A stretch of DNA of 64,000 nucleotides from Halomonas fontilapidosi (lineage in GTDB: Bacteria; Pseudomonadota; Gammaproteobacteria; Pseudomonadales; Halomonadaceae): positions 682,001-746,000 of the forward strand of contig NZ_JACHXQ010000001.1 of NCBI RefSeq assembly GCF_014192285.1, in the 5' to 3' direction. The notes under the pieces are model-generated. The model ran no database searches. It saw only the letters and a list, made by a program, of their open reading frames with translations, and had not been told where the DNA came from. Within the stretch, counting starts at the first letter, position 1. Every line of letters begins with the position of its first letter. Below are positions 1 through 64,000 of the stretch, one piece after another. The translations under genes and the position numbers were made by a program.

Positions 1-479
1 TCGTGCACCCCTTCGTGATCATGCTCACCGTGCCCCTGGCCATCTGCGGTGCCCTGCTGGGGCTCTACCTCACCGGCCAGTCGCTGAATATCTACAGCCA
101 GGTGGGGCTGGTGATGCTGGTGGGGCTCGCCGCCAAGAACGGCATCCTGATCGTGGAGTTCGCCAACCAGCTGCGCGACCAGGGCGTGGCCTTCCACGAG
201 GCCCTGGTCGAGGCCGCCGTGACCCGCCTGCGCCCCATCGTGATGACCGCGGTGACCACCATGGCAGGCGCCGTCCCGCTGATCGTCTCCAGCGGCGCCG
301 GCGCCGAGACCCGGCTGGTGATCGGCACCGTGATCCTCTGCGGCCTGGCGGCGGCCACCCTCTTCACGCTCTTCGTGGTGCCGGTGGCCTACGACCTGCT
401 GGCGCGGCGCACCGGCTCACCGGGCGACGTGGCCCGACGCCTGGAGCGGGAGATGGGTGAGACGCCCGCCGGCTATTGA
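1..479 (+). CDS. RND multidrug efflux transporter, C-terminal fragment
   Basis: This is the last ~159 residues of an inner-membrane RND (AcrB/MexB-type) proton-driven exporter, which works with a periplasmic adaptor and an outer-membrane channel. The frame is open at the left edge, so the start lies outside the window. The peptide holds the closing transmembrane block of the family: a helix around PLAICGALLGLYLTG, the conserved stretch GLVMLVGLAAKNGILIVEFA, then RLRPIVMTA and two further helices ending in VVPVAYDLLA. KNGILIVEFA and RPI(V/L)MTA are hallmarks of the HAE-type pumps. The substrate cannot be judged from this part. A strong hairpin follows 17 bases after the stop. Confidence 0.93.
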   Translation, partial: VHPFVIMLTVPLAICGALLGLYLTGQSLNIYSQVGLVMLVGLAAKNGILIVEFANQLRDQGVAFHEALVEAAVTRLRPIVMTAVTTMAGAVPLIVSSGAGAETRLVIGTVILCGLAAATLFTLFVVPVAYDLLARRTGSPGDVARRLEREMGETPAGY

Positions 480-496
480 ACCGGTAAGCGCCAAAA

Positions 497-530
497 CGAC
501 AAAGGCCACCCCGCGGGGTGGCCTTTGTCG
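497..530. terminator. Bidirectional rho-independent terminator
   Basis: A perfect 16-bp stem with a 2-base loop (arms beginning CGACAAAGGCCACCCC) lies between the RND gene and the convergent DUF3617 gene. The A-rich left side and T-containing right side suit termination from both directions. Confidence 0.85.
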
Positions 531-549
531 ATGGCGACGGGACGATGCG

Positions 550-975
550 TCAGCATTCGCCGAGACGCCGCCCCTCCATGCGCGTGATCATGTTGATCTC
601 GCCTGCGGCCGAGTCGACCAGGATGTCGACGTTGCCCTCGACGCGATCGCCGAGGAAGTCCATGCGGCCGACGATATTGGCCTCTCCGCCCTCGGCCCGG
701 CAGACCATGCGGTAGTCCAGGCCGTCGACCGTGACCTCGTGCTCGAGCAGCTCGCAGCCCTGCTCCTCCTCGATGAAGCTGAACTCTTCGTCGTCAATAT
801 CGCCCTGGGCGATGCACTCCTGATGGGTCTCGGTCTGGTCGGGGATCGGCAGGTCACTGCGCACGGAGGTGGTGCTGATGAACTCCCACTGGCCCGGCTC
901 GATGTTCGGGGACTCGGCAACGGCCGCCAGCGGCAGCGCCATCAGCAGGCCGGCAAGAAGGGGACGGAACGACAT
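550..975 (-). CDS. DUF3617-family exported protein
   Basis: A 141-residue protein of unknown function, probably periplasmic. The chosen start gives a clear Sec signal peptide (MSFRPLLAGLLMALPLAAVA, cleavage likely after AVA) and a purine-rich ribosome site (AGGGAGAG) about 10 bases upstream; the frame stays open for 43 codons further but without such a site. The mature part begins NIEPGQWEF, the usual opening of DUF3617 proteins (the G-x-W-E pattern), and has a pair of cysteines (QEC..., GCELLEHEV, MVCRAEG) that could form disulfides. It is acidic, as is common in halophiles. It converges on the RND gene and stands alone. Confidence 0.72.
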   Translation of the reverse strand: MSFRPLLAGLLMALPLAAVAESPNIEPGQWEFISTTSVRSDLPIPDQTETHQECIAQGDIDDEEFSFIEEEQGCELLEHEVTVDGLDYRMVCRAEGGEANIVGRMDFLGDRVEGNVDILVDSAAGEINMITRMEGRRLGEC

Positions 976-1137
976 GCGGGAACTCTCCCTGATGATGGAT
1001 GGTATGCCACGCCCTCGGCATGAGGCCCAGCATAGCCCAATCGACGCCCGTCCCCCAATGCGGCCCCGGTCGGGACAGGCGATGGCGGGAGTCCAGTACC
1101 CCAAGTCGAGGCGGAAGCTGCCGACGGTCGAGTCGCC

Positions 1138-1698
1138 TCACAGCATCTGCGGCAGGAACTGGCCGCGCCGGTCGATGATCTTGCCGGCGACCATGAAGAC
1201 ACCGTCACCCGTGTAGTGCAGCGTTTCGGGATAGGCGGGCGTCGCCCGGGCACGAGCCGCCACCACCTCCCAGATGAAGAAGTCATGGCGGTCGACCAGG
1301 CTGTCATCGACGAGCCGGCACTCGAAGTGGGCATGGCACTCCTCGATCAGGGGCACCTCCACGGCTGTCGCTTGCGACGCGGTCAGGCCGAAATGGTTGA
1401 ACTTGTCGAGCTCGGCGCCGCTACTGTTGCCGATGCCGATCACCTCATCGATCAAGGCCGTGGTCGGCAAGTTGATGACGCACTGCCCGCTCCGGCGCAC
1501 CAGCTCGAAGCTGTGATTGCCGGAGGAGATGACGCAGCCGACCAGGGAAGGCGAGAAAGCCATTACGGTGTGCCAGCCCAGGGTCATGATGTTGGATTCG
1601 CCCTGCCAGGCCGAGGAGACCAGCACAATGGGGCCAGGCTCGAGATAGCGGCGCACCCGCTCCAGCGGCATGGCAAGCATCTCGACATCGTCACGCAT
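1138..1698 (-). CDS. Flavin reductase family protein (FMN-binding split barrel)
   Basis: A 186-residue cytoplasmic protein of the flavin-reductase-like family, which binds FMN and reduces it with NAD(P)H or uses it on small substrates. The order of segments fits: PGPIVLVSSAWQGESNIMTLGW, then FSPSLVGCVIS, NHSFELVRRSGQCVINLP and GAELDKFNHFGLT. Such proteins often partner a flavin-dependent monooxygenase, but none lies nearby, so the physiological role is open. It is transcribed alone, away from the DMT transporter, with a 359-bp spacer upstream. Confidence 0.82.
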   Translation of the reverse strand: MRDDVEMLAMPLERVRRYLEPGPIVLVSSAWQGESNIMTLGWHTVMAFSPSLVGCVISSGNHSFELVRRSGQCVINLPTTALIDEVIGIGNSSGAELDKFNHFGLTASQATAVEVPLIEECHAHFECRLVDDSLVDRHDFFIWEVVAARARATPAYPETLHYTGDGVFMVAGKIIDRRGQFLPQML

Positions 1699-2057
1699 CG
1701 GTTTCTCCCCTCGAAGTGGAAACGAAAGCTGAGGCCCCGGTGCCCTTTTCCGCAGCCCTCCCCCGCTATAGTGCTACAGTCTGGCCACCATGGGACGCCC
1801 CTGCCAGCGACAGCCGCTTGCGCTGGATGACCGTCACGTCCTGCTGCGCAACCTGGGCGATGGCCTGACCCCAGATCGGCGAACTCGCGCGCTATCACCG
1901 CGTCGCTGTCGTCACCGGCCGCGCCTGATTCTGCCCCAGGCACCTTCCTCTCCAGCCTCGCCGGACAGGACAAGGGCATTGCACGACACGCCTTTAGCTG
2001 GACAATGGCGAGCTCTCTTCCCCCTCCCGCTCTCACGCAATAGCAAGGTCATGGCTC
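1699..2057. other. Intergenic spacer, no gene seen
   Basis: A 359-bp gap between the divergent flavin reductase and EamA transporter genes. The open frames on either strand look like compositional noise: no recognisable domain and no good ribosome site. A TATAGT-like box at 1766-1771 could belong to a promoter on either strand. I cannot exclude a decayed gene, but I could not read one. Confidence 0.5.
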
Positions 2058-2948
2058 ATGCAACCCGATCAGCGCACGCTTCTCGCCTCCGCCATCGTGC
2101 TCGCGACGGGGGTGCTCTGGGGAGTCTACTGGCTGCCGGTTCGCGCCCTGGGGGAGATGGGGCTGACGGGGGCCTGGGGGACGTCCGCCATCACCGCGGC
2201 CACGGTGGCGATTCTCCTGCCCGCGGCCATTCGAGAGCGCCGTCAACTGGCTCGCACCCCGCCCGTGGTCCTGATCTCGGTTGTCCTGGGTGGCGCGGCT
2301 TTCGCGCTCTATTCGATCGGTTTCCTCTACGGACGGGTCGCGATCATCATCCTGCTGTGGTTTCTCAGCCCGGTGTGGAGCACGCTGATTGGCCGCTACC
2401 TGATGGGATGGCCCACGCCCGGCCTGCGCATCATCGCCATTGTGCTTGGCCTAGCGGGACTGGCCATCATGCTGGGCGCCGACGGCACGCTCCCGCTGCC
2501 CCGGGGAGCAGGAGAGTGGATGTCGTTGATGGGCGGCATCCTCTGGTCATTCTCCACCACCGGCATCCGCGCCAGATCCACCCTCACGGCCCTGCCCGCC
2601 ACCTTCGTCTTCGCTCTCGGCGCAGCCGTGACGGCCCTCGTCCTTGCGCCGACGCTTGAGCCGCTGCCGAGCCTCACCTCACCTCAGGTCATCACGATGA
2701 CGGGGCTGGCACTGCTGACGGGGGGCCTATGGTGGGGCCTGTCCCTCGTGGGGTTGATGTGGGCGGCAGTCCGGCTGGAGCCCGCACGCGTCAGCATCCT
2801 GCTGATGACGGAGGTGCTGGTGGGGGCGGTCTCCGCGGCGCTGTTCGCCGATGAGACCCTGACCGGGGTCGAGATGGCAGGGGGTGCCGTCGTGCTCATT
2901 GCAGGCCTGCTTGAGGTCCTTCCCGTGCGAACGACGAGAACGGCATGA
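2058..2948 (+). CDS. EamA/DMT-family transporter
   Basis: A 296-residue inner-membrane protein with the ten-helix, two-fold repeat layout of the drug/metabolite transporter superfamily. The first EamA unit begins ATGVLWGVYWLPVRALGE and includes the conserved Pro/Trp-rich helix LLWFLSPVWSTLIGRYL. The second ends with the family's typical RLEPARVSILLMTEVLVGAVSAALFADETLTG followed by a Gly-rich last helix (AGGAVVLIAGLLEV). DMT exporters move amino acids, metabolites or drugs; the substrate cannot be told from sequence. It is a single-gene unit facing the tRNA-Ser gene. Confidence 0.9.
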   Translation: MQPDQRTLLASAIVLATGVLWGVYWLPVRALGEMGLTGAWGTSAITAATVAILLPAAIRERRQLARTPPVVLISVVLGGAAFALYSIGFLYGRVAIIILLWFLSPVWSTLIGRYLMGWPTPGLRIIAIVLGLAGLAIMLGADGTLPLPRGAGEWMSLMGGILWSFSTTGIRARSTLTALPATFVFALGAAVTALVLAPTLEPLPSLTSPQVITMTGLALLTGGLWWGLSLVGLMWAAVRLEPARVSILLMTEVLVGAVSAALFADETLTGVEMAGGAVVLIAGLLEVLPVRTTRTA

Positions 2949-2980
2949 GGCATCGATGAAGGGCTAGCTACTCACACATG

Positions 2981-3014
2981 AAAAAAGAAAAAGCCGCTGA
3001 TTTCTCAGCGGCTT
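2981..3014 (-). terminator. Rho-independent terminator of tRNA-Ser
   Basis: Read on the minus strand, a perfect 10-bp stem (AAGCCGCTGA / TCAGCGGCTT) with a GAAA tetraloop is followed by a T-rich run. It begins 13 bases after the tRNA-Ser CCA end and also faces the EamA gene. Confidence 0.9.
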
Positions 3015-3026
3015 ATTCGGCATTCG

Positions 3027-3114
3027 TGGCGGAGAGGGAGGGATTCGAACCCTCGAAGCCTTTCGACTTACGCGCTTTCCAGGCGCGCTCCTTCGACCAC
3101 TCGGACACCTCTCC
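3027..3114 (-). tRNA. tRNA-Ser (anticodon GGA)
   Basis: An 88-nt class II tRNA with a 7-bp acceptor stem (GGAGAGG/CCTCTCC), the long variable arm of serine tRNAs, a TTCGAATCC T-loop and an encoded CCA end. The anticodon loop reads CTGGAAA, giving anticodon GGA for UCC/UCU codons. It has its own promoter and terminator and is a single-gene transcription unit. Confidence 0.96.
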
Positions 3115-3167
3115 ACATTGTGCTTCTCTCGCTTGGGCACGTGGCCTTTTGCTCAAGAACGGCGCAT

Positions 3168-3196
3168 ATACTATCGACTTAAGTGCCCGAATGCAA
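3168..3196 (-). promoter_or_regulatory. Sigma-70 promoter for tRNA-Ser
   Basis: On the minus strand TTGCAT (3196-3191) and TAGTAT (3173-3168) are separated by exactly 17 bp and lead into a GC-rich discriminator (GCGCCG), about 54 bp before the tRNA. GC-rich discriminators are typical of stringently controlled stable-RNA promoters. Confidence 0.6.
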
Positions 3197-3219
3197 GCCG
3201 TTTTCCCTGTATCGCGCGC

Positions 3220-3723
3220 TCAGCCGTCGGGCAGCACCGCATAGTCGCCGCGGGCTTCCAGGCAGAGGGTGTCACCGCACCAGAGGCGCTGGACGAGGGC
3301 GATGCGACCCTTACCGCGCTGCGCCAGCCGTTCGGCAAGGGCCTCGGGGCCGCCGGCTGCTTCGGGCTCGCAGGTCAGGCGATAGTCGCCGGTCACCGGT
3401 GCCAGAAAGCGCTGGCTGGCCTCGGCCACCACCACATCCCGGGCGAGCCCATGACGGCGCAGCCAGAGGGTGGTCCAGCACCAGCCCAGCAGCGTGGTCT
3501 GGGCGGCAAGCGCCCCACCGAAACCGGTGCCCTTGTCATTCAGGCTGGGTGTGAGCGACAGCGACCAGGCCAGGCCGTCGCCATCGCGAGTCATTTCGCG
3601 GATGCCCAGCGCGGGGACCATGGGGATCGCCTCGCCCAGCCAGGCAAGGAAGGCGGCCATGTCGTCCTCGCTGTCGGCAGCGGGCAACGGCGGGCGGGGG
3701 TGGGGAACGCCGATCTCTCGCAT
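3220..3723 (-). CDS. YiiD C-terminal-type thioesterase domain protein
   Basis: A 167-residue protein that looks like the hotdog-fold domain found at the C terminus of YiiD (putative acyl thioesterase). Features visible are LSLTPSLNDKGTGFGGALAA, where hotdog thioesterases carry their N/D-K-G-T-x-FGG segment, and a later VVVAEASQRFLAPVTGDYRL strand pair typical of the fold. The start is the ATG two bases after the stop of the nitroreductase gene; a longer in-frame extension would overlap that gene by more than 160 bases. The two genes are therefore probably co-transcribed. The natural acyl substrate is unknown. Confidence 0.72.
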   Translation of the reverse strand: MREIGVPHPRPPLPAADSEDDMAAFLAWLGEAIPMVPALGIREMTRDGDGLAWSLSLTPSLNDKGTGFGGALAAQTTLLGWCWTTLWLRRHGLARDVVVAEASQRFLAPVTGDYRLTCEPEAAGGPEALAERLAQRGKGRIALVQRLWCGDTLCLEARGDYAVLPDG

Positions 3724-3725
3724 GG

Positions 3726-4286
3726 TCAATCCCAGCGCTCCACGAAGGCTTCGATGTCGTGCTCCGGTGTAGGCTTGTGGCGTCCCCCCAGAGTTCCGAG
3801 GTAGAGGAAGGCTACCACTTCGTCGTCCTCGGCAAGCCCCAGCCCCTTGTGCACCGTGGGATCGAAGGCGTACTTGCCACTGCGCCACATGGCGCCAAGC
3901 CCCTGGGCGTGGGCGGCGAGCAGGATACCGTGGGCGGCGCAGCCGGCGGAGATCACCTGCTCGATCTTTGGCACCTTGGGGATGTCGGGCGTGACCTTGG
4001 CGATCACCGCGATGATCATCGGCGCACGCCGCGGCTTCTTGCGCGCGGCGTCTAAAGCTGCGTCGCCCACGTGGGGGTCTTCGCGGAACTCCGCCTCGGC
4101 AAACAGCTCGCCGAGGCGCGAAAGGCCCTCGCCGGAGAACTCAATGAAGCGCCAGGGGCGCAGTTCCTTGTGATCTGGCGCGCGCAGGGCCGCGCGGTAG
4201 ATCGCCTCAAGCTGCTCGGGGCTCGGCGGCGGGCCCATCAGCTTACCCATGGAGCTGCGTTCGTGCAGCAGCGTCAGCGCGTCCAT
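3726..4286 (-). CDS. Nitroreductase family protein (YdjA-like)
   Basis: A 186-residue FMN-dependent oxidoreductase of the minimal YdjA type. The N-terminal region contains a RSSMGKLMGPPPSPEQLEAI segment, in the place where the family has its R(R/S)S FMN-phosphate contact, followed by ALRAPDHKELRPWRFIEF. The C-terminal half has AAHAQGLGAMWRSGKYAFD and the closing LGTLGGRHKP. The family reduces nitro compounds or quinones with NAD(P)H, and the native substrate is unknown. It is the first gene of a pair with the thioesterase; a nested inverted repeat lies just upstream. Confidence 0.85.
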   Translation of the reverse strand: MDALTLLHERSSMGKLMGPPPSPEQLEAIYRAALRAPDHKELRPWRFIEFSGEGLSRLGELFAEAEFREDPHVGDAALDAARKKPRRAPMIIAVIAKVTPDIPKVPKIEQVISAGCAAHGILLAAHAQGLGAMWRSGKYAFDPTVHKGLGLAEDDEVVAFLYLGTLGGRHKPTPEHDIEAFVERWD

Positions 4287-4306
4287 TGAGTGCCTCCCTT
4301 GGCGGC

Positions 4307-4346
4307 GGTCAGACGAGAATACTTCTCGACACTTTACCAGCTGACC
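4307..4346 (-). promoter_or_regulatory. Nested inverted repeat upstream of nitroreductase (possible operator)
   Basis: Outer arms GGTCAG/CTGACC (4307-4312, 4341-4346) enclose an inner, off-centre palindrome CGAGAA-TAC-TTCTCG (4314-4328). On the minus strand the inner element contains TATTCT, a possible -10 box, about 35 bp before the start codon. The arrangement suits a repressor site but no regulator gene is adjacent. Confidence 0.3.
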
Positions 4347-4367
4347 GATCGACTGTCGTGCCGACCG

Positions 4368-5204
4368 CTACTGCCTGGCCAAGCGCAGCGGCTCCGGCGG
4401 ACGCTCGCCCGGCGTGGCCCGCCAGGGGCTGATATCCAGCCCGCCGCGGCGCACATAGCGGGCCAGCACCAGCAGTCGCTCAGGCTGACAGCGGGTCATC
4501 AGGTCCTGGAAGATGTGCTCCACACAGTGCTCATGGAAGTCCTGATGCTGGCGATAGCCGATCAGGTAGCGCAGTAGCCCCTCGCGATCGATCCGCGGGC
4601 CTCGATAGCGGATCAGCACACTGCCCCAGTCGGGCTGGCCGGTGACCGGGCAGTTGGACTTGAGCAGATGCGAATGCAGCGTCTCCTCGACGGTCGCCTC
4701 TCCCACCGCCAAGTGCTCCTCGCTGGGCGTATAGTCCGTGACCTCGATGTCCAGATCATCCAGGCAGTCACCGGGCAGGTGGCGCGGCGTGAGCGCCTCG
4801 TGATCGACGTCGAACAGCTCGACGACTACCGGTGCCCCGGCTGCTTCGCCCAGGTCGTGCTCCAGGGTGTCGATGACCGACTGACGGCTCTCGAAGCAGG
4901 TCTGGTTGAAGCCGTTCAGGTAGAGCTTCCAGGACTTCGACTCGATCAGATTCGGCGATTCCGCTGGCAGGCGGAAGCGCGCCACCGCCACGATAGGCTT
5001 GCCGCGGGCGTTGAGCCAGGAGACCTCAAAGGCGTGCCATTCGTCCTCGCCGACAAAGGGCAAGGCGCCCTCCTCCAGTCCCAGGGGCGCGCGATTGGCG
5101 GCGCGCGGAATGGGATAGAGCAGCCCGGCGTCATAGTTCTCGGGGTAGGCGGCCTCGCGCCCCAGGGGGGCATGCGCCAGGGTATCGGGTCGATGGTGTG
5201 ACAT
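4368..5204 (-). CDS. queF: NADPH-dependent 7-cyano-7-deazaguanine reductase QueF
   Basis: Reduces the nitrile preQ0 to the amine preQ1 in queuosine biosynthesis for tRNA wobble modification. The 278-residue length fits the long two-domain QueF type. The hallmark ESKSWKLYLNGFNQT is present in the first half (NADPH and substrate binding). The catalytic cysteine lies in LKSNCPVTGQPDWG near residue 185, and the acid/base region is YRQHQDFHEHCVEHIF. The start MSHHRPDTLAH lies one base after the yadH stop, so queF is the third gene of the yadG-yadH-queF unit. The frame is open further upstream but that stretch overlaps yadH. Confidence 0.96.
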   Translation of the reverse strand: MSHHRPDTLAHAPLGREAAYPENYDAGLLYPIPRAANRAPLGLEEGALPFVGEDEWHAFEVSWLNARGKPIVAVARFRLPAESPNLIESKSWKLYLNGFNQTCFESRQSVIDTLEHDLGEAAGAPVVVELFDVDHEALTPRHLPGDCLDDLDIEVTDYTPSEEHLAVGEATVEETLHSHLLKSNCPVTGQPDWGSVLIRYRGPRIDREGLLRYLIGYRQHQDFHEHCVEHIFQDLMTRCQPERLLVLARYVRRGGLDISPWRATPGERPPEPLRLARQ

Positions 5205-5205
5205 G

Positions 5206-5979
5206 TCAGCTCCTGATGCCCTTGCCGCGCTCCAGCATCCACAGGGCCACGCCAAAGAGCACGCTGATGAAGGCCAGGATGGCCGCCAGCGCCCAGCCCA
5301 CGGGGATGTCGGAAACACCCAAGAAGCCGTAGCGGAAGACGTTGACCATATAGAGGATGGGGTTGAGCATCGACACGCCCTGCCAGAAGGCCGGCAGCAG
5401 CGAGATCGAGTAGAAGACCCCGCCGAGGTAGGTCAGCGGCGTCAGCACGAAGGTCGGCACGATGGAGATGTCGTCGAACTTCTTGCCCAGCAGGGCGTTG
5501 ATGAAGCCGCCAATGGCGAACAGCGCCGCGGTCAGTACCACCACGACGACCGTCAGCAGCGGGTGTGCCACCTCGATGCGGGTGAAGAACAGCGACACCC
5601 CGGTCACGATCAGGCCCACGCCGAGGCCGCGGGCCATGCCGCCTGCCACGAAGCCGGTAAGGATCACCCAGTTGGGCATCGGCGAGACCATCATCTCCTC
5701 GATGGAACGCTGGAACTTGTTCGAGAAGAAGCTCGAAGCCACGTTGGAGTAGCTGTTGGTGATCACCGCCATCATGATCAGCCCCGGGACGATGAAGTCC
5801 ATGTAGCTGTAGCCATCCATCTCGCCGATCCGCGAGCCGATCAGGTTGCCGAAGATGATGAAGTACATGGTCATGGTGATCGACGGCGGCAGCAGGGTCT
5901 GCGGCCAGATCCGCGTGAAGCGCTTGATCTCCTTGTGCACCAGGGTCCAGAGGGCGATGGCGATCTGCGTCGGGCTCAT
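5206..5979 (-). CDS. yadH: ABC-2 type transporter permease (YadH-like)
   Basis: A 257-residue inner-membrane permease with six predicted helices in ABC-2 arrangement: an N-terminal amphipathic stretch, MTMYFIIFGNLIGSRIGEM, the central FIVPGLIMMAVITNSYSNV, SIEEMMVSPMPNWVILTGFV, and the late signature LTPLTYLGGVFYSISLLP. This matches the E. coli YadH family, partner of the YadG ATPase. The exported substrate is not known for the family. Its ATG overlaps the stop of the ATPase gene (ATGA), so the two subunits are translationally coupled. Confidence 0.9.
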   Translation of the reverse strand: MSPTQIAIALWTLVHKEIKRFTRIWPQTLLPPSITMTMYFIIFGNLIGSRIGEMDGYSYMDFIVPGLIMMAVITNSYSNVASSFFSNKFQRSIEEMMVSPMPNWVILTGFVAGGMARGLGVGLIVTGVSLFFTRIEVAHPLLTVVVVVLTAALFAIGGFINALLGKKFDDISIVPTFVLTPLTYLGGVFYSISLLPAFWQGVSMLNPILYMVNVFRYGFLGVSDIPVGWALAAILAFISVLFGVALWMLERGKGIRS

Positions 5980-6938
5980 GCGCGTGCCTCCGCTGCGTCG
6001 GCCGCCGCCTTGTCGCTGTTGCCCTGCTCCACCATGGAGACGAACATCTCCTCGAGCCGGTTGGCGCGGTTGCGCATCGACATTACCTGCAGCCCCTGAG
6101 CACTGAGCGCCTCGAAGACATCGTTGAGGCGCTGACCGCGGTGCACCACTACCGCCAGCTGAGCGGCATCGACACGATTCACTTCGAAACCTTCCACTTC
6201 GGGCGCGGCCTCGACGGGGTGCGCCAGGTCGAGCAGGAAGGTCTCGGTATCGAGTTCGGCGAGCAGGTCACGCACGCTGGTGTCACGAATGATCTCGCCG
6301 TGGTTGATGATCCCCACGTTGCGGCACAGGCTCTCGGCTTCCTCGAGATAGTGGGTGGTGAGGATGATGGTGGTGCCCTCGTCGCGATTGATGCGGCGCA
6401 TGTACTCCCACATGCTGCGGCGCAGCTCGATGTCCACACCGGCGGTGGGCTCGTCGAGGATCAGCAGCTTGGGCCGATGCATCAGCGCCCGGGCAATCAT
6501 CAGCCGACGCTTCATGCCGCCGGAGAGCATCCGCGCGCTGCCGTTGCGCTTGTCCCACAGGCCCAGGTCGCGCAGCAGTTCCTCGGCCCGGGGCAGCGCC
6601 TCGCGACGCGACATGCCGTAATAGCCGGCCTGAGCCAGCACGATGTCGATGACCTTCTCGAACTGGTTGAAGTTGAACTCCTGGGGCACCACGCCGAGAT
6701 GATACTTGGCCCGGGCGAAGTCGCGGTCGATATCGATACCGAAGATCGAGACCTGGCCAGCGGTCTTCTGCACCAGCGAGCAGACCACCCCCAGGGTGGT
6801 CGATTTACCCGCGCCGTTGGGGCCTAGCAGGGCATAGAAGTCGCCCTCGGCGACGTCGAGGTCGATGCCTTTCAAGGCATGGAAGCCATTGCCATAGACC
6901 TTGCTCAGGCCACGGATGGACAGTGCCGGTTCGGCCAT
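5976..6938 (-). CDS. yadG: ABC transporter ATP-binding protein (YadG-like)
   Basis: A 320-residue cytoplasmic ATPase that powers the YadH permease. Walker A is GPNGAGKST (near residue 41), the Q-loop follows in VVPQEFNFN, the ABC signature is RMLSGGMKRRL, Walker B is LLILDEPTAGVD, and the H-loop is LTTHYLEEAE. The C-terminal ~100 residues are the variable domain of ABC-2 ATPases. The start MAEPALSIRG was chosen because it aligns with the family; 25 codons of open frame upstream look non-coding. It is the first gene of the yadG-yadH-queF unit. Confidence 0.93.
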   Translation of the reverse strand: MAEPALSIRGLSKVYGNGFHALKGIDLDVAEGDFYALLGPNGAGKSTTLGVVCSLVQKTAGQVSIFGIDIDRDFARAKYHLGVVPQEFNFNQFEKVIDIVLAQAGYYGMSRREALPRAEELLRDLGLWDKRNGSARMLSGGMKRRLMIARALMHRPKLLILDEPTAGVDIELRRSMWEYMRRINRDEGTTIILTTHYLEEAESLCRNVGIINHGEIIRDTSVRDLLAELDTETFLLDLAHPVEAAPEVEGFEVNRVDAAQLAVVVHRGQRLNDVFEALSAQGLQVMSMRNRANRLEEMFVSMVEQGNSDKAAADAAEARA

Positions 6939-7130
6939 GTGCGATCCCGTCAGAGAGGAGTGAATGTTGTCGCGCAAAACCGGAGAGATGGGGGGTGACC
7001 GCTGAAACTTCAAGGTTGGCCGTGCCCAGCCGGTGAAGCAGGCAGGAGCATGCTGACTCGGATCTCACCCGACGAAGTGAAACCGGCATGGGTAGACTGT
7101 TGCCGAAGAAGGTAGGGCGTGCAGGCGAGA

Positions 7131-7206
7131 TGGCGTCCCATAGGGGGTTCGAACCCCTGTTACCGCCGTGAAAGGGCGGTGTCCTAGGCCACTAGACGAA
7201 TGGGAC
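7131..7206 (-). tRNA. tRNA-Glu (anticodon TTC), copy 1
   Basis: A 76-nt tRNA with encoded CCA. The anticodon loop CTTTCAC gives TTC; the T-loop is TTCGAAC. It differs from the other two Glu copies by a small change in the D-arm region (GTGGCCTAGGAC versus GTGGTCCAGGAC). It is the last gene of the array in the direction of transcription. Confidence 0.96.
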
Positions 7207-7223
7207 GCAAAGGAGATTCGAGA

Positions 7224-7245
7224 TGCAGCGGGAAACGAGATTCGA
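7224..7245 (-). repeat. Partial tRNA-Gly 3' end, copy a (imperfect)
   Basis: 22 nt matching the last 22 nt of the tRNA-Gly genes (half of the T-loop, the 3' T-stem strand, the 3' acceptor strand), except that the terminal CCA is GCA here. It lies in the spacer 17 bases before tRNA-Glu copy 1. No tRNA body is attached. Confidence 0.85.
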
Positions 7246-7303
7246 CTGGGCCGACACATCGGATCGTGACCCGAGCCTTGGCTCGATACCACTTGTTCAA
7301 GCT

Positions 7304-7325
7304 TGGAGCGGGAAACGAGATTCGA
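7304..7325 (-). repeat. Partial tRNA-Gly 3' end, copy b
   Basis: A 22-nt exact copy of the tRNA-Gly 3' end including CCA, in the spacer downstream of tRNA-Gly copy 1. The bases 7304-7464 (fragment, spacer, tRNA-Gly) recur at 7568-7728 with the same length of 161 bases and a single difference noted (C/T just after the fragment). Confidence 0.9.
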
Positions 7326-7389
7326 CCGGGCTGGCGTTCCAGCTCGTGAGCCGAGCCTTGGCCTGATCAAATATGCTACCCAAACCAAA

Positions 7390-7464
7390 TGGAGCGGGAA
7401 ACGAGATTCGAACTCGCGACCCTCGCCTTGGCAAGGCGATGCTCTACCACTGAGCTATTCCCGC
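7390..7464 (-). tRNA. tRNA-Gly (anticodon GCC), copy 1
   Basis: A 75-nt tRNA with acceptor stem GCGGGAA/TTCCCGC, anticodon loop TTGCCAA (anticodon GCC), T-loop TTCGAAT and encoded CCA. It appears identical to copy 2. Confidence 0.96.
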
Positions 7465-7488
7465 AGGTCTCGCAATGTCAAACCGAAG

Positions 7489-7564
7489 TGGCGTCCCATA
7501 GGGGGTTCGAACCCCTGTTACCGCCGTGAAAGGGCGGTGTCCTGGACCACTAGACGAATGGGAC
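7489..7564 (-). tRNA. tRNA-Glu (anticodon TTC), copy 2
   Basis: A 76-nt tRNA with encoded CCA and anticodon TTC. It is preceded in the transcript, only three bases away, by the stray tRNA-Gly 3' end at 7568-7589, so its 5' processing site abuts that fragment. Confidence 0.96.
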
Positions 7565-7567
7565 GCA

Positions 7568-7589
7568 TGGAGCGGGAAACGAGATTCGA
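7568..7589 (-). repeat. Partial tRNA-Gly 3' end, copy c
   Basis: A 22-nt exact copy of the tRNA-Gly 3' end with CCA, three bases upstream of tRNA-Glu copy 2 in the transcript. Together with its spacer it repeats the 7304-7389 segment. Confidence 0.9.
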
Positions 7590-7653
7590 TCGGGCTGGCG
7601 TTCCAGCTCGTGAGCCGAGCCTTGGCCTGATCAAATATGCTACCCAAACCAAA

Positions 7654-7728
7654 TGGAGCGGGAAACGAGATTCGAACTCGCGACCCTCGCCTTGGCAAGG
7701 CGATGCTCTACCACTGAGCTATTCCCGC
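7654..7728 (-). tRNA. tRNA-Gly (anticodon GCC), copy 2
   Basis: A 75-nt tRNA with anticodon GCC and encoded CCA. It is 264 bases from copy 1, consistent with a tandem duplication of a Gly-spacer-Glu unit. Confidence 0.96.
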
Positions 7729-7751
7729 ACTCCGTTACCTGATGAGTCGAG

Positions 7752-7827
7752 TGGCGTCCCATAGGGGGTTCGAACCCCTGTTACCGCCGTGAAAGGGCGG
7801 TGTCCTGGACCACTAGACGAATGGGAC
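7752..7827 (-). tRNA. tRNA-Glu (anticodon TTC), copy 3
   Basis: A 76-nt tRNA with anticodon TTC and encoded CCA. It is the first gene of the array, about 30 bases downstream of the -10 box of the array promoter. Confidence 0.96.
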
Positions 7828-7857
7828 GCAATGTCTCGCCTCGTCGAGGTGCGGCGA

Positions 7858-7886
7858 ATATTACCCAGGCTTCGGGATGCTGTCAA
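7858..7886 (-). promoter_or_regulatory. Strong sigma-70 promoter of the Glu/Gly tRNA array
   Basis: On the minus strand a perfect TTGACA (7886-7881) and TAATAT (7863-7858) are exactly 17 bp apart, followed by a GC-rich discriminator (TCGCCGC). This is the best promoter match in the window and fits a highly expressed, growth-rate-controlled tRNA operon. Confidence 0.88.
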
Positions 7887-8021
7887 GCGCATCAGGCGGG
7901 GCGTTGATATCGCGTGTTCGATTCCTCTGCGTGACTGGAAACACCCACCCGGGTTGGTGTCAGAATGGAAGAGGAGATACGCCGGGCCCTCGACCCCGGC
8001 GCCAGGACAAGGAGAGAGGCC

Positions 8022-8423
8022 ATGCGCAGCAAGATCCAGAAGAGCGATGCCGAATGGCAGCAGCAGCTGACACCCGAGCAGTACCGCGTCACCCGCCAGA
8101 AAGGCACCGAGCCGCCCTTCAGTGGGAAGTACCATGTGAGTGACGAGCACGGCATCTATCACTGCGTGTGCTGCAACGCCCCGCTGTTCGAGAACGAGCA
8201 CAAGTTCGATGCCGGCTGCGGCTGGCCAAGCTTCGACCGCCCCTTCACGTCGAACTGCGTGGCAGAACAGACCGATACCAGCCACGGCATGCAGCGCACC
8301 GAGGTGACCTGCGCGCGCTGCGATGCCCACCTCGGCCATGTGTTCCCCGACGGTCCGCCGGAGACCACCGGGCTGCGCTACTGCATCAACTCGGTGGCGA
8401 TCCAGTTCCACGCCGGGGAATAG
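8022..8423 (+). CDS. msrB: Peptide-methionine (R)-S-oxide reductase MsrB
   Basis: Reduces the R epimer of methionine sulfoxide in proteins, using thioredoxin. The 133-residue cytoplasmic protein shows both zinc-binding CxxC pairs (CVCC and CARC), the conserved [10 protein letters not shown] and [10 protein letters not shown] segments, and the catalytic cysteine in [12 protein letters not shown] near the C terminus. The start [12 protein letters not shown] follows AGGAGAGAGG; an in-frame upstream ATG lacks a comparable site. The partner MsrA is encoded separately at 54.6 kb and is exported, so the two act in different compartments. Confidence 0.96.
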
Positions 8424-8453
8424 TCTCTGCCGGTCACAGCCCTCCCCTGAGGC

Positions 8454-8481
8454 GGCCGCCCATCTGCTATAGTGGGCGGCC
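8454..8481 (+). promoter_or_regulatory. Extended -10 promoter inside an inverted repeat (msrB/ylqF junction)
   Basis: Arms GGCCGCCCA (8454-8462) and TGGGCGGCC (8473-8481) form a 9-bp inverted repeat around a 10-base loop. The loop carries an extended -10 element, TGCTATAGT (8465-8473), for ylqF. The same sequence, followed by ATTTTCATT, could act as the msrB terminator. Confidence 0.5.
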
Positions 8482-8513
8482 ATTTTCATTGATGCGCATG
8501 CAGGAGAGGCTCG

Positions 8514-9479
8514 ATGCTCGGCTGGTACCCGGGACACATGAACAAGGCGCGCCGGCAGATTCTCGAGTCGCTGCCGGAAATCGACGTGGTGATCGAGGTC
8601 CTCGACGCCCGCTTGCCCTACTCCAGCGCCAACCCCATGCTGGCCGAGCTGACCCGCCACAAGCCGGTATTGAAGATCCTATCGCGGGCCGACCTCGCCG
8701 ACCCCGAGCGAACCCGCGAGTGGGTCGGCTTCTTCGATGCCCAGCAGGACATGCGGGCCCTGGCGGTGACCACCACCCAGGCCCGGGAGCTCAAGCGCAT
8801 TCCCAAGCTGTGCCATGAGCTTGCCGGCCAGGTGCGCGCCGACCGCGATGTGCGGGTGATGGTCATGGGCATCCCCAACGTCGGCAAGTCGACGCTGATC
8901 AACGGCCTGGCAGGACGCACCATTGCCAAGACCGGCAACGAACCGGCGGTGACCAAGCGCCAACAGAAGGTGCGCATTGGCGGCCGCGTGGCACTGATCG
9001 ACACCCCCGGCGTGCTGTGGCCGAAGATCGAGGACCAGGCCAGCGCCCATCGCCTGGCCGCCAGCGGCGCCATTCGCGACACCGCCATCGACTACGTGGA
9101 AGTCGCCGTGGTCGCCGCGGCCGAACTCGCCAGGCGCTACCCCGAAGCCCTCACGGCACGCTACAAGCTCAAGGCCCTGCCCGAGTACGCGCCTCACCCC
9201 GAGGCAGAGCAGGTCGAGGCCGATGGCCCGCCACGGGTCGATCTGCTCGCGCTGTCCGGCTTCGATGGCCATGCGATCCTCGCGGAGATCGCCGCCAAGC
9301 GCGGCGGCCTGCGCCCCGGTGGCGAGGTCGACCTGCACCGCGGTGCCGAGGTGCTGCTCCACGAACTGCGTGACGGCAAGCTGGGCCGGTTGACCCTGGA
9401 GACCCCGGCAGACATCCCGCCCGAGCCCGAAGCCGACGCCGCCGAGACGCTTGGTGGCAACGGTGCCAAACCCGCATAA
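8514..9479 (+). CDS. ylqF: Ribosome biogenesis GTPase YlqF/RbgA family
   Basis: A 321-residue circularly permuted GTPase of the YlqF/RbgA family, which acts in late assembly of the large ribosomal subunit. The permuted order is visible: the G4-like LSRADLAD comes first (near residue 55), then G1 GIPNVGKST (near 122) and G3 DTPGVLWPK (near 163). The N terminus MLGWYPGHMNKA is the family signature. The C-terminal ~100 residues form the helical RNA-binding region. A CAGGAGAGG ribosome site precedes the ATG. Its C terminus slightly overlaps the upstream open frame of alaA but not the chosen alaA start. Confidence 0.93.
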   Translation: MLGWYPGHMNKARRQILESLPEIDVVIEVLDARLPYSSANPMLAELTRHKPVLKILSRADLADPERTREWVGFFDAQQDMRALAVTTTQARELKRIPKLCHELAGQVRADRDVRVMVMGIPNVGKSTLINGLAGRTIAKTGNEPAVTKRQQKVRIGGRVALIDTPGVLWPKIEDQASAHRLAASGAIRDTAIDYVEVAVVAAAELARRYPEALTARYKLKALPEYAPHPEAEQVEADGPPRVDLLALSGFDGHAILAEIAAKRGGLRPGGEVDLHRGAEVLLHELRDGKLGRLTLETPADIPPEPEADAAETLGGNGAKPA

Positions 9480-9555
9480 TCACCGGCAACATCACCCCGA
9501 GACGACGCCCGCCACGGCAGAGGCGGCACACCGACATCACTGGATCTCAGCGCCC

Positions 9556-10785
9556 ATGGACACTCCCCCCCTCAGGAAATCGCACAAGCTAGCGAACGTC
9601 TGCTACGACATCCGCGGCCCGGTGCTCGAGCACGCCAAACGCCTGGAAGAGGAGGGCCAGCGCGTCCTCAAGCTGAACATCGGAAACCCCGCCCCGTTCG
9701 GTTTCGAGGCGCCCGAGGAGATCCTCCAGGACGTCATGCGCAACCTGTCCACCGCCCAGGGCTACTGCGACTCCAAGGGGCTCTACTCCGCGCGCAAGGC
9801 GATCATGCAGGAGTGCCAGCGCAAGGAGATTCCCGGTGTCGGCATCGAGGACATCTACATCGGCAACGGCGTCTCCGAGCTGATCGTAATGGCCATGCAG
9901 GCGCTGCTCAACGATGGCGACGAGGTATTGATCCCCGCGCCGGACTATCCATTGTGGACCGCGGCGGCCAACCTCTCGGGCGGCCATGCCGTGCACTACC
10001 TGTGCGACGAGCAGGCCGACTGGGCGCCGGACATGGCCGACATCCGCGCCAAGGTGACCGCCCACACTCGCGCGATCGTGATCATCAACCCCAACAACCC
10101 CACCGGCGCCGTTTACCCGCCGGCCGTGGTCCGCGAGCTGCTGGAGATCGCCAGGGAACACGATCTGGTGGTCTTTTCTGACGAGATCTATGACAAGATC
10201 CTCTACGACGGGGTCGAACATGTCTCCACCGGGGCACTGGCCGGCGAGGACCAGCTGGTGGTGACCATGAACGGGCTCTCCAAGAGCTACCGCTGCGCCG
10301 GTTTCCGCAGCGGCTGGATGATCCTCTCGGGCCATATCGCCAAGCAGCGCGCTGACGATTACATCCAGGGGCTGACCATGCTGGCCTCGATGCGCCTGTG
10401 TGCCAACGTGCCGGCCCAGCATGCCATCCAGACCGCGCTGGGCGGCTACCAGTCGATCAATGACCTGATCCTGCCTGGCGGACGCCTGCTTGCCCAGCGC
10501 GACATCACCATCGAGAAGCTCAACGCCATTCCCGGCGTCAGCTGCACCCGGCCCAAGGGGGCGCTCTACGCCTTCCCGCGGCTCGACCCCAAGGTGTTCA
10601 ACATCCGCGACGACCAGCAGCTGGTGCTTGATCTGCTGCTGCAGGAGAAGATCCTGCTGGTGCAGGGCACGGCCTTCAACTGGCCCGACCCCGACCATGT
10701 GCGCATCGTTACCCTGCCTTGGGCCGACCAGCTCGAGGACGCCCTGGACCGCTTCGCCCGTTTCCTGTCGCGCTACCGCCAGTAG
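9556..10785 (+). CDS. alaA: Alanine aminotransferase AlaA (YfbQ-type)
   Basis: A PLP-dependent class I aminotransferase making alanine from pyruvate and glutamate; at 409 residues it matches E. coli AlaA (405). Visible are KLNIGNPAPFGFEAP, the NPNNPTGAVY substrate loop, FSDEIYDKILYDG (the Asp and Tyr that contact PLP), the Schiff-base lysine in NGLSKSYRCAGFR, and SGWM with the substrate carboxylate arginine nearby. The start MDTPPLRKSHKL aligns with the family. The frame is open 35 codons further upstream over the ylqF tail with no better ribosome site, and the chosen start itself has only a weak one. Confidence 0.92.
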   Translation: MDTPPLRKSHKLANVCYDIRGPVLEHAKRLEEEGQRVLKLNIGNPAPFGFEAPEEILQDVMRNLSTAQGYCDSKGLYSARKAIMQECQRKEIPGVGIEDIYIGNGVSELIVMAMQALLNDGDEVLIPAPDYPLWTAAANLSGGHAVHYLCDEQADWAPDMADIRAKVTAHTRAIVIINPNNPTGAVYPPAVVRELLEIAREHDLVVFSDEIYDKILYDGVEHVSTGALAGEDQLVVTMNGLSKSYRCAGFRSGWMILSGHIAKQRADDYIQGLTMLASMRLCANVPAQHAIQTALGGYQSINDLILPGGRLLAQRDITIEKLNAIPGVSCTRPKGALYAFPRLDPKVFNIRDDQQLVLDLLLQEKILLVQGTAFNWPDPDHVRIVTLPWADQLEDALDRFARFLSRYRQ

Positions 10786-10905
10786 CTCGGGGCATGCCTT
10801 TCTGCCCGCCGCTTGAAACCCGGCGGGCAAGCGCGTATCTAAGCAACAGCTTGTGCAGGCCGCAGAGCGCGGCGCCCCCTTACCGACGACTGGAGATTTC
10901 CGGCA

Positions 10906-11811
10906 ATGATGAGAATCCTGCTCTTCCTGGGCACCAACCTGGCCGTGATCGTGGTGGCCAGCATTACCCTGCGACTGCTGGGGCTGGAGAGCTACCTGAC
11001 CGAACAGGGCATGAACTTCAATGCCCTGCTGATCTTCTGCTTCATTTTCGGCATGGCCGGCGCGATGATCTCGCTGTTCATCTCCAAGTGGATGGCCAAG
11101 CGCAGCACCGGCACGGTGATCATCGAGACGCCGTCGAATGCCACCGAGAAGTGGCTGGTGGATACCGTGGCGGAACTGGCCCGCGATGCCGGCATCAAGA
11201 CCCCCGAGGTGGGCATCTTTCCGGCCCAGCAGTCAAACGCCTTCGCCACCGGCTGGAACAAGGATGACGCCCTGGTGGCGGTCTCCGCCGGCCTGCTCAA
11301 CCGCATGCGCCCGGAAGAGGTACGCGCGGTGCTGGCCCACGAGATCGGCCACGTGGCCAACGGCGACATGGTCACCCTGGCGCTGATCCAGGGCGTGCTC
11401 AACACCTTCGTGATGTTCTTCGCACGGGTGGTCGCCCACCTGGTCGACGGCTTCCTGAAGAGTCGCAGCGACGGCGAGGGCGGCCTGGGCTTCATGGGCT
11501 ACTTCGCGGTGGTGATCGTCGCCGAGATCGTCTTCGGGCTGATCGCCTCGGCCATCGTTGCCTGGTTCTCGCGCTTCCGCGAGTATCGTGCGGACAGCGC
11601 CGGCGCACACCTCGCCGGCAGCGGCGCCATGATCAACGCCCTCGCCCGCCTCAAGGCCGAGACCGAAATGCCGGACCAGATGCCGGACACCCTGCGGGCC
11701 ATGGCCATCACCAAGGGTCAGACCCGCTCGCTGCTGGAGAAGCTGTTCGCCAGCCACCCGCCACTGGATGATCGCATCCGTGCGCTGAAGGAAGCGGCCT
11801 ACCGAGAGTAA
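10906..11811 (+). CDS. htpX: Membrane zinc metalloprotease HtpX
   Basis: A 301-residue inner-membrane M48 protease that degrades damaged membrane proteins alongside FtsH. Two N-terminal helices (residues ~4-22 and ~35-55) precede the active site [10 protein letters not shown] (HExxH, near residue 145). Two more hydrophobic segments follow ([15 protein letters not shown] and [20 protein letters not shown]), and the third zinc ligand is the Glu of [11 protein letters not shown]. The C terminus has [17 protein letters not shown] site is about 12 bases upstream; the first two codons are both ATG. Its last 39 bases are partly duplicated downstream. Confidence 0.96.
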
Positions 11812-11820
11812 CGGCGACCC

Positions 11821-11841
11821 GCGGCGGGGGCCACCCGCCGC
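11821..11841 (+). terminator. Possible terminator hairpin after htpX
   Basis: An 8-bp stem GCGGCGGG/CCCGCCGC with a 5-base loop begins 9 bases after the htpX stop. The T-tract is weak (TGCTCTCTG). Confidence 0.45.
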
Positions 11842-11857
11842 TGCTCTCTGCACAGGC

Positions 11858-11896
11858 CGCATCCGTGCGCTGAAGAAAGCCGCCTACCGGCAGTAA
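11858..11896 (+). repeat. Duplicated 3' end of htpX (relic)
   Basis: 39 bases that match the last 39 bases of htpX (11773-11811), including the stop codon, with a few substitutions (encoding RIRALKKAAYRQ-stop instead of [12 protein letters not shown]-stop). It is not preceded by a start codon and is not a gene. It suggests an old tandem duplication or slippage event around the htpX terminator. Confidence 0.8.
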
Positions 11897-11916
11897 CCCC
11901 TGCCAGGCGATACATT

Positions 11917-11948
11917 ACAGCGGACCCGCCAACCGGCGGGTCCGCTGT
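11917..11948. terminator. Bidirectional terminator between htpX and pdxB
   Basis: A perfect 14-bp stem (ACAGCGGACCCGCC / GGCGGGTCCGCTGT) with an AACC loop, followed by CGTTT on the plus strand. It lies between the convergent htpX and pdxB genes, 20 bases from the pdxB stop. Confidence 0.85.
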
Positions 11949-11968
11949 CGTTTAGCGTCCCATCGGCG

Positions 11969-13147
11969 TCAGGCAGTGGCGGTAGCGACCCGGAAGCCCG
12001 CGCCTGACAGCAGCGGTGCGAGCTCCCGAGCCCCCTCGAGAAGCTCTATGGCGAGGGTCGCGAACTCGCGACGCAGCGGATAGGCCGCCCGGCAGGCATC
12101 GAAGCCCTTGGCCACCCCCTGGCGCCGGGCTTCGCGGTGAAGGCTGTCATGGTCACGCCGCGCGTCATAGACGGCGCGCAGGCAAAGGCGCAGCACCTCC
12201 TCGGGCGAGAGACCACCGTCCAGGACGAGGCGCGCCACGGAAGGCGATGGCGCCAGGTCGTCCATCGTCAGGCGAGCCGGCAGGCCGACATGGCGGGCCA
12301 GGGCACGATAGATCTGGTGAGTGCCGCGCAGCTTGCCATCCAGGCTGTAGCCGGCAACATGCGGCGTGGCGATGGCGGCGAGATCCGCCAGGCCGCTGTC
12401 GATGGCGGGCTCGTGCTCCCAGACATCGAGCACCGCGCTGATATCAGCCTGCCCCGCCAGCCGCTGTCGCAGCGCCTTGCCGTCGACGCAGTCGCCGCGC
12501 CCGGCGTTGAGCAGCACGCTGCCCGGGGCCAGGGCGGCGATGCGCTGGGCATCGAGCAGCTGGAGGGTGGCATGGGGCCCCTCGCTCACCAGCGGCGTAT
12601 GCAGGCACAGCACGTCGCACTGATCGATCAGGGTGTCCAGATCCGCGAAGCTGGCCAGTTTCGCGGCCCCTTCCGCCTCGACGTTCTCTGCTTCAACCCT
12701 GGGCGGGTCACAAGCCAGGCAGTCGATGCCCATGGCCGAGAGACGCTCGAGCAGCCGGCCGCCCACGTTGCCCACACCGACGATGCCGATGCGACGTTCG
12801 GCAAGCCGCCAGCCCTGGCGCTCGGCCAGGGTCGCCAGGCTGCAAAGCACGTAGTCCACCACCGCCTCGGCGTTGCAGCCCGGGGCGCTGGCAAAGGCGA
12901 CGCCGCGCCCGGCCAGGGCTCGCTCGTCCACGTGGTCGGTGCCGATGGTGCAGGTACCGACGAAACGCAGCCGGGGAGCGTCGGCCAGCAGGGCCTCGTC
13001 GACGCGGGTGATGGAGCGCACCACCAGGGCGTCGGCCTCGCGCAGCGCAGCGGCATCGATCGCGCGTCCCGGCACTCGGACCACCTCGCCCAGTTCTCCG
13101 AAGCAGGTCTCTGCAGCGGGCACATTGGCATCGACGACGATTCTCAT
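11969..13147 (-). CDS. pdxB: Erythronate-4-phosphate dehydrogenase PdxB
   Basis: Second step of the DXP-dependent vitamin B6 pathway: oxidises 4-phosphoerythronate with NAD. The 392-residue protein has the D-2-hydroxyacid dehydrogenase layout: VVRSITRVDEALL and TCTIGTDHVD in the catalytic half, the dinucleotide-binding GIVGVGNVGGRLLERL near residue 117, and the catalytic Arg (NAGRGDCVD), Glu (DVWEHEP) and His (TPHVAGYSLDGK) in order. The C-terminal ~100 residues are the PdxB dimerisation domain. It is transcribed away from the WGR-like gene and alone. Confidence 0.95.
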   Translation of the reverse strand: MRIVVDANVPAAETCFGELGEVVRVPGRAIDAAALREADALVVRSITRVDEALLADAPRLRFVGTCTIGTDHVDERALAGRGVAFASAPGCNAEAVVDYVLCSLATLAERQGWRLAERRIGIVGVGNVGGRLLERLSAMGIDCLACDPPRVEAENVEAEGAAKLASFADLDTLIDQCDVLCLHTPLVSEGPHATLQLLDAQRIAALAPGSVLLNAGRGDCVDGKALRQRLAGQADISAVLDVWEHEPAIDSGLADLAAIATPHVAGYSLDGKLRGTHQIYRALARHVGLPARLTMDDLAPSPSVARLVLDGGLSPEEVLRLCLRAVYDARRDHDSLHREARRQGVAKGFDACRAAYPLRREFATLAIELLEGARELAPLLSGAGFRVATATA

Positions 13148-13263
13148 GGCTGGCTCCCATCTTGCTGGTGATACGACTTGTTCAGTGTGCCCAAGCCCTT
13201 ACAATACCGCCATTGTCACTCGAGCGTCGCAGGCCAGCGGCGCCCTCCACCTCGGGAGCTGCC

Positions 13264-13545
13264 GTGATTGTCCGCTGGGAAACCGACCACGACTATGTGC
13301 TGGTGCATGTCCATCAGGACATGTTCGGCGACTGGATCTTCAGCCGCGCCTGGGGGCAGATCGGCACCCAGTTTGGCGGCCTCAAGCATCGCCTGGCCGA
13401 TGACCACGACCAGGCGATGATGTGGCTGGCCGATGAGACCACCATTCTCAACTCCAGAGGCTTTCGCAAGGTGCTGGAGGTCGAGGACGAAAGCGCCGAG
13501 GGGCGCGACGCCGTCAGCCAGCTCTCGCTGCTGGACTCGCTCTAA
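13264..13545 (+). CDS. Small WGR-like domain protein
   Basis: A 93-residue protein. I choose the GTG at 13264 because GGGAG sits six bases upstream and the sequence from there (VIVRWETDHDYVLVHVHQDM) looks like a domain start; the frame extends 34 codons upstream without a site. The pattern SRAWGQIGTQFGGLKHR followed by A..W.....TILNSRGFRKV resembles the WGR fold (W-G-x-I-G-T-x-x-G...Y/F-R). In longer proteins WGR domains bind nucleic acid or mediate protein contacts. Here it stands alone, with a variable acidic tail (EVEDESAEGRDAV). Function unknown; it converges on the glutaredoxin gene. Confidence 0.55.
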   Translation: MIVRWETDHDYVLVHVHQDMFGDWIFSRAWGQIGTQFGGLKHRLADDHDQAMMWLADETTILNSRGFRKVLEVEDESAEGRDAVSQLSLLDSL

Positions 13546-13558
13546 GCGCTGAGGGCCA

Positions 13559-13918
13559 TCAGCCCAGATAACGCCGCCCGCCACGCAGGGTTGCCCCCTT
13601 CGCCGCCCTCTTCGCCACCTCGGGTGACCTCTCGCCACTGAGCTGCTGCTGTAGCTGCTGCCAGGCTGTCTCGTCCAGCCAGCCCCGCGATGCCAGCCAG
13701 CCGGCCAGCCGCTCGGGCTCCATGCCGCGGTCCAGTTCTTCCCCCGTCTCGTCCGCCAGCACCGGGATGCGCACCCCGTAGTGTGCGACCAGCCCCTCGT
13801 CCTCGCTGATCTCGACCCGCTCAAGCCGGTAGCGCTCGGCACACAGGGTGGCCAGCAACGCCTCCAGCTGCTCACAGAGGTGGCAGCCGAGGGTGGTATA
13901 GAGTCGTAGCCGGATCAT
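13559..13918 (-). CDS. Glutaredoxin-like family protein (DUF836 type)
   Basis: A 119-residue thioredoxin-fold protein. It starts LRLYTTLGCHLCEQLEALL with a CxxC redox pair (CHLC, residues ~12-15), continues with RLERVEISEDEGLVAHYG and has the cis-Pro signature VRIPVLADETG, all as in the small glutaredoxin-like DUF836 family. Its ATG overlaps the stop of rlmL by four bases (ATGA), so it is translated as the second gene of that unit. The redox partner is unknown; the pairing with an rRNA methyltransferase is recorded under findings. The C-terminal ~30 residues are basic and probably unstructured. Confidence 0.78.
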   Translation of the reverse strand: MIRLRLYTTLGCHLCEQLEALLATLCAERYRLERVEISEDEGLVAHYGVRIPVLADETGEELDRGMEPERLAGWLASRGWLDETAWQQLQQQLSGERSPEVAKRAAKGATLRGGRRYLG

Positions 13919-16170
13919 GCGTCCTCCCGATGGCGGATCAGGAACACATGGTGCAGGTCCGGGTTCCTCGAGAAATCGGGGTCGAAGGTGCGCGAGGAGA
14001 TATCCTCCACCCGAAACTGTTCGGCGAGGTCGGCATCCATCTTGAAGCGTCGCTGGTTGTTGGAGAACACCAGGGTCCCGCCCGGTGCCAAGCGCGCCAT
14101 GGCCAGGCGCACCAGCCGACCGTGGTCGCGCTGGACGTCCAGGGTATCAGCCATCTTCTTGGAGTTGGAGAAGGTCGGCGGGTCGAGGAAGATCAGGTCG
14201 AACTCGCCGCCGGCGGTCGCCAACCAACGCAGGCAGTCGTCGCGCACCACCCGATGGCGTCCGGGGTCGAGCCGATTGAGGGCGAAGTTGTCACGAGCCC
14301 ACTCCAGGTAGGTATTGGAGAGGTCGACGCTGACGCTCTCGCTGGCCCCGCCGGCCGTCTCCGTGCCGTCTGTCTGAGGCCCGAGGGCCGCCTGAACCGT
14401 GGCGGCCCCGGTATAGCAGAAGAGGTTGAGGAAACGCGTGCCCGGCGCCATCTCGCCGAGCAGCCGGCGCACCGGGCGATGGTCGAGGAAGAGGCCGGTG
14501 TCCAGATAGTCGCGCAGGTTGACCCACAGCCGTGCCCGGCCCTCGTGAACCTCGAAGCGCTCACCGCTCGCCGCCTGCTTGCGGTACTGCTCCTTGCCGC
14601 TCTGCCGCTCGCGACGCTTGACCACGATCTTGCCGGCATCAACGCCGAGCGCGTCGGGAATCACACCCAGCGCCTCGTGCAGCCGCTTCTGGGCCTGGGC
14701 GGCATCGACGGACCGGGGCGCTGCATACTCCTGGACGTGCACCCGATCAGCATAGAGGTCGATGGCCAGGGCATACTCGGGCATGTCGGCATCATAGAGC
14801 CGGTAACAGCTCTCGCCACTCTTCTTGAGCCACTTCTTCAGCCGCCGGCGGTTCTTCTCCAGGCGGTTGGCGAACATCTGCGCCCCTTCGGAGCGCAACG
14901 GGGCGGCTTCGCTGGACGACGACTGCTCCGCGTCGGGAATGACCATCAGCAGCAGCTTGGCCTCCAGAGGGCCGTTGCGCAGTGCGTACTGCTTGTGGGC
15001 CCGCAGCCCGATGCGATGCCCCAGGTCCGGGTTGGCGGTGAAGACCGCCAGCTGCCAGCCGGGAAAGGCGGCCTTGACTCGCTCGCCAAGCAGGGCATAG
15101 AGGCGCACCAGCTCGGGAAGCTCGCCGAGGCGCTCACCGTAGGGGGGGTTGGTCATCACCAGCCCCCGCGGCGAGTCGGACAGCCCCGCGGGGCGCGCGA
15201 GCCCGGCCAGCGAGGCCCCCTCGAGCTCGATCAGCGCCGGCACCCCGGCACGCATGGCGTTGGCCTTCGCTGCGGCCAGCGCCGGGGGACTCTCGTCGAA
15301 GCCAAACAGCCGCGAGCGGCAGCGCTTGCGCCCGATGCTGGCCCGCGCCTCGGCCTCGCGCCTCAGTTCCGACCAGCAGCGCTCATCATGGCCGGCCCAG
15401 CCGTGGAAGCCGAAGCGCTGTCTGGCCAGGCCCGGGGCGATGTCTGCGGCCATCATGGCGGCCTCGATCAGCAGGGTACCGGCACCGCACAGCGGGTCGA
15501 CCAGCGGCGCGCCCTGCCGGGCCAGGGCCGGCCAGCCGGCGCGCACCAGCAGGGCGGCGGCCAGGTTCTCCTTGAGCGGCGCATGGCCCACGTCGCGGCG
15601 ATAGCCACGGCGGTGGAGGCTGTCGCCCGAGAGGTCCACGCCCAGGGTCAGCCGCCCCCGATGCAGGTGGGCATAGAGGCGAAGGTCCGGGTGTCGGGTA
15701 TCCACATCGGGCCGCGGCCGTCCCTCGGCGTGCAGTCGGTCCACCACCCCGTCCTTGACGGTCTGGGCGCCGAAGCGGGTGTGGCGGATCGCTTCGCTGC
15801 GGCCATGGAAATCCACCGCCAGGGTGGCGCCCGGTGCGAGATGGCGTCGCCAGTCGACGGCTGCTGCGGTGGCGCGCAATGACTCCGGCGATTCGATGCC
15901 CTCCGCCTGGGACAGGCAGAGCACCAGCCGATTGGCCAGGCGCGACCACAGGCAGATGCGATAGGCACTCTCGAGACTCGCGCGAAGGTGAACCCCAGCC
16001 ACGGTGGTCTTGCCTGGCACGGCACCCAGGGCAGCCAGTTCATCCGCCAGCAGCAGCTCGATGCCGCGCGGACAGGTCGCCAGAAAATCCAGTGAATCAG
16101 TGGGTTGTGGTTCAGTCATGACATATCCATCGGCGTAGGGCGGGTCCGTGCGGGTTGTTGTGACGTTCAT
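13915..16170 (-). CDS. rlmL: Bifunctional 23S rRNA methyltransferase RlmKL
   Basis: Makes m2G2445 (RlmL half) and m7G2069 (RlmK half) in 23S rRNA. An N-terminal THUMP region is followed by the first Rossmann methyltransferase with DPLCGAGTLLIEAA and the N-P-P-Y motif MTNPPYGERLGEL (near residue 340). The second has FLNLFCYTGAATVQA and DLIFLDPPTFSNSKK (near residue 658). Total length is 751, somewhat longer than E. coli (702). The start is uncertain: ATG at 16170 has AAGG seven bases upstream, while the internal ATG at 16119 (MTEPQPTDSLDF) gives a more typical N terminus without a clear site. The glutaredoxin gene overlaps its stop. Confidence 0.94.
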   Translation of the reverse strand: MNVTTTRTDPPYADGYVMTEPQPTDSLDFLATCPRGIELLLADELAALGAVPGKTTVAGVHLRASLESAYRICLWSRLANRLVLCLSQAEGIESPESLRATAAAVDWRRHLAPGATLAVDFHGRSEAIRHTRFGAQTVKDGVVDRLHAEGRPRPDVDTRHPDLRLYAHLHRGRLTLGVDLSGDSLHRRGYRRDVGHAPLKENLAAALLVRAGWPALARQGAPLVDPLCGAGTLLIEAAMMAADIAPGLARQRFGFHGWAGHDERCWSELRREAEARASIGRKRCRSRLFGFDESPPALAAAKANAMRAGVPALIELEGASLAGLARPAGLSDSPRGLVMTNPPYGERLGELPELVRLYALLGERVKAAFPGWQLAVFTANPDLGHRIGLRAHKQYALRNGPLEAKLLLMVIPDAEQSSSSEAAPLRSEGAQMFANRLEKNRRRLKKWLKKSGESCYRLYDADMPEYALAIDLYADRVHVQEYAAPRSVDAAQAQKRLHEALGVIPDALGVDAGKIVVKRRERQSGKEQYRKQAASGERFEVHEGRARLWVNLRDYLDTGLFLDHRPVRRLLGEMAPGTRFLNLFCYTGAATVQAALGPQTDGTETAGGASESVSVDLSNTYLEWARDNFALNRLDPGRHRVVRDDCLRWLATAGGEFDLIFLDPPTFSNSKKMADTLDVQRDHGRLVRLAMARLAPGGTLVFSNNQRRFKMDADLAEQFRVEDISSRTFDPDFSRNPDLHHVFLIRHREDA

Positions 16171-16196
16171 GCGAACGCCTTGTTACAAATCATCGG

Positions 16197-16226
16197 TCGA
16201 CAATCGTCATTATCCTGGGCTATGAA
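16197..16226 (+). promoter_or_regulatory. Candidate rmf promoter
   Basis: TCGACA (16197-16202) and TATGAA (16221-16226) are 18 bp apart, about 155 bases before the rmf start, which would give rmf a long leader. The match to consensus is only fair, and rmf in relatives depends on growth-phase signals, so a sigma-S type promoter elsewhere is possible. Confidence 0.3.
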
Positions 16227-16382
16227 TGACTGAGTAGCTACTGAATGACGCATGCGTATCTGTCAGCGGGCCTCGAGTCGTCGTGCAGCGCGGAGTTGCT
16301 GCAGAGACCGATGCTGCCCAGGCAACACGAATCCGGTCTCGAGGTCGGGTTCTCGTCGGTACCTTCATCAAGAGGTAGTCCA

Positions 16383-16589
16383 ATGAAACGACAGAAACGT
16401 GATCGCTTCCAGCGTGCCTATGTTCATGGGTACAAGGCGGGTCTATCAGGTCGTTCCCGCGATGACTGTCCAAGTCAGGATATCAATCTACGCGAATACT
16501 GGATGAGCGGTTGGCGTGAAGGTCGTGGGGATCAATGGTCCGGCATGACGGGAGTCTCCGGCATTCACAAGAACCCCATGGTAATGTGA
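16383..16589 (+). CDS. rmf: Ribosome modulation factor RMF
   Basis: A 68-residue basic protein that dimerises 70S ribosomes into inactive 100S particles in stationary phase. The N terminus MKRQKRDRFQRAYVHGYKAG is nearly that of E. coli RMF, and GRSRDDCP, NLREYWMSGWREGRGD follow in the same order. It is longer than the 55-residue E. coli protein by a C-terminal tail (MTGVSGIHKNPMVM). The start is fixed by the homology and a GAGGT site; an upstream in-frame ATG at 16245 is not credible. A terminator lies ~55 bases after the stop. Confidence 0.96.
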   Translation: MKRQKRDRFQRAYVHGYKAGLSGRSRDDCPSQDINLREYWMSGWREGRGDQWSGMTGVSGIHKNPMVM

Positions 16590-16642
16590 CCCCGCATTTA
16601 CCGAGTCGTCATCTTATCGTTAGCACCGTTGACGAACACATC

Positions 16643-16670
16643 AAGCCCGTGGCATCGCCATGGGCTTTTT
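16643..16670. terminator. Rho-independent terminator of rmf, overlapping the pyrD stop
   Basis: An 11-bp stem AAGCCCGTGGC/GCCATGGGCTT (one G-U pair) with a 3-base loop and a TTTTT run on the plus strand. The T-run includes the stop codon of the convergent pyrD gene (16671-16669). Confidence 0.85.
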
Positions 16671-17694
16671 AGTGGTCAGCGAAACGCGCCTTGAGTGCCC
16701 GAGCACACTCCCCCACCAGCCCGGGACCGCGATAGATGAAGCCGGAATAGAGCTGCACCAGGTCCGCACCGGCCGCCACCTTGGCCACCGCCGCTTCGCC
16801 GCTGTCGATGCCCCCCACGCCGATGATCGGCATGTCGGGAAGTCGGCGACGCAACTCGCCAATCACCATGTTCGACGGTTCGAACACCGGCCGCCCGGAG
16901 AGCCCGCCCTGCTCGTCGCCATGCGCTAGCCCCGCTACCGCCTCGCGAGAGACCGTGGTATTGGTGGCGATCACCGCATCGATGCCATTGGCGTCGAGGC
17001 TACGGGCCACCAGGCCGACCTCCTCGGTACTCATGTCCGGGGCGATCTTTACCGCGAGCGGAACGCGGCGACCGGTCTGCTGGTCGAGCCGGCGGCTTTC
17101 CTCGCGCAAGGCACCCAGCAGCGCATCGAGGTGCTCGCCGAACTGCAGATTGCGAAGCCCGGGCGTATTGGGCGACGAGATGTTAACCGTGATGTAGTGC
17201 GCATGGCCGTGCACCTTGTGCAGGCAGGTCAGGTAATCATCCACCGCCTGCTCCACCGGGGTGGTGAGGTTCTTGCCGATATTGATCCCCACCACCCCGG
17301 TATAGCGGCTCGCCCGTACACGGGCGACCAGGTGATCCACTCCGGCGTTGTTGAACCCCATGCGGTTGATGATGGCGCCGGCTTCGGGCAGGCGGAACAG
17401 CCGCGGCCGGGGATTGCCCTCCTGGGGGCGGGGGGTCACGGTGCCTACCTCGACGAAACCGAAGCCCAACGCGCCCAGGGCATCAAGATGGTCGGCGTTC
17501 TTGTCCAGCCCGGCGGCCAGGCCTACCCGATTAGGAAAGCGCAGCCCCATCAGTTCCACCGGATCCGCGACTCGGCCACCGCCGAGTCGCCCCGCCAGCC
17601 CGAGGCGACCGGCCATGTCCAGCCCCTTGAGGGTAACGCCGTGGGCGGTCTCGGCGTCCAGGCGAAAGAGCAGCGAACGAGCGAGCGAATACAT
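16669..17694 (-). CDS. pyrD: Dihydroorotate dehydrogenase (quinone), class 2
   Basis: Fourth step of pyrimidine synthesis: oxidises dihydroorotate to orotate and passes electrons to ubiquinone at the inner membrane. The 341-residue protein has the class 2 N-terminal helical extension ([19 protein letters not shown]). It then shows [45 protein letters not shown], the catalytic serine region [21 protein letters not shown], the FMN-binding IIGVGGI, and the C-terminal [14 protein letters not shown]. The start at 17694 aligns with the family; the longer open frame upstream contains the promoter. In Pseudomonas and E. coli it also neighbours rmf. Confidence 0.96.
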
Positions 17695-17743
17695 GGCGAC
17701 TCCGGACAAGGGTGGCGGACGGGGCGGCAGATAAGGGCGAAAG

Positions 17744-17752
17744 AGTATACCA
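17744..17752 (-). promoter_or_regulatory. Extended -10 promoter of pyrD
   Basis: On the minus strand TGGTATACT (TGnTATAAT-type) occupies 17752-17744, 50 bases before the pyrD ATG. No -35 box is recognisable at 17 bp, as is usual for extended -10 promoters. Confidence 0.5.
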
Positions 17753-17906
17753 GCGCCGCTGGCGGGAAACGACGCCATTGCCGTGTCTTGCGGCCGATGC
17801 GGCGAGAGTCGCGGCGACAGCGGAGCGCCGTTCTGTGGTCTACTGTAGGCAAGTTTTTTGCGATCACGGCCGGGTAGGCCGTGCTGACGACGCCAGGGAG
17901 ACCGAC

Positions 17907-19259
17907 ATGGCCGATACCACCGAAACCCTAGAGGACCGCCTCTCGCGAATTCACCTCGCTCTGGGCGATGAGCAGCTGGATGCCGTCGACGATGTGCTGG
18001 CCGACCTGGAGCCTGCGGAAGTGGCCCTGCTGCTCGAGTCGCTGCCGCCGGCGGCTCGCATCAAGCTATGGGAACGGGTACCGGGGGAAGTCGACGGCGA
18101 GGTCCTGCTGCATGTGCATGACGAAGTGCGCAGCACCCTGCTCGATGACATGGACCATGACGAGATCGTGGCGGCGACCGCCAGCCTCGACACCACGGAC
18201 CTCGCGGAGATCTTCGAGGACCTGCCCCAGCAGGTGGCCGAGGACATGCTGCGCTCGATGGACGAGCTGCAGCGCAACCGACTGCAGGAGACCCTCTCCT
18301 TCGAGGAGGACAGCGCCGGCCGCCTGATGCGCACCGATACCATCGCCGTGCGCGCCGATGTCAGCCTGGAGACGGTAAAGCGCTTCCTGCGCTGGAAGGA
18401 GACGGTGCCCGACAACACCCATGCGCTGATGGTGGTCGACCGCAACGGCTTCTTCGTGGGGGCGTTGCCGCTGGCTCGGCTGGTCTCCAACGACCCGGAA
18501 ATGGCCGTCGCCGACCTGATGGACGACGCGGTGGACAGCATCCAGGTAACCATGCACTCGCGCGAGGTGGCCACCCTTTTCCAGACCCACGATCTGACCT
18601 CCGCGCCGGTGGTCGACGAGGATGGCCTGCTGCTGGGGCGTATCGTCATCGACGACATCGTCGACGTCATCCGCGAGAACTCCGAGCAGGCGCTGATGAA
18701 CATGGCCGGTCTGGACGAGGAGGAGGACCTCTTCGCACCGGTGATGCCCAGCGCCAAGCGGCGCGCCGTATGGCTCGGCATCAACCTGATCACCGCCTTC
18801 CTGGCCGCCTGGGTGATCGGCCGTTTCGAGGATGCGCTGGACAAGATCGTGGCCCTCGCCGTGCTGATGCCGATCGTCGCCAGCATGGGCGGCATTGCCG
18901 GTAGCCAGACCCTGACCCTGGCCATCCGTGGCCTGGCGCTTGGTCAGATCAGTCGCACCAACAGCCGCTGGCTGTTGCGCAAGGAGATCGGCATCGCCGC
19001 GCTCAACGGTGTGCTCTGGTCGCTGGTGGTGGCCGTGCTCGCGGTGCTGTGGTTCGGCAGCATTGCCATCGGGGTCATCATCGCCTCGGCGCTGGTGATC
19101 AACATGCTGGCCGCGGGCATCGCCGGCATCGTCATACCGCTGATGCTCAAGCGCTCGGGCATCGACCCTGCCCTCTCGGGGTCGGTGATCCTGACCACGG
19201 TGACCGACGTGGTGGGCTTCATGGCGTTCCTGGGACTGGCCACCGTGTTCTTGCTGTAG
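17907..19259 (+). CDS. mgtE: Magnesium transporter MgtE
   Basis: A 450-residue Mg2+ channel of the inner membrane. The N domain (residues ~1-130) has the family's helical repeats, with [19 protein letters not shown] and [19 protein letters not shown]. Two CBS domains follow (about 135-260; [37 protein letters not shown]). The membrane part has five helices, starting [20 protein letters not shown] and including [18 protein letters not shown], where the conserved pore residues lie. Acidic residues in the N and CBS domains suit Mg2+-sensing gating. The ATG follows CAGGGAGACCGAC. I see no M-box riboswitch in the 212-bp leader, only a 7-bp hairpin at 17865-17883. Confidence 0.95.
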
Positions 19260-19299
19260 CCTAGCCGCCGACCTCAGCGCGGCCTGACACCTGCCCTGC

Positions 19300-19334
19300 A
19301 ACACGAACCCCCGCCATTGGCGGGGGTTCGTGTT
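19300..19334. terminator. Terminator between mgtE and gdhB
   Basis: A stem of at least 15 bp (ACACGAACCCCCGCC / GGCGGGGGTTCGTGT) with an ATT loop, between two convergent genes. It can serve both directions. Confidence 0.85.
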
Positions 19335-19358
19335 GGCGGCCGGGACAGCACAAAGCCG

Positions 19359-22300
19359 TCAGGTCTCGCGGTTGCTCTCTGCCAGGTCGACCAGCTCGCG
19401 CACGGCTACCGCGAAGAGCGGGAAGCCACCGTGACTGCCGCTGCTCACTTCCTCGAGTAGCCGGCACCAGCGCCGGTGCATGCCCTGGTGGAGCGAGACC
19501 CACTGCTCCACCCGTTCCGAGGTGTCCTTCGATCCACCTTCCATGCCCAACACGCTGTTGGTCAGCGCCAGCTGCTGGCGATCGAGGTCATCGCGGAAGG
19601 TCTCGCGGGCCTGGGCCTGCCAGCTGTCGCGCACCTTGAGTGCAGTGATCTGCTGGCTCATCCATGGCAGCTCCAGCCGATCGCCGATCTCGTAATAGAC
19701 CTCGGCGACGCGCTGCGGCTTCTCGTTGGTCTGGCGAGCCACCTGAATGATGCCGAGCGCCGCGTAGAGGCTGCCAGCCGCGGCCACGGTTGCGGCCAGG
19801 TTCTCGGGCACACCGGCTGCCATGAGTTCCTGGCGACGGGCCTCCCAGGCCTCGTGCTCCTCGCCGCGCAGGCGCTTGCCGATATTCTCCTGCAGCTGTG
19901 CCAGACGCGGGGCAAAGAAGTCGATGGCATCGCGGGTGCTCATGCCGGTGCGATTGCGCAGGAACCAGCGCGTCGCGCGCCGCAGCATGCGCATGAGGTC
20001 AAGCATCATGCTGTACTGCATCGCGCTGGGTACCTGGTTATCCAGCGCCTCGATCTGCTCCCAGAGGCGTGGCAGCTGGAAGCTGTCACGCGCCACCACG
20101 TAGGAGCGGGCGATGGAGGCACGATCGGCACCGGTGGAGTCGATCAACCGCCGGACGAAGACAATGCCCATGTGATCGACCAGATCGTTGGCCACCTGGG
20201 TGGCGACGATTTCGCGTTTCAGGCGGTGGTCGTACATCTCCTCCTTGTAACGTTCGACCAGCACGCTGGGGAAGATCCGTTCGACGAACTTGACGATGGT
20301 CGGGTCGTCGGGCACATCCGAGGCGATCAAATCGCCCTTGAGCACGCTCTTGGCATAGGAGATCAAGACCGAAAGTTCCGGCAGCAGCATGCCCTGCTCG
20401 TTGGCGGCGCGCTCCTTGAGCACTTCGTCATCGGGCAGGAACTCCAGCTCGCGGTCGATCTGACCGGTCGCCTCCAGTTCGCTGATGAAGCGACGGAAGG
20501 GCCCGATCCCCTGGCGGGAGAGGAGCTCGGCGAGATCCAGGGCCTGGGTCTGGCGGTAGTTGTCCAGCAGCACGAGGTCCGAGACCTCGCCGGTCATGTC
20601 GGCGAGCAGCTGGTTGCGCTGCTTCTCGGTCATGTCGCCACGCTTGACCACCTCATCGATGAGGATCTTGATATTGACCTCGTGGTCGGAGCAGTTGACC
20701 CCGCCAGCATTATCGATGAAGTCGGTGTTGACACGAATCCCCCGGGCGGCCGCTTCCATGCGCCCTCGCTGGGTGAGACCCAGATTGCCGCCCTCGCCAA
20801 CCACCCGGCACTGCAGCTCGCGGCCATCGATACGCAGACCATCGTTGGTCTTGTCTCCCACCTGGGCGTCGGTTTCCTCGCTGCCCTTGACGTAGGTGCC
20901 GATCCCGCCGTTCCACAGCAGATCGACCTGCGACTTGAGCATGGCGCGGATCAGCTCGTTGGGGGCAAGCTTGTCCTCCTTGATGCCGAACAGCGCCTTC
21001 ATCTGTCTGGAGATGGGCACGGTCTTGGCCGAGCGCTTGAATATGCCGCCGCCCTCGGAGATCAGCTCGGCATTGTAGTCCTCCCAGCTGGAGCGCGGCA
21101 GGGCGAACAGACGCTGCCGCTCGGCGAAGCTGGACGCGGCATCGGGGCTGGGGTCGACGAAGATATGCAGGTGGTTGAAAGCCCCCACCAGGCAGATCTT
21201 GTCGGAAAGCAGCATGCCGTTACCGAAGACGTCACCGGCCATGTCACCGATGCCCAGCACCGTGAACTCGTCCTGCTGGGTGTTCAGCCCCAGGCCACGG
21301 AAGTGGCGCTTGACCGACTCCCAGCCCCCCTTGGCGGTGATGCCCATCTTCTTGTGGTCGTAGCCGTTGGCCCCGCCCGACGCGAAGGCATCCCCCAGCC
21401 AGTGGCCGTACTCGGCCGAGATCTCGTTGGCGATATCGGAGAACGTCGCGGTGCCCTTGTCGGCCGCTACCACCAGGTAGGCATCGTCATCGTCGTGGCG
21501 CACCACATCCCGGGGCGGCTCGATCTCGCCCCCCACGCGGTTGTCGGTGACATCGAGCAGCGCGCGGATGAAGGTCTTGTAACAGGCGATGCCCTCCTGC
21601 TGGATGGCGTCGCGGTCTCCCCCCTCGGGGAGGCGCTTGCAGACGAAGCCGCCCTTGGCACCCACCGGCACGATCACCGCATTCTTGACCTGCTGAGCCT
21701 TGACCAGGCCAAGCACCTCGGTGCGGAAATCCTCGAAACGGTCGGACCAGCGCAGCCCGCCGCGCGCGACCTTGCCACCACGCAGGTGCACGCCTTCGAC
21801 GCGCGGCGAGCAGACGAAGATCTCGTAGGCGGGCCGCGGCTTGGGCATACCGGTCACGCGAGAAGGCTGCAGCTTGAAGGAGATGTAGTCCTTGTGGCGG
21901 CCATCCGACGTCGTCTGGTAATAGTTGGTGCGCTGGGTCGCCTGGATCAGCTCCATGTAGCGACGCAGCAGCTGGTCATCATTGAGGCTGGCGACGTCAT
22001 CGAGCAGCCGGATGATACGCGCGGTGCAGGCCTCGAACTCGCTCTCCGGCGGACGCTCGGCCGGGTCGAAGCGCAACTCGAAGAGCGTCACCAGCTCACG
22101 GGTGATCTCCGGATGGTTGGCCAGGGTCGTGGCCATGTAGTCCTGAGAGACGCCGAAGCGGATCTGCTTGAGGTAGCGCGCATAGCCCCGCAGCATGGCC
22201 ACTTCGCGCCAATCCAGGTTGGCGCCGATGATCAGCCGGTTGAAGGGATCGTTGTCGGCTTCCCCGTTCCAGATACGTTGAAACGCCTCCACGAAGGGCT

Positions 22301-24200
22301 CGCGCATCTGCTGCAGGTTGACTTCGGTGCTGGTGTGGTGCTCCAGGTCGAAGTCATGGATCCAGTAGCTGTCATCGCTGGCCTGCAATTCGTAGGGCCG
22401 CTCGCCGATCACCCTGAGCCCCAGGTTCTCCATCATCGGCAGCACGTCGGAGAGCGGAATGGGCTGACCGCGCTGGAACAGCTTGAGGTTGACCCCGCTG
22501 CCCTCCTCCTCGACCAGCCGATAGAGGGACAGCGCCAGCGGATAGCCGGCATCCAGTTCGCTGATGTGCTGGAGGTCATAGACCGCGGTACGCGCCGAGA
22601 AGTCGTCGCGATAGCTGGCGGGGAAGGCATCCCGGAAGCGATCCATCAGCAGATTGGCCTGTTCCTCGCCAAAGCCCTCGATGGCGGCACCTTGCAGATC
22701 GTCGCGCCAGTTCCGGGCGAGCTGCGCCAGCTTGGTTTCCAGACGGCGCAGGTCGTAGTCTGCCGGCTGATCGCCGTTGAAGCGCAGGATGAACTGGATG
22801 CGGGCCAGTACCGACTCCGACAGATAGGTATTGAAGTCGCCGTAGGTCGCATCGAGCTCCTCGCAGAGGAGTTTCTGGATACGCTGACGCAATTCGGTGG
22901 AGAAGACGTCGCGCGGCACGAAGGCCAGACAGGAGTAGAACTTGCCGGATCGGTCCTCACGGATGAACAGCCTCACACGGCGCCGCTCGCGCATGTCGAG
23001 GATGCCCAGCGCGGTCTGAGTCAGCTCGTCGGTATCGATCTGGAAGAGGTCGTCGCGGGGATAGACCTCGAGAATGTGCAGCAGGTGCTTGCCGTTGTGC
23101 CCCTTGGGATTGAAGCCGGAGTTGTCCATCACCGTCGCGAGCTTGCGGCGCAGAATGGGAACATTGCGCGGCGACTCGTTATAGACAGTGGCGGTGAACA
23201 GGCCCAGGAAGCGCCGCTCGCCGATCACCCGCCCCTGGTCGTCATAGCGGTCAACCGAGATGTAGTCGGGATAGGTCGGTCGATGGATACGCGCATGGTA
23301 GGCGCTCTTGGCAAACGACAGCAGCTGGGGCACCAGCACGTAGCGATCGCCTTCGACGCCCTGGTCGGTGCGGATACGCTCCTGGTAGCGGGGCTGTTCG
23401 AGGCGGAACACGCCCAGCTTGCTCTCATCGACACGATCGAGACGCTGATGGCCATCGGCCTCCTGGACCACGAATTCGTCGTAACCCAGGAACGTGAAGT
23501 TGTCGTGCAACAGCCATTCGAGAAAGGCGATGGCCTCCTCGTGGTCGGCCGTACCGACCTGCTCCGGGCGCGAGGCCTTGAGCTCGGCTATCGCCTCCCT
23601 GGCCTGCTCGCGCATCGGATCGAAGTCGGCCACCGCGATACGCACGTCGCGCAGGACCTCCTGCAGGCTTGCCTCGATTTCCTCGAGCAGCGCCAGGTCC
23701 GAGTGGCGGTCGACCTCGATGGCGATCAGCGACTCCCAGGCTTGCGAGGCGCCGGCCTGCCGCGTCGGCGTGACGCGCTGAAGCCGGTGCTGATTGTCGC
23801 GCTCCGTCGCCAGCACGGCGTTGTGGATGGCGTGGACGGTCATGCCGCGTCGATTGAGCTCGATGCGCACCGAGTCCACCAGGAACGGCATGTCCTCATG
23901 AAGTACGGCAATGAACGTATGGGTCGACTGCCAGCCGTGCTGTTCGAAGTCAGGGTTGAAGACCCGCACCTTGGGATCGTCAGGATCAAACTGCTGCAGG
24001 AAGTGCCACACAGAGAGAGTGGCACCATAGATGTCATCGAGTCGACGGTCGGCCAGATCGTCGACCGGCACCGTGGCATAGAAGTGGCGGGCGAAGGCAC
24101 ACACCTGGGCGGCCTTGTCTTCGTCCAGACGGCCTCGCAGCCGCTCCTCGAGTTGCTTGAGCAGATCCTGGCGGGTCTCCTCATGTGCGACGTGTTGCAT
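19359..24200 (-). CDS. gdhB: NAD-specific glutamate dehydrogenase, large (180-kDa) class
   Basis: Oxidative deamination of glutamate to 2-oxoglutarate with NAD; the 1613-residue length is typical of the large bacterial class. The long N-terminal part (to about residue 700) carries the ACT-like and helical regulatory segments. The catalytic core is recognisable by GGLRWSDRFEDFRTEVLGL (near residue 813), with the substrate lysines in VPVGAKGGFVCKR. The NAD-binding GIGDMAGDVFGNGMLLS comes near residue 980, followed by GGNLGLTQRGRMEAAARG. It ends with a ~400-residue helical tail. In related bacteria the enzyme is used for catabolism of glutamate and arginine. It is a single-gene unit with its own terminator. 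Confidence 0.96.
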   Translation of the reverse strand: MQHVAHEETRQDLLKQLEERLRGRLDEDKAAQVCAFARHFYATVPVDDLADRRLDDIYGATLSVWHFLQQFDPDDPKVRVFNPDFEQHGWQSTHTFIAVLHEDMPFLVDSVRIELNRRGMTVHAIHNAVLATERDNQHRLQRVTPTRQAGASQAWESLIAIEVDRHSDLALLEEIEASLQEVLRDVRIAVADFDPMREQAREAIAELKASRPEQVGTADHEEAIAFLEWLLHDNFTFLGYDEFVVQEADGHQRLDRVDESKLGVFRLEQPRYQERIRTDQGVEGDRYVLVPQLLSFAKSAYHARIHRPTYPDYISVDRYDDQGRVIGERRFLGLFTATVYNESPRNVPILRRKLATVMDNSGFNPKGHNGKHLLHILEVYPRDDLFQIDTDELTQTALGILDMRERRRVRLFIREDRSGKFYSCLAFVPRDVFSTELRQRIQKLLCEELDATYGDFNTYLSESVLARIQFILRFNGDQPADYDLRRLETKLAQLARNWRDDLQGAAIEGFGEEQANLLMDRFRDAFPASYRDDFSARTAVYDLQHISELDAGYPLALSLYRLVEEEGSGVNLKLFQRGQPIPLSDVLPMMENLGLRVIGERPYELQASDDSYWIHDFDLEHHTSTEVNLQQMREPFVEAFQRIWNGEADNDPFNRLIIGANLDWREVAMLRGYARYLKQIRFGVSQDYMATTLANHPEITRELVTLFELRFDPAERPPESEFEACTARIIRLLDDVASLNDDQLLRRYMELIQATQRTNYYQTTSDGRHKDYISFKLQPSRVTGMPKPRPAYEIFVCSPRVEGVHLRGGKVARGGLRWSDRFEDFRTEVLGLVKAQQVKNAVIVPVGAKGGFVCKRLPEGGDRDAIQQEGIACYKTFIRALLDVTDNRVGGEIEPPRDVVRHDDDDAYLVVAADKGTATFSDIANEISAEYGHWLGDAFASGGANGYDHKKMGITAKGGWESVKRHFRGLGLNTQQDEFTVLGIGDMAGDVFGNGMLLSDKICLVGAFNHLHIFVDPSPDAASSFAERQRLFALPRSSWEDYNAELISEGGGIFKRSAKTVPISRQMKALFGIKEDKLAPNELIRAMLKSQVDLLWNGGIGTYVKGSEETDAQVGDKTNDGLRIDGRELQCRVVGEGGNLGLTQRGRMEAAARGIRVNTDFIDNAGGVNCSDHEVNIKILIDEVVKRGDMTEKQRNQLLADMTGEVSDLVLLDNYRQTQALDLAELLSRQGIGPFRRFISELEATGQIDRELEFLPDDEVLKERAANEQGMLLPELSVLISYAKSVLKGDLIASDVPDDPTIVKFVERIFPSVLVERYKEEMYDHRLKREIVATQVANDLVDHMGIVFVRRLIDSTGADRASIARSYVVARDSFQLPRLWEQIEALDNQVPSAMQYSMMLDLMRMLRRATRWFLRNRTGMSTRDAIDFFAPRLAQLQENIGKRLRGEEHEAWEARRQELMAAGVPENLAATVAAAGSLYAALGIIQVARQTNEKPQRVAEVYYEIGDRLELPWMSQQITALKVRDSWQAQARETFRDDLDRQQLALTNSVLGMEGGSKDTSERVEQWVSLHQGMHRRWCRLLEEVSSGSHGGFPLFAVAVRELVDLAESNRET

Positions 24201-24390
24201 CCATCACCTCGGCTGCCAGCGGCCGCCGGGGGCGGCCGGATAAACTTGACGTGGCGGCCTCCTGGCCGCTTCGCCTTCCAGCTTACGTCACTTCCCGAGC
24301 TCACCCCAGCCGCATGCCCTTTCGTTCATGGAGCATGTCGGTTGCGCATCGTCACTTGACATCGCGCCAGGCACGTCAGTCGCTGGCGCC

Positions 24391-25497
24391 TCAGTCGCGC
24401 CGTTCGAGCAGGACCCCGCATTCACAATGGTGCGTCCAGGGAAACTGGTCGAAGAGCGCGAAACGCCGGATATCGTGGCTACGGGTCAGCGTCTCGAGAT
24501 TGTCGGCCAGGGTCTCGGGGTTACATGAAATATAGACGATACGCGAATACTCGCTCAGTTGACGGCAGCTCTCTTCGTCGAGTCCCGCCCGGGGCGGATC
24601 GACCAGCACGGTGGAGAAGGCGTAATCGTCGAGAGCCATCTCGGCGACTCGCCGCCCTCCCTTGTCGCCTTTCAGAGCCTGGGAAAACTCCTCGGCGGAC
24701 ATGCGGCCGACCTCGGCATTGTCGATCCCGTTGGCCTCCAGGTTGATCCTGGCACTGGCCACCGAGGTCCGCGAGATCTCGGTGGCCAGCACCCGCCGGA
24801 AGTTGTCGGCCAGCGCCACGGTAAAATTGCCATTTCCGCAGTAGAGCTCCACCAGGTCACCGCCCTGACTGTCCCGGGTAACGTCCCGCGCCCAGGCCAG
24901 CATGGAACGGCAGATCTCGGCATTGGGCTGAGTGAAACTGTTCTCCACCTGCTGGTAGACCAGCTCGTCACCGTCGACCGAGAAATGCTCCCAGACATGA
25001 TCCCGTGTCAGCACCAGGCGCTGCTTGCGAGCACGACCGATGATCATGATGTCGAGCGCCTGCTCCAGGCGCCGGGCCTCGTCCTCCCAGGCCGCGTCGA
25101 GCCGGCGGTGATAGATCAGCGTGACCAGCGCCTCGCCGGACAGCGTGGTGAGGAACTCGACCTGGAACAACCGCCGACGCAGCAGGTCGTTGTCGCGGAT
25201 GGCATCGAGCAGGCGCGGCATGAGGTCGTTGATCTGCCGGCTGGCCACCGGGTAGTGATCCAGGCGAACCACCGTCTTGCGTTTCGGATCGTCGCGATCG
25301 ACCTCGAACATGGCGTAGAAGAGGTCGTCGCCCTCGTGCCAGAGGCGGAATTCGCAGCGCTGCCGATAGTGGCTCGGTGGCGAGGCAAAGACCTCGAGCG
25401 TGGGGGGTGCGAAGCGGGCGAAGTCACGGTTGATACGCTCGCGCTTGGCCGCGAGCTGCTGCTCATAGCGGGAGGGGTCGACGACGGGAATGGCCAC
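24391..25497 (-). CDS. trmA: tRNA (uracil-54-C5)-methyltransferase TrmA
   Basis: Forms m5U54 (ribothymidine) in the T-loop of tRNAs using S-adenosylmethionine. At 368 residues it matches E. coli TrmA (366). The RNA-binding half has FASPPSHYRQRCEFRLWHEG. The methyltransferase half has LVELYCGNGNFTVALADNF (SAM binding), LVDPPRAGLD, the nucleophilic cysteine in IVYISCNPETLADNL, and the C-terminal general-base glutamate in HHCECGVLLER. Transcribed on its own between gdhB and murI; a 65-bp gap separates it from murI downstream. Confidence 0.96.
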   Translation of the reverse strand: MAIPVVDPSRYEQQLAAKRERINRDFARFAPPTLEVFASPPSHYRQRCEFRLWHEGDDLFYAMFEVDRDDPKRKTVVRLDHYPVASRQINDLMPRLLDAIRDNDLLRRRLFQVEFLTTLSGEALVTLIYHRRLDAAWEDEARRLEQALDIMIIGRARKQRLVLTRDHVWEHFSVDGDELVYQQVENSFTQPNAEICRSMLAWARDVTRDSQGGDLVELYCGNGNFTVALADNFRRVLATEISRTSVASARINLEANGIDNAEVGRMSAEEFSQALKGDKGGRRVAEMALDDYAFSTVLVDPPRAGLDEESCRQLSEYSRIVYISCNPETLADNLETLTRSHDIRRFALFDQFPWTHHCECGVLLERRD

Positions 25498-25562
25498 GGC
25501 GGCTCCTGGATGACGATGACAAGATTGAGGAGGAAATGATGATACCGACCCTCGCGGTCGGC

Positions 25563-26339
25563 TCAGGCCGGATGCAGCAGGCTGGGCGGAGCGAAACCGA
25601 AGGCGGCCAGGCCCTTGTCCAGGCGCTCATCGCGTGCGGTGACGAAGCTTGTCTCGACCCCCTGGCGATGGGCAACAACCGGCACCACCTGGGCCACACG
25701 CCGTGCGATGGCCTCGCTGGAATCGACCCAGGTCACCGGCCATGGCGCCGCCTCGTCCAGCCACGAGCCCAGCAGCGGAAAGTGGGTGCAGCCCAGCACT
25801 ACGGTATCAAGCAGTGGATCGTCCCACAGCGGCGCGAGTGCCAGGCGCAGGTTCGTCCGATCGGGTAACCCTCCGGCCACCAGCCGCTCGGCCTCGGTGA
25901 CCAGCGCATCCGCGGCCACCCGGGTTACCCGGCAATCGGCGGCGAAGTCCTGGATCAGCCGCAGGGTGTAGGGGCGCGACACGGTAGCACTGGTGGCCAG
26001 CAGGCCGATATGGCCGGTCCGTGTGACCCGAGCCGCCGGCTTGATGGCCGGCACGGTGCCGACCACGGGGATCGACAGGCAGGCGCGCAAGACCTCCAGT
26101 GCCAGGGTACTGGCCGTGTTGCAGGCCACCACCAGGGCGCTGCAGCCGCTGGCCACCACGGCGGCCTCGCAGACGGCTCGGATACGCTGAACCAGCCAGA
26201 CGTCCTCACGCTGGCCATAGGGCAGCATGGCATTGTCGCAGACATAGGCCAGGCTGGCGTCGGGCAGACGACGGCGCAGTGCCCGCACCACGGAAAGCCC
26301 ACCGACACCCGAATCAAAGACCAGGATCGGCCCCGCCAT
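25563..26339 (-). CDS. murI: Glutamate racemase MurI
   Basis: Makes D-glutamate for peptidoglycan. The 258-residue protein has the two-fold symmetric active site: FDSGVGGLSV at the N terminus, the first catalytic cysteine in VVACNTASTLALE, and the second in VVLGCTHFPLLGSWL, with DSSEAIARRV near the end. The start MAGPILVFDSG was preferred over an ATG seven codons upstream because it fits the family; both have a GGGAAG-like site nearby. The gene is monocistronic or co-transcribed with trmA's region only loosely. Confidence 0.94.
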   Translation of the reverse strand: MAGPILVFDSGVGGLSVVRALRRRLPDASLAYVCDNAMLPYGQREDVWLVQRIRAVCEAAVVASGCSALVVACNTASTLALEVLRACLSIPVVGTVPAIKPAARVTRTGHIGLLATSATVSRPYTLRLIQDFAADCRVTRVAADALVTEAERLVAGGLPDRTNLRLALAPLWDDPLLDTVVLGCTHFPLLGSWLDEAAPWPVTWVDSSEAIARRVAQVVPVVAHRQGVETSFVTARDERLDKGLAAFGFAPPSLLHPA

Positions 26340-26582
26340 CAGCCGTCTTCCCGCTGGCACAGGGGCAGATCACACGAGCGGTTCGCTAGCAGTGAGAGAA
26401 GGGTCTGGATACTCATGAAAGACAACGGCCGCTGGAAACAGCGGCCATTCTACCCCAGGAACCCGTCGGATTTGACCGCCATGACGAGAGTCGGGATGTC
26501 GAGACAAGCGTCTCGTTCTGATGTGGCGGGCAGGCTCCCGAACCGGGGGCCGGGCCGAAACGCCGACCCGACGCGGGTGGAA
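26340..26582. other. Spacer between murI and the hemerythrin-like gene
   Basis: 243 bp without a gene. It contains a perfect 8-bp stem GGCCGCTG/CAGCGGCC with a four-base loop at 26427-26446, directly downstream (minus strand) of a TAGAAT box at 26452-26447. That would place the hairpin at the very 5' end of a murI transcript, or it could end the hemerythrin transcript. No good -35 is seen. Confidence 0.4.
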
Positions 26583-27134
26583 TCAGGTCGCCGGTTCGGG
26601 AGCATCTCGCAGCTCGGCATAGAGCTCGGGATAGGCTTCCTGCAGCCGCTCGAGTTGGGCCTGGGCACCTTCAGGCAGCGCCGCCGCCAAGGCGTCGAGA
26701 TCCTGATCGTTGAAGTTCTTCTGGATCAGCGGGAACAGCAGCTCGCGCTCGTCACGCAGGTAGGCACGGTGACTCTCGAGGTAGGACTTGAGGTCCGCGG
26801 CGAAGCGGTCCATGGGCACCACGGCATCCATCAGGATCATGTCGAGATCGTTGGACAGCTGCTTGAGCCGTGACTGGAGAGATCGGTAGTCACGGGCCAG
26901 GCGCTCCGTGACCTCGACGCTCGAGGGATCCAACTCCTTTAGTCGCTCGGTGCAGACCTTCTCGAGGGGCCGGGTGAAACCTTCCTGATAGTCAAGGATG
27001 TAGTCGACGACCTCCCTGACCAGCTGGAAATTGGGACGTTCGCCTTTTTCCAGGGACTTCTGCTTCAGCTGCAGGACGTGCAACATGCGCGCCATGTTGG
27101 CATGATCCTGGCGCAACTGCTTCAGCATGGGCAT
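26583..27134 (-). CDS. Hemerythrin-like four-helix protein with degenerate iron ligands
   Basis: A 183-residue protein that resembles bacterial hemerythrin-domain proteins in its helix order: LRQDHANMARMLHVLQLKQK, a second helix with VREVVDYILDYQEGFTRPLEK, a long third helix and a last one with LESHRAYLRDERELLFPLI. The family's central motif (HHPxED after YPDxx) reads FTRPLEK here, so two iron ligands are missing, while the first and late histidines remain. It may bind one metal or none. The start has AGGAG about 9 bases upstream; a second ATG lies two codons in. Divergent from rarA. Confidence 0.72.
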   Translation of the reverse strand: MPMLKQLRQDHANMARMLHVLQLKQKSLEKGERPNFQLVREVVDYILDYQEGFTRPLEKVCTERLKELDPSSVEVTERLARDYRSLQSRLKQLSNDLDMILMDAVVPMDRFAADLKSYLESHRAYLRDERELLFPLIQKNFNDQDLDALAAALPEGAQAQLERLQEAYPELYAELRDAPEPAT

Positions 27135-27176
27135 GGCAGGAGTCTCCTATGTGGCAACAATATAGAATAGATGCCT

Positions 27177-27205
27177 TTTATGTTGGATTCGCCGCGACAC
27201 GTCAA
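27177..27205 (-). promoter_or_regulatory. Candidate promoter of the hemerythrin-like gene
   Basis: On the minus strand TTGACG (27205-27200) and CATAAA (27182-27177) are 17 bp apart, about 43 bases before the start codon. A good -35 with a weaker -10. Confidence 0.4.
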
Positions 27206-27248
27206 GTTCATCGGGTGGTGAAAGCCGTCGCGAGCCAAGGAGTCAGAA

Positions 27249-28586
27249 ATGGATCTCTTCCAGGGCAACACGCCAGACGATGCCGCGCCGCTCGCGTTTC
27301 GCATGCGTCCCCGCCGGCTCGAGGACTATGTAGGACAGCAGGCGCTGGTGGGCCCCGGAAAACCGCTGGCGCGCATGGCCGAGAGTGGCGTGGTGCGCTC
27401 GATGATCCTCTGGGGCCCCCCGGGAACCGGCAAGACCACCTTGGCCGAGATCCTTGCCGAGGTGTCCGGCGCCCATCTGGAACATTTATCGGCCGTGATG
27501 GCAGGCGTCAAGGAAATCCGTGCCGCCGTGGATCGGGCCCGGGACATGCAGGCCCGCCAGCGACCCACGCTGCTGTTCCTCGACGAGATCCATCGCCTCA
27601 ACAAGAGCCAGCAGGATGCCCTGCTGCCCCATGTCGAGTCGGGGCTACTGACACTGATCGGCGCCACCACGGAAAACCCCTCTTTCGAGGTCAACTCGGC
27701 GCTGCTCTCGCGAGCACGCGTGCATGTGTTGAAGCCGCTCAGCGAAGAGGAGCTCGTGGAGGTGATGCGGCGAGCGCTGGCTGATGAGACGCGCGGGCTG
27801 GGCACCCGACAGATCCACGTGGACGAGGGGGTCCTCGCGCTGCTGGCCCGCGCCGCCGCCGGCGATGCCCGCCGCGCCCTGGGCCTGCTGGAGACCGCCA
27901 GTGACTTCACCGTGGCCGAGGACGACGGCGAACGCCTGCCTCGCCAGGCACTGGAAGACGTCATTGGCCACCAGGCCAGCGCCTTCGACAAGCAGGGCGA
28001 CCATTTCTACGACCTGCTCTCGGCCATCCACAAGTCGGTACGCTCGTCGCGACCGGACGCCGCTCTGCTCTACATCGCCCGCTTCCTGCAGGGCGGTGGC
28101 GACCCGCTGAATGTGATCCGCCGTCTCGCGGCCATCGCCTCGGAGGACGTGGGCAATGCCGACCCACGCGCCCTGCCCCTGGTGATGTCGGCCTGGGACG
28201 CCTACCTGCGCCTGGGCGACTACGAGGGTCAGCGTGCCATCGCCCACGCCGCCATTCACCTGGCGGTGGCCCCCAAGAGCAACGCCATCGACCAGGCCTG
28301 GAAGCAGGCCAAGGCCTGCGTGGCGGAGCAGCCGCAGCTGGAGGTACCCGGCTATCTGCGCAACGCCCCGACCAAGCTGATGGAATCGCTGGGTCACGGC
28401 CAGGGCTACCGCTATGCGCACAACGAACCCCATGGCTATCCGGCCGGCAGTGCCCATGACTGCTGGCCCTCGGACCTGCCCCGCCAACGCTTTTATGCGC
28501 CCACCGAATACGGTCAGGAGAAGCGCTACGGCCAGCTGATGGACTGGCGGGAACAGCTCGATGCCGAGGCGGATGAGGGCGCGTAG
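27249..28586 (+). CDS. rarA: Replication-associated recombination protein RarA (MgsA)
   Basis: A 445-residue AAA+ ATPase related to clamp loaders, acting at stalled replication forks. Near residue 57 Walker A is GPPGTGKTT, then the family's HLEHLSAVMAGVKEIR, Walker B LLFLDEIHRLNKSQQDALLPHVE and sensor 1 GATTENPSFEVNSALLSR. The C-terminal tetramerisation part has YDLLSAIHKSVRSSRPDAALLY and ends with RFYAPTEYGQEKRYG. As in Pseudomonas it is followed by lolA and ftsK, although lolA here is on the other strand. A heptanucleotide repeat begins 20 bases after its stop. Confidence 0.96.
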   Translation: MDLFQGNTPDDAAPLAFRMRPRRLEDYVGQQALVGPGKPLARMAESGVVRSMILWGPPGTGKTTLAEILAEVSGAHLEHLSAVMAGVKEIRAAVDRARDMQARQRPTLLFLDEIHRLNKSQQDALLPHVESGLLTLIGATTENPSFEVNSALLSRARVHVLKPLSEEELVEVMRRALADETRGLGTRQIHVDEGVLALLARAAAGDARRALGLLETASDFTVAEDDGERLPRQALEDVIGHQASAFDKQGDHFYDLLSAIHKSVRSSRPDAALLYIARFLQGGGDPLNVIRRLAAIASEDVGNADPRALPLVMSAWDAYLRLGDYEGQRAIAHAAIHLAVAPKSNAIDQAWKQAKACVAEQPQLEVPGYLRNAPTKLMESLGHGQGYRYAHNEPHGYPAGSAHDCWPSDLPRQRFYAPTEYGQEKRYGQLMDWREQLDAEADEGA

Positions 28587-28605
28587 CGCCGAACCACGAA
28601 CCGAG

Positions 28606-28651
<46 letters not shown>

Positions 28652-28668
28652 AGAATATAGCCTGAATA

Positions 28669-28703
28669 GAATCGCCCCCGTGGCAGGACCATGAGGGCGA
28701 TTC
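28669..28703. terminator. Inverted repeat between rarA and lolA (possible terminator)
   Basis: Arms GAATCGCCC (28669-28677) and GGGCGATTC (28695-28703), 17-base interval. It lies between convergent genes and could end either transcript; there is no T-run. Confidence 0.4.
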
Positions 28704-28734
28704 ACTGACAGCTTAAAGCTTATGGCTGACAGCT

Positions 28735-28749
28735 CCCGGCGAAGCCGGG
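28735..28749 (-). terminator. Short hairpin just after lolA
   Basis: A 6-bp stem CCCGGC/GCCGGG with a 3-base loop, one base after the lolA stop on the minus strand. Without a T-run it may be a stability hairpin instead. Confidence 0.35.
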
Positions 28750-28750
28750 A

Positions 28751-29380
28751 TCAGTACGTATCGCGGATCACGTCGGTACCCTCGGGAATCTCGAAGGTAA
28801 AGCGGCCGTCGTCCAGGGCTTCGTTCATGCGCACGTTGTCGAATTCGATGGCGGTACGCTGCCCGGTACTGTCGGTCATCTGCAGCAGGTCGAGCGCCTC
28901 GCCGCGGAAGGTCATCTGCAGTTCCTCGAACAGGGTATCGGGATCCTTGGGCACCAGGGTGAAGGTCTCGCTGGTGCCCTGCTGGCGACGGGTGACGTCG
29001 TAGCTGCCGGTCAGTTCATCGGCACTGCCGGAGAGCAGCAGGGCCGGCGTGTGGGTCACTCGCTGGTCCAGCGCCTGCACCGTGGCCTGCTCCAGGTCGG
29101 GGTCGTAGAGGGTGACCTCCTCACCCGCAGAAACCACCAGCTGCGAGTAGGGGGCGTCCACCTCCCAGCGGAACTTGCCGGGACGCGATAGCCACATGCG
29201 GCCGCTCGCTTGCTGCAGGCGCTGGCCGCTGCCATCGAGAATCTGCTGCTCGAAGTCCGCGACATAGGTCTGGAGTGGCTGGAGGATGTCCGCCAGGCGC
29301 TCGGCCCCCTCGCTGGCCAGGGCCGACATCGGCACGGCGAGGGTCATGGTCAGCGCGGCGAAGGTCTTCTTCACTGTCAT
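28751..29380 (-). CDS. lolA: Outer-membrane lipoprotein carrier protein LolA
   Basis: Periplasmic chaperone that carries lipoproteins from LolCDE to LolB. The 209-residue precursor starts with a Sec signal (MTVKKTFAALTMTLAVPMSALA, cleavage after ALA). The mature half-barrel shows LQPLQTYVADFEQQILDGSG, the conserved GRMWLSRPGKFRWEVDAPY and EELQMTFRGEALDLLQM. The start at 29380 gives the signal peptide and has GGGAGAC upstream; ten more open codons are ignored. It lies downstream of ftsK with a 114-bp gap, the same pairing as in other gammaproteobacteria. Confidence 0.94.
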   Translation of the reverse strand: MTVKKTFAALTMTLAVPMSALASEGAERLADILQPLQTYVADFEQQILDGSGQRLQQASGRMWLSRPGKFRWEVDAPYSQLVVSAGEEVTLYDPDLEQATVQALDQRVTHTPALLLSGSADELTGSYDVTRRQQGTSETFTLVPKDPDTLFEELQMTFRGEALDLLQMTDSTGQRTAIEFDNVRMNEALDDGRFTFEIPEGTDVIRDTY

Positions 29381-29494
29381 CGTCTGTGTCTCCCTGGACG
29401 GGTCCATCATGGCATCCTGTCACTCGGACCCCGGACACCCCGGCGGGTTGCGCACTCGCCGGGGCTTCCATGATTGCTGCAAGGTTGGCGCGCG

Positions 29495-32400
29495 TCAGTC
29501 GCCCACCGGCGGCGGGGCCAGCACCTCACGGGCACCGTTGGTACCCATGGTGGAGACCACCCCGGCCATCTCCATGGACTCGACCAGTCGCGCGGCTCGG
29601 TTGTAGCCGATCTTGAAACGGCGCTGCACCGCCGAGATGGAGGCTCGGCGACTCTCGGTGACGAAGGCCACCGCCTCGTCGTAGAGTGCATCCTGTTCGG
29701 CGTCGTCGTCACCGCCGCCGTCGGCCTCCAGGCCCGTGAGAGCCTCGGCGGAGACGCCGCCGGAGAGGATCTCGTCGATGTACTCCGGTTCGCCGCGCCG
29801 CTTCAAGTCCTCGACCACTCGATGCACCTCGTCGTCGTCGACGAAGGCACCATGCACGCGAGTCGGCATGCCGGATCCGGCCGGCAGGTAGAGCATGTCA
29901 CCGTGGCCCAGCAGGTTCTCGGCGCCGCCCTGATCGAGGATGGTGCGCGAGTCGACCCGCGACGAGACCTGGAAGGCCATGCGGGTGGGGATATTGGCCT
30001 TGATCAGGCCGGTGACCACGTCCACGGAGGGGCGCTGGGTGGCCAGAATCAGGTGGATGCCGGCGGCGCGAGCCTTCTGGGCCAGCCGCGCGATCAGCTC
30101 CTCGACCTTCTTGCCGACGATCATGAACATGTCGGCGAACTCGTCGATCACCACCACGATGTAGGGCAGCTTCTCGAGCACCGGCGGCGACTGGTGCATC
30201 TCCCAGGGCTGGGGCTCCCAGAGCGGGTCGGCCACCTGGGCGCCGGCCCGCTCGGCCTCGTCGAGCTTGCCGTTGAAGCCGGCGATATTGCGCACACCCA
30301 TCGATGCCATCAGCTTGTAGCGTCGCTCCATCTCGGCCACGCACCAGCGCAAGGCATTGGCCGCCTCCTTCATGTCGGTGACCACCGGTGCCAGCAGGTG
30401 CGGGATACCGTCGTAGACCGACAGTTCCAGCATCTTGGGGTCGACCATGATCATGCGCACCTCGTCGGGTGTCGCCTTGAGCAGCATGGAGATCAGCATG
30501 GCGTTGACCCCCACCGACTTGCCCGAACCGGTGGTACCCGCCACCAGCAGGTGAGGCATCTTGCCAAGGTTGGCCACCACCGGGCCGCCGCCGATGTCCT
30601 GGCCCAGCGCCAGGGTCAGCGCCGAGGCCTCGTGCTGGTAGCGGTCGGAGTCAATCACCTCGCGCAGGCGGATCATGGCGCGATGCGGGTTGGGAATCTC
30701 GATGCCCACCGTCGGCCGGCCGGGAATCACTTCCACCACGCGCACGCTCTTGACCATCAGCGAACGCGCCAGGTCCTTGGCCAGGTTGCTGATCTTGGAG
30801 ACCTTCACGCCGGCCGCCGGCTTGATTTCGAAGCGGGTGATCACCGGGCCGGGCCAGGTATCGACCACCTCGGCCTTGACCCCGTACTCGCGCAGTCGCG
30901 TCTCGAGGAGCTCGGCCATCTCGGCCAGCTGCTGCTCGGAGTAGTTGCGCTGCTGGGCCTGGGGGGGCGTCAACAGCCGCAGGCTGGGCAGTTCGCCGTC
31001 AGGCTCGGGCAGCTCGTCGAGCACCGGCCGTTGGTTCTGCAGGTGCTCCACGGTCCACAGTGCCGGCCCCTCGGGGTCGTCAGCCGCCTCGCGCCCCTGC
31101 TCGGCAGAGGCTAGCTGCGGCTCGGTTTCCGGCGAGGGCGCCGGTGAGGGCTCCGGGGGAGCGACGCCCGGGTCACGGCGGCCAGCCGCTGTCTGGCTGT
31201 CTGCTGCGCTGTCTTCGCGCTGCGGAGTCCAGGCCGGTTGCGGCGCGTCCGAGTCGTCGCGCTCTTGCTCGTCACCCTCTTGCGGGTCGACCCGCCCCGG
31301 CTCGAGACGCTGACCCACATGAACCGGCGAGTGCCGCGAGATATCCGGCGTGGCCGGTGCGGGCGTCGTCGGCTCGGCGGCTTGGCGAGAGGGCTCCTCC
31401 GCCTCGGCGCTGCCGCTGGACGCCTCGACAGATGCCTCGAGGCCTGAATCATCCCGACGCGCGCGCAGCGCCGGACCGTGCCAGGCCGGAACGTCCTCCT
31501 CGTCATCGGGCAGCACCGGCTCGGGCACCGTCTCAGGAACCCGGCGTGCCTTGCCCCTTTCGCTGTCTGTCTGCCCGGAAGGCGCAGGGTTGTCGAGTAC
31601 GGAAGACGCGGCATGATCAGCGTCCGGCGCCGCCTCGCGAGAGGCCGTGGGCGCCATGGCATCAGCCGTGCTGTCCTCGCTGCCGGGCGGGGAAGCGGCC
31701 ACCCTGGCGTCTCCCGGCGGGTCGATCGTAACCCGCGGCTCCACGGCCTCGTGTGAGGCACGGGCAGTGTAGGCCGCCTCGGGCTGCTTGGCCGAAGGCG
31801 TGCGTTCGGGCACTTCCCAGGGAATGTCGGTCTCGCCGTCATTGCCGAAACCGGGGTCGCGACGCGAGATACCGTCGGCGGCCAGCACCGGCTCCGCCTC
31901 GCGATACTGCTCTCTGCCGCGACGCTGCCACCAGCGCGACCGGCGCTCGGCCTCGGGCGGGGCCTCGTCGCTCCCCCGCTCACTGGCCTGTATGTCCGGG
32001 CGCTCGCTTCGCTCCCCCGCCCGGTCGCTTCGCTGCTCGGCGCGCCGTTCGCGCACCAGGCCGAAACGGTCGACCACCCAGCGCCACAGCAGCAGGCTGC
32101 GATGGCCCAGTTCATCCATCACCGTCAGCCAGGAAAGCCCGGTGAACAGGGGAAAACCACAGAGCATGGCGGCTACCGCCAGCAGGCCGGTACCGCCCGC
32201 CCCCACCAGCGGCAGCAGGGCACCGACCAGGCCCTCCCCGAGTATCCCGCCCGTGGAGTAGGGCAAGGGACCCTCGGGGTGGTAGAAGTGCAGCGCCCCC
32301 AGGGTGGTGGAGCCCAGCAGCAGCAGCACCAGCCCCCCACAGCGCACCGCCAGGGCGGTGGCATCCCACTCGAAGCGCACCTGGCGTGAGCGGATCAGCC

Positions 32401-32716
32401 ACCAGGCCGCAAAGCCGAGCATGCCGGGCCACCACAGGGCGCTGACGCCGAACAGCGAATAGAGCACATCGGCAAGCCAGGCCCCAATCGCCCCCATCCA
32501 GTTGGCAACCTCGGTCTCGGGCCCGCTACTTGACCAGCCGGGGTCATCAGCGCGAAAGCTGTAGAGCGCCAGCAGCAGGAACACACACGCCGCCAGCAGC
32601 ACGATCACCACACCCTCGCGTGCCGCCCCCTGCAGCCGCAGGCCGAAGCGCTTGGCCGTATCCCTGGCATTCGCCGCCGTCACTCGACGTGACGAGGTCC
32701 TCTTATTGACACTCAA
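29495..32716 (-). CDS. ftsK: DNA translocase FtsK
   Basis: Septal motor that pumps chromosomal DNA at division and activates XerCD. I place the start at TTG 32716, because AAGGAGG, a full Shine-Dalgarno match, lies eight bases upstream; an in-frame ATG at 32773 would lack this. The 1073-residue product has four N-terminal helices (residues ~25-190), a ~350-residue acidic, Ser/Pro/Glu-rich linker, then the motor with Walker [11 protein letters not shown] near 726 and Walker [10 protein letters not shown] near 853. The C-terminal gamma winged helix ([20 protein letters not shown]) binds KOPS. The linker is rich in acidic repeats and poorly conserved. Confidence 0.95.
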
Positions 32717-32871
32717 GCGGCCGTCCTCCTTGCGCCAACATGGCGTCTTGCCGGTTTCATTGCGATCAATCATACCGAGCAAGTGCTCACCATCACAGGG
32801 GCCTGCATGCCTTGAGCCCTCCCGCGCCGCACGGCAGACTGGGCGGGTCGTCAACGAGGAAGACGCTGCGC

Positions 32872-33633
32872 ATGCTCCCCTGGCTCCCCGACCGCCCCGT
32901 GAGCTTTCCGCCCGTCACGTCGGCTCTGCGTGACCCCGACGGCTTGCTCGCCGCCGGCGGGGCCCTGACCCCCGACTGGCTGCTGGCCGCCTATCGCCGC
33001 GGCATCTTCCCCTGGTTCAGCGATGACCAACCCGTGCTCTGGTGGAGCCCTGACCCGCGCATGGTGCTATTTCCGGACGAGATCCGGGTCCGGCGCAGCC
33101 TCGCCAAGCGACTGCGCAACGGCGGTTTTCGGGTCACCGCGAACACCGCCTTCGAACGGGTGGTGGCGGCATGTGCGGCGCCACGCGACGGTCAACCCGG
33201 CACCTGGATTACGGCCGAGATGCAGGCGGCCTATACACGCCTGCATCGACGTGGCGCGGCGCATTCCGTGGAAGTGTGGCGAGCCGACGAGCTGGCCGGT
33301 GGCCTGTACGGCGTGGCCATGGGACCGGTGTTCTTCGGCGAATCGATGTTCTCGCGGCAAACGGATGCCTCGAAAGTGGCCCTGGTGCACCTGGCACGGG
33401 TCATGCAGGCCGGCGGAGGCCGGCTGATCGACTGCCAGATGCATACCGGCCACTTGGCCAGCCTGGGGGCTCGGGACATCGCCCGGAGCGAGTTCATCGG
33501 CTATCTTGAACAGTGGCTGGGCAACACATGCAGTGACCAGGGAGAGACGCTTCAAGAGGTCCCGACACCGACCTGGTCATTTGATGCAATCGACACCAGT
33601 GCATCACCGAATCAGAGGAGATGGCAGTCTTGA
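32872..33633 (+). CDS. aat: Leucyl/phenylalanyl-tRNA-protein transferase Aat
   Basis: Attaches Leu or Phe to N-terminal Lys/Arg of proteins, making N-degrons for ClpS-ClpAP. The 253-residue protein shows [98 protein letters not shown] and [14 protein letters not shown], all in the family order. The start [14 protein letters not shown] follows GAGGAAG; the 44 open codons upstream lie over the ftsK promoter region. The stop overlaps the TTG start of bpt, so the two transferases are coupled. Confidence 0.96.
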
Positions 33634-34367
33634 GCAGCAACGCCCCCCGGCAGCCGGTCAGGGACCTGCGCTTCTTCCTGACCGTGCCTCATGCCTGCAG
33701 CTACCTGGAAGGCCGCGAGGCGACCACCCTGTTCCTCGACCCCCAGGAGTCACCGGGCCAGGGGGTCTACGATGCGCTGGCGCTGCTTGGCTTCCGTCGC
33801 AGCGGTCGCCACCTGTATCGCCCCCACTGCGATGCCTGCAACGCCTGTATTTCGGTGCGCATTCCAGTGGCTGAGTTCGCGCCGAGTCGCACCCAGCGCA
33901 AGCTCGTCAACCGCAATGCTGACCTCACGCTGCAAGTGCGTCCAGCGCTCTTCGATGCCGAACACTATGCGCTGTATGCCCACTACGTCCGCACCCGTCA
34001 CGCCGATGGCGACATGTACCCCCCCAGCCACGAGCAGTACCGCACCTTCCTGACCCTCGATCAGGACTATGCCCGGCTGCTGGAGTTTCGACTCGATGGC
34101 CGGCTGGTGGCCGTCTCGGCATTCGACCAGCTCGAACACGGCCTCTCGGCCATCTATACCTTCTTTGATCCAGACCCGGAACTGGAGCGTCGCTCGCTGG
34201 GCACCTTTGCCGTGCTCTCGCTCGTCCAGCGTGCCCTTGACCAGGGGCTGCCCCATGTCTATCTGGGCTACTGGATTCGCGAGTGCCGCAAGATGAACTA
34301 CAAGCACTCCTTCCGGCCACTGGAGATGCTCGACGGCCGCCACTGGCGGCGCATGATTGCCCTGTAA
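33630..34367 (+). CDS. bpt: Aspartate/glutamate leucyltransferase Bpt
   Basis: Adds leucine to N-terminal Asp/Glu of proteins, the second bacterial N-degron transferase (formerly annotated arginyl-tRNA transferase). The 245-residue product has the cysteine-bearing N-terminal region (TVPHACSYLEG, HCDACNACISVR), then FAPSRTQRKLVNRN, YPPSHEQYRTFL and the C-terminal YLGYWIRECRKMNYKHSFRPLE. I choose TTG 33630: it makes a four-base overlap (TTGA) with the aat stop and sits nine bases after GAGGAG, whereas the ATG at 33621 touches that site directly. Confidence 0.94.
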   Translation: MSSNAPRQPVRDLRFFLTVPHACSYLEGREATTLFLDPQESPGQGVYDALALLGFRRSGRHLYRPHCDACNACISVRIPVAEFAPSRTQRKLVNRNADLTLQVRPALFDAEHYALYAHYVRTRHADGDMYPPSHEQYRTFLTLDQDYARLLEFRLDGRLVAVSAFDQLEHGLSAIYTFFDPDPELERRSLGTFAVLSLVQRALDQGLPHVYLGYWIRECRKMNYKHSFRPLEMLDGRHWRRMIAL

Positions 34368-34394
34368 GGGCGCCAGAGGTCGGGTTCCTTTGCC

Positions 34395-34423
34395 TTGACG
34401 AGCGGCATGCGGCACAATATCGC
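34395..34423 (+). promoter_or_regulatory. Candidate promoter of infA
   Basis: TTGACG (34395-34400) and TATCGC (34418-34423) with 17-bp spacing, in the 134-bp gap between bpt and infA. Strong -35, weak -10. Confidence 0.35.
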
Positions 34424-34501
34424 GCTATCCTGTCGGCACGGGCTGAGAAGCCGTGAGAGTGTGCCGCTTTCTTTCGTCATCATCAGCGAGGAATCGCCTA
34501 T

Positions 34502-34720
34502 ATGGCACGTGAAGACCATATCGAAATGGAAGGCGTCGTCGTCGATACCCTTCCCAATACCATGTTCCGCGTCGAGCTGGAGAACGGCCACGTGGTCACC
34601 GCCCATATTTCGGGCAAGATGCGCAAGCACTACATCCGCATCCTTACTGGCGACAAGGTCAAGGTCGAGCTGACCCCCTACGACCTGTCCAAGGGCCGCA
34701 TCGTCTACCGCGCCCGCTGA
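34502..34720 (+). CDS. infA: Translation initiation factor IF-1
   Basis: A 72-residue OB-fold protein that binds the ribosomal A site during initiation. The sequence is the canonical one: [60 protein letters not shown] and KGRIVYRAR at the end. Full length, no anomalies. GCGAGGA precedes the ATG. It sits between bpt and the convergent clpA, the standard order in gammaproteobacteria. Confidence 0.98.
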
Positions 34721-34866
34721 GCCCAGGCCGGGCACGCCGCAACGCCTGCCCCCGCGCCAGAGCGCCAGACCATTCCGCGTCCGCCGCTTTCTCCGCCGCA
34801 AGGCCCGAACGAACAACGCCCCGTCCGCAGACAGGGCGCTGTGTGCCGGTGGGGACCTGAGCCCCG

Positions 34867-37143
34867 TCAAGGGGCGTCGGCCAGCTCCGATTCCGTGGAA
34901 AGCTGAAGCTCGCCATCTTCCACGCTGACGTGGACCACGCCACCGTGCTCGGACAATTCGCCGAACAGGATCAGCTCGGCCAGCGGCTTCTTGAGCTTCT
35001 CCTGGATCAGGCGGGCCATCGGACGTGCGCCCATGTCGGGATCGTAGCCCTTCTCGGCCAGCCAGTCCCGGGCGTCCTCGTCGACATCGAGCTGAACCCG
35101 CTTCTCGTCGAGCTGCGCCTGAAGCTCGATCAGGAACTTGTCCACCACGTTGCGAACCACCGAGGTCGGCAGCGCATGGAACTGGATGATGCCGTCCAGG
35201 CGATTGCGGAACTCCGGTGAGAAGGTCTTGCGGATCACTTCCATGGCATCAGTCGAGTGGTCCTGGGTCTGGAAGCCGATGGAGCGCCGCGTGGCCTGCT
35301 CGACCCCGGCGTTGGAGGTCATGATCAGGATCACGTGACGGAAATCCGCCTCGCGGCCGTTGTTATCGGTCAGGCGACCGTGATCCATGACCTGCAGCAG
35401 CAGGTTGAAGACCTCGGGATGCGCCTTCTCGATCTCGTCAAGCAGCAGCACGCAGTGGGGCTGCTTGGTGATCGCCTCGGTCAGCAGACCGCCCTGGTCA
35501 TAGCCGACATACCCCGGGGGGGCGCCGATCAACCGCGAGACGGTGTGACGCTCCATGTATTCCGACATGTCGAAGCGCACCAGCTCGATGCCCATGATAT
35601 GCGACAGCTGCCGGGCCACCTCGGTCTTGCCCACCCCCGTGGGACCGGCGAACAGGAAACTGCCTACCGGCTTGTCCGGGGACTTGAGGCCGGCCCGCGA
35701 GAGCTTGATCGCCGCGGCGAGGCTGTCGATGGCCTCGTCCTGACCGAACACCAGCATCTTGAGGTCGCGGTCGATGTTGGCCAGCAGCTTGCGATCGGAA
35801 CTGGAGACGCTCTTCGGCGGAATCCGCGCGATGGAGGCCACCACCGCCTCGACCTGGTCCACATCGATGGTATCGACGCGCACCTCGGGCGGCAGCAGCC
35901 GCTGGTGAGCGCCCGCCTCATCGATCACGTCGATCGCCTTGTCGGGCAGATGGCGGTCGTTGATGTAGCGATCCGACAGCCGTGCGGCACTCTCCAGGGC
36001 CGCATCGGTGTACTTCAGCTGGTGATGCTCCTCGAAGCGCGAGCGCAGCCCCTTGAGGATGCGCGTGGTGTCCTCCACCGAGGGCGCCATGACGTCGACC
36101 TTCTGGAACCGCCGCGCCAGGGCACGATCCTTCTCGAAGATGCCACGATATTCCTGGAAGGTGGTCGAGCCGATGCAGCGCAGCTCGCCGGAGGAGAGCA
36201 GCGGCTTGAGCAGGTTGGAGGCATCCATCACCCCGCCGGAAGCGGCGCCGGCACCAATCACGGTGTGAATCTCGTCGATGAACAGGACGGCATTGGGCTG
36301 CTTGCGCAGCTCGGCCAGCAGGTTCTTGAGGCGCTTCTCGAAGTCGCCGCGATACTTGGTACCGGCCAGCAGGGCGCCCATGTCCAGGGAGTAGACCACG
36401 GCATCGCTGATGACCTCGGGCACGTCCTCCTCAACGACGCGCTTGGCCAGCCCTTCGGCGATGGCGGTCTTGCCCACCCCGGCTTCGCCGACCAGCAGCG
36501 GATTGTTCTTGCGCCGGCGGGCGAGAATCTGCACCACGCGCTCGAGTTCGTGATCGCGGCCGATCAGCGGATCGATCTTGCCCAGCCGGGCCTGCTCGTT
36601 GAGGTTGGAGGCGTAGCTGGTCAGCGGATTGGAACCGGTCTCGGCTCCCCCTTCCTCGGCTTCCTCGGACTCGGAAGAGGGCGACGACTGGCTCTGACCG
36701 TGACCCGCGACCTTGGAGATGCCATGGGCGATGTAGTTGACAGCGTCGACCCGGGCAACATTCTGCTGCTTGAGAAAGTAGACCGCCTGGCTCTCCTGCT
36801 CGGAGAAGATCGCCACCAGCACATTGGCCCCGGTGACCTCGCTCTTGCCGGAGGACTGAACATGGAAGACGGCGCGCTGCAGCACGCGCTGAAAGCCGAG
36901 TGTCGGTTGGGTCTCCCGGTCGGACTGATCCTCAGGAATCAGCGGGGTGGTGGAATTGATGAAATCCTGCAGGTCGGACCGAAGCTTGTCGAGATTGGCC
37001 CCGCAGGCACGCAGCACGTCGGCCGCCGAGGCGTTGTCAAGCAACGCCAGCAGCAGGTGCTCTACGGTCATGAACTCGTGGCGCTTGGAGCGGGCCACGG
37101 TAAAAGCCGTGTTAAGGGTCAGTTCAAGTTCTTTACTCAGCAT
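34867..37143 (-). CDS. clpA: ATP-dependent Clp protease ATP-binding subunit ClpA
   Basis: Hexameric AAA+ unfoldase that feeds ClpP and, with ClpS, degrades N-degron proteins. At 758 residues it equals E. coli ClpA. N domain to ~145 ([20 protein letters not shown]), a Ser/Glu-rich linker, D1 with Walker A GEAGVGKT near 218, D2 with Walker A GPTGVGKT near 499. The ClpP-binding loop tripeptide reads IGF ([10 protein letters not shown], near 620), the (I/L)-G-(F/L) type. The start at 37143 matches the family; 14 open codons upstream do not. It follows clpS with a gap of 137 bases. Confidence 0.97.
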
Positions 37144-37280
37144 GGCAGTCCCCTTCTCGCCGCCCAGGGCTTCGTGTCGGATCATTCATGGTCCGGCATC
37201 ATCAACATCGGGTACAAACGGTGGCGTTGCAAGTCTGCCTTCAACGCAGGACCGTCGCTGCCCCTCTTCGACCATGCCGC

Positions 37281-37634
37281 TCAGTCAGCCGCCTCGATAT
37301 CACACAGCAGCGGGTGCTGACACTCTCTTGCATATTGATTGACCTGATGGCTTTTGGTTTCAGCGATATCGCGGGTAAAGACACCACAGGTGGCCTTTCC
37401 CCGAGTGTGCACGGTCAACATCACCTGCACCGCCGTCTCGCTGTCCATGTGGAAGAAGGTCTGCAACACCTCCACCACAAACTCCATGGGGGTGAAGTCA
37501 TCGTTGTGCAACACCACCTTGTACATCGGCGGCGTCGCCAGCTCAGGCTTGGCGGATTGTACCGCCAGGTCATCGTCGTCTTCCTCGGGACCGGGGGGGC
37601 GAGTCATGCCTCCCTGGGGGGACATCATGGCCAT
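37281..37634 (-). CDS. clpS: ClpAP adaptor protein ClpS
   Basis: Recognises N-degrons and delivers them to ClpA. The conserved core is complete: [20 protein letters not shown] (the N-D-D and M that line the binding pocket), [39 protein letters not shown] and [13 protein letters not shown]. The N-terminal start is uncertain: candidates are ATG at 37667, 37634, 37628 and 37607. I give 37634 (GAGGT about ten bases upstream), making 117 residues; E. coli ClpS has 106. The extra N-terminal tail is acidic (PGPEEDDDD). Upstream of clpA as in all relatives, but the usual neighbour cspD is missing. Confidence 0.9.
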
Positions 37635-37784
37635 TCGCCACGCCACCTCATCGTCTCTATTGAACATAAGAGCCACTATCCATCTCGACAAGCCGGTGTC
37701 CGTCCATCATCTCAACCGTGATTGGACGCCACCGCGCCGTCAGGGTTCACCGCCGGGGTCAGATACGGGCGCCTCAACGCAAGA

Positions 37785-37816
37785 GGCCCCCACCCGCCGA
37801 GTGGCGGACGGGGGCC
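37785..37816 (-). terminator. Terminator-like hairpin after icd
   Basis: Arms GGCCCCCACCCGCC and GGCGGACGGGGGCC pair over 14 bp with one mismatch around a GAGT loop, 20 bases after the icd stop on the minus strand. T-run weak. Confidence 0.55.
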
Positions 37817-37835
37817 CCGGGTCCGACGCCGCGGG

Positions 37836-39092
<1,257 letters not shown>

Positions 39093-39125
39093 TGAGAACT
39101 CCCCTGTCTGTTCAGTGGAGGGCGG

Positions 39126-39134
39126 AGTATAGCA
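39126..39134 (-). promoter_or_regulatory. Extended -10 promoter of icd
   Basis: On the minus strand TGCTATACT (39134-39126), an extended -10 element, 34 bases before the icd ATG. No -35 box at 17 bp. Confidence 0.5.
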
Positions 39135-39170
39135 TTCGCCCACCGGATCGGAGTAGGCTTGGGGCCATAT

Positions 39171-39180
39171 TTGTCGACAA
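39171..39180. promoter_or_regulatory. Palindrome between icd and idh (possible operator)
   Basis: A perfect 10-bp palindrome TTGTCGACAA in the middle of the 175-bp divergent region, upstream of the icd -10 box; a half-site TTGTC recurs at 39192-39196. No bound factor is known from sequence. Confidence 0.3.
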
Positions 39181-39267
39181 TCTTGATAGACTTGTCCACC
39201 TCCCCCAGGGCGCCCGCGCATGGCACCCCATTCCCTACCAACGCTGTCACTAGAGGATCCACGCCCC

Positions 39268-41505
39268 ATGCCCCAAACCCCGAAGATTATCTACACCTTT
39301 ACCGACGAAGCGCCGGCGCTGGCGACCCACTCGCTGTTACCGATCATCGACGCCTTCACCGACGCTGCCGGGATCGACGTGGAAACCCGCGACATCTCCC
39401 TGGCGGCTCGGATTCTCTCGCTGTTTCCCGACTACCTGGCAGAAGACCAGCGCGTCGAGGATCATCTGGCCGAATTGGGCGCCCTGGCCAAGACGCCGGA
39501 AGCCAACATCATCAAGCTGCCCAACATCAGCGCGTCCATGCCGCAGCTTCATGAGGCTATCAAGGAGTTGCAGGGACAGGGCTACCCCGTGCCGGACTAC
39601 CCGTACGAGCCGAAGAGCGACGAGGAGAAGGACGTCCAGGCGCGCTACAACAAGGTCAAGGGGAGTGCCGTCAACCCGGTGCTGCGTGAAGGGAACTCCG
39701 ACCGCCGTGCGCCCAAGGCGGTCAAGGCATACGCCCGCAAGTACCCGCATCACATGGGCGAGTGGAGCCAGGCCTCGCGCAGCCACGTCTCGCACATGCA
39801 CGGCGGCGACTTCTACCACGGCGAGAAGTCGATGACCCTGGATCGCCCCCGCAAGGTGAAGATGGAGCTGATCCCCGAGAGCGGCCAGGCACACGTGCTC
39901 AAGCCCGAGGTCTCGCTGCAGGAGGGCGAGGTCGTCGACAGCATGTTCATGAGCAAGAAGGCGCTCCTCGAGTTCTACGAGCGGGAAATCGAGGATGCGC
40001 GCAAGACCGGCGTGATGTTCTCCCTGCACGTCAAGGCGACGATGATGAAGGTCTCGCACCCGATCGTGTTCGGCCACTGCGTGAAGATCTTCTACAAGGA
40101 TGCCTTCGAGAAGCACGGTGCGCTGTTCGATGAGTTGGGAGTCGACGTCAACAACGGCATGGCGAACCTGTACGAGAAGATCGACACGCTGCCCGAGACC
40201 CAGCGTGAGGAGGTCATCCGCGACCTGCACGCCTGCCATGACCAGCGACCGGAACTGGCCATGGTCGACTCGGCACGCGGCATCACCAACTTCCACTCGC
40301 CCAGCGATGTGATCGTGGACGCCTCGATGCCCGCGATGATTCGTGCCGGCGGCAAGATGTACGGCGCCGACGGCCGCCTCAAGGACGTCAAGGCGGTGAT
40401 GCCGGAGTCGACCTTCGCCCGCATCTACCAGGAGATGATCAACTTCTGCAAGTGGAATGGCGCCTTCGACCCGGCCACCATGGGCACCGTGCCCAACGTC
40501 GGCCTGATGGCCCAGAAGGCCGAGGAGTATGGCTCCCACGACAAGACCTTCGAGGCCCCGGAAGCGGGTATCGCCAACATCACCGACCTGGAGACCGGCG
40601 AGGTGCTGCTCACCCAGACCGTCGAGGAGGGCGATATCTGGCGGATGTGCCAGGTCAAGGATGCACCCATCCGCGACTGGGTGAAGCTGGCGGTGGCGCG
40701 CTGCCGCGACTCCGGCATGCCGGCCGTGTTCTGGCTCGACCCCTACCGCCCGCACGAGAATGAGCTGATCAAGAAGGTCAGGGCCTACCTCGCCGAGCAC
40801 GACACCGAGGGGCTCGACATCCAGATCATGTCCCAGGTCCGGGCCATGCGCTACACCCTCGAGCGCGTCGTTCGCGGCCTCGACACCATCTCGGTGACCG
40901 GCAACATCCTGCGCGACTATCTCACCGACCTGTTTCCGATCCTGGAGCTGGGCACCAGCGCCAAGATGCTCTCCATCGTGCCCCTCATGGCCGGTGGCGG
41001 CATGTTCGAGACCGGGGCCGGCGGCTCAGCGCCCAAGCACGTACAGCAGCTCCTCGAGGAGAACCACCTGCGCTGGGACAGCCTCGGCGAGTTCCTCGCC
41101 ATGGGGGCCTCCCTGGAGCATCTCGCCAAGCAGTTCGGCAACGCCCGCGCGACCCTGCTGGCGGATGCGCTGGACAAGGCCACCGGTGAGTTCCTCGAGC
41201 ACAACAAGTCGCCCTCCCGCAAGGCGGGCGAGCTGGACAACCGCGGCAGCCACTTCTATCTCGCTCTCTATTGGGCCCAGGCTCTGGCGGACCAGGACGA
41301 GGATGCCGAACTCAAGAAACTCTTCACACGCCTGGCCGAGACGTTGACGGCCAAGGAAGCGATCATTCTCGAGGAGCTGAACGGCGTGCAGGGACAGCCG
41401 GTGGACATCGGAGGGTACTACCATGCCGACCCTGAGCTGGCACGTGCCGTCATGCGCCCCAGCAAGACCCTGAACGACGCCCTGGCGCTGGTCGCCCAGG
41501 ACTGA
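39268..41505 (+). CDS. idh: NADP-dependent isocitrate dehydrogenase, monomeric (IDH-II)
   Basis: A 745-residue single-chain isocitrate dehydrogenase, unrelated in sequence to Icd. The family signatures are clear: [20 protein letters not shown] at the N terminus, [19 protein letters not shown], the substrate-binding [52 protein letters not shown] and [19 protein letters not shown] near the end. The start follows AGAGGA by ten bases; a longer frame from 39220 overlaps the promoter region. In Pseudomonas and Colwellia the two isocitrate dehydrogenase genes are also neighbours. Monomeric forms are often cold- or stress-responsive there; whether here is unknown. Confidence 0.96.
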
Positions 41506-41525
41506 CGATCACCCCGAGGCGACCT

Positions 41526-41549
41526 GCCGCCCACTACGGGCGGCCCTTT
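41526..41549 (+). terminator. Terminator after idh
   Basis: A 7-bp GC stem GCCGCCC/GGGCGGC with an ACTAC loop followed by CCTTTC, 21 bases after the idh stop. Confidence 0.55.
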
Positions 41550-41642
41550 CGGCTCCCGTCCGCCCCTTGGCGGAGGGGAGTCGTTGCGTTATGGCATCGG
41601 GCGTTGATTGGCTCCAGGCACTCGGTATAGTGGAAGAACACG

Positions 41643-42254
41643 ATGAACCTTTACCTGCTGCACAAGCCCTACCGCATGCTTTCCCAGTTCACCGACCGCA
41701 CGCCACCGGACGGTGGGCCGCGTGCGACGCTGGGCGACGTCATCGATGTCCCCGACATCTACCCGGCGGGTCGACTCGACCATGACTCCGAGGGACTGCT
41801 GCTGCTCAGCGACGACGGCGAACTGATCCATCGCATCAGCGACCCTCGCCACAAGCAGCAAAAGACCTACCGCGTGCAGGTTGAGGGCGAGCCCAGCGAA
41901 GCCGCCCTGCGGGCACTCCGCGATGGGGTCATGCTCAAGGATGGCAGGACCCGGCCGGCGAAGGTGCGACGCCTGGCGTCGAGCGAGCTGCCCGAACGTA
42001 ACCCACCCCTGGACACGAAGCGCCACCCGTGCACCCGCTGGTTGGAGCTGACCATCACCGAGGGACGCAACCGCCAGGTCCGGCGCATGACCGCCCACGT
42101 CGGACACCCCACCCTGAGACTGGTCCGCGTGGCCATTGGCCCCTGGACGCTGGAAGGCCTGGCCCCGGGTGAGTGGCGCCGCGAGACCCTTCATGCCCCG
42201 CGCAAGCCACCGACAGGCGCGCGCCGGGCCCGAGCAAGAGGAGGCCGCCGATGA
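41643..42254 (+). CDS. rluE: 23S rRNA pseudouridine synthase, RluE/RsuA family
   Basis: A 203-residue pseudouridine synthase; E. coli RluE modifies U2457 of 23S rRNA. The catalytic aspartate lies in YPAGRLDHDSEGLLLLSDDG. Also seen are KQQKTYRVQVEG, and TITEGRNRQVRRMTAHVGHPTLRLVRVAIG, the RsuA-family C-terminal signature. No S4 domain precedes the catalytic domain, which fits RluE. The C-terminal tail is strongly basic (PTGARRARARGGRR). Its stop overlaps the nudJ start (ATGA), so the two are coupled. Confidence 0.92.
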   Translation: MNLYLLHKPYRMLSQFTDRTPPDGGPRATLGDVIDVPDIYPAGRLDHDSEGLLLLSDDGELIHRISDPRHKQQKTYRVQVEGEPSEAALRALRDGVMLKDGRTRPAKVRRLASSELPERNPPLDTKRHPCTRWLELTITEGRNRQVRRMTAHVGHPTLRLVRVAIGPWTLEGLAPGEWRRETLHAPRKPPTGARRARARGGRR

Positions 42255-42700
42255 GCCGCTGGCAGCCCTACATCAGCGTCGCCACCGTGGTCGAGCGGGC
42301 CGGCCGTTTCCTGATGGTCGAGGAGGAGCGCGGCAGATCCGTGACGCTATTCAACCAGCCGGCCGGCCACCTGGAGCCCGGTGAGCGGATCAAGGAAGCC
42401 GCCCTGCGCGAGCTGCGCGAAGAGACCGCCTGGCAGGTGGGCATCACCGACTATCTGGGCATGTACGTCTACCACACGCCGGATGGCCTGACCTTTCACA
42501 GTCACGGCTTCTTCGGCATGGCGCTGGCGCATCTGGGCAACGAGCTGGACCCGGCCATCCTCGCCGTGCACTGGCTGACCCTGGAGGAACTCGAGGCGCT
42601 GGACCGCGAAGGCCGTCTGCGCAGCCCGCTGGTGCTGCGGCGCGTCCGCGATGCCCTGGCGAGTCGCTTCTATCCCATGGACGTGATTCACGAGCGCTGA
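42251..42700 (+). CDS. nudJ: NUDIX hydrolase (NudJ-like phosphatase)
   Basis: A 149-residue Nudix hydrolase. The Nudix box lies at residues ~38-60: G at GHLEPGE, then the A-L-R-E-L-R-E-E-T catalytic helix, all metal-binding glutamates present. NudJ of E. coli hydrolyses HMP-PP and nucleoside di/triphosphates, and its gene also sits between rluE and mnmA, which supports the assignment. The start MSRWQPYISVATVVE overlaps the rluE stop. Two copies of the heptamer GGGGCAA follow the stop directly. Confidence 0.9.
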   Translation: MSRWQPYISVATVVERAGRFLMVEEERGRSVTLFNQPAGHLEPGERIKEAALRELREETAWQVGITDYLGMYVYHTPDGLTFHSHGFFGMALAHLGNELDPAILAVHWLTLEELEALDREGRLRSPLVLRRVRDALASRFYPMDVIHER

Positions 42701-42714
42701 GGGGCAAGGGGCAA
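42701..42714. repeat. Two copies of heptamer GGGGCAA
   Basis: (GGGGCAA)x2 begins at the base after the nudJ stop codon. The same unit forms an eight-copy array at 47162-47217. Confidence 0.85.
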
Positions 42715-42780
42715 GCCCGTGGGTTTCCTTGTAGCTAGCTCGTTGCGGCTGACCGCTCGGCGCCTGGCGACAAGATCATG

Positions 42781-42786
42781 TATAAT
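42781..42786 (+). promoter_or_regulatory. Consensus -10 box upstream of mnmA
   Basis: A perfect TATAAT followed by the GC-rich discriminator CGCGCC, 38 bases before the mnmA ATG. No convincing -35 box was found. Confidence 0.5.
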
Positions 42787-42824
42787 CGCGCCCCATTTGA
42801 GCCATACCCGATTCGAGAGCGCCC

Positions 42825-43933
42825 ATGACCGCCACCACAGGCAAGGTGATCGTCGGCATGTCCGGCGGCGTCGACTCCTCCGTGTCCGCCCTGCTGCTGC
42901 TGGAACAGGGCTTCGACGTCGAAGGCCTGTTCATGAAGAACTGGGACGAGGACGACGGCACCGAGTACTGCACCGCCAAGGCCGATCTGGCCGACGCCGA
43001 GGCCGTGTGCGAAAAGCTCGGCATCCGGCTGCATACCGCCAACTTCGCCGCCGAGTATTGGGACAATGTGTTCGAGCATTTCCTGGCCGAGTACCAGGCA
43101 GGGCGCACCCCGAACCCAGATATCCTCTGCAACCGCGAGATCAAGTTCAAGGTGTTCCTGGAGTACGCCGAGATGCTGGGTGCCGAGAAGATCGCCACTG
43201 GGCACTATGTGCGCGGCGGCATTCGCGACGGCAGACCGCGCCTGCTCAAGGGGCTCGACCCCAACAAGGACCAGAGCTACTTCCTGCATGCCGTTCCCGA
43301 GGCGGCCATCGCGCGTACCCTCTTCCCGGTGGGCGAGCTGGAGAAGCCCGAGGTGCGCGCCATCGCCGAGCGCCATGACCTGGTCACCGCACGCAAGAAG
43401 GATTCGACAGGCATCTGCTTCATCGGCGAGCGCCGCTTCCGTGATTTCCTCAAGCAGTACCTGCCCGCCCAGCCCGGCGTGATCGAAACGCCCGACGGCG
43501 AGGTCATCGGCGAGCACATGGGGCTGATGTACTACACCCTGGGCCAGCGTCAGGGCCTGGGCATCGGCGGGCTCGCCCATCATCCGGACGCCCCCTGGTA
43601 CGTCGCCGCCAAGGACCTCGAGCGCAATGTGCTCGTTGCCGTACAGGGCAAGCACCACCCGCTGCTCTATACCGACGCGCTGGCCACCGAAGCCATGGAC
43701 TGGGTGGCCGGCGAACCGCCGGCCGCGGAGGGCCGCTACACCGCCAAGACCCGCTACCGTCAGGCCGACGTACCCTGCCGGATACGCGTCACCGCCGAGA
43801 ACGGCGTCGAGGTGCGCTTCGATGAGCCACAGCGTGCCGTCACTCCCGGCCAGTCGCTGGTCCTCTACGATGGCGAGATCTGCCTCGGCGGTGGGGTGAT
43901 CCACGAGACCTGGAACGCCACGGAGCCTGCCTC

Positions 43934-43937
<4 letters not shown>
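42825..43937 (+). CDS. mnmA: tRNA-specific 2-thiouridylase MnmA
   Basis: Adds the 2-thio group to U34 of Glu, Gln and Lys tRNAs, taking sulfur from the Tus relay. The 370-residue protein has the PP-loop [15 protein letters not shown] at residues ~12-26, the catalytic cysteine in [12 protein letters not shown], the second catalytic cysteine in [16 protein letters not shown], and [25 protein letters not shown]. The substrate tRNA-Glu(TTC) is encoded three times in this window. Its stop overlaps hflD (ATGA). Confidence 0.97.
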
Positions 43938-47158
<3,221 letters not shown>

Positions 47159-47161
47159 CAG

Positions 47162-47217
47162 GGGGCAAGGGGCAAGGGGCAAGGGGCAAGGGGCAAGGGG
47201 CAAGGGGCAAGGGGCAA
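47162..47217. repeat. Heptanucleotide tandem repeat (GGGGCAA)x8
   Basis: Eight perfect copies of GGGGCAA plus a partial ninth (GGG) starting three bases after the roxA stop and ending ~30 bases before the GNAT gene. The repeat is open in all frames on the minus strand (CPLPLAP-type peptide), which is a spurious product of the 7-base unit. Confidence 0.97.
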
Positions 47218-47246
47218 GGGCATCAGGTTCGAGACAGGAAGGTGAG

Positions 47247-47681
47247 ATGCAAGACGCAGCGCTAGAGATTCTTGAGGGTAGCTGGGAGGAACTCGGTACC
47301 GAGGCATCGGAGATCCGCCGGGTGGTCTTTATCGAGGAGCAGCGGGTGCCTCAAGAGGAGGAGTGGGACGGCCGCGACCCCGGGTGCTGCCACTTCCTGG
47401 CCCTGCTCGACAACCGCCCTGTGGGCACCGCCCGGCTGCTGCCCGATGCCCATATCGGCCGGGTCGCCGTGCTCCCCCAGGCCCGCGGCCTGGGGATCGG
47501 CGCGATCCTGATGCGGTCCGCCATCGAGGCCGCTCGCCGCGATGGCCATGCCGCGGTGGAGCTCGCCGCCCAGACCCATGCCCTGGCCTTCTACGAACAG
47601 CTGGGATTCATGGCCTTCGGTGAGCCCTTTCTCGATGCCGGCATTCCGCACCGCAGTATGCGCCTCATCATCGACGATTGA
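47247..47681 (+). CDS. GNAT family N-acetyltransferase
   Basis: A 144-residue acetyltransferase of the ElaA/YjcF type. The N-terminal half contains IRRVVFIEEQRVPQEEEWDG, the usual ElaA/YjcF opening; the acetyl-CoA P-loop is VAVLPQARGLGIGAILMRSA (the R/Q-x-x-G-x-G/A pattern), and HALAFYEQLGFMAFGEPFLD closes the fold. The substrate is unknown. The start MQDAALEILEG has AGGAAGGTGAG directly upstream; the long open frame from 47019 is produced partly by the heptamer array. Possibly expressed with roxA by read-through of the repeat. Confidence 0.85.
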   Translation: MQDAALEILEGSWEELGTEASEIRRVVFIEEQRVPQEEEWDGRDPGCCHFLALLDNRPVGTARLLPDAHIGRVAVLPQARGLGIGAILMRSAIEAARRDGHAAVELAAQTHALAFYEQLGFMAFGEPFLDAGIPHRSMRLIIDD

Positions 47682-48066
47682 GTCGCGCCTATCACCTTCC
47701 TCGCGGGAACTCGACTACAGCAAAGGGCGCTCGGTGGCCCGCTGTGTAGTCGGGTTACAACGCCCTCTGCTCCCAAGGGTCAATTGCTGAAGCCCGGCAT
47801 CAGGGGCCATAGTGGGATCCATGGCGAGGATGAAACGGCCGTTTGCCGTCGACCGACGAGATCAGGCACAGCGGCTGTCACTCCCTCCCCCAAGGTTCGA
47901 CCAAGGGCGTAGAGACAAGCCCTGGCATCTAGTCGACCCTGAAAGCACTTCGCAGATGCAGCATAAGGCATTGCCGAATAATGCAGCAGGCGATTCCAGC
48001 GGCCGCGACACCGGTTTTCCGACATCGCGATCACGAGATTCCACTCCTGACCCGAAGGATGGCCCC
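47682..48066. other. Leader region of isocitrate lyase, no gene seen
   Basis: 385 bp between the GNAT gene and aceA. An imperfect inverted repeat spans 47712-47752: CGACTACAGC pairs with GCTG-TGTAGTCG, and an inner GGGC/GCCC adds to the stem. It could be a terminator without T-run or a regulator site. No convincing -35/-10 pair was identified. The open frame extending from 47812 into aceA has no domain similarity before the aceA start. Confidence 0.45.
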
Positions 48067-49665
48067 ATGACGACATTCAAAGACGAACTCAAGGCTCTGG
48101 CTCAACTGCGCGAAGCCCAACAGGGCAAGTGGGACAACATCAACCCTGAACATGCGGCTCGCATGCGCCTCCAGAACCGCTTCCAGACTGGCCTGGACAT
48201 CGCTCGCTATACCGCCAAGATCATGCGCGCGGACATGGCCGCCTACGATGCGGACACCTCGCAGTACACCCAGTCGCTGGGCTGCTGGCACGGCTTCATC
48301 GGTCAGCAGAAGATGCTCTCGATCAAGAAGCACTTCGGCACCACCAAGCGTTCCTACCTGTACCTCTCCGGCTGGATGGTCGCCGCCCTGCGTTCGGAGT
48401 TCGGCCCCCTGCCCGACCAGTCCATGCACGAGAAGACCACCGTGCCGGGCCTGATCGAGGAGCTCTACACCTTCCTGCGCCAGGCCGACGCTTGGGAGCT
48501 CAACCATCTTTTCCGTGACCTGGACGAGGCAAAGAAGGCAGGCGACAACGCCAAGGCGGATGAGCTGGTCGCCAAGATCGACAGCCACGAAACCCACATC
48601 GTGCCGATCATCGCCGACATCGATGCCGGTTTCGGCAATGCCGAGGCCACCTACCTGCTGTCCAAGAAGATGATCGAGGCCGGTGCCTGCTGCATCCAGA
48701 TCGAGAACCAGGTCTCCGACGAGAAGCAGTGCGGCCACCAGGCCGGCAAGGTGACAGTGCCCCACGAGGACTTCATCGCCAAGATCAACGCCGTACGTTA
48801 CGCCTTCCTGGAACTCGGCGTGGAAGACGGGGTGATCGTTGCCCGCACCGACTCGCTGGGCGCCGGCCTGACCCAGAAGATCGCCGTGACTCAGGAGCCG
48901 GGCGACCTCGGCGACCAGTACAACAACTTCCTCGATGGCGACGAGATCGCCTCGGCCTCCGACATCAACAACGGCGACGTGGTGATCAAGCAGCAAGGCA
49001 AGCTGGTCAAGGTCAAGCGCCTGGCCTCCGGCCTCTACGAGTTCAAGCCGGGCACCGGCGAGGACCGAGTGGTGCTGGACTGCATCACCAGCCTGCAGAA
49101 CGGCGCCGACCTGCTGTGGATCGAGACCGAGAAGCCCCACGTCGGCCAGATCGCCGGCATGGTCAACCGCATTCGTGAAGTGTGTCCGGATGCCAAGCTG
49201 GTCTACAACAACTCGCCGTCCTTCAACTGGACCCTGAACTTCCGCCAACAGGTGTTCGATGCCTGGGAACAGGAAGGCAAGGACGTTTCCGGCTACGACC
49301 GCGCCGACCTGATGAACGCCAAGTACGACGACAGCGAGCTGGCGGCGGTGGCCGACGAGTGGACCCAGAACTTCCAGCGCGATGCCGCCCGTGAGGCCGG
49401 TATCTTCCATCACCTGATCACCCTGCCGACTTACCACACCGCGGCCCTCTCCACCGACAACCTGGCCAAGGGCTACTTCGGCGACGAAGGCATGCTGGCC
49501 TATGTTGCCGGCGTGCAGCGCAAGGAGATCCGCGAAGGCATCGCCACCGTCAAACACCAGGACATGGCCGGCTCCAACATCGGTGACGACCACAAGGAGT
49601 TCTTCCACGGCGAAGCGGCACTCAAGGCCGGCGGCAAGGACAACACCATGAACCAGTTCGGCTAA
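48067..49665 (+). CDS. aceA: Isocitrate lyase AceA (long form)
   Basis: Glyoxylate shunt enzyme splitting isocitrate into glyoxylate and succinate. The 532-residue size is that of the long Pseudomonas-type enzyme (531), not the 434-residue E. coli form. The active-site loop is SDEKQCGHQAGKV with the catalytic cysteine (KKCGH in others; the second Lys is Gln here). Also seen are DIDAGFGNAEATYLLSKKMI, GVIVARTDSLGAGLTQKIAV and VYNNSPSFNWTLNFRQQ. The 85 open codons upstream are leader. The start codon is preceded only by a weak site (GAAGGATGGCCCC). Confidence 0.97.
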   Translation: MTTFKDELKALAQLREAQQGKWDNINPEHAARMRLQNRFQTGLDIARYTAKIMRADMAAYDADTSQYTQSLGCWHGFIGQQKMLSIKKHFGTTKRSYLYLSGWMVAALRSEFGPLPDQSMHEKTTVPGLIEELYTFLRQADAWELNHLFRDLDEAKKAGDNAKADELVAKIDSHETHIVPIIADIDAGFGNAEATYLLSKKMIEAGACCIQIENQVSDEKQCGHQAGKVTVPHEDFIAKINAVRYAFLELGVEDGVIVARTDSLGAGLTQKIAVTQEPGDLGDQYNNFLDGDEIASASDINNGDVVIKQQGKLVKVKRLASGLYEFKPGTGEDRVVLDCITSLQNGADLLWIETEKPHVGQIAGMVNRIREVCPDAKLVYNNSPSFNWTLNFRQQVFDAWEQEGKDVSGYDRADLMNAKYDDSELAAVADEWTQNFQRDAAREAGIFHHLITLPTYHTAALSTDNLAKGYFGDEGMLAYVAGVQRKEIREGIATVKHQDMAGSNIGDDHKEFFHGEAALKAGGKDNTMNQFG

Positions 49666-49693
49666 GGCCGCTGGCGGTAACGGCGGGACCCCC

Positions 49694-49720
49694 GAGGGAG
49701 GCCACTGGCCTCCCTTTTTT
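49694..49720 (+). terminator. Rho-independent terminator of aceA
   Basis: An 8-bp stem GGGAGGCC/GGCCTCCC with an ACT loop and a TTTTTT run, ~30 bases after the aceA stop. Confidence 0.93.
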
Positions 49721-49879
49721 CATATTATTGATCGCACGGCGACGCTACACTCTGGCCAAGCATCGGCGCGCTGGCCAAGCCGGGGCGCAATGGATAGACT
49801 CGTTAGAGAACGCTGTCCGCTAACCCTTCATCCCCCCTTGGGGACCGATTGTCCATCACGGACATCAAGGAGATCCTGC

Positions 49880-50347
49880 ATGAAACGCCTTCTTCCCGTT
49901 CTGGCCATCGGCATCCTGACCCTTGCCGGCTGCGCCAACACCGCCCCCTACTCGGGCAATGTCTACAGCGGCAACCAGGCCAAGACGGCCCAGAACGTCA
50001 CCTTCGGCACCATCACCGCCCTGCGCCAGGTGCAGATCCAGGCCGACAGCCGGGCCGGCGGCCTGCTCGGCTCCGGCGGCGGCGCGGTGATCGGCGGCCT
50101 GCTCGGTAACCAGGTGGGTGGCGGCAGCGGACGCCAGCTGGCCACCGTGGCCGGTGCCATCGGCGGCGCCGTAGCCGGCACCAAGGTCGAGGAAGCGACC
50201 AACCGCATCACCGCCTGGGAAATGGAAATCCGCCAGGACAACGGCCAGACCGTGGTCGTGGTCCAGAAGGCAGACCAGAACTTCCAGGTCGGCCAGCGCG
50301 TCCGCCTGATTGGCAGCGGCACCAACGTCAGTGTGGCCCCTTACTGA
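49880..50347 (+). CDS. slyB: Outer-membrane lipoprotein SlyB (glycine zipper)
   Basis: A 155-residue lipoprotein, the same length as E. coli SlyB. The signal MKRLLPVLAIGILTLAGC ends in the lipobox LAGC. NTAPYSGNVYSGNQAKTAQN and FGTITALRQVQIQ follow. The glycine-zipper segment (GGAVIGGLLGNQVGGGSGRQ and AGAIGGAVAGTKVEEA) forms the membrane hairpin, and the C terminus has EIRQDNGQTVVVVQKADQNF. SlyB stabilises the outer membrane and is PhoPQ-controlled in enterics; no such box was looked for with certainty here. The start follows AAGGAG. Confidence 0.92.
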   Translation: MKRLLPVLAIGILTLAGCANTAPYSGNVYSGNQAKTAQNVTFGTITALRQVQIQADSRAGGLLGSGGGAVIGGLLGNQVGGGSGRQLATVAGAIGGAVAGTKVEEATNRITAWEMEIRQDNGQTVVVVQKADQNFQVGQRVRLIGSGTNVSVAPY

Positions 50348-50385
50348 GGTTGCCCACGGCCGCCTGAAAGGTCGCCAGAATGAAG

Positions 50386-50413
50386 AAGGCCCGCGGTGCG
50401 ATCCGCGGGCCTT
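50386..50413. terminator. Terminator between slyB and the next (convergent) gene
   Basis: An 11-bp stem AAGGCCCGCGG/CCGCGGGCCTT with a 6-base loop, 38 bases after slyB; usable from both strands. Confidence 0.75.
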
Positions 50414-50472
50414 GCTCGTTACGGTCGCTACGTCAACGGCCAGACGCTATGCGAGTGCTGCTGGATACAGAA

Positions 50473-50754
50473 TCAGTGCTGGTCGACCTTGTTCATGACC
50501 CAGCTAGCGAGCTTGGTGCCGATCGACGCCACTAGTCCGATCACGATCAGCGTGAACAGCATGTCCACGGGGCGCACGATGAAGGTGGCACCCAGAACCG
50601 CCAGGGCCGGGCACCAGACCCAGCGATCATCCTCGCTGCGCAGCACGGCAGGCAGCAGCGCATCGAGAATGCTGCTGACGGAGACGTCCCAGCGCTTGAG
50701 GAAGAGAAACAGAAGCACGGCGAAGGCAATCAGCCAGATCAGAGTCAAGGTCAT
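50473..50754 (-). CDS. Small inner-membrane protein of unknown function
   Basis: A 93-residue hydrophobic protein I do not recognise. One N-terminal helix (TLIWLIAFAVLLFLFLKRW) is followed by a ~30-residue loop with RSEDDRW, then two hydrophobic stretches (WCPALAVLGATFIVRPVDM, FTLIVIGLVASIGTKLASW). The start at 50754 has TGGAGAGTGCC upstream; 54 open codons further upstream are rejected as they lie over the slyD leader. It is a single gene between two plus-strand genes. Confidence 0.62.
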   Translation of the reverse strand: MTLTLIWLIAFAVLLFLFLKRWDVSVSSILDALLPAVLRSEDDRWVWCPALAVLGATFIVRPVDMLFTLIVIGLVASIGTKLASWVMNKVDQH

Positions 50755-50984
50755 GGCACTCTCCAGGAAAGGGTCGCTTGGGGGATGGGAAAATCGGACC
50801 CCGCAAGGGTATCCCCGCCCGGTAGGCCGCGCAACCGTCCAAAGGTCCCCGCTAGCGCGACTGTATGGGCGTGAATGCGGCTCAGGCTCGCCCCTCACAT
50901 CCTGAATTTCCTCCATGCCCCTGACAGCCGCTTGACTGCCGCGTTACCATGTCGCGCTACATGCACTCACCGAAAGGTTCATCA

Positions 50985-51467
50985 ATGCAGATTGCGCAGA
51001 ATTCCGTTGTCGCGTTCCACTACACCCTGACCAACGATTCAGGTGAAGTGCTGGACAGCTCGGAAGGCCGCGAGCCGCTGACCTACCTCCACGGCGCCGG
51101 CAACATCATTCCGGGCCTCGAGAAGGAGCTGGAAGGTCATGCCACCGGCGAAAAGCTTCAGGTCAAGGTTTCCCCCGAGGAGGGCTACGGCGACGTCCAG
51201 CCGCAGCTCGTTCAGGAAGTGCCGCGCGATGCCTTCCAGGGCGTCGAAAACGTCGAGCCGGGCATGCAGTTCCAGGCCCAGACCCAGGGCGGCCCGCTGA
51301 TGGTTACCGTGACCCAGGTCGATGGTGACACCGTCACCGTGGATGGCAACCATCCGCTCGCCGGCCAGCCGCTGAACTTCGACGTCGAGATCGCCGAGGT
51401 TCGCGAGGCCAGCGAGGAAGAAGTCGAGCACGGTCACGTGCACGGCGAGGGCGGCCACGAGCACTGA
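50985..51467 (+). CDS. slyD: FKBP-type peptidyl-prolyl isomerase, SlyD-like
   Basis: A 160-residue cytoplasmic prolyl isomerase and chaperone. FKBP domain MQIAQNSVVAFHYTLTNDSG, LTYLHGAGNIIPGLEKELEG and SPEEGYGDVQPQLVQEVPRD; the insert-in-flap chaperone domain follows (residues ~70-125) with VTVDGNHPLAGQPLNFDVEI closing the fold. The C-terminal tail is short and His-rich (HGHVHGEGGHEH), a metal-binding tail reduced compared with E. coli SlyD (196 residues). Start by homology; 12 open codons upstream ignored. A terminator follows. Confidence 0.9.
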   Translation: MQIAQNSVVAFHYTLTNDSGEVLDSSEGREPLTYLHGAGNIIPGLEKELEGHATGEKLQVKVSPEEGYGDVQPQLVQEVPRDAFQGVENVEPGMQFQAQTQGGPLMVTVTQVDGDTVTVDGNHPLAGQPLNFDVEIAEVREASEEEVEHGHVHGEGGHEH

Positions 51468-51513
51468 GGGCTCGCGTCGACCGCACCGGCCGCCGACAGG
51501 CGAATCCGGATTC

Positions 51514-51542
51514 CGAAGGGGCAGCCACTGGCTGCCCCTTCG
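51514..51542. terminator. Terminator after slyD
   Basis: A perfect 13-bp stem CGAAGGGGCAGCC/GGCTGCCCCTTCG with an ACT loop between slyD and the convergent CDP-alcohol transferase gene; suits both directions. Confidence 0.85.
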
Positions 51543-51546
51543 TCGT

Positions 51547-52191
51547 TCAGTTGCTCGGCGGCGTGCGACGCCCCTGCTCGAAGGCTCGCAGCGTGCGATG
51601 GCCGCCCCACAGCCGGGTGGCGGTCGTCACCAGGCAGGCCGCGCCGAAGACCATCGCCAGCAGCGGGAAGTGGTTTGGCAGCAGGCAGAAGAGCACAAAG
51701 GCCAGCACGGTCTCCGTCCCCTCGGTCAGGCCATGCAGGTAGTAGAAGGCCTTCTGCTGGAAGCGCGGCCGTTCCAGGCCGTAGCGCGTGGCCATGATGG
51801 CGAAGGCCAGGAACGAGGTCCCGGTGCCGATGAAGGCAAACAGCAGAAAGGCCGCCGCCAGGGCATTGGCCGCCGGTTCTGCCAGGGCGAACCCCAGTAC
51901 CACCGCCGCGTAGAAGACGAAGTCCAGGCCGATATCGAGAAAGCCCCCGGCATCGCTGGCCTCTCCCGTCAGCCGGGCCAGGGCGCCATCCAGCCCGTCG
52001 CCGAGGCGATTGAGCAGGATGGCCACCAGCGCCGGCAGATACCAGCCAAGAGCCAGCAGCGGCAGGGCCAGCATTCCCACCAGGAAGGCGACGACCGTCA
52101 CCTGGTCGGGGCGCACCCTCAGCGCCACCAGGCCGCGGGCCAGCGCCAACAGCGGCCCTTGGGTCAGGGGCATGGTCCAGCGGTCGAGCAT
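51547..52191 (-). CDS. CDP-alcohol phosphatidyltransferase family membrane protein
   Basis: A 214-residue integral membrane enzyme with the full CDP-alcohol phosphotransferase signature DG-x2-AR-x8-G-x3-D-x3-D, seen from DGALAR to DIGLD (residues ~65-90). Six hydrophobic segments follow the usual order. The family joins a CDP-activated lipid or alcohol to an alcohol acceptor; the substrate is unknown, and it is not an obvious pgsA or pssA. The ATG follows GAGGTAGC and starts one base after the stop of the TVP38-reductase fusion, so the two are translated together. Confidence 0.88.
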   Translation of the reverse strand: MLDRWTMPLTQGPLLALARGLVALRVRPDQVTVVAFLVGMLALPLLALGWYLPALVAILLNRLGDGLDGALARLTGEASDAGGFLDIGLDFVFYAAVVLGFALAEPAANALAAAFLLFAFIGTGTSFLAFAIMATRYGLERPRFQQKAFYYLHGLTEGTETVLAFVLFCLLPNHFPLLAMVFGAACLVTTATRLWGGHRTLRAFEQGRRTPPSN

Positions 52192-52192
52192 G

Positions 52193-54385
52193 CTACCTCC
52201 CTGCCTCGTCGACGCTGTTGTCACCCCGCCGCCAGGCGAAATAGCGCTTAAGCCAGCCCAGCAGGCGTTCCGGCTTGTGGGCATTCTTCCACACGCCGGC
52301 CGTAGCCTTGACCGCCTCGCTGTGGGTCGGATAGGGATGAATGGTGCCCAGCAGCTTGTTGAGCCCGATGCCGCGGGTCATCGCCAGGGTGAACTCGGCG
52401 AGCATTTCCCCCGCCCCCTGGCCGACGATGGTGGCGCCGAGAATCCGGTCACGACCGGGCACGGTCAGTACCTTCACGAAGCCGCGTGTCTGGCCCTCGG
52501 CGATCGCGCGATCCAGCTCACTCAAGGCATAGCGCGTGACCTCGACCTTGACGTGCGACGCCAGGGCTTCCCGCTCGTTGAGCCCGACCCGCGCCACCTC
52601 CGGATCCGTGAAGGTGACAGCCGGCAGGGCCCGATAGCTCACTCTGAACCGCTTGAGCTCGCCGAACAGGGCATTCACCGTAGCATGCCAGGCCTGGTGG
52701 GCGCTGGCATGGGTCAACTGGTAGGGACCCGCCACGTCACCGCAGGCCCAGACGTTGGGCAGCACGCTCTGCAGCGACTCGTCCACCGCCAGGGTGCCGT
52801 CGGAACGCGTCTCGACGCCGAGGGCCTCGAGGCCTAACCCCTCGACATTGGCCTGGCGCCCCACCGCCACCAGCAGGTGGGAGAAGGGCAACCGCTCACG
52901 CACTGGCTCACCCTGGGCATCGTGACGCTCTACCTCCAGGGCATGGCCACCGCCCTCCTCGCTCACCACGCGCAGCGCCCGGGTGGCGAGATGCAGATCC
53001 AGGCCCTCCTCGCCCAGCCGGGCCTCGACCTCGCTGGCCACGTCGCGGTCTTCACGAGGCAGCAGTTGGCCGCCCATCTCCACCAGCGCCACTCGGCTGC
53101 CCAGCCGGGCGAAGCTCTGGCCCAGTTCACAGCCAATGGGGCCACCGCCCAGCACCACCAGTCGCTCGGGGAGGGACTCGAGCCGCCAGAGGTTATCGGA
53201 GGTAAGCACCTCGATCTCGTCCATACCGGGCAGCGGCGGTATCCGCGGTCGCGCTCCACTGGCGATGATCACATGACGCGTGGTCATCACCCGCTCGCCG
53301 GACGTCTCGCGAACACGCACCCGCCAGGGATCCTCGAGGACGGCTTCCCCGGCAACCACCTCCACGCCCAGCCCTTCGTAGCGCTCGCGACTGTCGTGGG
53401 GCTCCACCTCGCGGATGGCGCGGTGCACATGGTCCATCACGGCGGCGAAATCCACCTCGGGTTCTCCGGCGCTGACCCCGTAACGCGGGGCGTCGCGGAT
53501 CTCGCTGGCGATGCGGGCGGCGCGGATCAGTGCCTTGGAGGGGACGCAGCCGGTATTGAGGCAATCGCCGCCCAGCCGATGGCGCTCCACCAGCGCCACT
53601 CGGGCCTTCACTGCCGAGGCGATGTAGCTCGCGACCAGCCCTGCCGACCCGCCACCGATGACCACGATGTCCTGATCGAAATGCCGTGGACGCGCGAAGC
53701 GGCGGGCCAACTGGCGCCGCTTGCCGATCGCCACCAGGGCGCGCGCCAGCCAGGGAAAGAGGCCGATCAGCACAAAGGAGCCGATCAGCCCCGGAGAAAG
53801 CACGTCGGAGAGCGACTCCAGATTGCCGAGCTCGCGCCCCGCGTTCACGAACACCGCCGTGCCCGGCAGCATGCCGACCTGACTGACCCAGTAGAAGGTC
53901 CAGAGCCGCATGCGGGTCAGGCCCATCACCAGATTGATGACAAAGAAGGGAAAGAGCGGAATCAGTCGCAGGGTAAACAGATAAAAGGCGCCTTCGCGCT
54001 CGATGCCGGCATTGATGCGGGCCAGCTGGGTAGCAAAGCGCTGCTCAAGTGGCGCGCGCGCCAGGGTGCGGGCGATCAGCGCGGCCAGCGTGGCGCCGAG
54101 GGCGCTGGCGAAGGAGATCAGCAGCAGCCCCCAGCCAAAACCGAACAATGCGCCACCGAGCAGGGTCAGCAGGGTGGCGCCGGGCAACGAGACCGCCGTG
54201 ATGGCCACGTAAGCCAGAAAGAAGCCACCACCGACGGTCAGGGGCTCAGCGGCCAACCAGGCCTGGAACTGCGCCTGCTCGGCCTGAAGGTTTTCGAGGG
54301 TCAGGGCCTGGTCGGCTCCGCTGACGAAGTAGGCCGCGACCAGCAAGGCAATCACGGCCGCGAGTATCAGGCGTCGTCGTGTCAA
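52193..54385 (-). CDS. Fused TVP38/TMEM64 membrane protein and FAD-dependent disulfide oxidoreductase
   Basis: A 730-residue fusion. Residues ~1-230 are a TVP38/DedA-type membrane domain (GATLLTLLGGALFGFGWGLL, RLIPLFPFFVINLVMGLT). After a basic linker (KRRQLARRFARPRHF) comes a mercuric-reductase/lipoamide-dehydrogenase-like enzyme. It has the FAD site IVVIGGGSAGLVASYIASAV, the redox pair GGDCLNTGCVPSKA, the NAD site VVLGGGPIGCELG, the second FAD contact VWACGDVAG and the dimer-interface HPYPTHSE. It lacks the extra C-terminal cysteines of true MerA. TTG 54385 is preferred over an earlier GTG because GGGAGACC lies six bases upstream. It is the first gene of a pair with the CDP-alcohol transferase. 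Confidence 0.9.
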   Translation of the reverse strand: MTRRRLILAAVIALLVAAYFVSGADQALTLENLQAEQAQFQAWLAAEPLTVGGGFFLAYVAITAVSLPGATLLTLLGGALFGFGWGLLLISFASALGATLAALIARTLARAPLEQRFATQLARINAGIEREGAFYLFTLRLIPLFPFFVINLVMGLTRMRLWTFYWVSQVGMLPGTAVFVNAGRELGNLESLSDVLSPGLIGSFVLIGLFPWLARALVAIGKRRQLARRFARPRHFDQDIVVIGGGSAGLVASYIASAVKARVALVERHRLGGDCLNTGCVPSKALIRAARIASEIRDAPRYGVSAGEPEVDFAAVMDHVHRAIREVEPHDSRERYEGLGVEVVAGEAVLEDPWRVRVRETSGERVMTTRHVIIASGARPRIPPLPGMDEIEVLTSDNLWRLESLPERLVVLGGGPIGCELGQSFARLGSRVALVEMGGQLLPREDRDVASEVEARLGEEGLDLHLATRALRVVSEEGGGHALEVERHDAQGEPVRERLPFSHLLVAVGRQANVEGLGLEALGVETRSDGTLAVDESLQSVLPNVWACGDVAGPYQLTHASAHQAWHATVNALFGELKRFRVSYRALPAVTFTDPEVARVGLNEREALASHVKVEVTRYALSELDRAIAEGQTRGFVKVLTVPGRDRILGATIVGQGAGEMLAEFTLAMTRGIGLNKLLGTIHPYPTHSEAVKATAGVWKNAHKPERLLGWLKRYFAWRRGDNSVDEAGR

Positions 54386-54573
54386 GGGTGGTCTCCCGTA
54401 AGTCAATGATAATGGCACCGCATCCGCGGATGATGAAGTCGACCCTATGTCGTGGTGGGCAGCGATAACTTACGCCGCAGCGATCGCGGCGTAGTGTAAG
54501 GAAACGGATCAATGCGGAACTCAACGTCTCTCCGCCTCTCCAACTTACCAGCCATCAGCAATGGAGCCATGAA

Positions 54574-55212
54574 ATGCGCCTGCCGTCCCACGCCGCACTT
54601 CGTCATCTCGCACTATTCGCACCGCCCATCGCACTTGCAATCGCCCTGTCCGGCACCTCCCAAGCCAATCAAGAGACCGCCAGTGCCGTCTTTGCCGGCG
54701 GCTGCTTCTGGTGCATGGAGGAAGCCTACGACAAGGTGGAAGGCGTGCAGGCCACCATTTCCGGCTACAGCGGCGGCCACACCGAGGACCCGACCTACCA
54801 GCAGGTCACGGCCGGCGGCACCGGCCATGCCGAAGTGGTCAAGGTCGAGTACGACCCCGAGCAGGTCGACTACGCGACCCTGCTGCACGTGTTCTGGCGA
54901 AACATCGACCCGTTCGCCGTGGATCGCCAGTTCTGCGACCAGGGCGCCTCCTACCGCAGCGCCATCTTCCCCATGGATGCCGAGCAGCGCGCGCTGGCCG
55001 AGGCCAGCAAGCAGGCCGCGGCCGAGCGTTTCGACCAGCCGATTGCCACTGAAATCAACGACTTCGAGGTCTTCTATCCGGCCGAGGCGTATCACCAGGA
55101 CTACTACATGGAGAACCCGGTGCGCTATCGCTTCTACAAGTCGGCGTGCGGCCGGGTCGAGCGCCTCGAGGAGGTCTGGGGCGAGGAGGCCGGTGCCAAC
55201 GCGGCCTCCTAA
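54574..55212 (+). CDS. msrA: Peptide-methionine (S)-S-oxide reductase MsrA, exported
   Basis: Reduces the S epimer of methionine sulfoxide. The 212-residue precursor begins with a probable signal peptide (MRLPSHAALRHLALFAPPIALAIALSGTSQA), so it should work in the periplasm. The catalytic GGCFWCMEEAYDKVEGV is intact; GYSGGHTEDPTYQQVTAGGT, HAEVVKVEYDP and FWRNIDPFAVDRQFCDQG follow, with a C-terminal Cys (SACGRVERL) as possible resolving residue. Its last four bases overlap the end of the convergent MFS gene. Confidence 0.95.
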   Translation: MRLPSHAALRHLALFAPPIALAIALSGTSQANQETASAVFAGGCFWCMEEAYDKVEGVQATISGYSGGHTEDPTYQQVTAGGTGHAEVVKVEYDPEQVDYATLLHVFWRNIDPFAVDRQFCDQGASYRSAIFPMDAEQRALAEASKQAAAERFDQPIATEINDFEVFYPAEAYHQDYYMENPVRYRFYKSACGRVERLEEVWGEEAGANAAS

Positions 55213-56393
55213 TGCCCGCGACGCTCTCGCCGCCACAGCCAGGCAGCCAACCCCAGGGTCACCGCCAGCATCAACCAGGACGCCAGCACCACGCCCGGCC
55301 AGCCGGCGGCTCGCCAGAACGGTTCCAGCCAGAATCCGCCCAGGCTGGCACCGCTGTAGTAGAACACCAGGTACAGGGCCGAGGCGCTGCCTCGGGCCCG
55401 CAGAGCGTGACGCCCCACCCAGCTCGACGCCATGGAGTGAGCCAGGAAGAACCCGAAGGCGTTGACGGTCAGCCCGACAATGATCCAGCCGAGCGAGCCG
55501 GCCAGGGTCATGGCCGTGCCGCCGCTCAGGATCAGGATCCCCAGCATCATGCACACCGGCTGCGGCCAGCGAGCAGCGAATCGTCCGGAGAGCGACGAAC
55601 CGAGGGTACCCCCCAGGTACGTCAGGAAAATCAGCCCCAGCACGCGGGTACCCAGACCATAGGGCGCATCGGCCAGTCGGAAGGTGATATAGCTGTACTG
55701 ATTGATGAAGATCAGGAAGTTGAGCCCGCCAAGCAGGTAGGCGCCGAGCAGCAGCGGGTTGCGCAGGTGGCCGCCAAGATCGGCCAGGGCGCCGCGCAGC
55801 TCGAAGCGCCGCGGGGTGAAGGCCTGGGCGGCGGGCAGCAGCTTCCAGAACAGCGCCAGCCCCACCAGCGTCATCAGACCCACCGCCAGGAAACTGGCCG
55901 GTGTCCCGCCGACCTCGGCCACGGCGCCGCCCACTACCCGGCCACTGATGCCGCCCAGGGAGTTGGCGCCGATATACAGCCCCACTGCTGACAGCAGCGC
56001 CGGTCGCTCGAACTCGTCGCCCATCCAGGCGATCGCCACCGCCGGCAGCCCGCCCAGCACGAAACCCTGCAGAGCGCGCATCGCCAGCAATGTCTCGAAG
56101 TTCGGCGCGAACGCCAGCCCCAGCGAAAACAGCGCGGCCGCCAACAGGGTCACACGCATGATGGCATCCCGGCCGATGGCATCCGAGAGCGGACCGAATA
56201 CCAGCAGCGAGGCGGCCAGCGCCAGGGTGGCGACCGACATCACCAGACTGATGCCCAGCGTCGAGACCTCAAAGGTATCGCGCAGCGCCGGCAGCAAGGG
56301 CTGGGGGGCGTAGAGGTTGATGAAGACCAGAAAGGAGCCCAGGCACAAGGCCAGGGTCGCGCGCCACCATGCGCGGCTATGGGCGGCAATCAT
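55209..56393 (-). CDS. MFS transporter (YnfM-like)
   Basis: A 394-residue inner-membrane major facilitator with twelve predicted helices. The N half has LVFINLYAPQPLLPALRDTF, the helix 2-3 motif LVFGPLSDAIGRDAIMRVTL (G-x-L-S/A-D-x-x-G-R) and RALQGFVLGGLPAVAIAWMG (the antiporter G-x-x-G-P-like motif C region). The architecture resembles YnfM, an arabinose/drug-type exporter of unknown substrate. It converges with msrA with a 4-base stop overlap, so both must be tightly controlled at their 3' ends. Confidence 0.87.
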   Translation of the reverse strand: MIAAHSRAWWRATLALCLGSFLVFINLYAPQPLLPALRDTFEVSTLGISLVMSVATLALAASLLVFGPLSDAIGRDAIMRVTLLAAALFSLGLAFAPNFETLLAMRALQGFVLGGLPAVAIAWMGDEFERPALLSAVGLYIGANSLGGISGRVVGGAVAEVGGTPASFLAVGLMTLVGLALFWKLLPAAQAFTPRRFELRGALADLGGHLRNPLLLGAYLLGGLNFLIFINQYSYITFRLADAPYGLGTRVLGLIFLTYLGGTLGSSLSGRFAARWPQPVCMMLGILILSGGTAMTLAGSLGWIIVGLTVNAFGFFLAHSMASSWVGRHALRARGSASALYLVFYYSGASLGGFWLEPFWRAAGWPGVVLASWLMLAVTLGLAAWLWRRERRGH

Positions 56394-56491
56394 GGTGCCC
56401 TCCGACCAAGCAGGCCATGATCCACCGGCAAGCGTCTCTGCCGGGGCCCTCCCCGACGTGGTGTTGGCCCGCCACGAGACACTCCAAGCGA

Positions 56492-57109
56492 CTAGCCTTC
56501 GCCAATACCGCCCAGACGCTGAGCCAGACGGGTCGGCTCAAGGGTTCGCCTGGCCTGCCAGAAGTGACGCTGCCAGTAACGATTGTCGATGTCGGAGATC
56601 ATGACGCCCCGCGAGGTGGAGGCGTGCAGGAAGCGACCCTCGCCGACATAGATGCCCACATGGCGATACACGCCGGGGGGGCGAAAGAACACCAGATCGC
56701 CGGGGCGCAGCGCATCTCGCTCGACCTCGAGCCCTGTGCGGACCTGTTCCTCGGTGGTGCGCGGCAGGTCGAAGCGGAAGGTGTCGCTGAAGACGTTCTG
56801 TACCAGGGCCGAACAGTCGATGCCACGAAAGGAGCTTCCACCGAGCCGATAAGGCGTGCCGGCCCAGCGCTCGTGCTGAGCCAGCAGGGCTCGGCGAATT
56901 AGCGACGGGGGCGGGTTGTGAAGACCGCGGGCTTCCAGAATGGGGTTGTCCACGGGAGACATCAGCGGGTCGGCGGGCATCCCGGGCAGGTCCCTGGCAA
57001 AGTAGCCCCCGATGGCCGACTCTTCGCTACCACTCGACGCCGCACAGCCTGACACCAGCGCAATGACGCCACCCATGGCGCCAATACGGCACATGCGTTT
57101 GATTTGCAT
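56492..57109 (-). CDS. NlpC/P60 family lipoprotein (peptidoglycan endopeptidase)
   Basis: A 205-residue lipoprotein with a lipobox (IALVSGC, residues ~16-22) and a C-terminal NlpC/P60 domain. The catalytic cysteine lies in GSSFRGIDCSALVQNVFSDT, the histidine in PPGVYRHVGIYVGEGR and the third polar residue in FLHASTSRGVMISDI. It resembles the MepS/NlpC enzymes that cleave the cell wall cross-bridges. The start at 57109 gives the signal; the 199 open codons upstream look non-coding. GAGG lies about 10 bases upstream. It is followed by the MFS gene with a 98-bp gap. Confidence 0.88.
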   Translation of the reverse strand: MQIKRMCRIGAMGGVIALVSGCAASSGSEESAIGGYFARDLPGMPADPLMSPVDNPILEARGLHNPPPSLIRRALLAQHERWAGTPYRLGGSSFRGIDCSALVQNVFSDTFRFDLPRTTEEQVRTGLEVERDALRPGDLVFFRPPGVYRHVGIYVGEGRFLHASTSRGVMISDIDNRYWQRHFWQARRTLEPTRLAQRLGGIGEG

Positions 57110-57327
57110 CCTGCAACGACCTCGTTCCCTGAACCGCACCTTGGGCGTCGACGCACGGCGTCCGACGCCATCGGGCGTGGTCGCTGTGGCAGTGCTGCCG
57201 GAAACCACCGGTATCACTGCCAGAGCGGCCTGTCGGCGGTTCACCATCTGTCGAAGGCTCCCGACAGGTGGAGCCATGGCAATAATGTTGATGATTATAA
57301 GCCAAGCTCTCTTGACAGGGCCAGGCT

Positions 57328-59793
57328 TCAGTGGAGAGCCCGGCTGTCGCCCGGCAGCGTATCGATGTGCAACGGCGCCCAGTGGCGCGGCCGTGCGCCG
57401 GGAAAGTCGAGGCTGGCCCAGGCACCCGCCAGCGGCGGAGCCCCCGAGAGCCATGCCACCAGGGCATGGCGAAAGCCGGCCAGGAAGCTCTCGCGCTCCG
57501 GGGTCTCGCCCATGAAGAACGAGAAGCCGGCGTGCAGGCCATGGGCATAGGTTTCCCAGCTCGCGTAGTGCCTGCCGGCCAGCGCATGGGCACGCTCGAG
57601 CAGCCTTAGAAAATCTGGCTCGTCGAGCCATCCCAGTTGGCGGCCGGCGATGGCCAGATCCACGGCCTGGGCGATATCCCAGGCCGCCAGATCGACTTCG
57701 TTGCAATCATCTTCGTTGTCCCTGACGCGCTGCAGGCGCAGCAGGTGGGCCCCCTCCTCGTCGCTGCACTCATCGCTCTCCAGAATCGCGATCTCGGCGG
57801 CCAGCCGACCGTGATTGAGCGTATAGGGGGCATAGTTGATCTGGTATTCCTGACGGTCACCGACCTCGATCAGGTAATCGAGAAACTCTTGCAGCTCCGC
57901 CTCCCCATGTAGGGCGTAGTGGCCGTCGACCCAGTCGCGGATGGCGACGCACTCGCGCTCGCTCTCCGGTTGCGGCAGGCTCCAGGCCGGACTGTTGAGC
58001 GGTCCGACCAGCGCCATCGCGGTGAAATGGGCAAGCGTTGGCCGCGGCCCGGGCTCCTGCCAGGCGCCGCCGCGCCAGTCGAGCCAGTGGAAGAGGCTGC
58101 CGGGATCCTCCAGATGCCAGCGGATCTCGGCGACCATCGGGGGCTGCTCGGGCTCGGGTAACAGGCTCTCCCAGTGGGCCCAGGCCTGTAGCAGGCGACG
58201 GGCATCGGGATAGAAACGACACAGCGAGCTTTGCAGGGCCCCGGCCAGCTTCGCCAGCCGGCTTGCATCGAAGTCTCCACTGTCCATGGCCATCTGCAGG
58301 TGAAACGCGAACTTCTCGGCCATGTGGATGGTGGCCGCGTGACGGCTCGCCTGCCGGAGGGCATCGCGGCTTGCCAGCTCGGCCGGAATGGGCTGACCAA
58401 AGGGGGTCGCGGCCGGCGGCAGAGCCGCATGGGCGGCATCTGCCGCCAGCTGGTTGAGATGGTGGGCCTGGGCCGGCAACCAATAGCGGGAGAGTGCCTC
58501 GACACCCTCGTCGGCATGCAGGTCGAGGGTCTCGGCCAGGTATCGGCGCGCCTCCTCGCGTCGCGCGGCCGACAGTTCAAGGCATGCCCCTTGACGGGCC
58601 GCGAACTCGGGCTCGCGTACCGCCGCCAGCGCCAGCGCCCAATGACGAGGATCACCACGCCAGGCTCGCAGGGCATCCCGTGAGGCGGCGATGCAGGCCT
58701 CGGGAATCAGGCCCTGCAGGGCCGGACGCCAGGGACTCACCGGCGAATGCAGCAGCAGCGCCCAGTCCGCATCGAGGGCAGGCAGCCGATTGCGGCCCTC
58801 GAACAGGCTGCGCCCCCGCTGGTAGGCCCGCGCCAGGGCCGGCCAGTCACTGTAGCGACGCAGCGCCAGGTCGGCCCCGTGGTGGGCAAAGTCGCGGGCT
58901 TCCTGTGCCTCGAGCCAGCCCAGGCAGGCACCCGCCCAGGCCAGGTCGATCAGTCGCAGCCAGTCCCAGGCGGCCCATTCGAGAGGCTCCCCTTGATCGA
59001 GGAAGCCCAGCATGACCCGTCCGTAGTCGCGCTCGCCCCCCGCCAGGGCCTCCCACCATTGCCGACGCGCCTCGGCATCCGCCTCGATCAGTCGCCCGGC
59101 ATCCAGGTCCCAGGTCTGGCGGTCGCCTTGGGAGGCCAGCCGCAGCAGGCTGCGGAGCAGATCCTCACGGCTACGAATCTGCCAGGCTTCTTCCAGCCAA
59201 GCTTCCACCCCCTGCCAGTCGTGTGGGCCGGCGGGCAGCTCAACGACCGGTGAAAAGGGGGCACGAAGACGCCAGACCTGCTCCTCGGGAGCCGTTGACC
59301 AGAGTGCTGCCGGGGTGGCATGGGTGGCCAGCCACTCCTGCAGCATCTCCCAGGTCACTCCCTCCCCATCGTGCTCCAGCGCCGAGAGTGCTTCACAGGC
59401 TTCATAGAAGCCGTCGTCACCGCGCACCCAGCCTTCGGCACTGCGGGCATGCAGCAGCGCCTCCAACCAGGCATCCAGGCTAGTGTGGTGAGCGCTGACC
59501 TCTTCGGTCAGCCGCTGCGCCCAGGCCCGGGCATGGGCTTCACCGAGCCAGCCTGCGGCGCCGCCCAGGGCGATGACCTCCAGGCCAGCGAGCAACCTGC
59601 CCGGGTCAACGCTGGTGCCCCCGATGCCCAGGGCCTCCAGCAGGCACCAGCCCAGTTCGCCGCGGTCGGCGACCCCGAGAGCGGCCAGCCGCTCGACGGC
59701 CGCCTCGGCCTCTACCGTCAGGGGATCGGGGGTGAAGGCCCAGTCACACAGCACCAGCTGCTGGGCCCACCAGGCATTCAGGGGATCGACCAA
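57328..59793 (-). CDS. Large DUF1266-like repeat protein of unknown function
   Basis: An 821-residue, Trp- and Glu-rich protein with no signal or membrane helix. Related segments recur: residues ~275-345 (WDWLRLIDLAWAGACLGWLE, then RRYSDWPALARAYQRGRSLF) and ~700-770 (WDIAQAVDLAIAGRQLGWLD, then RHYASWETYAHGLHAGFSFF); a fainter copy lies at ~70-115 (LEVIALGGAAGWLGEAHARAW). The W-D...DLA.AG..LGWL...SW..Y..G pattern recalls DUF1266. The start is TTG 59793, preceded by GAGGTGAG. Single gene, transcribed away from gabDT. No function can be stated. Confidence 0.68.
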   Translation of the reverse strand: MVDPLNAWWAQQLVLCDWAFTPDPLTVEAEAAVERLAALGVADRGELGWCLLEALGIGGTSVDPGRLLAGLEVIALGGAAGWLGEAHARAWAQRLTEEVSAHHTSLDAWLEALLHARSAEGWVRGDDGFYEACEALSALEHDGEGVTWEMLQEWLATHATPAALWSTAPEEQVWRLRAPFSPVVELPAGPHDWQGVEAWLEEAWQIRSREDLLRSLLRLASQGDRQTWDLDAGRLIEADAEARRQWWEALAGGERDYGRVMLGFLDQGEPLEWAAWDWLRLIDLAWAGACLGWLEAQEARDFAHHGADLALRRYSDWPALARAYQRGRSLFEGRNRLPALDADWALLLHSPVSPWRPALQGLIPEACIAASRDALRAWRGDPRHWALALAAVREPEFAARQGACLELSAARREEARRYLAETLDLHADEGVEALSRYWLPAQAHHLNQLAADAAHAALPPAATPFGQPIPAELASRDALRQASRHAATIHMAEKFAFHLQMAMDSGDFDASRLAKLAGALQSSLCRFYPDARRLLQAWAHWESLLPEPEQPPMVAEIRWHLEDPGSLFHWLDWRGGAWQEPGPRPTLAHFTAMALVGPLNSPAWSLPQPESERECVAIRDWVDGHYALHGEAELQEFLDYLIEVGDRQEYQINYAPYTLNHGRLAAEIAILESDECSDEEGAHLLRLQRVRDNEDDCNEVDLAAWDIAQAVDLAIAGRQLGWLDEPDFLRLLERAHALAGRHYASWETYAHGLHAGFSFFMGETPERESFLAGFRHALVAWLSGAPPLAGAWASLDFPGARPRHWAPLHIDTLPGDSRALH

Positions 59794-60006
59794 GGCTCAC
59801 CTCGCCATAAAAACCGGAACAGGAACATGCCGTGCCGCGCAGCTCAGCGCAGCAAGTCGGCGCCATAGTGTAGCGGAAAGCGTTGCCGGCGCCGATGCCC
59901 GAGCGACCGCCGATCATGCCATTCGAGGGGCCAGGGGCTTGGCGAGTTGTTTTAAATAATGCACACTCGTCCAACAAGATGATCAAACTCCCGACGAGGA
60001 ACCCCC

Positions 60007-61452
60007 ATGTCCGCGGAACCCCAGCTGCTGATCGACAAGGCCTATGTGGCGGGAGAGTGGCGCGAAGGCGCGCGCCGCTTCGCCGTGACCAACCCCGCAA
60101 CCGGTGAAACGCTCGCCGAGGTACCCGACCTCGACGCCGAGGAAGCCAGGGAAGCCGTCTCTGCGGCGTCGGCGGCCTGGCCGGCCTGGAAGCGACGGAC
60201 CGCCAAGGAGCGCGCTACCCTGTTGCGCGCCTGGTTCGACGCCATCATGGCCAATCAGGAAGCCCTGGCGCGGCTGATGACCCTGGAACAGGGCAAGCCG
60301 CTGGCCGAGTCGCGTGGCGAGGTCGCCTATGGCGCCTCCTTCGTGGAGTATTACGCTGAGGAAGCCAAGCGCGTTGCCGGTGAGACCCTGCCCAGCCATG
60401 GCGTGGACAAGCGCATCCTGGTCTTCCGAGAGCCGATCGGCGTGGTGGCCGCCATCACGCCGTGGAACTTCCCGCTGGCCATGATCACTCGCAAGTGTGC
60501 CCCGGCCCTGGCCGCCGGGTGCCCGGTGGTGATCAAGCCGGCCGAGGCCACCCCACTCACTGCCCTGGCACTGGTCAAGCTCGCCGAGGACGTCGGCTTC
60601 CCGGCCGGCGTCATCAACGTGGTGACCGCCTCCCGCCCGGCCGAGATCGGCGAGGTACTGACCACCGACCCGCGCGTTCGCAAGATCTCCTTTACCGGCT
60701 CCACCCCGGTGGGCAAGCGCCTGTTGGCGCAGTGTGCGGGCACCGTCAAGAAGGCCTCCATGGAGCTGGGGGGTAACGCCCCCTTCATCGTCTTCGATGA
60801 CGCCGACCTGGATGCCGCCGTCGAGGGCGCCGTGGCCTCCAAGTATCGCAACTCCGGCCAGACCTGTGTCTGCACCAACCGTCTGCTGGTGCAAGCCGGT
60901 GTCTATGACGCCTTTCTGGACAAGCTGGCCAGACGCGTCGCCCAGCTCGAGGTCGGCAACGGCCTCGACGAGGGGGTGGTGCAGGGCCCGCTGATCAATG
61001 CGGCCGCCGTCGAGAAGGTGCAGAGCCATGTACGCGACGCCCTGGACAAGGGCGGGCGGCTGGTCTGCGGCGGCGAGCCTCATGCGCTGGGCGGCACGTT
61101 TTTCCAGCCGACGATCATCGCCGACGTGACCAACGAGATGAAGGTGGCCACCGAGGAGACCTTCGGGCCGCTGGCGCCAGTGTTCCGCTTCGAGAGCGAT
61201 GACCAGGCCATCGAGATGGCCAACGCCACCGAGTTCGGCCTTGCCGCCTACTTCTATGCCCGCGACTATCGTCGTATCTGGCATGTGATGGAAGGGCTGG
61301 AATATGGCATGGTGGCGGTGAACGAAGGCATTCTTTCCACCGAGCTGGCGCCCTTTGGTGGGGTCAAGGAGTCGGGGTTGGGACGCGAGGGGTCGCGCCA
61401 CGGCCTGGACGAGTACACTGAGCTAAAATACGTCTGTGTCGGCGGCCTGTGA
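60007..61452 (+). CDS. gabD: Succinate-semialdehyde dehydrogenase GabD
   Basis: Oxidises succinate semialdehyde to succinate with NADP, the second step of 4-aminobutyrate use. The 481-residue protein has the aldehyde dehydrogenase order: EQGKPLAESRGEVAYGASFV, PWNFPLAMITRKCAPALAAG, KPAEATPLTAL, FTGSTPVGKRL, the catalytic Glu in ELGGNAPFIVFDD and the catalytic Cys in NSGQTCVCTNRLLVQAGVYD. The close is GLEYGMVAVNEGILS and APFGGVKESGLGREG. The start follows GACGAGG. Followed 34 bases later by gabT. Confidence 0.95.
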   Translation: MSAEPQLLIDKAYVAGEWREGARRFAVTNPATGETLAEVPDLDAEEAREAVSAASAAWPAWKRRTAKERATLLRAWFDAIMANQEALARLMTLEQGKPLAESRGEVAYGASFVEYYAEEAKRVAGETLPSHGVDKRILVFREPIGVVAAITPWNFPLAMITRKCAPALAAGCPVVIKPAEATPLTALALVKLAEDVGFPAGVINVVTASRPAEIGEVLTTDPRVRKISFTGSTPVGKRLLAQCAGTVKKASMELGGNAPFIVFDDADLDAAVEGAVASKYRNSGQTCVCTNRLLVQAGVYDAFLDKLARRVAQLEVGNGLDEGVVQGPLINAAAVEKVQSHVRDALDKGGRLVCGGEPHALGGTFFQPTIIADVTNEMKVATEETFGPLAPVFRFESDDQAIEMANATEFGLAAYFYARDYRRIWHVMEGLEYGMVAVNEGILSTELAPFGGVKESGLGREGSRHGLDEYTELKYVCVGGL

Positions 61453-61486
61453 TCGCCCGCAACGTCTTATCAAGGAGACTGGATTC

Positions 61487-62785
61487 ATGAACAACGCAGA
61501 ACTCAACGAACTCAAGCAACGCTACGTGGCCAGCGGCGCCGCAAGCCCGGCCACCCAGTTTGCCGACCGCGCCGAGAACGCCCTGGTGTGGGACGCCGAT
61601 GGCAACCGCATCGTCGATTTCGCCGGCGGCATCGGCGTGCTCAACATCGGCCATCGCCACCCCAAGGTGGTCCAGGCCGTCAAGGACCAGCTCGACAAGG
61701 TCATGCACACCTGCCAGACCGTGATGCCCTACGAGGGCTATGTGAAAGTGGCCGAGAAACTCAGCCAGGTCACTCCGGTGCGTGGCCATGCCAAGGTGAT
61801 GCTCGCCAACTCCGGCGCCGAGGCGCTGGAAAACGCCGTCAAGGTCGCCCGCGCGGCGACCGGCAAGAACAACGTGATCTGCTTCGACGGCGGCTACCAT
61901 GGCCGTACCTTCATGACCATGGCCATGAACGGCAAGGTTGCGCCCTACGCCACCGACTTCGGCTCCATGCCGGGCAACGTCTTCCGCGCCCCCTACCCGG
62001 TGCCCTACCACGGCGTCAGCGAGGACGAGGCCCTGCGTGGCCTGAAGATGGCGCTCAAGACCGATGCCAACCCCAAGGATACCGCGGCGATCGTGCTCGA
62101 GCCGGTCCTCGGCGAGGGTGGCTTCTATCCGGCGCCGGCGAGCTTCCTCAAGGCGATCCGCGAGATCTGTGACGAGCACGGCATGCTGATGATCATCGAC
62201 GAGGTGCAGTCCGGCTTCGGGCGTACCGGCAAGCTGTTCGCCATCGAGCACAGCGGCGTCGAGCCCGACATCATCACCATGGCCAAGAGCATGGCGGACG
62301 GCATGCCGATCTCCGCCGTGGTCGGCACCGACAAGCACATGGACGCCTCCGGCGCCAACTCGCTGGGCGGTACCTACACCGGCAGCCCGGTCTCCTGCGC
62401 CGCGACCCTGGCCGTGCTCGAGGTCTTCGAGCAGGAGAACATTCTCGAGAAGAGCCAGGCGCTCGGCGACAAGCTGGCCAAGCGCTTCGCCCAGTGGCAG
62501 CAGGACTTCGACTGCGTCGACAACGGTCGCAACATGGGCGCCATGGCGGCCATCGATCTCGTGACCGACAAGGCCAAGCATACCCCGGATGCCGACCTGG
62601 CGGGCGCGCTGTGCAAGAAGGCCCGCGAGAAGGGGCTGATCCTGCTTTCCTGCGGCCTCTACGGCAACACCATCCGCTTCTTGATGCCGGTTACCATCGA
62701 GGATGAGATCCTCGAGGAAGGGCTCGCCATCGTCGAGGAATCCCTCAAGGAGCTGGTCGGCAGCAAGAGCGCCGCGACCGCCTGA
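61487..62785 (+). CDS. gabT: 4-aminobutyrate aminotransferase GabT
   Basis: PLP enzyme transferring the amino group of GABA to 2-oxoglutarate, giving succinate semialdehyde for GabD. The 432-residue protein has GHRHPKVVQAVKDQLDKVMH, NSGAEALENAVKVARAATGK, FDGGYHGRTFMTMAMNGKV, VLEPVLGEGGFYPAP, the DEVQSGFGRTG motif with PLP-binding Asp, and the Schiff-base lysine in TMAKSMADGMPISAVVG. Start MNNAELNELKQRY after AAGGAGACT. No gabP or gabR neighbour is seen. A terminator follows. Confidence 0.95.
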   Translation: MNNAELNELKQRYVASGAASPATQFADRAENALVWDADGNRIVDFAGGIGVLNIGHRHPKVVQAVKDQLDKVMHTCQTVMPYEGYVKVAEKLSQVTPVRGHAKVMLANSGAEALENAVKVARAATGKNNVICFDGGYHGRTFMTMAMNGKVAPYATDFGSMPGNVFRAPYPVPYHGVSEDEALRGLKMALKTDANPKDTAAIVLEPVLGEGGFYPAPASFLKAIREICDEHGMLMIIDEVQSGFGRTGKLFAIEHSGVEPDIITMAKSMADGMPISAVVGTDKHMDASGANSLGGTYTGSPVSCAATLAVLEVFEQENILEKSQALGDKLAKRFAQWQQDFDCVDNGRNMGAMAAIDLVTDKAKHTPDADLAGALCKKAREKGLILLSCGLYGNTIRFLMPVTIEDEILEEGLAIVEESLKELVGSKSAATA

Positions 62786-62817
62786 TAGGGTTCGCCCGGA
62801 AGACGACGCAAGACCCA

Positions 62818-62843
62818 CCGCCCGGCTGGCAACAGCCGGGCGG
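62818..62843 (+). terminator. Terminator after gabT
   Basis: An 11-bp stem CCGCCCGGCTG/CAGCCGGGCGG with a GCAA loop, followed by TTCGCGTT, 32 bases after gabT. Confidence 0.8.
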
Positions 62844-62951
62844 TTCGCGTTGGCAGCCCCCGGCGTTGACGCTCAGAAGCCGATTGACTGCTAGTCTCGC
62901 CGCTTGTCGGCTCGTTCCTTCGCTCATTCGCTCGCCCACCGGTAAGGCACC

Positions 62952-63566
62952 ATGATCCTTCGCACCCTCTCCCTGCTGCGCTCCCTGCAGGGCGCTCATC
63001 AAACCGCCAGCGATGCCCAAGCGCGAATCCAGCAGGCCTGCGACTACCGCTGGCTCAGGCGTCAGCTGGGGCACGGCATCATTGACACCCGACAGACCTC
63101 GATGGCCGACGGGACCCCCGCCGTCTCGGTGGTAGTGCCCTTCGTGGCCACCCCGGCAAGGCGTCGCGGGGGGCGCTGGCCGCAGGATCTCGATGAACGG
63201 GAGCGCTGCTTCGTGGAGGGGGCCCATGCCTGTCGGGCGGCCGGCGCCCCGGCCTATCGCAAGCTGGAGAGCCTCTCCCAGGGCTTGGCAGAGGGCGGCT
63301 GGGCGGTGCTCAAGGACGCGACACGCTTCCAGTACCTGCTCGACCAGCAGGCCCTGCGACTCACCTGGCGGCGCCCAGGCTCTCTGGCGGCCGATCTCGC
63401 CCGGCAGCTCGGCCGCCGCCTGCCCGACGCCGATGCCGAACGCTACGGCCTCTTCCTGCTGACCCTCAAGGTGCCCGCCTCGCGCCCCCAGAGCGCGCCC
63501 AGCGGTGCCTGGCTGGACAGCTGCCTGGATCGCTATCGGCGCATCCTGCCGACGCCGGCTGGCTGA
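62952..63566 (+). CDS. Conserved-looking hypothetical protein, 204 residues
   Basis: I do not recognise this protein. It is basic at both ends and rich in Arg and Leu, with no signal peptide or membrane helix. Recognisable segments are RIQQACDYRWLRRQLGHGII, a hydrophobic strand TPAVSVVVPFVATPARRR and the Trp-containing GLAEGGWAVLKDATRFQYLL. The codon pattern is like its neighbours, and AAGG lies eight bases before the ATG. It converges on the RCK-domain gene with a 15-bp gap. Confidence 0.6.
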   Translation: MILRTLSLLRSLQGAHQTASDAQARIQQACDYRWLRRQLGHGIIDTRQTSMADGTPAVSVVVPFVATPARRRGGRWPQDLDERERCFVEGAHACRAAGAPAYRKLESLSQGLAEGGWAVLKDATRFQYLLDQQALRLTWRRPGSLAADLARQLGRRLPDADAERYGLFLLTLKVPASRPQSAPSGAWLDSCLDRYRRILPTPAG

Positions 63567-63581
63567 ACCACCTCGGACGGG

Positions 63582-64000
63582 CTAGTCCCCCTCCGCGGCG
63601 AGGTAGTGGGCCAACTCGTCGGCCTGTAGCCGGCGCCCGGCGATGTAGAAGACCTCGTCACCCGCCGCCAGCACAACCTCGTCGTCGGGATTGAGCACCG
63701 GATGCAGCTCCGCGGCCTGGCGAATCGCGATCAGCGAGGCCCGGCACTGGCGGCGCAGGCACCTCGACACCCGCTCGACGGAGAGCGGGAGCGACTGTCC
63801 CGTGAGGCGGGTCGAGTACTGGGTCTGTGCCTGATCGGCGTCGACGAGCAGGCGCATGACCTCCTCGCTACCCGGGTCGAGGGCGGCCTTGACCAGCATC
63901 TTCTGATGCAGGGAGGGAATCACGTTCACCTTGGGACAGTGGGTCTCGAGCAGACGCCCCACCATCTGGTTCTTCACGTAGGCGGTGATCCGGCAGCGCT
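63582..64000 (-). CDS. RCK/TrkA-C domain ion-channel or transport protein, C-terminal fragment
   Basis: The last ~139 residues of a protein that runs off the right edge; the frame is open (RCRITAYVKNQMVGRLLE). A pore-linked RCK fold is suggested by ITAYVKNQMVGRLLETHCPK and HQKMLVKAALDPGSEEVMRL. The end is a TrkA-C-type domain: LTGQSLPLSVERVSRCLRRQ, RASLIAIRQAAELHPVLNPD, then DEVVLAAGDEVFYIAGRRLQ. Such domains gate K+ channels in response to nucleotide or ions; the pore part is outside the window. Probably the K+ channel protein of this type. Confidence 0.78.
   Translation of the reverse strand, partial: RCRITAYVKNQMVGRLLETHCPKVNVIPSLHQKMLVKAALDPGSEEVMRLLVDADQAQTQYSTRLTGQSLPLSVERVSRCLRRQCRASLIAIRQAAELHPVLNPDDEVVLAAGDEVFYIAGRRLQADELAHYLAAEGD

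Follow-up and report, generated by a model that had tools for sequence, protein, structure and literature searches.

Introduction

The closest described counterparts of the repeats reported here are the tRNA-linked repeats (TLRs) of Escherichia coli, with tyrT/tyrV (RttR/rtT) as the founding case. They occur repeatedly in tRNA operon spacers, each joining a conserved core to a tail that varies from tRNA to tRNA. Known since 1978, TLRs repeat at their 3' end (18-19 bp) that of the gene just upstream; according to a 2021 paper, no function is known for them beyond what it reports for three rRNA-operon copies, an early claim for tyrT having been withdrawn (PMC8144298). Those three copies (RrA, RrB and RrF), which are transcribed and processed, showed binding to both Hfq and CsrA in vitro (PMC8144298); they are members of the TLR family but sit behind 5S rRNA. 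Other reports place rtT-like elements among dispersed BIMEs (PMC2965389) and report the Rfam family RtT in Pasteurellaceae (PMC4986893).

Two further systems invite comparison. At the att sites of integrative elements, an intact tRNA gene has downstream of it a displaced copy running from the T-loop to CCA, and tRNA fragments left by integration are common (PMC9897764). 3'ETS-leuZ is a small RNA from a pre-tRNA transcript that sits behind leuZ. Here we compare with these systems a Halomonas fontilapidosi tRNA operon whose spacers hold stray copies of the tRNA-Gly 3' end.

Results

Stray tRNA-Gly tails in a Glu-Gly operon

The window, by which we mean the entire 64-kb stretch of DNA analysed, carries five ARAGORN-called tRNA genes on the minus strand of 7131-7827, in the order Glu-Gly-Glu-Gly-Glu, and the operon features given below all lie on that strand. 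A promoter-like TTGACA-17-TAATAT (7858..7886; a consensus match only) lies 31 nt 5' of the operon's first gene, tRNA-Glu(TTC) (7752..7827), which is followed by tRNA-Gly(GCC) (7654..7728). From the CCA end of this tRNA-Gly to the CCA of the first stray copy extends unit A (86 nt; 7568..7653). Sequence and alignment place in it a module, CTGGAACGCCAGCCCGA (7590..7606), which replaces T54, and then stray tail A (7568..7589), an exact copy of tRNA-Gly from T55 to CCA; T54 and T55 are given in standard tRNA numbering. After the next tRNA-Glu(TTC) (7489..7564) and tRNA-Gly(GCC) (7390..7464) comes unit B (86 nt; 7304..7389), with module CTGGAACGCCAGCCCGG (7326..7342) and an exact tail (7304..7325), and then unit C (80 nt; 7224..7303), with a 5' part unlike that of the other units, module CCGATGTGTCGGCCCAG (7246..7262) and a tail with one mismatch (GCA; 7224..7245). 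A 13-nt partial tail, TCGAATCTCCTTT (7209..7221), lies just ahead of the operon's last gene, tRNA-Glu(TTC) (7131..7206). Each unit thus starts directly 3' of the CCA of tRNA-Gly or of the preceding copy, and downstream of tails A, B and C lie 3 nt and a tRNA-Glu, 58 nt and the next copy, and 17 nt and a tRNA-Glu, respectively.

When the 22-mer was sought with up to three mismatches throughout the window, it occurred five times, at the two tRNA-Gly ends and the three stray sites. A first-pass annotation of this DNA had reported three such copies in the spacers; we confirm them as two exact copies and one with a single mismatch, against a mean of 0.00 in shuffles (n=100). They terminate a longer repeat of 64 nt whose copies are 78-80% alike, and the 165-nt repeat formed by tRNA-Gly and its unit is 99% identical between the unit A and unit B versions. 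The alignment with relatives that the annotation had proposed as a check finds copies and module across Halomonadaceae genomes (see below), and the stray copies are conserved rather than due to chance.

A consensus scan found two overlapping promoter-like sites, located only 5' of the operon, against a shuffle mean of 0.2; terminator-like matches in 6900-8100 numbered one (7254-7242, 5 pairs) against 1.0 in shuffles. With a promoter-like site before the first gene and a terminator match at chance level, the spacers are probably transcribed together with the tRNAs. A 153-aa open frame runs antisense to the operon (7303-7764, plus strand); it is probably not a protein gene, because its sequence merely complements the tRNA genes and units. 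The partial tail at 7209-7221 carries a CTCC allele that is absent from the three Gly(GCC) genes of this genome and present in relatives, and it is perhaps the remnant of an older unit.

All three Gly(GCC) genes of this genome have a copy. The fourth copy lies 3' of the third gene, in a Gly-Cys-Leu operon; its unit has diverged, while a 16-nt tail is intact at 73 nt behind the tRNA-Gly(GCC). No T-arm-like copies were seen in the scanned stretches around 54 other tRNA genes of the genome, where the scan returned two Met matches with 2-3 mismatches.

Comparison with the E. coli elements

The window units lie downstream of a tRNA gene in a tRNA operon, their 3' ends repeat that of the upstream gene over 22 nt, and they number three in this operon and one in the Gly-Cys-Leu operon, within the one to five copies per locus of TLRs. 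The first-pass annotation had drawn an analogy to tyrT and rtT, and for architecture it holds, since E. coli TLRs likewise end in the 3' end of the upstream gene. As judged from sequence, the units work like TLRs while standing outside the E. coli sequence family. Eight K-12 regions were examined, and four of them yielded 13 TLR copies, a count that drops three opposite-strand copies caused by a false antisense tRNA call (L363). These copies sit behind Tyr, Lys and Arg, share by eye a core around GCCCGAAGGG and have tails that start at position 58-59, whereas the window family has core CYGGNNYGCCRGYCCRR, tails from T55, and the tRNAs Gly and Asp. No copies were found in K-12 glyVXY, glyW-cysT-leuZ, leuVPQ and thrU-tyrU-glyT-thrT. 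The Gly-Cys-Leu order of one locus here is also that of the 3'ETS-leuZ region, but that K-12 region is without a tail copy. In the window, the E. coli core GCAACGGCCCGAAGGGCGAG had 0 matches at up to three mismatches, and Rfam RtT gave no match: cmscan of 6500-8500, up to E 1, returned only tRNA and sub-threshold Tymo_tRNA-like matches.

A conserved module within variable units

Related loci reveal how the units are built. From the first 95 loci we drew 97 distinct units of 33-198 nt, the list covering units of up to 260 nt. Conservation covers their last 54 nt, where the 5' strand of the T-stem is followed by the 17-nt module, which substitutes for T54, and by the tRNA 3' end. The stretch before most copies reads GGGTCGCGAG-CYGGNNYGCCRG-YCCRR, then TCGAATCTCGTTTCCCGCTCCA, and its first ten bases correspond to tRNA-Gly, namely to the variable loop and the 5' strand of the T-stem. 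Upstream of this stretch, the 5' parts differ in sequence and length and look by eye locus- or clade-specific; a second module of 15-17 nt is present in some units. The nearest upstream feature is a tRNA-Gly(GCC) or another copy in every unit listed except one (L068), which stands behind a tRNA-Glu and an intervening run of N. In some hosts the element's T-stem is imperfectly paired (GTGAG versus CTCCT).

The first 95 loci were found via the tail, so that its conservation there holds by construction, whereas that of the module does not. When copies were sought by the tail alone, 43 of 47 had the module within two mismatches, at a distance of 25-26 or 40-41 nt upstream, and shuffled flanks never did better than four mismatches. 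Two observations made by eye concern individual spacers behind tRNA-Gly. A second unit at L096 (genome G265) resembles a tRNA-Gly that is degenerate yet almost complete, its variable region, T-loop and acceptor 3' strand interrupted by palindromic insertions; and the spacers of L068, L094, L096 and L107 contain terminator-like hairpins with T runs, repeated along with the tail in some of these arrays.

Covariation suggests a compact fold of the module

Mutual information among 108 distinct elements, including at least three outside tRNA loci (L093, L169, L220), was strongest between columns 17-26, 28-32 and 22-31, with nearly all combinations Watson-Crick. Since the rows of alignment A1 had been chosen for helix 16-19/24-27 and are circular for it, we used instead A2, comprising 76 of 80 listed rows; it omits L169 and L220, which lie outside tRNA loci, as well as L021:344 and L058:53, and retains the L093 row and several second modules. 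In A2, pair 22-31 is C-G in 59 rows, U-A in 14 and other in 3; pair 28-32 is C-G in 45, U-A in 26 and other in 5; pair 17-26 is U-A in 53 and C-G in 23; and pair 23-30 is G-C in 74 of 76, although the rows are related and these counts overstate the independent events. The covariation score was reached by 0 of 500 shuffles, and slid controls stayed at or below 0.196 against 0.476; counts of pairs or pair types in A2 were not above shuffles, and the relatedness of the sequences inflates the remaining measures. Within the window, the differences between units B and C at pairs 17-26, 19-24 and 22-31 leave the pairing intact at all three; unit A has C-A at 28-32.

Pairs 22-31 and 23-30 link the hairpin loop with the 3' flank and thus indicate an H-type pseudoknot. 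The covariation suggests that the module forms a 4-bp stem whose loop would pair with the 3' flank (an H-type mini-pseudoknot), plus one further coupled pair. The proposed pseudoknot has just two loop-flank pairs and a tight crossing. Similar Y-R coupling is seen by eye in most of the 15-nt second modules.

Other folds fared differently. An acceptor/T-stem minihelix, at which single folds had hinted (mean z -0.98 for 86 units that are not independent), is unsupported: complementarity between the variable 5' part and the tail was not above shuffles in 28 independent parts (mean z +0.12, p 0.40), and the reversed-tail control was weaker than shuffles (mean z +0.31, p 0.017). Just 3' of the tRNA CCA, hairpins form somewhat more often than in shuffled controls (31 parts, one of which contains N; mean z -0.88, p 0.014). 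In the energy model, applied to the competition in folding that the first-pass annotation had suggested, the 5' acceptor strand of tRNA-Gly prefers the copy over its own 3' strand as partner in 21 of the 24 representative precursors, but the model is non-discriminating, as a fully shuffled unit likewise drops the tRNA's own pairing, to 0.16.

Tails follow the neighbouring tRNA

The tail varies with the tRNA that precedes it. Copies in hosts with a CTCC allele have C in 18 of 18 cases; of 28 copies in hosts with a CTCG allele, 23 show G, the others T or A, and none C. In two genomes that each hold both tRNA-Gly alleles at two loci (G099 and G109), every copy fits its own locus. The same holds for other tRNAs. 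Genus g23 has the module behind tRNA-Gly(CCC) in L171-L173, where the tRNA was called and the tail is the end of that tRNA with one base off, and two copies of Gly(CCC) type at a contig end (L180) are exact. In the Val-Asp operons of families f6 and f38 (L225, L227, L229, L231 and L233), the module follows tRNA-Asp(GTC), the tail of the units being the tRNA-Asp end, exact to a few changes; one of these copies (L225) has lost its tail end.

Units also come and go with exact borders. A gap of 4 nt separates Gly from Glu at some loci of genus g28, and at others a unit precedes the same 4-nt flank; Gly-Glu spacers of genus g32 span 3-4 nt in some genomes, as against 94-102 nt in one that has the element. 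Tandem arrays have fixed periods of 107 nt (L076), 125 nt (L068) and 84 nt (L039), and decayed copies are recognisable by eye (L302, L312). Presence or absence with exact borders is the expected outcome if the tail recombines with the 3' end of the tRNA. The suggestion in the first-pass annotation that the fragments mark recombination points accordingly gains support, both from this pattern and from the match of tails to the adjacent tRNA allele.

Distribution

How widespread is the element? Units of this kind stand behind particular tRNA genes of many salt-loving bacteria. A survey of the family was anchored on the 5' part of the Gly(GCC) gene, which is independent of the element and matched in 48 of 56 genomes; it took in 126 Gly(GCC) genes from 40 of those 48, plus earlier loci, and includes one gene that a contig end leaves with no spacer (L253) and a locus containing N (L268). 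A tail copy follows 39 of the 126 genes, spread over 21 of 40 genomes and over 11 of 19 genera, and the module with a diverged tail follows 8 more (47 of 126 in total); three module-like matches with four mismatches far downstream (L260, L264, L305) look like chance and were left out. Gly-Glu spacers measure 80-362 nt with the element (n=27) versus 3-79 nt without it (n=31). Since most Gly(GCC) genes in the survey have no unit and decayed copies exist, the unit is dispensable.

With module and flanks as the pattern (up to three mismatches), 91 of 201 family genomes and 13 of 24 genera match, some of the matches lying outside tRNA loci. At the level of the order, 29 of 390 genomes match, including three only outside tRNA loci (G068, G870, G899), and the element was seen behind tRNAs in four families (f1, f6, f38, f43); it thus occurs in at least three families besides that of the window. 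A class-wide sample that held few genomes of the order gave 2 matches in 369 genomes, both in the window's family. Model R1 matches 129 of 145 genomes, mostly via the tRNA itself, as it also recognises real tRNA-Gly ends, and only spans of at least about 50 nt were counted as elements. Named carriers of an exact copy include Halomonas, Chromohalobacter, Modicisalibacter and Salinicola, and further Alloalcanivorax, Thalassolituus, Saccharospirillum and Aliikangiella.

The module in dispersed repeats

In several bacterial families, the module CYGGNNYGCCRGYCCRRTCGR, with a few mismatches in some cases, is also found in dispersed intergenic repeats whose ends are inverted, as judged by eye (L162-L168, L319-L321, L326, L328, L346-L357), near the middle of each. 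One genome (G894) has 14 exact module matches, five of which were read, and in 3 of 12 sources a stretch beside the module matches the Xanthomonas sRNA sX9 below cut-off. Exact matches in L331, L343-L345, L358 and L360 fall within long open frames and are probably due to chance. No exact module match was found outside the tRNA operon in the window's own genome. Because the module is present in dispersed repeats away from tRNAs, the reason for its conservation may have nothing to do with tRNA. A parallel exists in the rtT-like elements that an earlier report places among BIMEs (PMC2965389), the module here being likewise carried by MITE-like dispersed repeats.

Discussion

On balance, we consider it probable that the stray copies are the tails of a second TLR family with a different core, one undescribed in the open-licence literature searched, in which we found no papers on such repeats in other groups. 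How might such units arise and persist? We envision a scenario whereby the units are, very likely, transcribed together with the tRNAs, and whereby recombination between a tail and the adjacent tRNA 3' end would homogenise the tail and remove or copy whole units, a step that we regard as likely in view of tail tracking and of exact presence and absence. Selection on the RNA fold would then, with good probability, keep the module. More tentatively, and by analogy, the precursor might be cut in such a way that a CCA-ended RNA of about 80-86 nt is released, as for E. coli RttR; this product could act as a mimic of a tRNA end or as a modulator of tRNA-Gly (or tRNA-Asp) maturation. The first-pass annotation had likewise raised processing into a small RNA, and a product ending in CCA is plausible given that rttR is annotated as terminating at the CCA of its tail copy. 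This RNA reading draws on covariation and the RttR precedent.

Several of these observations would also follow if the units were neutral repeats, founded by tandem duplication of a tRNA 3' half together with a captured palindrome and spread and homogenised by unequal crossing-over and gene conversion, with no RNA function. Arrays of fixed period, presence and absence between relatives, decayed copies and the tracking of tails in cis all fit such an origin. What makes it improbable in our eyes is the module: the 17 nt are absent from a normal tRNA, so that conversion by tRNAs cannot keep them, yet they are kept across at least four families, with compensatory changes, while the 5' part of the unit diverges. 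Alternatively, the units may be miniature integrative or cassette-like elements that a recombinase inserts at the T-loop of tRNA-Gly or tRNA-Asp, the folded module serving as recognition site and the unit's own copy of the tRNA 3' end restoring the gene as it displaces the original end. Copies running exactly from the T-loop to CCA would be explained, as would the g28 units that sit between CCA and a 4-nt flank otherwise found directly after CCA, and the tandem units with different 5' parts (units B and C). Much of the T-arm (GGTCGC, in most followed by GAGTTCGA) is alike in the target tRNAs, the module recurs in dispersed MITE-like repeats, and integration-derived tRNA fragments are common (PMC9897764). 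This alternative appears unlikely to us, however, as the units have no room for a gene and their 5' parts look by eye locus- or clade-specific and not mobile. Its conventional form, an att remnant with a recombinase gene between the tRNA and the displaced end, was rejected because the units are too short (80-86 nt here); units of about 65-200 nt, tandem copies, a conserved module and the lack of room for an integrase gene set the window family apart from att remnants. The units may still be ancient remnants of integrative elements.

If the stray copies indeed belong to a second TLR family, as we favour, then its other core, other tRNAs and covarying fold would provide an independent comparative data set, which would separate the constants of these repeats (the position behind a tRNA, the copy of the neighbour's end, a compact fold in the T-loop) from accidents. 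The conserved module and the further tRNAs, Gly(CCC) and Asp, extend the picture beyond the tRNA-Gly(GCC) of the first-pass annotation, and related genomes with and without units form natural pairs for comparing tRNA-Gly processing. Speculatively, and with considerable doubt, TLRs might represent a general and convergent design, in which unrelated structured cores, each also found in the dispersed repeats of its lineage, were taken up, in different gammaproteobacterial lineages, by the T-loop of a tRNA 3' half that had been duplicated, and would be kept as cis-acting RNA modules that bear the end of the neighbouring tRNA for joint processing or for action on its maturation.
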